From the NCBI GenBank assembly GCA_002733185.1, contig NVUT01000020.1, positions 26,671 through 60,468 of the forward strand: a stretch of DNA of 33,798 nt, given 5' to 3'. The notes beneath the pieces are model-generated. The model saw only the letters and a list, made by a program, of their open reading frames with translations, made no database searches and had not been told where the DNA came from. This document shows, piece by piece, positions 1 through 33,798 of this stretch. The DNA is from Flavobacterium sp. (GTDB lineage: Bacteria > Bacteroidota > Bacteroidia > Flavobacteriales > Flavobacteriaceae). The position numbers and the translations under genes were made by a program. Position 1 is the stretch's first letter. Every line of letters begins with the position of its first letter.

Positions 1-47
1 ATTTATGGGAAATAACTGAATTTAAACAAAAAATGAATAAATAACTG

Positions 48-178
48 TGTACAACAATCTGTATAGTTAATGGCTACATTGTGCTAAATTTGAAGTTCAG
101 TTCTTTTAATAAAGTTCTGTAATAAACTGAAAGTTTTGGTTCTTTAACACGCCACTAACCATACAGTTGCCGTTAGCA
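48..178 (+). repeat. attC-like site 1
   Basis: AACAATCTGTATAGTTAATGGC...GCCACTAACCATACAGTTGCCGTT imperfect hairpin; AAC at 53, GTT at 172. Confidence 0.75.
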
Positions 179-249
179 CCAATACAGAAAAAATCGATTT
201 CCATAACAAACTTCTATCAAAAACAAGAAAAAGTTTATCTTTGTAACAT

Positions 250-1026
250 ATGAATAAAAAATATAAAATAGCAAGTTTGTTTTCAGGTTGTGGAGGATTG
301 GATTTAGGTTTTATTCAAAATGGTTTTGAGGTAGTTTGGGCAAATGATTTCTTTAAAGAAGCCGTTGAAACCTATAAAAACAATATTGGCGACCATATCG
401 TTTATGGAGATATTACTCAAATACCAAGTTCAGAAATTCCAGAGAATATAGATATACTTTTAGGAGGCTTTCCTTGTCAAGGGTTTTCAGTAGCCAATAC
501 AAAAAGAAGTATGGAAGATGAAAGAAATTTTCTATATAAAGAATTGATGCGATTAGTTAAGGATAAACAACCCAAATATTTTGTTGGAGAAAATGTAAAA
601 GGGCTTTTATCTATTCAAAACGGTAAGGTTATAGAAATGATTGTTGATGATTTTCGTTCTTTAGGTTATGACGTAGAATATCGTTTATTAAAAGCATCTA
701 ATTATGGTGTTCCGCAAAATAGAGAAAGAGTAATTATTGTAGGAAATCGTTTAGGTTTAAAAAATCCTTTCCCAAAAATCACTCACGGATTAGAAGATGA
801 TTTATTTAATAAATCAACAGAACCTTATTTAAAAGTGAAAGACGTAGTTGGTCATTTAGCAAATGTTCGAACCAGAGATAAATCTTTTAAATTAAAAGGA
901 GAAACAATTTATAATCACGTAGCACGAACAAATGTTTCTGACAAATTTTGGGGTAGAAAACATAAAGTAAATCAACACGAAATTTGTGATTATTTAAAAG
1001 AATGGAGAAATAATTTATGTAAGTGA
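250..1026 (+). pseudogene. C-terminally truncated DNA (cytosine-5) methyltransferase
   Basis: Motifs FSGCGGLDLGF (I), GGFPCQGFS (IV), ENVKGLL (VI), QNRERVIIVG (VIII) present; no C-terminal motif IX/X (GNAVPP-type) before the stop. Confidence 0.8.
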
Positions 1027-1051
1027 TAAATTTCTAAATCTAATAAGGTCA

Positions 1052-1396
1052 ATGGAAGCATTTCATAGAGATAATATTCAAAATAGGTCAAATAATAGAA
1101 ATAGATTTATGACTATTTTTAAAGATTATTCAACTGTTTATAATTGGTTACTAAAGATTAAAAGCAAACCGAAATATGTAGGGAAAATTTTAGATTATAG
1201 AAATGATTTTACCCATAGTAATCCTGTTATAAGAAGTAAAGACAAAAGATATTTAGAACTTCATTACATAAGTGAAAATCTGAAAATTATAATGTCTTGC
1301 GTGATATTAAATAAAATTGGTTTTAGTAAAAAGGACTTGAAAAAGTATTTAAATGAAACTCGATTATACACACATATAAAATATAAAATGAAATAA
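1052..1396 (+). pseudogene. C-terminal fragment of an ApeA-like HEPN protein
   Basis: LDYRNDFTHSNP contains the Rx4H-type HEPN motif (RNDFTH). The open frame continues upstream of the ATG as YVSDKFLNLIRS(MEAFHRDN), in a different frame from the upstream methyltransferase. Confidence 0.6.
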
Positions 1397-1401
1397 AAAG
1401 G

Positions 1402-1531
1402 TGCTAACAATGTATATAAATCATTGGGCAATAAGTGATTAAATCAAAGTTAGTGCTTTTAAATAAAGATAGTGATAAACCGAAAAAAAGTGCTTTTAAA
1501 CGCCCAACGCTTCATATACGAGACGTTACCT
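1402..1531 (+). repeat. attC-like site 2
   Basis: TGCTAACAATGTATATAAATCATTGGGC...GCCCAACGCTTCATATACGAGACGTTACC; AAC 1406, GTT 1525. Confidence 0.85.
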
Positions 1532-1705
1532 GCAAGCGAAAAACCAGCCGCACAGTCAAGCACATTTCATTTTGCTCGTGCCTCACAAAATAAAAAGAGC
1601 TTGCCTTTTCCAACGCTCACCCAGAACAAAAATCAGATTTAAAATAGAAAATACAAAATTTGTCCGTAGTTTTGTCCGTGTACGCAAAAACGTCCGTAAA
1701 CTAAT

Positions 1706-3913
1706 ATGGCAACAATAAACTTTTACCTAGACAAACCTGACAAAAAAGGATTTACACCAATTCATTTAAGAATAAACTGTAATGGAAGTCAAATAAAACT
1801 TTCTACAGGACAGAAAATACAACCAAAACAGTTTGACAAAAAAAAACAACGAGCAACAGGATTAGCTATAGAGTCTCACGAAGTAAATCACTACTTAAAC
1901 TTTTTGACAGAAAGAGCAGACGAACTTTTACATCATTCTAATAAAAAAATATTTGTTCAAGATGAAGTTAAAGCCATTTTGAATGAACATATTAATAACT
2001 ACAAAGAGAACAACAATGTAAATATTGTTAAAGAACAAGTTTCACTATATGGAAAACCGTTCACTTTTGTTGATTTATTTGCTGGAGCAGGTGGTTTTAG
2101 CGAAGGATTTCTACAAGCAGAATCAAATAATAAATTTTTCGATTTTATAGTAGCAAATGATATAAACGAAAATTGTGAATTGACACACGTAGTTCGTTAC
2201 AATCATCAACTTGGATTAAATGCAGCGTTTTTAAAACAAGATATAACTGAACCTGATTTTCTCGATAATTTGTTATCAAAAATTGATGGTAGAAAAATTG
2301 ATGTTGTTTGTGGTGGTCCACCTTGTCAAAGTTTTAGTCTTGCAGGAAAAAGGAAAAAATTTGACAAAAAAGATGATTTATTTTCTCACTATTTAGAAGT
2401 AATTAAGGTTTTACAACCGAAATATTTCGTAATGGAAAACGTGAAAGGAATTTTAACCAAAGAAGGAGGGAAAATAAAAGAGTTAATCATTAAAGAAATT
2501 AATTCTATTGTTGACATTAAAGAAATCCCATTGCTAAACTCGTTCATCAAAAAAATACGAAAAGAATCAAATTCATTTCTTTTTGATAGTATTATCAAAA
2601 GAGTAGAGCTTGAAAAACTACTCGAAAAAGACAAGGAGTCTGGAAGAGAAGACTTTATCAGATTTGTAGAAAATCGATTCAAAAAATTAACCCCAAAAAT
2701 TGCAGACTACAAAACAAGTAAAACAGACGAAAATATTAGTACCATTCGTCACGGTTTTAATCTTTTAGCACGCTCTAAAGAATGGGACAAACTAAAGCGT
2801 GATATTATTAAAGAAAAGGACTTTTGTAATATTGATAGTGATGATTTTGCTAGCGCATTTACTAACTTTCTAACAGAAATAGGTTCTGAAAACATTATTT
2901 CAAAAATTGAAAACGCTTTCAAAACTTTAAAAATCCCAACTAATTACAAAAAAGATTGTGAAGACATTATAACCGCTCTAAAAATTTACACTACGTCTTT
3001 TGATGAATCAATTGAAATATTAAAAACACATTGTAACATATCACAAAAAAAGGAATTAGACACGATTCTAGAAAGTATTAGACTGTACAAAATAGAAAAG
3101 CCATTTGTTGCCAACGCATCAAATTATGGTGTTCCTCAAAATAGAGAAAGAGTACTTTTCATAGGTTGTCGCAAAGACCAAAAGTATATTTCTGAAATTC
3201 CACCAACAGTTTCCGAAGAAGAAAAAGTAACCATTTTTGAAGCACTTTATGATTTAGATTTTGTTGGTAATAATCAAGAAGCTCATCATTATGAATTGGT
3301 TGATATTTCAACACAATATAATGGAACAGCAAAAAAAATGACAAAGCTTCTTAAGAAAAGGAATATTGATGGAAAACCAAATACTAAATCTGGAAAATCC
3401 TTTGCGGAATGGTCAAAGAAAGGAAGATTAATTGAGCGTTTCAAACCACAAACGAAACCTTTCTATGTAAAAAATTCAGCAGGACTTGAAAGTGGAGAAA
3501 AGTATTTTGACTCTCTAAACAATCATAAAACAAGCAAACAAAATGAAACAGTAATCAAACGTCTTGGTGTTATTTTAAAAAAAGGCAATTATAAAAAAGC
3601 ACAACCCGAATTAGTAAAATTAGGTCTTTCAACAAATAAACGAAACTATAATGTTTTAAAACCAGATGAGCAAAGTTCTACAATAATGACTATTGCAGAT
3701 GATTACATCCATTACAACTCACCTAGAGCATTAACAGTAAGAGAAATGGCACGTTTGCAATCATTTGATGACTCTTTTGTTTTTCAAGGAAAACGTTCAA
3801 CTGGAGGTAATAACAGAAAAACTGAAGTGCCACAATATACACTAGTAGGAAATGCTATACCACCTTTGTTGGCAAGAGCAGTAGCAAGTGAAATTTTAAA
3901 AAATATTAAGTAA
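1706..3913 (+). CDS. C5 DNA methyltransferase with N-terminal Arm-type (tyrosine recombinase) DNA-binding domain
   Basis: N-term MATINFYLDKPDKKGFTPIHLRINCNGSQIKLSTGQKIQPKQFD resembles Bacteroidetes integrase Arm DNA-binding domains; then VDLFAGAGGFSEGF, GGPPCQSFSLAG, MENVKGIL, NRERVLFIG, VGNAIPPLLARAVA. Confidence 0.88.
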   Translation: MATINFYLDKPDKKGFTPIHLRINCNGSQIKLSTGQKIQPKQFDKKKQRATGLAIESHEVNHYLNFLTERADELLHHSNKKIFVQDEVKAILNEHINNYKENNNVNIVKEQVSLYGKPFTFVDLFAGAGGFSEGFLQAESNNKFFDFIVANDINENCELTHVVRYNHQLGLNAAFLKQDITEPDFLDNLLSKIDGRKIDVVCGGPPCQSFSLAGKRKKFDKKDDLFSHYLEVIKVLQPKYFVMENVKGILTKEGGKIKELIIKEINSIVDIKEIPLLNSFIKKIRKESNSFLFDSIIKRVELEKLLEKDKESGREDFIRFVENRFKKLTPKIADYKTSKTDENISTIRHGFNLLARSKEWDKLKRDIIKEKDFCNIDSDDFASAFTNFLTEIGSENIISKIENAFKTLKIPTNYKKDCEDIITALKIYTTSFDESIEILKTHCNISQKKELDTILESIRLYKIEKPFVANASNYGVPQNRERVLFIGCRKDQKYISEIPPTVSEEEKVTIFEALYDLDFVGNNQEAHHYELVDISTQYNGTAKKMTKLLKKRNIDGKPNTKSGKSFAEWSKKGRLIERFKPQTKPFYVKNSAGLESGEKYFDSLNNHKTSKQNETVIKRLGVILKKGNYKKAQPELVKLGLSTNKRNYNVLKPDEQSSTIMTIADDYIHYNSPRALTVREMARLQSFDDSFVFQGKRSTGGNNRKTEVPQYTLVGNAIPPLLARAVASEILKNIK

Positions 3914-3915
3914 AT

Positions 3916-4539
3916 ATGGCAACTGTTTCAGATTTCTTAAATGAATGTATCAATGAAAATGCTGGTATGGTTGTCCAAAAATATTTGATTAATGGCTCTA
4001 GTTATTTTTTTGAAAAAGTTATGGTAGAGAAAGACGAAGAGTTCTTTTTCAAAAAAGAGTTGGCAGAAAGTTTAAACGTTCATATTCAAGATATTGTTAT
4101 CATTGGGTCAGGTAAATTAGGATTCAGTATAAAACCTGATAAATATAATTTGCAATTCTATCAATTTAAAAATTTTGATTTCGATTTCAACGAAAATAAC
4201 GAGTCAAAAAAATCTGACTTAGATATTGCAATTATTTCTGGTAGATTATTTGATAAACAACTAAAAGATATTTATGACCATACTCAGTTTTATACAAGTG
4301 ATGAGTTTAGTGGAACTAAAAAGAAATCGTTTGCAAATTACATACTCAAAGGTTGGCTAAGGCCAGATATGATGCCAGATGATTACAACATAACGGAAGA
4401 AATAATCGAAGTGAGCAATAAATACAAGAAAAAATATAATAGAGATGTTAATATTGGAGTGTATAAATCTTGGGCATATTTTGAACAGTATCATATGAAT
4501 AACATCAAAAGAATTAAATTAAACCAACTAGCAATATAA
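3916..4539 (+). CDS. Uncharacterised protein, nucleotidyltransferase-fold-like
   Basis: GSGKLGFSIKP...KSDLDIAIIS resembles the GS...(S)DxD arrangement of nucleotidyltransferases; embedded in the RM operon. Confidence 0.45.
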   Translation: MATVSDFLNECINENAGMVVQKYLINGSSYFFEKVMVEKDEEFFFKKELAESLNVHIQDIVIIGSGKLGFSIKPDKYNLQFYQFKNFDFDFNENNESKKSDLDIAIISGRLFDKQLKDIYDHTQFYTSDEFSGTKKKSFANYILKGWLRPDMMPDDYNITEEIIEVSNKYKKKYNRDVNIGVYKSWAYFEQYHMNNIKRIKLNQLAI

Positions 4540-4541
4540 TT

Positions 4542-5630
4542 ATGAAACTCAAACAAAGTATACCTTCTACTAGTGTGAAAATAATTGAATTATATAATAA
4601 AATTGATTCTGAAGTATTAGATACTAGTCCTGATTTTCAAAGAAAATTGGTATGGAAAAAGCAACATAAATTTCATTTCATTGAAACTATATTAATGAAT
4701 TTTCCTTTTCCTGAAGTTTATATTGCAAGTTCAGAAATGGATATTGAAGCCCTTACTACCAAGGAGGTAGTTGTTGATGGAAAGCAAAGGTTGACGACTA
4801 TAGTTGAATATATTAAAGGAATAAACGATTTTGATGGACAGACTAGATTAACTTCTTTTGATGATTTAGATACTGATGAAAAAAAAGAATTTCTTAATTA
4901 TTTAGTTACTGTTAGAGATTTGAAGGATCTGAATTCAGATTTAATAAAAGAAATTTTCCAACGAATTAATAATACTGAATATTCGTTGAATACAGTAGAA
5001 AAAACTAATGCTCAATATGGAGATGGCGAGTTTGTCGTTTTTTGCAAACAACTTGTAGACGAAACCTACACAGCTTTAATCGATAATACTGATATTGTTT
5101 TTGATGAGGAGTTAAAGCAGGTTGTCAACACATTCTTTTCAAGTAAAAACATTTTTACTGAAAACGATAAAACAAGAATGTATGATATACAATATGCTAT
5201 GCTTATTGTATCCACATTAATTGAGGCTGAATACTTTGGTAGAAACACAAAGGTAAATTCACATTTGAAAGAATACAATAGCTCTTTTACCATTAGTGAC
5301 GATATATTGACTAGACTGATTGAAATATTTAATAAAATTGATGAACTTGATTTAAATGCTAATTCATACTGGTTTTATAAACCAAATTTATTTTCATTAA
5401 TTAATGAATTGTCAAAAGTTGATTTGAACTCAATTAATATTATGGGACTTAAACAAACATTAGAAACTGTTGAAACAAAAAGTAAGAATTATTTTGCTGG
5501 TGTTGAGCTAGAAGTAATTACTGACCCAGAAAAAAAATATTTCGAATGGGCAAGAGAAGGTATAAATGAAAAAGCAGCTAGACTTCATAGAGCTCAAGTA
5601 TTAAGCAATTTAATTGGTGAAAATATCTAA
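4542..5630 (+). CDS. DUF262 (GmrSD-N/ParB-like fold) protein
   Basis: SPDFQRKLVWKKQHKFHFIETILMNFPFPEVYI...VVDGKQRLTTIVEYI. Confidence 0.8.
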   Translation: MKLKQSIPSTSVKIIELYNKIDSEVLDTSPDFQRKLVWKKQHKFHFIETILMNFPFPEVYIASSEMDIEALTTKEVVVDGKQRLTTIVEYIKGINDFDGQTRLTSFDDLDTDEKKEFLNYLVTVRDLKDLNSDLIKEIFQRINNTEYSLNTVEKTNAQYGDGEFVVFCKQLVDETYTALIDNTDIVFDEELKQVVNTFFSSKNIFTENDKTRMYDIQYAMLIVSTLIEAEYFGRNTKVNSHLKEYNSSFTISDDILTRLIEIFNKIDELDLNANSYWFYKPNLFSLINELSKVDLNSINIMGLKQTLETVETKSKNYFAGVELEVITDPEKKYFEWAREGINEKAARLHRAQVLSNLIGENI

Positions 5631-6808
5631 TGCGAAAACTTACAATCGAAGAACAAAACAAGATTAAACTGCTAACGAAAAACCAAGTTTCTCTTACTTT
5701 AATTGAACCAACTGAAACGGGACTTAAAAAATCCATAATGGATGCAACAGGTTCGGTTAGAAGTTTTTTGAAAAGTGAAAACATTCACGATTACGACCAA
5801 CAATTACAAGGTCCAAATCATAAAATTATAATTCCAACCACTATCCATACTGGATTTGAAACGATTAAATCTCAAGCATCTTTGTATCGTCCAATTACCA
5901 AAAGTGGAGACCCAAGAATTTGGTTTTACAAAATGACAAAAATTGCAGAAGCAAACGACATTATTGTAATTGCATATTTTGATGATAGTTTTCAAATTTT
6001 TAATCTTACCCAATTAGACATTGAAGCCTTGATAAATTCTTCAATTCAAAATCCATTACAAGATTTAATCAAAGAGATTAATAATACAGAAAGTGAAGTA
6101 GCATTTGAACTATTAGGAATGTTAAGAAAAATAGCGAGTACTGGACCAATACCATCAATGGTTGATGCAGACACTTCTGTTGGACGAACATTAGAAACTG
6201 CACTTGGAATTGATATAAATTCTTCTAAAAAACCAGATTACAAAGGAATTGAGTTAAAATCATTTAGAAAAAGTCGAACTAATAGAAAAAATTTATTTGC
6301 TCAAGTTCCAGATTGGAGTTTAAGCAAGTTTAAAAGTTCCGCAGAAATTCTGAATAATTTTGGATACAAACGTGAAGAGGATTTTAAATTGTATTGCACA
6401 GTTTCTGCAATTACAAGAAATTCACAAGGTCTGAATCTTAAAATTGATAATGATATAAAACAGTTGATTGAAAATTCAGATAAGCCAGAGATTGGAGATT
6501 TTGTTGTCTGGACTTTGGACAAACTTCACAATCGATTAAGAGAAAAGCACAAAGAAACATTTTGGGTTGAAGCCGAAAGTACTAGAATAAATGACCGAGA
6601 GCATTTTCAATATAAATTAGTTGAGCACACGAAAAAACCAATAACTTCTCAATTCGATTTACTAATTGACCAAGGAATTATTACACTCGACCATTTGATA
6701 AAACGAAACTCGAAAGGTAAGGTTGTGGAAAAAGGACCGTTATTTAAAATTAAACCGAAAGGAATTGAACTTTTGTTTCCGCCAAGTGAAAGATATAGTT
6801 TAATCTAA
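5630..6808 (+). CDS. MvaI/BcnI-family-like type II restriction endonuclease
   Basis: TSVGRTLETALGIDINSSKKPDYKGIELKSFRKSRTNRKNLFAQVPDW; ATG overlaps the stop of the upstream ORF. Confidence 0.75.
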   Translation: MRKLTIEEQNKIKLLTKNQVSLTLIEPTETGLKKSIMDATGSVRSFLKSENIHDYDQQLQGPNHKIIIPTTIHTGFETIKSQASLYRPITKSGDPRIWFYKMTKIAEANDIIVIAYFDDSFQIFNLTQLDIEALINSSIQNPLQDLIKEINNTESEVAFELLGMLRKIASTGPIPSMVDADTSVGRTLETALGIDINSSKKPDYKGIELKSFRKSRTNRKNLFAQVPDWSLSKFKSSAEILNNFGYKREEDFKLYCTVSAITRNSQGLNLKIDNDIKQLIENSDKPEIGDFVVWTLDKLHNRLREKHKETFWVEAESTRINDREHFQYKLVEHTKKPITSQFDLLIDQGIITLDHLIKRNSKGKVVEKGPLFKIKPKGIELLFPPSERYSLI

Positions 6809-6931
6809 TCGGAATTGCCTACGCAAGGTTCAAGCACATTTATTTTTTTGCCAACGCTTAGAGCCAACGCTATAAAAAATAAAAGAGCTTAAACCGCCAA
6901 CGCTAGCAAGTTTGCGGAAAGAAACGCCAGC

Positions 6932-7063
6932 CAGGTAACAATGTATATAAAAAATAGCGGTTTAAGTGCTAAAACGAAAATGAATTTTATAAATTTAAGG
7001 TCAGTATTAATCTGAAAAATTAGTGCATAAAATCCGCTACTTTTCATATACTAAACGTTGGCG
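6932..7063 (+). repeat. attC-like site 3
   Basis: CAGGTAACAATGTATATAAAAAATAGCGG...CCGCTACTTTTCATATACTAAACGTTGGCG; AAC 6937, GTT 7057. Confidence 0.87.
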
Positions 7064-7166
7064 GTAATTAAATGAATGAAGCCAGCTAATAATTCAACAA
7101 ACTTAATTTTATGCAAATAATAATAGAATAGGGTAAAAAAATATTAACACTATAAAAAATAATACT

Positions 7167-8633
7167 ATGCAAAAACAATTAATTATTGGAGTTCTGAGTT
7201 TGGCACTTTTGTCATGCGAACAACAAAAAGAACAAGTGAAAAATGAGATAACTACTGAAAACGAATATGAATATATTGGTGGTTACCCAACTGATGCCAC
7301 AGTTGAAAAAGCGTTTTATCAATTAGATTTACAACGTGCATCACAAGTATACTTAGAATTTATTCCTCTTACTTCTCAAAATTCTATTTTCAGAGCTCAC
7401 AACGAAGATTATGGTATGAAAAAAACTGGTGATGTGGGAATATACACAGAAATGGGTACAGGAAAAGCTGGAGCAATAGGCTTGACATACAATACCGAAA
7501 GTATTTACGCATCGGCTCATTGCGATTTAAAAATTGATGGACCTGTTGTGATTGAAACGCCATCAAATGTTTTAGGAATTGTAGATGATGGTTGGATGAG
7601 ATATGTAACCGATTTAGGAAATGCAGGTCCTGACAAAGGAAAAGGCGGAAAGTATTTATTGCTTCCTCCAGGATATAAAGGTGATATTCCTGAAGGATAC
7701 TTTGTGTTTGAATGTCCAACATACCGAAACTGGATAATGGTGAGAGGTTTTACGGAAGAAACAGGTACAGGACAAAATGCCTTAGATTACTATCGTAAAA
7801 ACTTAAAAATATATCCTTTAGAAACAGGACCACGCGAAGATGCAATTTATGTATCGATGACAGGTATGGGAGGAAATACTACTCATCCAAGAGATGCAAG
7901 TTATTTTGATTTTCTAAATGAGATAGTTCAATACGAACCTGCAACCGCTTTTACGCCTTACGAACTTGGAGTTTTGCAATCAATTGGAATTGAAAAAGGC
8001 AAAGATTTTAATCCTGATGCGCGAATGAAAGAAATATACAAAAAAGGTGTAGAGCGTGGAGAAGCTATGGCAAAAGCAAATGCTTACGCGAATAGATTAG
8101 AAGGTGTTAGAATTTATGATGATAGAAAATACGAACGCCTTTTTATTGGAGATTATACATTCCAAAAAGGAGATGCACTTTGGATAGATGCTAGGACACT
8201 TTTTCATTACGAAGCAATTGTGGTTACGCCTGCAATGACTCGTAAAATGATAGGGAATGGATCACAATACTTAATTTGTTATAGAGATAAGGATGATAAC
8301 TTTATGATGGGAGAGCATAATTACAAACTAAATATTCCAGCTAATATTCCAGCTGAAACATTTTGGTCGGTTACTGTTTATCACCCTGATACACGTTCTT
8401 TATTACAAAATGGTGAAGATAAACCAAGTGTGAGTATGTACGATAAGCCTATTGTAAACGAAGATGGTTCTATAGATTTATATTTTGGACCAGAAGCACC
8501 TGAAGGACAAGAAAATAATTGGGTAAAAACAATACCAGGAGAAGGTTGGGAAATACTGTTTAGACTTTACGGTCCAACGGAAGCATTTTTTGATCAAACT
8601 TGGAGACCAAACGATTTTGAAAAATTAAATTAA
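7167..8633 (+). CDS. DUF1254/DUF1214-type lipoprotein
   Basis: Lipoprotein signal (LALLSC); C-terminal FWSVTVYHPDTRSLL...EILFRLYGPTEAFFDQTW typical of DUF1214. Confidence 0.7.
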   Translation: MQKQLIIGVLSLALLSCEQQKEQVKNEITTENEYEYIGGYPTDATVEKAFYQLDLQRASQVYLEFIPLTSQNSIFRAHNEDYGMKKTGDVGIYTEMGTGKAGAIGLTYNTESIYASAHCDLKIDGPVVIETPSNVLGIVDDGWMRYVTDLGNAGPDKGKGGKYLLLPPGYKGDIPEGYFVFECPTYRNWIMVRGFTEETGTGQNALDYYRKNLKIYPLETGPREDAIYVSMTGMGGNTTHPRDASYFDFLNEIVQYEPATAFTPYELGVLQSIGIEKGKDFNPDARMKEIYKKGVERGEAMAKANAYANRLEGVRIYDDRKYERLFIGDYTFQKGDALWIDARTLFHYEAIVVTPAMTRKMIGNGSQYLICYRDKDDNFMMGEHNYKLNIPANIPAETFWSVTVYHPDTRSLLQNGEDKPSVSMYDKPIVNEDGSIDLYFGPEAPEGQENNWVKTIPGEGWEILFRLYGPTEAFFDQTWRPNDFEKLN

Positions 8634-8652
8634 TTTAAAAGAAGATAATAAT

Positions 8653-9948
8653 ATGAAACAAAACAGAATTTTATTGAGTGTAGGTATATTTATATTAGCC
8701 ACTCTATTTGTAGCTTGTAATTCCAACCAAAAAGAAAATAAAACTACAAGCTCTGATGTTAAGTCAGAAGTTAAAGTAACAAGCGAAAACTTACCAGATT
8801 GGCAATATGTAGGATATAAGGTTATTCATCATATGACAATGGAGATAAATCAGATAAAAGACATGGGGTTTAATGTTTTTGATAATCCACCAATTGCAGA
8901 TTATCAATCTTTTGTAATAACACCAGCCTTAGATCACTTCTATACTAGAGCAATTGTTGACTTAAGAAATGGTCCGATTATAGTTAATACGCCTGCACGT
9001 GACGACAGATATTCGAGCCTTGAGGTATTTGATATGGAACACCATGCTATTTATGCAGAAGTTACAGGGCCTGAAGCACAACGTTATGTTGTAGTTCATA
9101 AAGATTATAAAGGTGAATTACCTGAAGCTAATGCCGTAATTCGTACAAATTCCCTTTTCCCTTTCATTTTTATTCGTACACAATCGTTCGAAATTGCTGG
9201 AGATCCAAAAGCAGATAAAATCAGAAGACAAGCCAGTATTGAAGGTGAAGCATCTGATATTGAATTACCAGATGTAAAAGACACAAAAGCGGTAATTCAA
9301 TGGGTTATTGACAACTCCATATCTTATCCTCAAACTAAAGATTTAATGGCAAAAGCTGCTGCCGACTATACGCCTGAAGTACATAAAGAAACTTTTGAGA
9401 ACTTAAAAGCATTTTTGGCATCTGGTGGAGTTAGTGGGAATGTGGGAATGTTCGAAGCTGTTGATGATCCAACAGGAGGAACTCACAAAGTTAGAGGAGC
9501 AGGCACTCTATTGGGGCACCTAGGATTTCCAGTACACCATGCATATTACCAAAACATACCTGTTACTGCTGAAGGAGTACCTCACGCAGGAGCTAATGGT
9601 CCTTTTGTTGTTACTGTACCATTTGTACCTGGTGTGGATTTATTTTGGTCGGTTACACGATATGGTTCAAATACCTTTTTACCATTAAACCCAGCAGACA
9701 TTGGAGGGAATAACATACAAGCTTATAATGCATTTAATACCAAGCCGGATGAAAACGGAAATGTGACTTTTACATTTAGTATGGAAGATCCTAAGGATGG
9801 AACGTATTGGATGCCCGTTAAAGAAGATGGTTATTACATGATATTCCGTTACTATGGTCCTGCTGCAGCCTTGAACGGAAATACGGCAAAAGATATAGTC
9901 TATAAAGGAACACCTCTTGAGGAAAGATTTAAAACAGTTACGTTTTAG
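8653..9948 (+). CDS. DUF1254/DUF1214-type lipoprotein (paralogue of upstream gene)
   Basis: Lipoprotein signal (LFVACN); YTRAIVDLRNGPIIVNTPARDDRYSSLEVFD; FWSVTRYGSNTFLP; MIFRYYGP. Confidence 0.75.
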   Translation: MKQNRILLSVGIFILATLFVACNSNQKENKTTSSDVKSEVKVTSENLPDWQYVGYKVIHHMTMEINQIKDMGFNVFDNPPIADYQSFVITPALDHFYTRAIVDLRNGPIIVNTPARDDRYSSLEVFDMEHHAIYAEVTGPEAQRYVVVHKDYKGELPEANAVIRTNSLFPFIFIRTQSFEIAGDPKADKIRRQASIEGEASDIELPDVKDTKAVIQWVIDNSISYPQTKDLMAKAAADYTPEVHKETFENLKAFLASGGVSGNVGMFEAVDDPTGGTHKVRGAGTLLGHLGFPVHHAYYQNIPVTAEGVPHAGANGPFVVTVPFVPGVDLFWSVTRYGSNTFLPLNPADIGGNNIQAYNAFNTKPDENGNVTFTFSMEDPKDGTYWMPVKEDGYYMIFRYYGPAAALNGNTAKDIVYKGTPLEERFKTVTF

Positions 9949-10015
9949 ATACTCGAAAATGAAACCAAATAAGCCTGGGAACTCTGGGTTTATTTGAGTT
10001 TTCATGAAGTAACTA

Positions 10016-10147
10016 CCGCCAACAATGTATATAAAAAATTGCCTAAATAGCAGTAATATCAAGCGTTGTAGCCCGATTGAAAATTGCAGTAAATTGGAAA
10101 AATATGTGCTTCGAAATCGGAAACTTTTCATATACTAACCGTTATGT
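10016..10147 (+). repeat. attC-like site 4
   Basis: CCGCCAACAATGTATATAAAAAATTGCC...TTTTCATATACTAACCGTTATGTG; AAC 10021, GTT 10141. Confidence 0.85.
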
Positions 10148-10185
10148 GTCATATGACCAAAAAACCAAAATCGAGATAAAAGACT

Positions 10186-11352
10186 ATGTTTAGTTGGTTC
10201 AAGAAAAAAGAAAAAATAGAAAATTCGATTGAAATTTCAGTTAGCGGAATAAATCCTCAAACCGAAAATGAATTTCTATTTTACAATTTTGTAGAAATGA
10301 CTTTCGCACCTCATTTGAAAAAATGGTACGAAAAATCAAAATCAAACGGAATTGAATTTAAGCCACAATACGAACAAGCAATTAAGCAAAAGACTTCAAC
10401 ATCAGAATTTAAAAACCCTCATAGTTTCCCAGAATACTTTAACAATCAATTTGACCATATTGCAATCGATTTTGAAACAGCAAATCAAAACCGAATTAGT
10501 GCTTGTGCATTAGGTTTAGTATTTATAAAAAACGACAGAATTGCTTATCAAACAAGTTATCACATCAAACCGCCGAAATCGGAGAAATTTTCAAGTAGGA
10601 ATATCGGAATTCACGGGATTACTGCCGAAGATGTTGATTATGCAATGACATTCGATGAACTTTGGGAATCCGAACTTTCAAAATATTTTAATCAAAACTT
10701 AATAATATTCCATAATGCAAGTATGGATTTAAGTGTTTTAAAAAACCTTTTTCAACACTATTCAATTTCAGACTACAAGATTGAATATTTGGACACAATG
10801 CGACTTGCAGAAAAAACAGGGAATCCTAAAAAAATATCTGAATTAGCAGACAAATTTGAAATTGAATATATCGACAAACATAATCCTGAAATCGATGCAA
10901 AAGTTTGTGCTTATGTTTTCGGAGAACTTGCTGAACTTTATCCAGATTATAAAAGTTTGATAAGAACTTTAAGTGAAAAAGAAATTCAAGAAAAAATAAC
11001 TCGAATAAAAGAAACAGCGGAAATAAAAAATCAAAATCTCGATTATGTTCAAGCATATTCACTTGACAAAGGAGAAATCGAAAAAATTGAGTTAAAAGAC
11101 AAAGCATTCATTTTTACTGGAGAAATAACGACTGACCGAAATATTGCAAAGGAATTTATTGAAAAAAACGGAGGAATTATAAAATCTGGAATTAGTAGTA
11201 AATTGGACTTTGTTATTATTGGAGCCGACTTTGGTTGGTCGAAAATTCAAAAAGTCCACGAATTAAACGAAAAAAAGAACTGTAAAATAAAAATATTAAC
11301 AAATTCGGATTTTGAACATCTGAAAAAAAATACGCCACATAACACCGTATAA
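10186..11352 (+). CDS. DEDD (DnaQ-like) 3'-5' exonuclease with C-terminal BRCT domain
   Basis: IAIDFETANQNRISACALGLV, IIFHNASMDLSVL, NPEIDAKVCAYVF; C-term KAFIFTGEI...IAKEFIEKNGGIIKSGISSKLDFVIIG (BRCT). Stop TAA lies in attC-like site 5. Confidence 0.85.
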   Translation: MFSWFKKKEKIENSIEISVSGINPQTENEFLFYNFVEMTFAPHLKKWYEKSKSNGIEFKPQYEQAIKQKTSTSEFKNPHSFPEYFNNQFDHIAIDFETANQNRISACALGLVFIKNDRIAYQTSYHIKPPKSEKFSSRNIGIHGITAEDVDYAMTFDELWESELSKYFNQNLIIFHNASMDLSVLKNLFQHYSISDYKIEYLDTMRLAEKTGNPKKISELADKFEIEYIDKHNPEIDAKVCAYVFGELAELYPDYKSLIRTLSEKEIQEKITRIKETAEIKNQNLDYVQAYSLDKGEIEKIELKDKAFIFTGEITTDRNIAKEFIEKNGGIIKSGISSKLDFVIIGADFGWSKIQKVHELNEKKNCKIKILTNSDFEHLKKNTPHNTV

Positions 11353-11467
11353 AATTAATTGCTAGTGCAGGCTTACTTACGAAAATCCTCGCGGATTTTC
11401 TATTCGGTTTGTATTTGCTAAATTAGGTGCTTAAACACGCAAAAAATCTTATACAAACACGTTAGCT
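11336..11467 (+). repeat. attC-like site 5
   Basis: CACATAACACCGTATAAAATTAATTGC...GCAAAAAATCTTATACAAACACGTTAGC, internal GAAAATCCTCGCGGATTTTC hairpin; AAC 11341, GTT 11461. Confidence 0.87.
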
Positions 11468-11477
11468 ACAATTTGAA

Positions 11478-11963
11478 ATGACGACTTTCATAATCATAAT
11501 TGGATTAGTTTTAATACTAATTATTTACTTTTTAATTTCTAATAAAATCGGAATTAAAAAACTGAATGATGAAATCAACGAAATTTGTATCGCTCACGAA
11601 AAACTAAATTATCCTGAACTTGACAAAAAAACTCAATTGGAAATAATGGAAACTGGAGATTTGAGTCCAATTGCGAAATTAGTACCTGAACATAAAGACA
11701 AAAGAACACCGTTAAAACTGTTGAAAAATTACATAACGATTACTAAAACGGAATTCAGGAATTATTTAATTGAAACTGGATTTATAGAAAAACAAAAAAT
11801 AGAAAACGCTCATAATCCTAAACAAGATGGAATTTGGTTAATGAAAGATAAAATCATAGACCAAGAAAGAGGATATACACACAGAAGTTGGAATATAAAA
11901 AATATGAATGAAGCTTCTGATGTTTATGTAAATCTATTATGGGAAAAGTTGAATACGAATTAA
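11478..11963 (+). CDS. Hypothetical protein, N-terminal TM segment
   Basis: Full-length ORF within one cassette; hydrophobic N-terminus. Confidence 0.6.
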   Translation: MTTFIIIIGLVLILIIYFLISNKIGIKKLNDEINEICIAHEKLNYPELDKKTQLEIMETGDLSPIAKLVPEHKDKRTPLKLLKNYITITKTEFRNYLIETGFIEKQKIENAHNPKQDGIWLMKDKIIDQERGYTHRSWNIKNMNEASDVYVNLLWEKLNTN

Positions 11964-11970
11964 AAAACTG

Positions 11971-12103
11971 TAGCTAACACCGTATAAAAATAATGCGTAG
12001 TTTAGTCCTTAACCCAAAGTTAGTGCAATTTTGTTACGTCTGATTTTCCTTCGGAAAATCCTCGCACACAAAACCGCACTATTCTTATACATAACCGTTG
12101 CCA
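11971..12103 (+). repeat. attC-like site 6
   Basis: TAGCTAACACCGTATAAAAATAATGCG...CGCACTATTCTTATACATAACCGTTGCC; AAC 11976, GTT 12097. Confidence 0.85.
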
Positions 12104-12124
12104 ACCATTTAAGGAAAACCGAAT

Positions 12125-12712
12125 ATGACGATAAACGAAGTCCGAAATGAATACGACAATGAGCCTTCACGTAATTTAAAAATGTCTGATTTTACTCTTG
12201 GAGAACAAAAAGACCTCGTTTTAAATTTATGTTTAAAGTATTCTAAAAAAGAGGCTGACATTAACGATATTAAAAGAATCTTATTTCCAAAAGATACCAA
12301 AGACGACATTAAACACCTTTTAAATTTAATCTCTGAATATGAGCCTAAAATTGTAAACGTTAGACGTTCAAGATATGATTTAAAAATTGAGTCCAACGAA
12401 AGAACTAAATCATTTATGGAAAATGACGGATTTACTAAATTAGAATCTGACTTAAAAAATTCTGACTTAAAAGAAAGCAACAAGAGTGATTTAGAAGTTA
12501 AAAACCTGAAATTAGAAAATGAGAGTTTTGAGTACCAAAAATCTATTCGTAAAAAAGAAAAGAAAATTAAAAAATTGACTTCTGAGAATTTGCGCTTACA
12601 AAACAGGCAAATGAAAAGAGTAGTTTTATATTCTATAATTGGATTTGTTGCTGGAGCCATAATATCTAATTTAAAAGACATTTTAATCCTATTGAACATA
12701 ACAAGCCCATAA
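12125..12712 (+). CDS. Hypothetical protein, coiled coil plus C-terminal TM segment
   Basis: ORF fills the cassette; Lys/Glu/Leu-rich coiled coil; VVLYSIIGFVAGAIISNL near C-terminus. Confidence 0.6.
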   Translation: MTINEVRNEYDNEPSRNLKMSDFTLGEQKDLVLNLCLKYSKKEADINDIKRILFPKDTKDDIKHLLNLISEYEPKIVNVRRSRYDLKIESNERTKSFMENDGFTKLESDLKNSDLKESNKSDLEVKNLKLENESFEYQKSIRKKEKKIKKLTSENLRLQNRQMKRVVLYSIIGFVAGAIISNLKDILILLNITSP

Positions 12713-12804
12713 CAAAAAAAAGAATGAACATTACGATATTTATAATTTTGTGCTTTTTCATAATATGTTGAATTTTAAAATTAATAATCGGAAAATAAAA
12801 ACGG

Positions 12805-12937
12805 TAGGCAACACCGTGTAAAATTCATTGCTAAGTTTTGGCTTACTTTGGAAAACCCTATCGGATTTTCAAGTCAATTATTATTTATTAAATTTATCGC
12901 TTAACCACGCAACGAAATCTTACACACACCGTTGTGT
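12805..12937 (+). repeat. attC-like site 7
   Basis: AGGCAACACCGTGTAAAATTCATTGC...GCAACGAAATCTTACACACACCGTTGTG; AAC 12810, GTT 12931. Confidence 0.87.
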
Positions 12938-12959
12938 GTAATTAAAACCAACCGACAGA

Positions 12960-14249
12960 ATGAAATTAGGAAGAAACGAAAAATGTCATTGCGGGAGTGG
13001 TTTGAAATACAAAAAATGTTGTAAAACTAGATCTTCAGAAAAAGAAAAACCTATTGACATAACACTTTCATCTCTCATAAATACCATAAAACTTGGTTTA
13101 GAAAATTTAGACAAATTAAATGGTTCTAAACAAAAAATTAAAGTCAAGGATATTAAATTGATGAATGAAGATTCACTCGTCTGTGAATTCTATCCACATA
13201 AAGAAAACTCAACTGACATTAAAATAGAGATTGCAACTATAATGGGATTCTTCAATGGATTTTTTAGAGATGACCCATATGACGGAATTAGATTTAGATA
13301 TTACGCTGCCAGAGCCTACAACAAAGAAAATATTGAATTATTATATGCTTTATCTTCAAAAGAAAGTGCTGAACAGATTGGAACAGGTAATTCTATTGAT
13401 TGGATGAAATCGACAATCTTCCAGGAAAACACAAATGATTATCGCCTTGGAATTGCCAAAAAAATAATTTCAGAAATTGAAATAACATTTAGAGAAGTTA
13501 TTAAGGATATACTTTCAAAAAAATATGGTTCTGAATGGTGGGACTTAACACTTAATAATAAACTAGGAAAAAGTATTAAAGACACTTATAAAAACCAATT
13601 TGGGTTTGAAATAACTGACGGAAATGTTTTAATAGAATACACATATATTCTACAACTAAAGAAAATAATCACAACTTATTGGCCAGATTTCAAAGGACTA
13701 TTTAACAAAAAACCTGATTTTGAAAATTTGATTGATAATCTTAATCTAATTAGAAGAGAAGAAGCTCATAATAGAATAATAACGGAATCTCATTTGGACG
13801 AACTAAATGATATTTACATTAAGCTATTATCTAAAATTTCAGAAAAATATCCCGAGATTTTACCAACACATTTAATTGATGGTTGGAAATCAAAAATCAA
13901 AGTGATTATGACAAATGGATATAAACCATTATATAATAGCTCTGAACTTATTGATGAACCAGATTCAAAAATCAAACTTTTAAAATCAATCAATAGCACA
14001 AAACATCTAATCGAATATATCAAAGAAACTATTAGTAGACTTCAATCGTTAGTTGTTCCAATTCAAAAGAATGCAATCCACAATGAATTAGTACAACATT
14101 TTGTTAATTATAAAGATTTATCAGAAAAGAAACTGAAAAATATCGCAGATGGAGAATTACAAATTTTGTTGGAAACTTTGAAAGAAATTGAAAATTATGA
14201 AATCATTATGAACGAATTCTCTGGAAAGTTTTTACTGTCTGAAGCATAA
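12960..14249 (+). CDS. SEC-C zinc-motif protein with HEPN/Swt1-like segment
   Basis: N-term GRNEKCHCGSGLKYKKCC (SEC-C); LIDNLNLIRREEAHNRIITESHLDELNDIY resembles HEPN-type RxxxxH motifs. Confidence 0.65.
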   Translation: MKLGRNEKCHCGSGLKYKKCCKTRSSEKEKPIDITLSSLINTIKLGLENLDKLNGSKQKIKVKDIKLMNEDSLVCEFYPHKENSTDIKIEIATIMGFFNGFFRDDPYDGIRFRYYAARAYNKENIELLYALSSKESAEQIGTGNSIDWMKSTIFQENTNDYRLGIAKKIISEIEITFREVIKDILSKKYGSEWWDLTLNNKLGKSIKDTYKNQFGFEITDGNVLIEYTYILQLKKIITTYWPDFKGLFNKKPDFENLIDNLNLIRREEAHNRIITESHLDELNDIYIKLLSKISEKYPEILPTHLIDGWKSKIKVIMTNGYKPLYNSSELIDEPDSKIKLLKSINSTKHLIEYIKETISRLQSLVVPIQKNAIHNELVQHFVNYKDLSEKKLKNIADGELQILLETLKEIENYEIIMNEFSGKFLLSEA

Positions 14250-14257
14250 AATAACTA

Positions 14258-14443
14258 CACACAACAACGTGTATAAACAATAAGGGTTTTGTTGCTTAAT
14301 CGAAGTTTGGTGCGTTTTACGAAGTCCGCAAAATTTACAATTTTGCGTTAACATTTGAAAGAAAAATTGTAAATTTGGCTAATTACTAATTCGAAAAGTA
14401 AGTCCATTTTAATCCCTTACTGTTCATACACAAACCGTTAGCC
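14258..14443 (+). repeat. attC-like site 8 (long class)
   Basis: CACAACAACGTGTATAAACAATAAGGG...CCCTTACTGTTCATACACAAACCGTTAGCC with internal GCAAAATTTACAATTTTGC hairpin; AAC 14263, GTT 14437. Confidence 0.85.
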
Positions 14444-14457
14444 ACAATTAGAAAATT

Positions 14458-16297
14458 ATGGAAGAAAAGATATTAGAAACAATAGTAACAGGATTTATTT
14501 CCGAACTTGTAAAAGAAAGCAAATCAATATTCAATGATTTGTCTGATGAAGGAAGCCAGTTATTGAAAACAGGTCTAAAAAGATATCTATCTAAGCAAAA
14601 AGATAAATATTCACATCTTAAAACTCTTTTAAAAGGAAACACTCCTGTCTTTTTATATGATATTTATTACCCATTAAAACTTGAAAAAAGTGATGAAATA
14701 ATAAAGACAGATGTTATTTCTAATGTTTTTGAAAAGACAAATTATGTTACAATAATTGGTGATGCCGGAAGTGGAAAAAGTACACTTGTAAAGCATTTAT
14801 TTTTGAATTCAATTTATACCAAATATGCAATCCCAATTTTAATAGAATTAAGGTATCTTAACGATTATGAAAACGATTTAGAATCATATATAATTGACAA
14901 AGTTCTTGAAAATAAAATAGCCGAAAATCCAAAGATATTAGAACGATTATTAGAAAAAGGTAAGTTTGTATTTTTTCTTGATGGTTATGATGAATTAAAC
15001 TCTGAGGTAAAATCTAAAATAATTGAAAACCTTAATTCATTTATTAATCAGTATTCCGAAAATAAATTCATTCTAACAACTCGTCCTTTTTCAGATATTG
15101 AACATTTACAAATATTCCACAATTATAATGTTAAAAAACTGTCCCTTGAAGACGGAGAGATTGAGGGATTCATTCATAAACAACTTGAAAAAGAAAATCA
15201 ACTTGCTAAAAAAATATATGAATCAATCAATTCTAACAAAAGTGAATATATTCAAAGTTTTTTAACAAACCCTCTTCTGCTTTCTCTTTATATTTTAACC
15301 TTTCAAAGTAATGCCTCCGTTCCTGCAAAAAAATACATTTTCTATAGACGTGTTATTCAGGCATTATTTTCAGAACACGATAGCAAAACAAAACTTGGCT
15401 TTGTTAGAGAAAAACTAAGTGGTTTAAAACAAGAAGAATTTGAAGACATTTTAAAAATATTTTGTTTCATATCTTATTTTGAAAGCAGATTTAATTGGGA
15501 TATGGACTATATTCTTGATAAATTTAACAAAATTAAAAAAACAAAAAGAACTCACCTTTAGTAACAATAAAGTTGTAAAAGATTTGAAATCTGCTGTTGC
15601 ATTATGGTTAGAAGATAATGGCGAATATTCTTTCGCACATAGATCATTACAGGAATATTTTGCCGCTTTATTTGTCAAAAACCTAAACCCAAATGAAAAC
15701 AAAAGAATTTATGATAAAATAATTGACAGATTTTCGAAAATCAGACGTTTAAATGAAGTTAAAAATTTCCTTTCTTTATTAGAAGAAATGGATACTTTAA
15801 ATTTCAAACGACACTACTATCTACCATTATTATTAGAATTAAGAAAACAAATTGATGATAGCAATGATGAAAATTTATTCAATACATTTATTAAATTCTT
15901 TGCACAAGGTGTAATATTACATTCACATAAAGGAGGAGAACGGTACTATCCTGATGTTCGAATCAATGAAGATACAGTCTACAAAGCAATATATATTCAT
16001 CTTCCATTTACCATTAAACTAAATGACATCTTACGTGATGTTATTAGAGATGATTCTAATAAAGTAACTGATGGTAATGATGAGTTAAAATTAGATAAAG
16101 GTAGAGGGAAAAACAGAGTTGTACCTTACATAAATTTTGACAAAGATTTACCTTTTGAGTTTAAAGACATATGTTTTAATAAAGTTATTTCATTAGGAAC
16201 AGAATTTAGTTTACACATAAATAAAGAAATAAAAGATACTGAAAAATTTATTGAAAAGTCAATTGAAATAGATAAAGATTTTGTTGATTTAATATAA
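14458..16297 (+). pseudogene. NACHT NTPase, interrupted by a frameshift at about 15535-15541
   Basis: IIGDAGSGKSTLVKHLF (Walker A), GKFVFFLDGYDELN (Walker B), FILTTRPF in frame 1; continuation with YSFAHRSLQEYFAALF in frame 2 (15479..16297 ORF). Confidence 0.85.
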
Positions 16298-16301
16298 AAA
16301 G

Positions 16302-16433
16302 TGGCTAACAAAGTATAAAAATAATAGCCGAAATAGTAGTAAATATGAACATTGTAGTCCGCAACAACATTAATAGTAAATTGAAAAATCCTACTTCCGC
16401 AGTCGGCTACTATTCTTATACAAACCGTTAGCA
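16302..16433 (+). repeat. attC-like site 9
   Basis: GGCTAACAAAGTATAAAAATAATAGCCG...CGGCTACTATTCTTATACAAACCGTTAGC; AAC 16307, GTT 16427. Confidence 0.87.
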
Positions 16434-16443
16434 GCAACCTAAA

Positions 16444-17127
16444 ATGAAGACATTCACCAAAAAAATATTACCCTATTTGATTACCAGCTTGTTGGTAATT
16501 GGATTTTGGAAAATGTGGACTTGGACAGATAATTACGCCTGGAATCCGATAGGTAAAGAATTGCTAATGCTTGACATTGCATTGACTTCAATATTCTTCT
16601 ACAAGACTATTTTTTGGTTGGTAACAGCGAACCTTACTGTATTCGGACTAATGCAACTAAGAAAAAAGAAATTTAAGACTGCGGGAATTGTTATAGCACT
16701 AACATTGTCTTATCACTTCACAGTTGGACAAGTAATCGACAAAAAATGTGCGTTTCATTACTATTCTGTTTTTCATAACCAATCTGTTGCCGAAGGATAC
16801 ATTGCCCGACCGATTGAAGAAGCAGGTTATGAAATCGGAGAAATTTTGACCGAGAAAATCGTAGACAAGGAAATGAAATACAGACGATATGCAATTCTCG
16901 GACTTCAAAAAATTGACTATCAACCAGCGACTGAACTAATGGGACAAATTCTTTTTGACAACTCGGAACTCGAAATTTATCGAGCAGACGCTTACGAAAC
17001 ATTAAAAACGTTTGATAATGAAAAATCTAACAAACTGTTAGGCGAATTCAGAAAACAGGCAAATGACACAACCGAAAACAAGGTTGTTGAACTTGGTGAA
17101 TATTTTTATGAAAACAGAGAAAAATAA
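16444..17127 (+). CDS. Hypothetical membrane protein
   Basis: ORF within one cassette, several hydrophobic segments at N-terminus. Confidence 0.6.
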   Translation: MKTFTKKILPYLITSLLVIGFWKMWTWTDNYAWNPIGKELLMLDIALTSIFFYKTIFWLVTANLTVFGLMQLRKKKFKTAGIVIALTLSYHFTVGQVIDKKCAFHYYSVFHNQSVAEGYIARPIEEAGYEIGEILTEKIVDKEMKYRRYAILGLQKIDYQPATELMGQILFDNSELEIYRADAYETLKTFDNEKSNKLLGEFRKQANDTTENKVVELGEYFYENREK

Positions 17128-17136
17128 AAAAGGCAG

Positions 17137-17268
17137 CTGCTAACAATGTATATAAAAAATAGGCGAAACAGTAGTAAAATCAAGGGTTTTAGCTCGTATC
17201 AAACTTTGTGCTTAACCGAAAGTTTCGTGCTTCGTAATCGCCTACTTTTCATATACTAACCGTTACGG
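17137..17268 (+). repeat. attC-like site 10
   Basis: TGCTAACAATGTATATAAAAAATAGGCG...CGCCTACTTTTCATATACTAACCGTTACG; AAC 17142, GTT 17262. Confidence 0.87.
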
Positions 17269-17667
17269 GCAAGTAGAATTCATTTCCAAACTGCTGTAAA
17301 CAAGTAATTTATCTTCTTGTGTTTTTCAACCTCAACTTATTTACGAAGGTCTGTATAAAAAGAAAAAACGTGTTTTTTTTTCGGCGCGGGCAAAAATAAA
17401 AAATTCAGAGTTTATTCCGTTTTTATTTGGTTAATTATGGAAAGCCACAAGCTGAATGAAGATTTTTTTGTTCCGTTTTTGCTAAGTAAAAGTAGTCATA
17501 GAATTTTTTATTTTTAGCGATGTTCCGTTCTCTTTTCATGTTATGGAACCGCAAATATTATGAAGATTTTTTTGGTTCGGCTTTATCTTCAAGTCAAAAA
17601 AAACATTTTTCTTTTGGGATGGTTTGTTTTTATTTACTTGGTTCCGTTTTTTTTCTTTTGGAGACCT

Positions 17668-17799
17668 GCCCGCAACATCGTATATAGTTTATTGCTTAAA
17701 ATTACTTTCTAGCAAATATTGGTTTTGCTTTTCTATTCGGGTTTTATTTGCTAAATTCGGTGCTTTATCACGCAACAAACCATATACGCACCGTTGTAG
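17668..17799 (+). repeat. attC-like site 11
   Basis: CCCGCAACATCGTATATAGTTTATTGC...GCAACAAACCATATACGCACCGTTGTAG; AAC 17674, GTT 17793. Confidence 0.85.
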
Positions 17800-17889
17800 C
17801 CAATTTGAAAAATCAAGATTACAGTAAATAATTTAACTTAAAAATCCTGCCTTTGTGTGGCAGGATTTAAAACAATATTTTATTATTAA

Positions 17890-18654
17890 TTAGAAGTTTG
17901 CAACTCCTCCGTCAGCGATTATTTCTTCCCCTAAGATAAAGGAAGAGTCGTCAGAAGCTAAGAAAACAGCAACTCTCCCCATTTCTTTTGGTTGTCCAAT
18001 TCTTTTTATAGGGATTAAGTCTTCAAACCCCGACTTTGCTTGACTTATTACTTCTTCAGGCAATCCCATTTTTCCAAATACTGGAGTTTCAATTGTTCCC
18101 GGACTTAATACGTTCACTCTAATATTTCTATCTAATAAGTCAGATGAAAATGAACGAGCAAAAGAGCGGACACCAGCTTTTGCAGCAGCATATACAGCCA
18201 TCCCTGAAAAAGCTTTATGAGCTGCAATTGAAGCAGTTAACACTATTGAAGAACCATCTTTAAGATATGGAAGAGCCTTTTGTACTGTAAAAAAAACACT
18301 CTTTAAATTTAGATCCATCATTTTTTCATAATCAGATTCAGCAGTTTCAACAACCGAACCTAATGTACCTGAGCCAATGCCACCACCTGCGTTTACTACG
18401 AGAATATCTAATTTTCCGTATTTCTCATTTGTTTCTTTGAATATTCTTTCTAAATCTTCAAGTTTAGTAACATCCCCTTTTATAGCACTAAAATCTGACC
18501 CTAATTTATCAATGGATGCGTCCAATGTTTCTTGGTTTCTACCAACAATCACACCTTTAGCCCCTTCCTTTTTAAATTCTTGGGCAATGCCAAACCCTAT
18601 ACCGCTATTTCCACCTGTAATAACAGCTACTCTATCTTTTAATCTCATATTCAT
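17890..18654 (-). CDS. SDR-family oxidoreductase
   Basis: VAVITGGNSGIGFGIAQEF, VNAGGG, YAAAKAGVRSFARSF. Confidence 0.92.
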   Translation of the reverse strand: MNMRLKDRVAVITGGNSGIGFGIAQEFKKEGAKGVIVGRNQETLDASIDKLGSDFSAIKGDVTKLEDLERIFKETNEKYGKLDILVVNAGGGIGSGTLGSVVETAESDYEKMMDLNLKSVFFTVQKALPYLKDGSSIVLTASIAAHKAFSGMAVYAAAKAGVRSFARSFSSDLLDRNIRVNVLSPGTIETPVFGKMGLPEEVISQAKSGFEDLIPIKRIGQPKEMGRVAVFLASDDSSFILGEEIIADGGVANF

Positions 18655-18675
18655 ATATTTTTTAATTAATTTGAT

Positions 18676-18700
18676 TGCAAATATATTCAGTATATTTGCA
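18676..18700. promoter_or_regulatory. Palindromic operator / divergent promoter between SDR and HxlR genes
   Basis: Perfect 10-bp inverted repeat TGCAAATATA-ttcag-TATATTTGCA; each arm contains TATATTTG, matching the Bacteroidetes -7 consensus TAnnTTTG; TTTG at 18670-18673 gives a 17-nt spacer for the + direction. Confidence 0.65.
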
Positions 18701-18739
18701 TCGAACTAAAAGTTGCATACATACAATAAAGTGCGTACT

Positions 18740-19120
18740 ATGAGAAAAGCAAATTCAACAAATTATGAAAATCAAAAAAAGTTGGAGGAATCCTGTGGAT
18801 TGACATATGCTATGATATTACTCTCTGGAAGATGGAAAGTAAATATTTTGTGGAATATAAATAATGGAATAAATAGATATGGAAGGTTAAAAAATGGAAT
18901 TCCAGGAATTTCAGAAAAAATGCTCACACAACGTCTTAGAGATATGGAAAATGAAGGCTTGATTATAAGAAAAGACTTCAATAAAGTACCACCTCACGTT
19001 GAATATTATCTTACAGAATCCAGCAAACAATTAACTCCAATATTAGATAAATTATGTAATTGGGGTTCTCAAGTTCGACCTATGTTAATGGAATTAGAAA
19101 AACAATTAACAGCTGATTAA
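18740..19120 (+). CDS. HxlR-family transcriptional regulator
   Basis: CGLTYAMILLSGRWKVNILWNINNGINRYGRLKNGIPGISEKMLTQRLRDMENEGLIIRKDF. Confidence 0.92.
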   Translation: MRKANSTNYENQKKLEESCGLTYAMILLSGRWKVNILWNINNGINRYGRLKNGIPGISEKMLTQRLRDMENEGLIIRKDFNKVPPHVEYYLTESSKQLTPILDKLCNWGSQVRPMLMELEKQLTAD

Positions 19121-19130
19121 AAGAAAAACT

Positions 19131-19322
19131 GGCTACAACAATGGCTATAGTTAATACGGGTTTTGGTGCTTAATCCAAAGTGAAGTGCCTTGAATAAAGT
19201 CCGCAAAATTTTCAATTTTGCGTGTCTATTGAAATAAAGAAAAAATTAAAAATTTGGCTAAGTGCAAGTCCGAAAGTTCAGTCCCCTGAATTCCCGTACT
19301 AACCATAGCCTAACCGTTGGCA
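19131..19322 (+). repeat. attC-like site 12 (long class)
   Basis: GCTACAACAATGGCTATAGTTAATACGGG...CCCGTACTAACCATAGCCTAACCGTTGGC; AAC 19137, GTT 19316. Confidence 0.87.
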
Positions 19323-19345
19323 AGCATTAGAAAAACGAACTCAGA

Positions 19346-20077
19346 ATGAAAATTTGTTTGGCACAAAGTGAATCAAAAAAAGGAGATATAAATTGGAATA
19401 TTTCAAATCATAAAAAATGGATTGAAGTTGCAATTTCCCAAAATGCCGACTTAATTGTGTTCCCTGAATTATCATTAACAGGTTATGAACCAAATCTTGC
19501 CAACAAGTTAGCAACCGACCAAAATGACCTAAGACTAAATGAATTTCAAGAATTGAGTGATAAATGCAAAATCTCAATAGGAGTTGGATTACCAACTAAA
19601 ACTGAAAACGGAATTTTAATAAGTATGGTTATCTTTCAGCCTAACCAGCAAAGACAAACTTACTCAAAACAAGAACTTCATTCTGATGAAAAAAAACATT
19701 TTATTCAAGGAAATGAACAAATAATCATACCAAATAATAATGAAAGAATTGCACCTGCAATTTGTTATGAATCTTTACAACAAGAACATATTAAAAAGGC
19801 TTGTGAATTAAACGCAAACATTTACTTGGCAAGTGTCGCTAAACCTCAAGATGGAATTGAAAAAGCGTTAAACTACTTTCCAAAAGTTGCAAAGCAATAT
19901 TCAATGCTAATATTTATGGTTAATTGCATTGGTTTTTGTGACAATTTTAAAAGTGTAGGACAGACTTCAATTTGGGACGAAAACGGAATTTTAATAGGAC
20001 AATTAGATAGCAAAAATGAAAGTATGTTAATCTTTGACACTAAAACAAAAGAAATAATCATAAAAAATGAAAATTAG
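19346..20077 (+). CDS. Carbon-nitrogen hydrolase (nitrilase-like)
   Basis: MKICLAQSESKKGDINWNISNHKKWIE, LIVFPELSLTGYEP, APAICYESLQ. Confidence 0.9.
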   Translation: MKICLAQSESKKGDINWNISNHKKWIEVAISQNADLIVFPELSLTGYEPNLANKLATDQNDLRLNEFQELSDKCKISIGVGLPTKTENGILISMVIFQPNQQRQTYSKQELHSDEKKHFIQGNEQIIIPNNNERIAPAICYESLQQEHIKKACELNANIYLASVAKPQDGIEKALNYFPKVAKQYSMLIFMVNCIGFCDNFKSVGQTSIWDENGILIGQLDSKNESMLIFDTKTKEIIIKNEN

Positions 20078-20597
20078 AATTGCTGAATTAAAGGACTTAG
20101 AAAAAATAATTCAGATTTATAGCAAATGTAAAATTGAATTAGACAATCAAGGGATTTTTCAATGGACAGACAATTATCCAAATTCTAAGATTATTATGAC
20201 TGATATTCATAAAGGAATTCTTTACTTATTGGAATACAAAAATGAAATTATCGGAACAATAAATATTAGTAAAGAGCAAGAAAAAGAATATGGAAAAATT
20301 GAATGGAAATTTAATGAAGGTAAAATCTTAGTAATTCATAGACTTGCAATCGACCCAAAAGAACAAGGGAATGGTTTTGCTCGGAAACTAATGGACTTTG
20401 CAGAAGATTATGCAGAAAAAAAAGGTTATACATCAATTAGACTTGATGCTTTTAGTCAAAATGAAAGAGTAATTAAATTTTACAAAAAAAGGAACTATTT
20501 TTTAAGAGGGAAAGTTAATTTTCCAGAAAGAGAATATCCTTTTTACTGTATGGAAAAAGAAATAAAAACGCTTGCCAACAAAGTGTATAAACAATAA
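20067..20597 (+). CDS. GNAT acetyltransferase
   Basis: IHRLAIDPKEQGNGFARKLMDFAEDYAEKKGYTSIRLDAFSQNERVIKFYKKRNY; stop lies inside attC-like site 13. Confidence 0.9.
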   Translation: MKIRIAELKDLEKIIQIYSKCKIELDNQGIFQWTDNYPNSKIIMTDIHKGILYLLEYKNEIIGTINISKEQEKEYGKIEWKFNEGKILVIHRLAIDPKEQGNGFARKLMDFAEDYAEKKGYTSIRLDAFSQNERVIKFYKKRNYFLRGKVNFPEREYPFYCMEKEIKTLANKVYKQ

Positions 20598-20760
20598 GGG
20601 TTTCAGTGCTTAATCGAAGTTTGGTACATTTTACAAAGTCCGCAAAATTTACAATTTTGCAGATTAATTATTAAAGAAAAAATTGTAAATTTGGCTAAGT
20701 AATAAACCGAAAAGTAAGTACATTTTTAATCCCTTACTGTTCATACACAAACCGTTGTAG
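20572..20760 (+). repeat. attC-like site 13 (long class)
   Basis: TTGCCAACAAAGTGTATAAACAATAAGGG...CCCTTACTGTTCATACACAAACCGTTGTAG; AAC 20577, GTT 20754. Confidence 0.87.
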
Positions 20761-20780
20761 CACATTTGAGAAAAAACGAA

Positions 20781-21272
20781 ATGCAGAAATTAATAATAAT
20801 CATTTTCATTCTAATTTACAATCTGAATTTCGGACAGGAAAAAGTATATAAACTGATTTCAAAAACTGAAAATTCAGATATTAATTACAAAGCATTTAAA
20901 GATTTTGACGATTTTAAAATCTACAAAAATGACGGATTGAAAAAAGCGTTTAATCCAAAAAAAGGAGAAAATGATATTTATGTATTCATTTCAGAATTTA
21001 AAGGAGATTCGTTTGATGGAACTCGCAAAACTTTTCACGATTATCTGATTTTAAAAGTTGACTCTAAATCTGATATAATAATTGATGGATTTCAATACAC
21101 ATTGGAATGGGCTGAACCACCAGCAATATCGGATTTATATCGTGTGACTGAAAAAAATATAAAAATCAGTAATGGTTTGAAAATGGATTTGCTGAAAATG
21201 GAACTTGACAAAGATTATCAAACTGAATACAGAAAATATTTGACTGATAGCGGAAAACTAAATCTGAATTAA
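20781..21272 (+). CDS. Hypothetical secreted protein
   Basis: Signal-peptide-like N-term MQKLIIIIFILIYNLNFGQ. Confidence 0.55.
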   Translation: MQKLIIIIFILIYNLNFGQEKVYKLISKTENSDINYKAFKDFDDFKIYKNDGLKKAFNPKKGENDIYVFISEFKGDSFDGTRKTFHDYLILKVDSKSDIIIDGFQYTLEWAEPPAISDLYRVTEKNIKISNGLKMDLLKMELDKDYQTEYRKYLTDSGKLNLN

Positions 21273-21278
21273 AAAAAC

Positions 21279-21740
21279 GTGAAGAATTCAACCAAACTAA
21301 CTTTTTTATCAATTCTATTTAATTTAATTGTTGCTGGAATAATTATAATTTGGACTTTTGGTTTTAAAGATTTGATTGATTTTATAACTAGTCTTCCATT
21401 AAATTTGCTTGTTGGAATATGTGGTTTATTCATTGCAGGATATTATATCTCTTTAAAAATGGAAAAACTCATAAAATTCAGAAAATGGAATTCAGTTTTG
21501 ATCGGAATAATTGGACTGATTTTGATTTTACTCATAGGAGTTTTAATTGGTTCTTCAGTTGGGTTTATTGAAGAAGGAATTGAGACCTTTGACAGAGAAA
21601 ATGGAATTAAAAACGCATTATTTGATTACTATGTAAAACCATTATTTTGGATTTTTCTATTTGGAATAATTCCAACAGTAATTGTCGGAGGAATTTTAGG
21701 TTATGGAATTAAAAAAAACGTGCTACAACACCGTATATAA
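21279..21740 (+). CDS. Hypothetical membrane protein
   Basis: GTG start, several TM segments; stop inside attC-like site 14. Confidence 0.5.
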   Translation: MKNSTKLTFLSILFNLIVAGIIIIWTFGFKDLIDFITSLPLNLLVGICGLFIAGYYISLKMEKLIKFRKWNSVLIGIIGLILILLIGVLIGSSVGFIEEGIETFDRENGIKNALFDYYVKPLFWIFLFGIIPTVIVGGILGYGIKKNVLQHRI

Positions 21741-21853
21741 TTTATTGCTAGTTCGTGCCTACTTACGAAAATCCTCGCGGATTTTCTATTCAGTTTTTAT
21801 TTACTAAATTAGGTGCTTAAACACGCAACAAACCATATACAAACACGTTACCA
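21721..21853 (+). repeat. attC-like site 14
   Basis: GCTACAACACCGTATATAATTTATTGC...GCAACAAACCATATACAAACACGTTACC; AAC 21727, GTT 21847. Confidence 0.87.
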
Positions 21854-21865
21854 CACATTAGAAAA

Positions 21866-22162
21866 ATGAAAATCGGAACTACCATTTTAATAACATTTAT
21901 TTTATTAATCATTGTAATATTTTCAATGGGTGGCGGACACGGAACTTTTTTTCCAGCAAAAGTTGTTTATCCATTTACAATGTTAATTGCTATTTTGACA
22001 AAAAACGGAATTGGAATATTTCCGACAATAATTGCAATTACTCAAATCCCTATTTATTCGCTTATTTTGACAAAAAAACCAAAATGGAAATTTTATGTTC
22101 TTGGACTCCATATTTTGGCAGTTATTATTTGTTTAAACCTTCCAACCGAAATGTTTGATTAA
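21866..22162 (+). CDS. Small hypothetical membrane protein
   Basis: Hydrophobic ORF at cassette start. Confidence 0.5.
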   Translation: MKIGTTILITFILLIIVIFSMGGGHGTFFPAKVVYPFTMLIAILTKNGIGIFPTIIAITQIPIYSLILTKKPKWKFYVLGLHILAVIICLNLPTEMFD

Positions 22163-22166
22163 AATT

Positions 22167-22592
22167 ATGAAAAACGGAATTGTAAGAACTTTACTGTTTT
22201 ACGGAATAGGGTTTGGAATTGCAGGAATCATCTATCTGATTGTTGGAAATCCTTATATTCACGCTCCTGGATTACATCATCTAATAATGTTGTTGACTCT
22301 CATTCTAGGAATAATTTGGACAGTCTATTCAATTATAATTTACTTTTTAAAAAGGAAAACTCAAATACTATTTGGAATAATCATAACGAATTTAATAATA
22401 ATTTTAAGTTTACTTTTTTATATTTTTTATCCAACAATATTTAAAAACAAAACTTCTAATCCGAAAATAACAAACGAAATATTAACTAAAATGAAAGGAG
22501 ATTCAACTGAAATATTTCACAACGGAAATTTGATTTATTTAAAAGTTAAAGATTCTATATTATTAGATTTGAGAGAAAACAAAACGGAATAA
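22167..22592 (+). CDS. Hypothetical membrane protein
   Basis: Hydrophobic ORF following 21866..22162 in the same cassette. Confidence 0.5.
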   Translation: MKNGIVRTLLFYGIGFGIAGIIYLIVGNPYIHAPGLHHLIMLLTLILGIIWTVYSIIIYFLKRKTQILFGIIITNLIIILSLLFYIFYPTIFKNKTSNPKITNEILTKMKGDSTEIFHNGNLIYLKVKDSILLDLRENKTE

Positions 22593-22599
22593 TAACGTG

Positions 22600-22733
22600 T
22601 GGTAACAACGTGTAAAATTCATTGCTAAGTTTTGGCTTACTTAGGAAAATCCTATCGGATTTTCAAGTTGGTTTTGTACTTATGAAGTTAATCGCTAATT
22701 TCACGCAACGAAATCTTACACACACCGTTCTAC
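22600..22733 (+). repeat. attC-like site 15
   Basis: TGGTAACAACGTGTAAAATTCATTGC...GCAACGAAATCTTACACACACCGTTCTAC; AAC 22605, GTT 22727. Confidence 0.87.
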
Positions 22734-22738
22734 ACCAT

Positions 22739-23245
22739 ATGAAAAAAGCATTAGTAATCATATTGACTTTAATCGGTTTTTTAGCATTTGGACAAGAAAA
22801 CAAACTTGAGCGAATTGATGATGAAGTGAATTCAATCAAATCTGATTCAACTCTTACTCAAACGGAATTTGATTGGGTTGAACTGACTGGAATTACGACA
22901 GATGGTGGTGGAATTTTAAAAGTTTGGCAGAACGATAATCGAATTTGTAAAATTGTAGAAGAAATCGGACTTTCTTATGGAAGGTTAAGAACAACAATTT
23001 ATTTGGATAACGAATTACCAATAAAAATAATTGAAACGGAAGAAAACTTTGGACACAAAAATGGAGAGCTGAATTACAAAGAACTGAACGAAGTTTTTAA
23101 AGCAACTATATATGTATTTGACTGGAAAAATGATGAAAGTGAAGTCAAACGAATTGGAAAAAGAATTATGAGCGAAGCAAGTTGCTCAATGTATGAATTG
23201 ACTGAATCAATAATAGAACGTGCTAAAAAAGCAACAACGGAATAA
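22739..23245 (+). CDS. Hypothetical secreted protein
   Basis: Signal-peptide-like MKKALVIILTLIGFLAFGQ; the upstream part of the ORF-track call lies in attC-like site 15. Confidence 0.6.
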   Translation: MKKALVIILTLIGFLAFGQENKLERIDDEVNSIKSDSTLTQTEFDWVELTGITTDGGGILKVWQNDNRICKIVEEIGLSYGRLRTTIYLDNELPIKIIETEENFGHKNGELNYKELNEVFKATIYVFDWKNDESEVKRIGKRIMSEASCSMYELTESIIERAKKATTE

Positions 23246-23252
23246 AATACGG

Positions 23253-23385
23253 TGTAGAACAACGTATAACGTTCATAACGGCTGAATTTCCTATCGGAAA
23301 TTCCCGCTTATTTACTATATTTGGTTTTACTCGGAAAAGCACTACGTGTTTTTTCCGTTACGAAACGTTATACAACCCGTTGGCA
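23253..23385 (+). repeat. attC-like site 16 (divergent)
   Basis: TGTAGAACAACGTATAACGTTC...GTTACGAAACGTTATACAACCCGTTGGC, internal GAATTTCCTATCGGAAATTC hairpin; AAC 23258, GTT 23379. Confidence 0.83.
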
Positions 23386-23434
23386 ACTATAAAAACGAAA
23401 CTCAAATTGAATAATAAACTTGCTGAATTAACTT

Positions 23435-23458
23435 TTTTGGTGTAAATTAGCACCAAAA
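23435..23458. promoter_or_regulatory. Palindromic putative operator upstream of ParD-like antitoxin
   Basis: Perfect inverted repeat TTTTGGTG-TAAATTAG-CACCAAAA, 10 bp before ATG at 23468. Confidence 0.6.
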
Positions 23459-23467
23459 TAAAATATT

Positions 23468-23701
23468 ATGGCAAGACAAAGTATTTCATTCACTCAACCG
23501 AATGATGAGTGGTTAAAAAATCAAGTTGATAGAAAAGAGTATTCTACCAAAAGTGAGCTTGTAAACGATTTAATTAGACAAGCAAGAAAACAGCAAAGAC
23601 AAATTGACTGGATTAGTGCTAAATTGGAAAAAGCAGAAAATAGCGGATTTACGAATTTAAGTAAAGAGCAAATATTAGCGGAATCAAAGTCTTTAATTTA
23701 A
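23468..23701 (+). CDS. ParD-like ribbon-helix-helix antitoxin
   Basis: QSISFTQPNDEWLKNQVDRKEYSTKSELVNDLIRQARKQQ. Confidence 0.85.
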   Translation: MARQSISFTQPNDEWLKNQVDRKEYSTKSELVNDLIRQARKQQRQIDWISAKLEKAENSGFTNLSKEQILAESKSLI

Positions 23702-23988
23702 TGACTAATTATAAACTAAGTAATTTAGCGAAACAAGACTTAATAAGAATTCATAAATACGGAGTTGAAAAATTTGGAATGACTCAAGCTGATAAATATT
23801 TCGACTCTTTCTTTGAGAACTTTGATATTATAGCTGAAAATCCATTTTATTTTGAATCTGTAGATTACATAAAAAATGGATATAGACGTTGTGTTTCAGG
23901 CTCTGATAGTATTTATTACAAAGTGAATAATAATATCGTGGAAATTATGGCAATAATTGGAAAACAAGATTTGAAAAATATTCTCTAA
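23701..23988 (+). CDS. ParE-like RelE/ParE toxin
   Basis: YKLSNLAKQDLIRIHKYGVEKFG...YFDSFFENFDIIAENPF...GYRRCVSGSDSIYYKV; start overlaps antitoxin stop. Confidence 0.87.
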   Translation: MTNYKLSNLAKQDLIRIHKYGVEKFGMTQADKYFDSFFENFDIIAENPFYFESVDYIKNGYRRCVSGSDSIYYKVNNNIVEIMAIIGKQDLKNIL

Positions 23989-24002
23989 TTTGAATATTAC
24001 AG

Positions 24003-24135
24003 TTGCCAACACCGTGTAAAATTCATTGCTAGTGCAAGCTTACTTACGAAAATCCTCGCGGATTTTCTATTCGGTTTGTATTTACTAAATTTGTTGCTTA
24101 ATCACGCAACGAAATCTTACACAAACACGTTGGCA
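24003..24135 (+). repeat. attC-like site 17
   Basis: TTGCCAACACCGTGTAAAATTCATTGC...GCAACGAAATCTTACACAAACACGTTGGC; AAC 24008, GTT 24129. Confidence 0.87.
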
Positions 24136-24169
24136 GTAATTAAACAAAACGCAATATTAACTTCAAAAA

Positions 24170-25066
24170 ATGACTTTTATATACATATTTATCGCACTTG
24201 CAATAATTGGTTTAATATCATTATTATATGAATCCACACCTTGGGCGAAAAAGAAATTAAAAAAATCTACTGACCTAAAAAATAAAAAAAATGAACTTGA
24301 AAAATTGAAAGAACCATTCAATCAACAAGTAAAAATTCTTGAAAATGAATTAGAAAAACTATATGAAACTCAATATAGTGTATTCTATATTGGTAAAGGC
24401 CCAAATAAAATTTGTTCTATTTGTAACGATGTGTTTTATGCTAAAGAATCGTATTATAATTATTGTGATGGTTGTTATGCTTATCCGAGTCATTCGAATA
24501 CTTATGAGGTTAGTAATGACGTAAAAGAATTATTACAATTGCGTTATAAATTTTCAATTCAAATTTCAGAAGATGAAAGATTTTTTTTGCGTAGCCTCAT
24601 CAACCCACTTTCAACCGAAGAACTAATAAACAGGTTAAACCCAAAAATGTCAAAAGAAGAAAAATTAAATCTTTTAGAACTTTTAGAACTACCATCAGGA
24701 AAAACTTTAAAAGATAAACTTCATTTGGAACACGATTTTAAATTCGATAATAAAACAAATATTTACAATAGATTGAGAACTCTTACAAAGACAGATGAAG
24801 AAAAAATCAAATTAATTAGAAAGAGGATAAACAACGAATTTATTAAAATGTCTTCAGATTTTACAAAAAACAACGAAACAGCGAAAAAAGAGTTAATAAA
24901 ATCTTTTGAAATCCCATTGATTAAGATTAGCGAAATTGATAGCCTAATAAATAATCTCGAAAGTAATGAATTTTCAAAAAGTAATACAAATTTGAATTCA
25001 GTTGAATCGATTACTAAAACCATAGTAAACAAAATAGAATCAAAATATTTAAATAGAAGAATTTAA
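24170..25066 (+). CDS. Hypothetical TM protein with zinc-ribbon-like Cys pairs
   Basis: N-term TM; CSICNDVFYAKESYYNYCDGC. Confidence 0.55.
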   Translation: MTFIYIFIALAIIGLISLLYESTPWAKKKLKKSTDLKNKKNELEKLKEPFNQQVKILENELEKLYETQYSVFYIGKGPNKICSICNDVFYAKESYYNYCDGCYAYPSHSNTYEVSNDVKELLQLRYKFSIQISEDERFFLRSLINPLSTEELINRLNPKMSKEEKLNLLELLELPSGKTLKDKLHLEHDFKFDNKTNIYNRLRTLTKTDEEKIKLIRKRINNEFIKMSSDFTKNNETAKKELIKSFEIPLIKISEIDSLINNLESNEFSKSNTNLNSVESITKTIVNKIESKYLNRRI

Positions 25067-25130
25067 GACAATTTTAAAATTGCAGGTTATAAAACCTATA
25101 TGTATAATTCAAATACGCAACAATCTAAAA

Positions 25131-26183
25131 ATGAATAAAAAAGAAACTTTAAAAAAAGCAATAACGCTAATGAATATTGACTTGTTAGATGTCATTTTAG
25201 ACAATGATGAAGCATATATGGAAGTTTCTAAAGATTTGTTTATTAAAACTTTGAGCAAGGAATTTGATGTATTAAAAAAACAAGGAGTAACTAAATTTGA
25301 GAAAGTATCAAAAGGCACTTGTAACAAGTGCTATAAAGGTTGCAATGGTTATACTTTTTTGACAAAAAACAATGATTATTTAGATTTACTATTTAAAGAG
25401 AAAAATAATGAAATCGTAGATTTATTTAGATGTAGTGATTTTAAAAATGAGGAAAGTCTAATTAAGAAAAATTGTATTTATTTTAGGTTCAAAAAAGACG
25501 AAAGTAAAAACTACAATCCTTCATCTTATATTTTTTCACTTCAAGAACAAGTAGAAGTTGCTGTTGATAAATTTGAGAAATTTGAAAACAAGATAACAGA
25601 TATTGTGGACTTTGTTTGTTGGTTTAAAGAAAATAAAAAATTACATAATTCTGTAAAGGATTTACATTGGGATTATAATTTTGTTTGGTCTTTTTTGTCA
25701 ATTTATGTAACAATTGAGAATTTTAACGAATTAGCAGAAAATCATAATTCTGCTAAAAAAGCACTTGCCGAATTTGACAATTCAAACGAAAAATCAATAA
25801 TAGATTGGTTAATAAAATATGAGAAAAGTAATTTACGATTTTCAAGTGGTTATGAAAAAACAGAATCTTGGGAAAAGACAAATTTAATTCTCTTTAAAAA
25901 CGGAGAAACATTTTTTGAAACTGGCGGAGAAATAAAGTTATTTAATAATGTTTTAGTAGATATTACTGATTGTAAAGAATCAATTGAGTTTTCAGACTTA
26001 TTCAGTAAACATTATTGGGAATTTGAGAAAAAGTATGCACCAACGAAAAAACTATTTGAACTCTACGGAGATTTTGAAATTGAATTATCCGAATATTTGT
26101 CTGCTCGTGGTTTGTATTCTGACATTCTGAAAAAGTATAATATTAAACCGAAAGAAAAAATAACTACTGCCAACACCGTATAA
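25131..26183 (+). CDS. Hypothetical protein with CNKCYKGC motif
   Basis: Full-length ORF; CNKCYKGCNGY; stop (ACCGTATAA) inside attC-like site 18. Confidence 0.55.
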   Translation: MNKKETLKKAITLMNIDLLDVILDNDEAYMEVSKDLFIKTLSKEFDVLKKQGVTKFEKVSKGTCNKCYKGCNGYTFLTKNNDYLDLLFKEKNNEIVDLFRCSDFKNEESLIKKNCIYFRFKKDESKNYNPSSYIFSLQEQVEVAVDKFEKFENKITDIVDFVCWFKENKKLHNSVKDLHWDYNFVWSFLSIYVTIENFNELAENHNSAKKALAEFDNSNEKSIIDWLIKYEKSNLRFSSGYEKTESWEKTNLILFKNGETFFETGGEIKLFNNVLVDITDCKESIEFSDLFSKHYWEFEKKYAPTKKLFELYGDFEIELSEYLSARGLYSDILKKYNIKPKEKITTANTV

Positions 26184-26299
26184 AATTAATTGCTGGTTTT
26201 AGCCAATTTACGAAAGTCCTCGCGGACTTTCTATCTGTGATTTATTTACTAACTTTAGTGCTTAAAACACGCAACTAATCTTATACAAGCACGTTGTAA
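26167..26299 (+). repeat. attC-like site 18
   Basis: CTGCCAACACCGTATAAAATTAATTGC...GCAACTAATCTTATACAAGCACGTTGTA; AAC 26172, GTT 26293. Confidence 0.87.
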
Positions 26300-26345
26300 C
26301 ACATACCTCTGAAAATTTCAAATTTCAAGAAAATAATTATAAATC

Positions 26346-26376
26346 TTTGAAAATAGTAACTTTTAAGTTACCTTTG
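26346..26376 (+). promoter_or_regulatory. Promoter and overlapping operator of HigBA-like module
   Basis: TTTG (26346-26349), 19-nt spacer, TACCTTTG (26369-26376, TAnnTTTG); overlapping perfect palindrome GTAACTT-TT-AAGTTAC (26356-26371). Confidence 0.65.
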
Positions 26377-26381
26377 TCAGA

Positions 26382-26726
26382 ATGGAAAAGGTCAGACAAG
26401 TAATTGCATATAAGCATCACTTTGAAGAATTCTTACTCGCTCAACCGATTAAAGTTCAAGATAAGATTTACAAAGTGATTGAAATAATCGAAACATACGA
26501 AAGAGTACCTTCGAATTATCTGAAAGCAATAACAGGAACAAAAAGACTTTACGAAGCTAGAATTAAATTGGGCTCGAATATTTGGCGTGTTTTTTGCTTT
26601 TTTGACAAAGGAAAACTTGTAATCTTATTAAACGGATTTACAAAAAAGACACAGAAAACTCCGAAAAAAGAAATTAACAAAGCCATTAAATTAATGAATT
26701 CATATTATGAAGACAAAAACAAATAA
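26382..26726 (+). CDS. HigB/RelE-like (Gp49-type) toxin
   Basis: LKAITGTKRLYEARIKLGSNIWRVFCFFDKGKLVILLNGFTKKTQKTPKKEINKAIKLM. Confidence 0.88.
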   Translation: MEKVRQVIAYKHHFEEFLLAQPIKVQDKIYKVIEIIETYERVPSNYLKAITGTKRLYEARIKLGSNIWRVFCFFDKGKLVILLNGFTKKTQKTPKKEINKAIKLMNSYYEDKNK

Positions 26727-26727
26727 A

Positions 26728-27018
26728 ATGGAAACTAAAAGTTGGAAAGACATTAAGGATTCTGTTTACGGAAAAAAAGGAACAGAACGCAGAGATGAAC
26801 TTGAAAGGGATTTTGGATCATTTAAAATTGGATTGCTTTTAAGAAATGCAAGAGAAGAAAAAAATATGACTCAAAAACAACTTGGTGAATTAGTTGATAA
26901 AAAGCGGACTTATATTTCTCGTGTGGAAAATAATGGGAGTAATCTGACTTTAAAAACCTTATTTGACATCGTAGAAAAAGGTCTTGGAGGAAAAGTAAAC
27001 ATATCTATCGAAATCTAA
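26728..27018 (+). CDS. HigA-like XRE antitoxin
   Basis: LLLRNAREEKNMTQKQLGELVDKKRTYISRVENNGSNLTLKTLFDIVEKGLGGKV. Confidence 0.88.
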   Translation: METKSWKDIKDSVYGKKGTERRDELERDFGSFKIGLLLRNAREEKNMTQKQLGELVDKKRTYISRVENNGSNLTLKTLFDIVEKGLGGKVNISIEI

Positions 27019-27026
27019 AAAGTACG

Positions 27027-27158
27027 TGTTACAACAACGTATAAACTCCATAAGGATTACTTTGGTTAATTGGAAAATTCTGTTTTATAGAAACTTTTTT
27101 CAAAACTGAAAATTCCGTAAAACAAATCCCTTACGGAAGCTTATACAAACCGTTACCT
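27027..27158 (+). repeat. attC-like site 19
   Basis: GTTACAACAACGTATAAACTCCATAAGG...CCCTTACGGAAGCTTATACAAACCGTTACC; AAC 27033, GTT 27152. Confidence 0.85.
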
Positions 27159-27340
27159 GCAAGCTGAAAAGCCAGCCGCACAAACAGCACATTTATTTTT
27201 TGCCGAACACACCAACCAACGCTGAAAAATAAAAGAGCTGTTTCTTTCCACCGCAAAAAAAACGAACAACTTGATATAAAATTCGCAAATTATAATTACA
27301 TTTGCTAAAATTAGGTCAACTTGACTTTAAAACAAAAAAA

Positions 27341-27673
27341 ATGGTAGGTTTCGGACAATTCATAAAAAACGAACGAGAAAAACGAGAATGGACACAGACT
27401 GAATTTGGAAATCAAATAGGTATAAATACTAGTGCAATTTGCCGAATTGAAAATGGAACACAAAAATTCAGCATATCAAAACTTGAAAAACTTTCTCAAA
27501 TATTAAAAGTTGACAATCAAAAAATCAATGATTTATTTTTTGCGGACAAATTTGCAAAAGAAGCTTTTAAATATAAATGTTCAGAATCAGTTTTTTCAGT
27601 TGCTGAAGACAATGCCACTTATTTGAGAAATATCAACACAAAACAAGGAATATTAAATTTTGAAAATGAATAG
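27341..27673 (+). CDS. XRE regulator, possible RM controller (C-protein-like)
   Basis: FGQFIKNEREKREWTQTEFGNQIGINTSAICRIENGTQKFSISKLEKLSQIL directly upstream of and overlapping the methyltransferase gene. Confidence 0.75.
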   Translation: MVGFGQFIKNEREKREWTQTEFGNQIGINTSAICRIENGTQKFSISKLEKLSQILKVDNQKINDLFFADKFAKEAFKYKCSESVFSVAEDNATYLRNINTKQGILNFENE

Positions 27674-28736
27674 AAAATTAACCGCAATCGACTTATTCTC
27701 TGGATGCGGAGGATTCTCTTATGGATTCCAACAAGCTGGATTCCACGTAATTTTAGGTGTTGATAATACAGAAGTAGCCTTAAAAACATTTGAGAAAAAT
27801 CATAATGATTCTAAAACACTTCTTTTAGACTTGCACGAAGATAATTCAATAGATAAAATTGTAGAATCAAAAGGAAAGCATAAAGTAGATGTTATAATCG
27901 CTGGACCACCTTGTCAAGGTTTCTCTTTGACTGGAGCAAGAAATGAAAATGACGAAAGAAACACACTTTTTAATGCTGTATTCAAACTTGCTAAAAAGGT
28001 AAATCCAAAAGCAATAATAATCGAAAATGTTCCAGGATTACTTAATTTGTATAAAGGAAAAGCAAAAAAAGAAATAATCGAACTTTGCGAAGAGATGGGA
28101 TATAATTGTAATCCTAAACTATTATACGCACCAGATTACGGAGTTCCGCAGATTAGAAAACGAGTATTTTTTGTTGCAATAAAAAAAGAATTAGGAGTAT
28201 TTGAATTTCCAGAAAAAACTCATAAGCCCGAAGAATATATTGGTTGTAAAGATGCTATTGGAGACTTACCAAATTTAGTCAGCGATTTAGGAAATGAAGA
28301 ATTACTTTATGACAAAAAAGCTTCTAGCGAATATCAAAAAACAATGAGAAATGGTAACAAGGTTATAAAAAACCATCTTGGAACACAACATACTGAACAC
28401 GTTATAAATGTTATTTCACAAGTTCCAGAAGGTGGAAATCATAAAGATTTACCACCAGGAGTTGGAGATTCTAGAAAATTCAATGAAGCTTGGACTAGAT
28501 ACCATAGTAAAAGACCTTCCAAAACAATAGATACTGGTCATAGAAATCACTTCCACTACAAATGGAACAGAGTTCCTAGTGTAAGAGAAAATGCGAGATT
28601 GCAATCATTTCCTGACGAGTTTATCTTTTTGGGTAATAAAACCCAACAATACAGACAAGTTGGAAATGCTGTACCACCATTGCTAGGAAAAGTTCTTGGC
28701 ACTCACCTGATAAACTATTTGAAAGATGAAGATTAA
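27666..28736 (+). CDS. DNA (cytosine-5) methyltransferase 1
   Basis: IDLFSGCGGFSYGF, AGPPCQGFSLTG, IENVPGLL, QIRKRVFFV, RENARLQSFPDEF, VGNAVPPLLGKVLG. Confidence 0.93.
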   Translation: MNRKLTAIDLFSGCGGFSYGFQQAGFHVILGVDNTEVALKTFEKNHNDSKTLLLDLHEDNSIDKIVESKGKHKVDVIIAGPPCQGFSLTGARNENDERNTLFNAVFKLAKKVNPKAIIIENVPGLLNLYKGKAKKEIIELCEEMGYNCNPKLLYAPDYGVPQIRKRVFFVAIKKELGVFEFPEKTHKPEEYIGCKDAIGDLPNLVSDLGNEELLYDKKASSEYQKTMRNGNKVIKNHLGTQHTEHVINVISQVPEGGNHKDLPPGVGDSRKFNEAWTRYHSKRPSKTIDTGHRNHFHYKWNRVPSVRENARLQSFPDEFIFLGNKTQQYRQVGNAVPPLLGKVLGTHLINYLKDED

Positions 28737-29985
28737 TGTAATTGACTTATTCGCAGGTTGTGGTGGATTAACGGACGGATTCCTTCAAACAGGAAAGTAC
28801 AATACTTTAGCAGCTGTTGATTGGGAATTCCCAACGGTTCAAACTCTTAAAAAGAGATTGAGTACAAAATGGAATTATGATTTAGACCGCAATAACATAA
28901 TACATTTCGACATTCAAAGAACAGAGGAGTTAATTAATGGCTTTGAAGATTCAAAATTTGGGAAAAGTGAAGGTCTTGATAAAATCGTAGGAGATAAAAA
29001 TGTAGACTTAATTGTTGGAGGTCCACCTTGTCAAGCATATTCAATTGCAGGAAGGGTTCGGGATGAAAATGGTATGCAAGATGATTATCGTAACTATTTA
29101 TTTGAGAGTTATGTAAAAATGGTTAATCATTTTCAACCAAAAGCATTTGTTTTTGAAAATGTAGAAGGTATTCTTTCAGCAAAACCAGGTGGAATATCAA
29201 TTGTAAAAAGAGTAAGAAAAGCTTTTGAAAAAATCGGTTATGAAACAACTGAAAACTTAAGGGAAAATGCGTTGTTCGACACATCATATTATAATGTTCC
29301 GCAAAAAAGAAAAAGAGTTATAATTTTTGGCGTACAAAAAAATAAAGATAGCACAGAACAAGTTCGCAAGTTTTACTCGCTTATGAAGCAAAAAGCAAGT
29401 GTAGAACCTATGAATTCTAAAATAGCTTTTGAAAACTTACCGAAAATTTATCCATCAAAATTAAACCCTAAACACTCACATTCAGTAAAACTAAATGGTG
29501 TCGCTTTACCAAAAAACCACGAACCAAGAATGCACAGTGAGAGAGATATTGAAATTTTTAAAATGCTAACAGAAGATATTTTAAGTGGAACTGAAAAATA
29601 TATTTCAAGTAAAGCTCTAATTCAATTATATAAAGAAAAAACTGGTAAAGATTCTAAATTTCATAAATATCACGTAATAAGAGAAGATAAACCAAGTAAT
29701 ACAATTCCTGCTCATTTATACAAAGATGGTTTAAGACATATTCATCCAGACCCAAACCAAGCTCGTACAATTACAGTTCGAGAAGCTGCTAGAATACAAA
29801 CTTTTGATGATGAATTTGAATTTTTAGGTTCTAGAGGAGACCAATATAAAATGATTGGAAATGCTGTTCCTCCTCATTTTTCTAAAGTAATTGCAGAAAC
29901 AGTCTCTGATATTTTAAATAATTCACATATTCCTTTCACTCTTAAAACAGGACTTTTTAGTCGTGAATTAGTAAACCAGATTTAA
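28726..29985 (+). CDS. DNA (cytosine-5) methyltransferase 2
   Basis: IDLFAGCGGLTDGF, GGPPCQAYSIAG, FENVEGIL, QKRKRVIIFG, REAARIQTFDDEF, IGNAVPPHFSKVIA. Confidence 0.93.
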   Translation: MKINVIDLFAGCGGLTDGFLQTGKYNTLAAVDWEFPTVQTLKKRLSTKWNYDLDRNNIIHFDIQRTEELINGFEDSKFGKSEGLDKIVGDKNVDLIVGGPPCQAYSIAGRVRDENGMQDDYRNYLFESYVKMVNHFQPKAFVFENVEGILSAKPGGISIVKRVRKAFEKIGYETTENLRENALFDTSYYNVPQKRKRVIIFGVQKNKDSTEQVRKFYSLMKQKASVEPMNSKIAFENLPKIYPSKLNPKHSHSVKLNGVALPKNHEPRMHSERDIEIFKMLTEDILSGTEKYISSKALIQLYKEKTGKDSKFHKYHVIREDKPSNTIPAHLYKDGLRHIHPDPNQARTITVREAARIQTFDDEFEFLGSRGDQYKMIGNAVPPHFSKVIAETVSDILNNSHIPFTLKTGLFSRELVNQI

Positions 29986-29989
29986 ACCT

Positions 29990-30955
29990 ATGTTATACAC
30001 TCAAAATTTAGAAGAATTAATATTTAATAGACACGAAATTTTAGATACTGATGAACTAATTGTTTTATCTGGATATTTAGGCCCCAGACCAGTTGCAAGA
30101 TTGGAAGAATTACCTTTCAATTCTCGTGTAATTTATGGAATGTATGGTTCAGAAGGCATTCAAACAAGACTGCATAACTCACTAACTCGTATTCAAAATG
30201 AAGTTGAGAACCTAAATATTTTTTATTCTCAACTACCTGTTCATTCCAAATGTTATGTCTGGCGAAAACAAGGCCAAATAATTCACGCTCTTTTAGGTTC
30301 TGCAAATTTTTCGATTAATGGACTTACAACACCTTATCGGGAGATATTGGCGGAAACAACTAGAGACACTTTTAATCCGTTAAATGATTATTTGGGTCAC
30401 GTATTAAATAATTCAATTTCTTGTCTTGAGATAGGAGGACGTGGAATTCAAGAAGGCGTTGAGCCTGATGAAGCCAGTATTATGACACTTTTAATGGCCA
30501 ATGGACAAACACATAATGCCAGTGGATTAAATTGGGGCTATATGGCTAATGGACTTCCTTCTTTAAGACGAGGTATAGATGATGCTTGTATTCCAATAAG
30601 TATTGAACATATCAGACACTATCCTGAATTATTTCCACAAAAATTAACGGAAAGAGAACTTGTAGACGTAAGAGGTAGAAGACAAAGGTCAAATGAAGCT
30701 ATTGAATTAATTTGGGATGATGGAATTACAATGGAGGGTTTACTTGAAGGAACAAATAATGTGGATGGAATAGCTTATCCCAAACAAATAAGTTCATTTC
30801 CTGCAAAAAATGAAATGGGAGAATATTTAAGGCAAAGGCTGGGTGTGCCTTTAGGACAACCTGTTCAAAGACATCATCTAGATAGATATGGCAGAACTGA
30901 TATTACAGTTTCATTATTAGGAAACGGAATTTATAGTTGTGATTTTTCTGTTTGA
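29990..30955 (+). CDS. NgoFVII-family (PLD-superfamily) restriction endonuclease
   Basis: HSKCYVWRKQGQIIHALLGSANFSINGL (HxK...GSxNFS PLD-type motif), YREILAE; adjacent to two C5 methyltransferases. Confidence 0.8.
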   Translation: MLYTQNLEELIFNRHEILDTDELIVLSGYLGPRPVARLEELPFNSRVIYGMYGSEGIQTRLHNSLTRIQNEVENLNIFYSQLPVHSKCYVWRKQGQIIHALLGSANFSINGLTTPYREILAETTRDTFNPLNDYLGHVLNNSISCLEIGGRGIQEGVEPDEASIMTLLMANGQTHNASGLNWGYMANGLPSLRRGIDDACIPISIEHIRHYPELFPQKLTERELVDVRGRRQRSNEAIELIWDDGITMEGLLEGTNNVDGIAYPKQISSFPAKNEMGEYLRQRLGVPLGQPVQRHHLDRYGRTDITVSLLGNGIYSCDFSV

Positions 30956-31074
30956 CAAAATGCCAACGCTAAAAGCCATACACATTTACAATTCGCTACA
31001 GCCAACACACAAGCCCAAAATTGCAAAAGAGTATGTCTTTGCCAACGCTAGCTAGTTTGCGGAAGAAAGCCAGA

Positions 31075-31271
31075 CAGGTAACAACGTGTATAAAACATAG
31101 CTAGTAAGTGCTAAACCAAAGTTTTGTGTGTACTTAAAAGTTCCGCCAAATTTTTAATTTGGCTTTTAAAATAGAAAAGATAAAAACAAAATATAAAAAT
31201 TCGGCTCTGTGCTAAACCGAAAATGTAGTACCTTTTTACACGCTACGATTTCATACACAAGACCGTTACCT
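31075..31271 (+). repeat. attC-like site 20 (long class)
   Basis: CAGGTAACAACGTGTATAAAACATAGC...CGCTACGATTTCATACACAAGACCGTTACC; AAC 31080, GTT 31265. Confidence 0.83.
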
Positions 31272-31296
31272 GCAAGCACCACAAACGAAAAACTGA

Positions 31297-31677
31297 ATGC
31301 AAAAAAACATAATTCAAACTATTTTTAAGTATTCAATTGCAATAGTTTGGATTGCAAACGGACTAATTTGTAAAGTTTTAAATTTTGTTCCAAGACACGA
31401 ACAAATTGTAGCACGAATTTTAGGAGATGAATTTTCAAGACCATTGACTATTTTAATCGGAATTTCAGAAATTGGAATGGCAATATGGTTTTTAAGCGGA
31501 ATAAAATCAAGACTGAATACATTTGCTCAAATCGGAATTGTTGCAACTATGAATATTCTCGAATTTATTCTTGTACCTGATTTATTACTTTGGGGAAAAA
31601 TGAATTCCATATTTGCACTTTTATTCATTTTTACAGTTTATTTCAATCATTTTCATTTGAATAAAAAAGCCATATGA
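31297..31677 (+). CDS. DoxX-like small membrane protein
   Basis: Four hydrophobic segments; WIANGLICKVLNFVPRHEQIVARILG. Confidence 0.6.
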   Translation: MQKNIIQTIFKYSIAIVWIANGLICKVLNFVPRHEQIVARILGDEFSRPLTILIGISEIGMAIWFLSGIKSRLNTFAQIGIVATMNILEFILVPDLLLWGKMNSIFALLFIFTVYFNHFHLNKKAI

Positions 31678-32414
31678 TTTCATTTTTAAAAAATCATCCT
31701 TTTGCTGTTGAAACTCATTTTGAAAGTTCAACAGTTTTGACATTTGCAATACCAAAGAAAGAATTACAAAGTTTAATTCCAGAATGTTTAGAATTAGATA
31801 CATTCCAAGATAAATGGGCATTTATAGCTGTTGCAATGGTTCAAACAAAAGAATTAAGACCTAAAGGGTTTCCTAAATTTATTGGAAACAATTTTTTCTT
31901 AATTGGTTATCGTGTATTTGTAAGATATACCGATAACGCAGGAAAAAGATTAAGAGGTTTGTATATTTTAAAATCAGAAACAAATAAAAAGAAAATGGAG
32001 TTTTTGGGAAATATATTTACGCATTATAATTATTCGACAACTGACATTTCAGAAATAAAGGAAAATGATTTTAAAGTAATTAAGTCAATAAAATCGAAAT
32101 TTACTCTAAAAATAGACACTACAGAAAAAGAAAAAGATTTACCAACAAATTCACCATTTGAAAATTGGAAAGAAGCAAGACGATTTGCAGGTCCTTTACC
32201 TTTTACATTCACTTATAATAAAGAAAAAAAAGAAGTATTAATAATTGAAGGTGTTAGACAAAATTGGAAACCAAAACCTATAGAAATAGCCGATTATAAT
32301 TTTTCATTTATAAACAAATTTAATTTTCAAAATTGTGTTTTAGCAAATGCATTTGTTATTGAAAATATACCATACTATTGGAAAAAAGGTAAAATTGAGA
32401 AATGGAAAAAATAA
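31674..32414 (+). CDS. DUF2071/acetoacetate-decarboxylase-like protein
   Basis: HPFAVETHFESSTVLTFAIPKKELQSLIPECLELDTFQDKWAFIAVAMVQTKELRPKGFP. Confidence 0.7.
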   Translation: MISFLKNHPFAVETHFESSTVLTFAIPKKELQSLIPECLELDTFQDKWAFIAVAMVQTKELRPKGFPKFIGNNFFLIGYRVFVRYTDNAGKRLRGLYILKSETNKKKMEFLGNIFTHYNYSTTDISEIKENDFKVIKSIKSKFTLKIDTTEKEKDLPTNSPFENWKEARRFAGPLPFTFTYNKEKKEVLIIEGVRQNWKPKPIEIADYNFSFINKFNFQNCVLANAFVIENIPYYWKKGKIEKWKK

Positions 32415-33160
32415 GAAAACCATTTCAAGGAATATTAAATATTATTCGTTTCAATTGGCACTTTTATGTAATTGCAATTGTTCTTATTTTTTCAATACTT
32501 TTCTTGACATACTTTACTAATTCAACAATTAAAATAATCTTACAAATAGTTAGTATTATAATATCAATAACAATTTTCGTTTCATTATCAATTTCGTATT
32601 ATGTGTATGATTTATCGGGTTTTTACAAATTGGAATGGATTAAAAATAATGATGATAATATTTCAATAATTAATATAAATGCAGGTTTTGATGAAACAAG
32701 TGAATTGCTTAAAAGGAAGTTCGTAAACTCAAATTTCACAGCACTTGATTTTTATAACCCAAACAAACATACAGAAGTCTCTATTAAACGAGCAAGAAAA
32801 ATATATCCACCTTATCCGAATACAAAAGAAATAAAGACTTCAAAAATTGATTTAGAAAGCAACTCAATCGACAAAGTATTTGTAATTTTATCTGCACACG
32901 AAATACGAAACGAAACAGAAAGAATTGTTTTTTTCTCTGAACTTAACAGAATATTAAAACCAAAAGGACAAATAGTTGTTATTGAACATTTAAGAGATAT
33001 TTCAAATTTTATGGCATATAATATTGGCTCATTTCATTTTTATTCAAGAGCATCTTGGTTAAGTACTTTTAAAAAATCAAAATTAAGCGTAATATCTGAA
33101 ATTAAAAATACGTCTTTTATATCAACCTTTACACTTGAAAAAAATGGAAATACATTATAA
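32402..33160 (+). CDS. Membrane-anchored class I SAM-dependent methyltransferase-like protein
   Basis: N-terminal TM pair, then IININAGFDETSELL...IDKVFVILSAHEIRNETERIVFFSELNRILKPKGQIVVIEHLRD. Confidence 0.7.
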   Translation: MEKIRKPFQGILNIIRFNWHFYVIAIVLIFSILFLTYFTNSTIKIILQIVSIIISITIFVSLSISYYVYDLSGFYKLEWIKNNDDNISIININAGFDETSELLKRKFVNSNFTALDFYNPNKHTEVSIKRARKIYPPYPNTKEIKTSKIDLESNSIDKVFVILSAHEIRNETERIVFFSELNRILKPKGQIVVIEHLRDISNFMAYNIGSFHFYSRASWLSTFKKSKLSVISEIKNTSFISTFTLEKNGNTL

Positions 33161-33539
33161 AATAATAGGAATTATATTAATTGCCTTGGCATTCGTTCAC
33201 GTCATTTTTCCAAAGTATTTTAAATGGGAAAAGGAATTGAAATCTTTAAGTCTAATAAACCAACAAATTATGAAAGTTCACACTTTTTTTATTGCATTGG
33301 TTGTATTTCTAATAGGTCTTTTATGTCTAACATCATCAAATGAATTAATCAATACAGAATTAGGAAAAAGAGTATCTCTTGGTTTCGGAATATTTTGGAG
33401 TTTCAGATTGTTAATTCAGTTTTTTGGTTACTCTACTAAACTATGGAACGGAAAAAGAATGGAAACGATAGTTCATATAATATTTTCAATTTTATGGGCA
33501 TATTTAAGTTATATTTTTATAAAAGTATATTTAACATAA
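33144..33539 (+). CDS. Hypothetical membrane protein
   Basis: Four hydrophobic segments; last ORF of a four-gene cassette. Confidence 0.55.
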   Translation: MEIHYKIIGIILIALAFVHVIFPKYFKWEKELKSLSLINQQIMKVHTFFIALVVFLIGLLCLTSSNELINTELGKRVSLGFGIFWSFRLLIQFFGYSTKLWNGKRMETIVHIIFSILWAYLSYIFIKVYLT

Positions 33540-33561
33540 ACGACTGAAAACAAAAAGCCAG

Positions 33562-33694
33562 CAGGTAACAATGTATAAAAACAATAGCGGTTTTAGTGCT
33601 AAATTCAAAGTGATTATCTTTGTATAAAGTTTAGTGATAAACTGAAAGGTCTGTGCCTTGAAATCCGCTACTATTCTTATACTAACCGTTAGGC
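33562..33694 (+). repeat. attC-like site 21
   Basis: CAGGTAACAATGTATAAAAACAATAGCGG...CCGCTACTATTCTTATACTAACCGTTAGGC; AAC 33567, GTT 33688. Confidence 0.87.
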
Positions 33695-33701
33695 ACAAGC
33701 T

Positions 33702-33798
33702 TGACCCGTCCTGAAATATGTATACACAAAACAACAAGTATATGTATAAAAATGACAGAGTAACTAGACGTTACAGCGAACCTTTCAAATTAAAAATT
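33702..33798 (+). mobile_element. Left end of an IS3-family-like insertion sequence (partial, runs off window)
   Basis: TGACCCGTCCTGAAATATG terminus-like sequence starts 10 bp after the attC-like site 21 core; ORF from 33742 reads MYKNDRVTRRYSEPFKLKI, resembling IS3 OrfA N-termini. Confidence 0.65.

Follow-up and report, generated by a model that had tools for sequence, protein, structure and literature searches.

The cassette at positions 1525 to 7056 of the analysed DNA (33,798 nucleotides from Flavobacterium sp., contig NVUT01000020.1; hereafter, the window) has at its core a two-gene type II restriction-modification (RM) system, in which a C5 cytosine methyltransferase is combined with a nuclease of the MvaI/BcnI family that carries a B3-like domain. 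Between these two genes lies another pair, encoding a nucleotidyltransferase-fold protein (NTase) and a DUF262 protein, which is probably a second, two-gene antiviral defence. We favour, with moderate confidence, the reading that this is a type II RM operon with an inserted Dazbog-like two-gene DUF262 module, the pair backing up the nuclease. The newest part of the findings comes from nuclease-free relatives, where, judging by the gene content, the NTase-DUF262 unit can fully take the place of the DNA cutter. The features of the locus are as follows.

1406 to 1527, + strand: attC-like site of the preceding cassette, the left border (inverted arms 1412-1429 and 1502-1519)
1525 to 7056, + strand: whole cassette, from its own GTT start to the base preceding the GTT of the next cassette, with matched ends GTTACCTG/CAGGTAAC and flanking half-sites
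1525 to 1532, + strand: cassette start GTTACCTG
1706 to 3913, + strand: C5 cytosine methyltransferase (M), 735 aa (PF00145, 6.6e-54; catalytic motifs in the alignment)
1730 to 1924, + strand: Arm-DNA-bind_5 domain at the N-terminus of M, aa 9-73 (PF17293, 2.2e-6)
3914 to 5629, + strand: insert relative to the two-gene cassette (DNA alignment to the relatives L023, L024, L027 and L030)
3916 to 4539, + strand: NTase, 207 aa (invariant motifs, AlphaFold model, Pfam match of a homologue)
4542 to 5630, + strand: DUF262 protein, 362 aa, with neither DUF1524 nor B3 (PF03235, GmrSD_N, 1.1e-19; motifs; PADLOC NsnA, 1.5e-27)
5630 to 6808, + strand: restriction endonuclease (R), 392 aa (PF15515, 5.6e-79, aa 163-383; R.MvaI, 2.7e-8)
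5630 to 6109, + strand: B3-like DNA-binding domain, about aa 1-160 of R (a homologue of the domain at the C-terminus of the DUF262-B3 fusions)
6233 to 6259, + strand: PD-(4)-ExK active site PDYKGIELK of R, aa 202-210 (alignment to R.MvaI)
6932 to 7059, + strand: cassette end CAGGTAAC and attC-like site (inverted arms 6943-6963 and 7031-7051)

A preliminary description of this DNA had portrayed a cassette with matched ends that carries four tightly packed genes, and this picture is borne out: the four open reading frames follow each other at spacings of 2 bases, 2 bases and a 1-base overlap (TAATG), and of the 17 cassette ends (xxxxxAAC) that the window contains, 15 are the exact reverse complement of the start of their own cassette (GTTxxxxx). 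The start sequence GTTACCTG is present in the window in 6 copies versus 0.45 expected, a number reached in none of 100 shuffles, and the GTTxxxxx starts are located nearly all 3' of one type of half-site (TATAC/TACAC...GTT). Such complementarity of ends and starts, next to attC-type sites, is the logic of attC-type integron cassettes. A profile search of the genome, which is 84% complete, yielded no match to the integron integrase model TIGR02249 above the cut-off; Rfam gave no match in the window, the promoter scan performed no better than shuffles, and a search for a terminator-like site found none.

The identities proposed earlier for the methyltransferase, the DUF262 protein and the MvaI/BcnI nuclease are all supported by Pfam. 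The methyltransferase possesses the PCQ, ENV and QxRxR motifs as well as motifs IX-X, and the nuclease next to it contains an MvaI_BcnI domain with the PD...ExK site, the combination that defines the MvaI/BcnI class of type II RM systems. The PDYKGIELK sequence is kept in every nuclease tested; its short PD-(4)-ExK spacing is known for BcnI (PMC4081073). The adjacency of a C5 methyltransferase and a PD-(4)-ExK nuclease of the MvaI_BcnI family is shared with R.MvaI-type RM systems (PDB 2oa9), whereas the B3-like domain of the nuclease, the Arm-DNA-binding domain of the methyltransferase and the two genes in between are additions. Both N-terminal domains were absent from the preliminary description. 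In plasmid relatives from Phaeobacter, Acinetobacter and Vibrio, the MvaI-type nuclease is likewise paired with a C5 methyltransferase.

To find relatives, 300 genomes of the family were searched for the nuclease, and 388 genomes of the class for its N-terminal domain. Eighteen two-gene loci were recovered, in which the methyltransferase is directly followed by the nuclease with no gene between them (the nuclease reading frame is interrupted in two, L081 and L085). In one of these, L023, which lacks the NTase-DUF262 pair, the methyltransferase is 91% and the nuclease 86% identical to those of the window. The genomes and collections searched contained no other locus with all four genes; with 18 two-gene relatives against a single four-gene locus, a conserved four-gene system was rejected. 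Loci with methyltransferase and nuclease but without the two middle genes, and protecting equally well, had been named beforehand as what would refute a composite system; the 18 loci supply the existence half of this. The view that the locus is composite rather than a plain type II RM system thus holds for this one locus, as an independent pair inside an RM operon, but not for an established four-gene system.

The cassette with the same end sequence is found in three of the 18 two-gene loci. Since these sequences occur beside other neighbours, at the start in L024 and at the end in L025 and L029, they delimit one mobile RM cassette, of which the window holds a copy enlarged by an insert. Specifically, L024 aligns at the DNA level to window positions 1406-3911 and 5620-6957, with no match between, and the size of the cassette, noted earlier as very large, is accounted for by the insert of ~1.7 kb (about 3914-5629), which relatives of this cassette lack. 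The stop codon of the methyltransferase overlaps the start codon of the nuclease in most two-gene loci (TGA/GTGA); in the window, the opening lies precisely at this overlap, where each of the two genes has acquired a new codon for its stop or start, and the NTase-DUF262 module appears to have entered the RM operon without breaking it. The base composition of the insert versus the RM genes was uninformative. The same M|R junction is occupied in L030 by a 2.2-kb insert which is Dazbog (DzbA, 3e-97; DzbB, 2.2e-50). Given that both the window and L030 fall inside a clade of two-gene loci in the methyltransferase tree, two independent insertions are the simplest reading.

Searches of genomes, viral contigs and plasmids, together with searches at the family level, yielded about 50 loci with an NTase-DUF262 pair (a few records are counted twice), and the DUF262 gene is next 3' of the NTase gene, often overlapping it, in all but about four. 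Bacteroidota, Pseudomonadota, Cyanobacteriota and Bacillota are among the hosts; several pairs adjoin phage integrases, and a distant pair, found by the DUF262 query, resides on a 6.2-kb Cronobacter plasmid. With the NTase as the query, tblastn found none in plasmids at 1e-5 and none in annotated phages at 0.01. In the tree, the pair of the window groups with the B3-less pairs L041 and L045 of Alteromonadales-type bacteria (95/92). As far as can be judged from sequence, the pair is a separate module, independent of RM. Directly 3' of a C5 methyltransferase, B3-less pairs were seen only in the window and in L113, which consists of a methyltransferase and the pair; L114 combines an RM system of the NgoMIV type with NTase-DUF262. 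A word search of the open-access literature retrieved no paper on the NTase-DUF262 pair or the DUF262-B3 protein, which by itself does not prove novelty.

In ten distinct loci (L036, L042, L043, L044, L046, L047, L048, L049, L054 and L106), the DUF262 protein is longer by ~140 aa, and this additional domain shares homology with the first 150 aa of the nuclease; its model matches the DNA-bound plant B3 domains LEC2 and FUS3 with a probability of 0.87-0.96, at Foldseek E-values of only 0.2-0.7. A C5 methyltransferase lies directly 5' of the DUF262-B3 fusion in all ten, and no intact nuclease domain is encoded in any of them. A fossil is preserved in L035/L046, where about the last 120 codons of an MvaI-type nuclease remain directly after the DUF262-B3 stop codon. 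The fusion loci do not stay together in the methyltransferase tree but are interspersed with the two-gene loci: a single fusion clade is rejected (p-AU 4e-5), and well-supported branches force at least four changes between the nuclease and NTase-DUF262-B3. The NTase-DUF262-B3 unit, for its part, forms one clade (83/76), and the B3 domains of the fusions form a clade apart from those of the nucleases (100/97). Therefore, effector units have been exchanged beside one methyltransferase family. A second class of methyltransferases (530 aa) is likewise found with both effectors, and the TI.DD..HY and TGG motif around motif IX, present in both classes, hints at a common target. We tentatively suggest, as a possibility of which we are far from confident, that the C5 methyltransferase, the NTase and DUF262-B3 make up a nuclease-free restriction-like class, which repeatedly replaced the MvaI-type nuclease next to one and the same family of methyltransferases. 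In it, B3 would locate unmethylated sites, DUF262 would act as the switch at the expense of NTP, and the effector would be the NTase instead of DNA cutting. The window itself, with its pair among the B3-less ones and its nuclease B3 domain among those of the two-gene nucleases in the B3 tree, represents an RM system with an inserted pair and not what is left of a fusion system. With DUF262 placed directly before the B3-nuclease, its genes have an order from which the DUF262-B3 fusion could arise.

These relatives bear on the question of whether the pair merely hitchhikes, that is, whether its arrival in the RM operon was accidental and the two systems operate unconnected. The single four-gene locus and the independent existence of the module elsewhere would agree with such an accident; however, two different DUF262 pairs occupy one M|R junction, NTase-DUF262 accompanies RM genes also in L114 and a methyltransferase in L113, and all ten B3 fusions accompany a methyltransferase, so that we consider mere hitchhiking rather unlikely.

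The two proteins of the module offer further clues. The DUF262 proteins retain the QR, DGQQR and FxxxN motifs (as defined in PMC12137116), with a DGKQR variant in the window and L042; those of the pairs match Menshen NsnA and PD-T4-2_A, and the structure model of a relative resembles BrxU and ParB. DUF1524 is absent from all DUF262 proteins scanned, and the protein of the window ends after the helical part, as judged from Pfam and the alignment. GS-x-K-x-GFS and SD-x-D do not vary among 26 NTase homologues, and no third acidic residue is invariant in the alignment. The NTase of the window has no Pfam match of its own, and a Clostridium homologue scores just above the NTP_transf_2 cut-off. The structure prediction recommended earlier for this 207-aa protein gave a confident AlphaFold model (pLDDT 92.3) but no confident match, by sequence or fold, to solved structures in the PDB. 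With neither an invariant third acidic residue nor such a match, the nucleotide-transfer chemistry of the NTase is putative. In L049, the methyltransferase and the NTase are both frameshifted next to an intact DUF262-B3, and in L069 and L115 the NTase is broken and DUF262 intact; these loci are few, with sequencing errors possibly among them, and their pattern fits toxicity residing in the NTase and not in DUF262, suggesting that the NTase may be the effector.

The same loci speak against a toxin-antitoxin-like stability module, where the NTase would be an antitoxin that nucleotidylates DUF262 and the pair would keep the cassette in place instead of acting primarily against phages. Although the tight two-gene pair with the NTase at the 5' side recalls MNT-HEPN, and the pair is found on a small plasmid and mobile elements, an essential antitoxin is not expected to be broken next to an intact DUF262 in L069, L115 and L049. 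Moreover, an antiphage system, Dazbog, occupies the same operon position, and the repeated replacement of a restriction nuclease fits defence better; hence, this possibility appears unlikely.

Among the known systems, Dazbog (DzbAB) resembles the window in being a two-gene module with a DUF262 protein and in occupying the same operon junction in L030, but the window partner is an NTase and neither window protein matches DzbA or DzbB, so that membership was rejected. Menshen (NsnABC) and PD-T4-2 also employ DUF262 without DUF1524, and NsnA (1.5e-27) is the best PADLOC match of the window protein; NsnB, NsnC and PD-T4-2_B are, however, missing, their place being taken by the NTase, and Menshen was rejected as well. 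The comparison with GmrSD/BrxU made in the preliminary description stands for the DUF262 fold and motifs, but the DUF1524 His-Me nuclease domain was not found, the pair adjoins a methyltransferase and a sequence-specific nuclease, and type IV membership was discarded. Similarly, the comparison with MNT-HEPN holds for the nucleotidyltransferase signature only, that is, a small, minimal NTase with GS and DxD motifs whose gene is coupled 5' of its partner; this partner is DUF262 instead of HEPN, which excludes membership. CBASS was rejected too, the window NTase having no PADLOC match and only 1 of the 26 homologues matching a cyclase model (2.3e-4).

Functionally, the nuclease-free form comes closest to the three-gene CglI/NgoAVII RM systems, which consist of a C5 methyltransferase, a B3-bearing R protein and an NTP-hydrolysing N protein (PMC4267653). 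The window shares with them the methyltransferase, B3 target recognition and an extra NTP-using protein in the operon, but its nuclease is of the MvaI type versus PLD and its partner is DUF262 plus NTase versus a DEAD helicase; neither a PLD-B3 nuclease with a DEAD-family ATPase nor, by Pfam, any helicase is encoded in it. It is quite improbable that all four genes form one machine, with DUF262 and the NTase directly regulating the nuclease and the nuclease B3 domain supplying the target reading, so that each of the four would be required. In favour of it, the DUF262-to-B3-nuclease order mirrors the fusions, the genes are coupled via the TAATG overlap and CglI/NgoAVII provide an example of a B3 nuclease in need of an NTP-hydrolysing partner (PMC4267653). 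Against it, M and R persist in 18 close relatives that have no such pair, among them L023, with 86% identity in the nuclease; R.MvaI-type enzymes do not need NTP, and the window pair groups with stand-alone B3-less pairs.

The favoured reading, an RM operon with an inserted module, can be envisaged to function as follows. The independence of the module, its insertion point, the domain make-up, the adjacency of the genes and the conflict between the trees can be read directly from the sequences; the mode of action of the NTase and the blocking of phages by the pair are what we infer. The methyltransferase would mark the host's own sites, and the nuclease would read the site via its B3 and nuclease domains and cut unmethylated DNA. 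DUF262, by analogy with BrxU and SspE (PMC10952713), would be an NTP-driven sensor switch that answers invading DNA, with the trigger being most likely, as suggested by BrxU, SspE and Dazbog, DNA whose modification, abnormal or protective, lets it escape the nuclease. The NTase, as the effector of DUF262, would then move a nucleotide onto a cellular target, bringing growth to a halt, and the pair would thereby serve as a second line of defence when phages get past the nuclease. The logic of pairing a DUF262 module with RM follows from what has been reported for Dazbog: it can be activated by phage methylases, enzymes that help phages to get around RM (PMC12409349). In the nuclease-free relatives, the B3 domain on DUF262 itself would wire the recognition of unmethylated sites directly to the NTase.

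If this scenario is true, a methylation-based test of self versus non-self can be connected to an effector other than a DNA-cutting enzyme, and nature would have swapped the nuclease in this way on several occasions, each time next to a member of one methyltransferase family. In the RM operon, the M|R junction would then be a place where DUF262 pairs settle, as Dazbog did in L030 and NTase-DUF262 in the window. What DUF262 proteins sense would become directly testable, because the methyltransferase, the DNA-reading domain and the effector are genetically separable.

Across window positions 1-33798, the array comprises about 17 attC-like sites, with matched ends that are specific to each cassette; none of these sites matched an Rfam family, and no integron integrase scored over the cut-off in the genome that carries them. 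Among the cassettes are the following:

window 172-1413: C5 methyltransferase (258 aa), then an Apea-like HEPN protein
window 27152-31082: second RM cassette, with ends GTTACCTG/CAGGTAAC, the same as those of the first RM cassette

The 258-aa methyltransferase seems to be devoid of the C-terminal motifs. The second RM cassette encodes an HTH control-like protein, two C5 methyltransferases in tandem, and an NgoFVII-type PLD nuclease, which carries a B3-like domain at its C-terminal end. The array also contains an NTPase-like protein (window 14458-16297; weak match to PADLOC PDC-S60) that is apparently split into two overlapping ORFs.

The comparison loci elsewhere (coordinates local to each locus) show these arrangements:

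L030, 5796-8001: the antiphage system Dazbog (DzbAB), inserted between the methyltransferase and nuclease genes of an RM cassette of the same family as that of the window
L047, 9124-11339: Dazbog (DzbAB), adjoining a methyltransferase-NTase-DUF262-B3 operon
L049, 5442-9074: an intact DUF262-B3 gene, with frameshifts in the methyltransferase gene as well as in the NTase gene
L118, 4995-9597 (Phaeobacter plasmid): B3-MvaI RM, ParA family gene, hypothetical gene, DUF262 gene and HEPN gene, in that order
L040, 5889-7624: distant NTase relative and TIR protein, CAP12/Pycsar-type (PADLOC PDC-S35)
L114, 1141-4779 (viral contig): C5 methyltransferase, NgoMIV-type restriction enzyme, NTase and DUF262

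The DUF262 gene on the Phaeobacter plasmid is NsnA / PD-T4-2_A-like, and in L040 the TIR protein takes the place of DUF262 downstream of the distant NTase relative. The four genes on the viral contig form an apparent single operon; thus, besides that of the window, another kind of RM is joined to the NTase-DUF262 pair.
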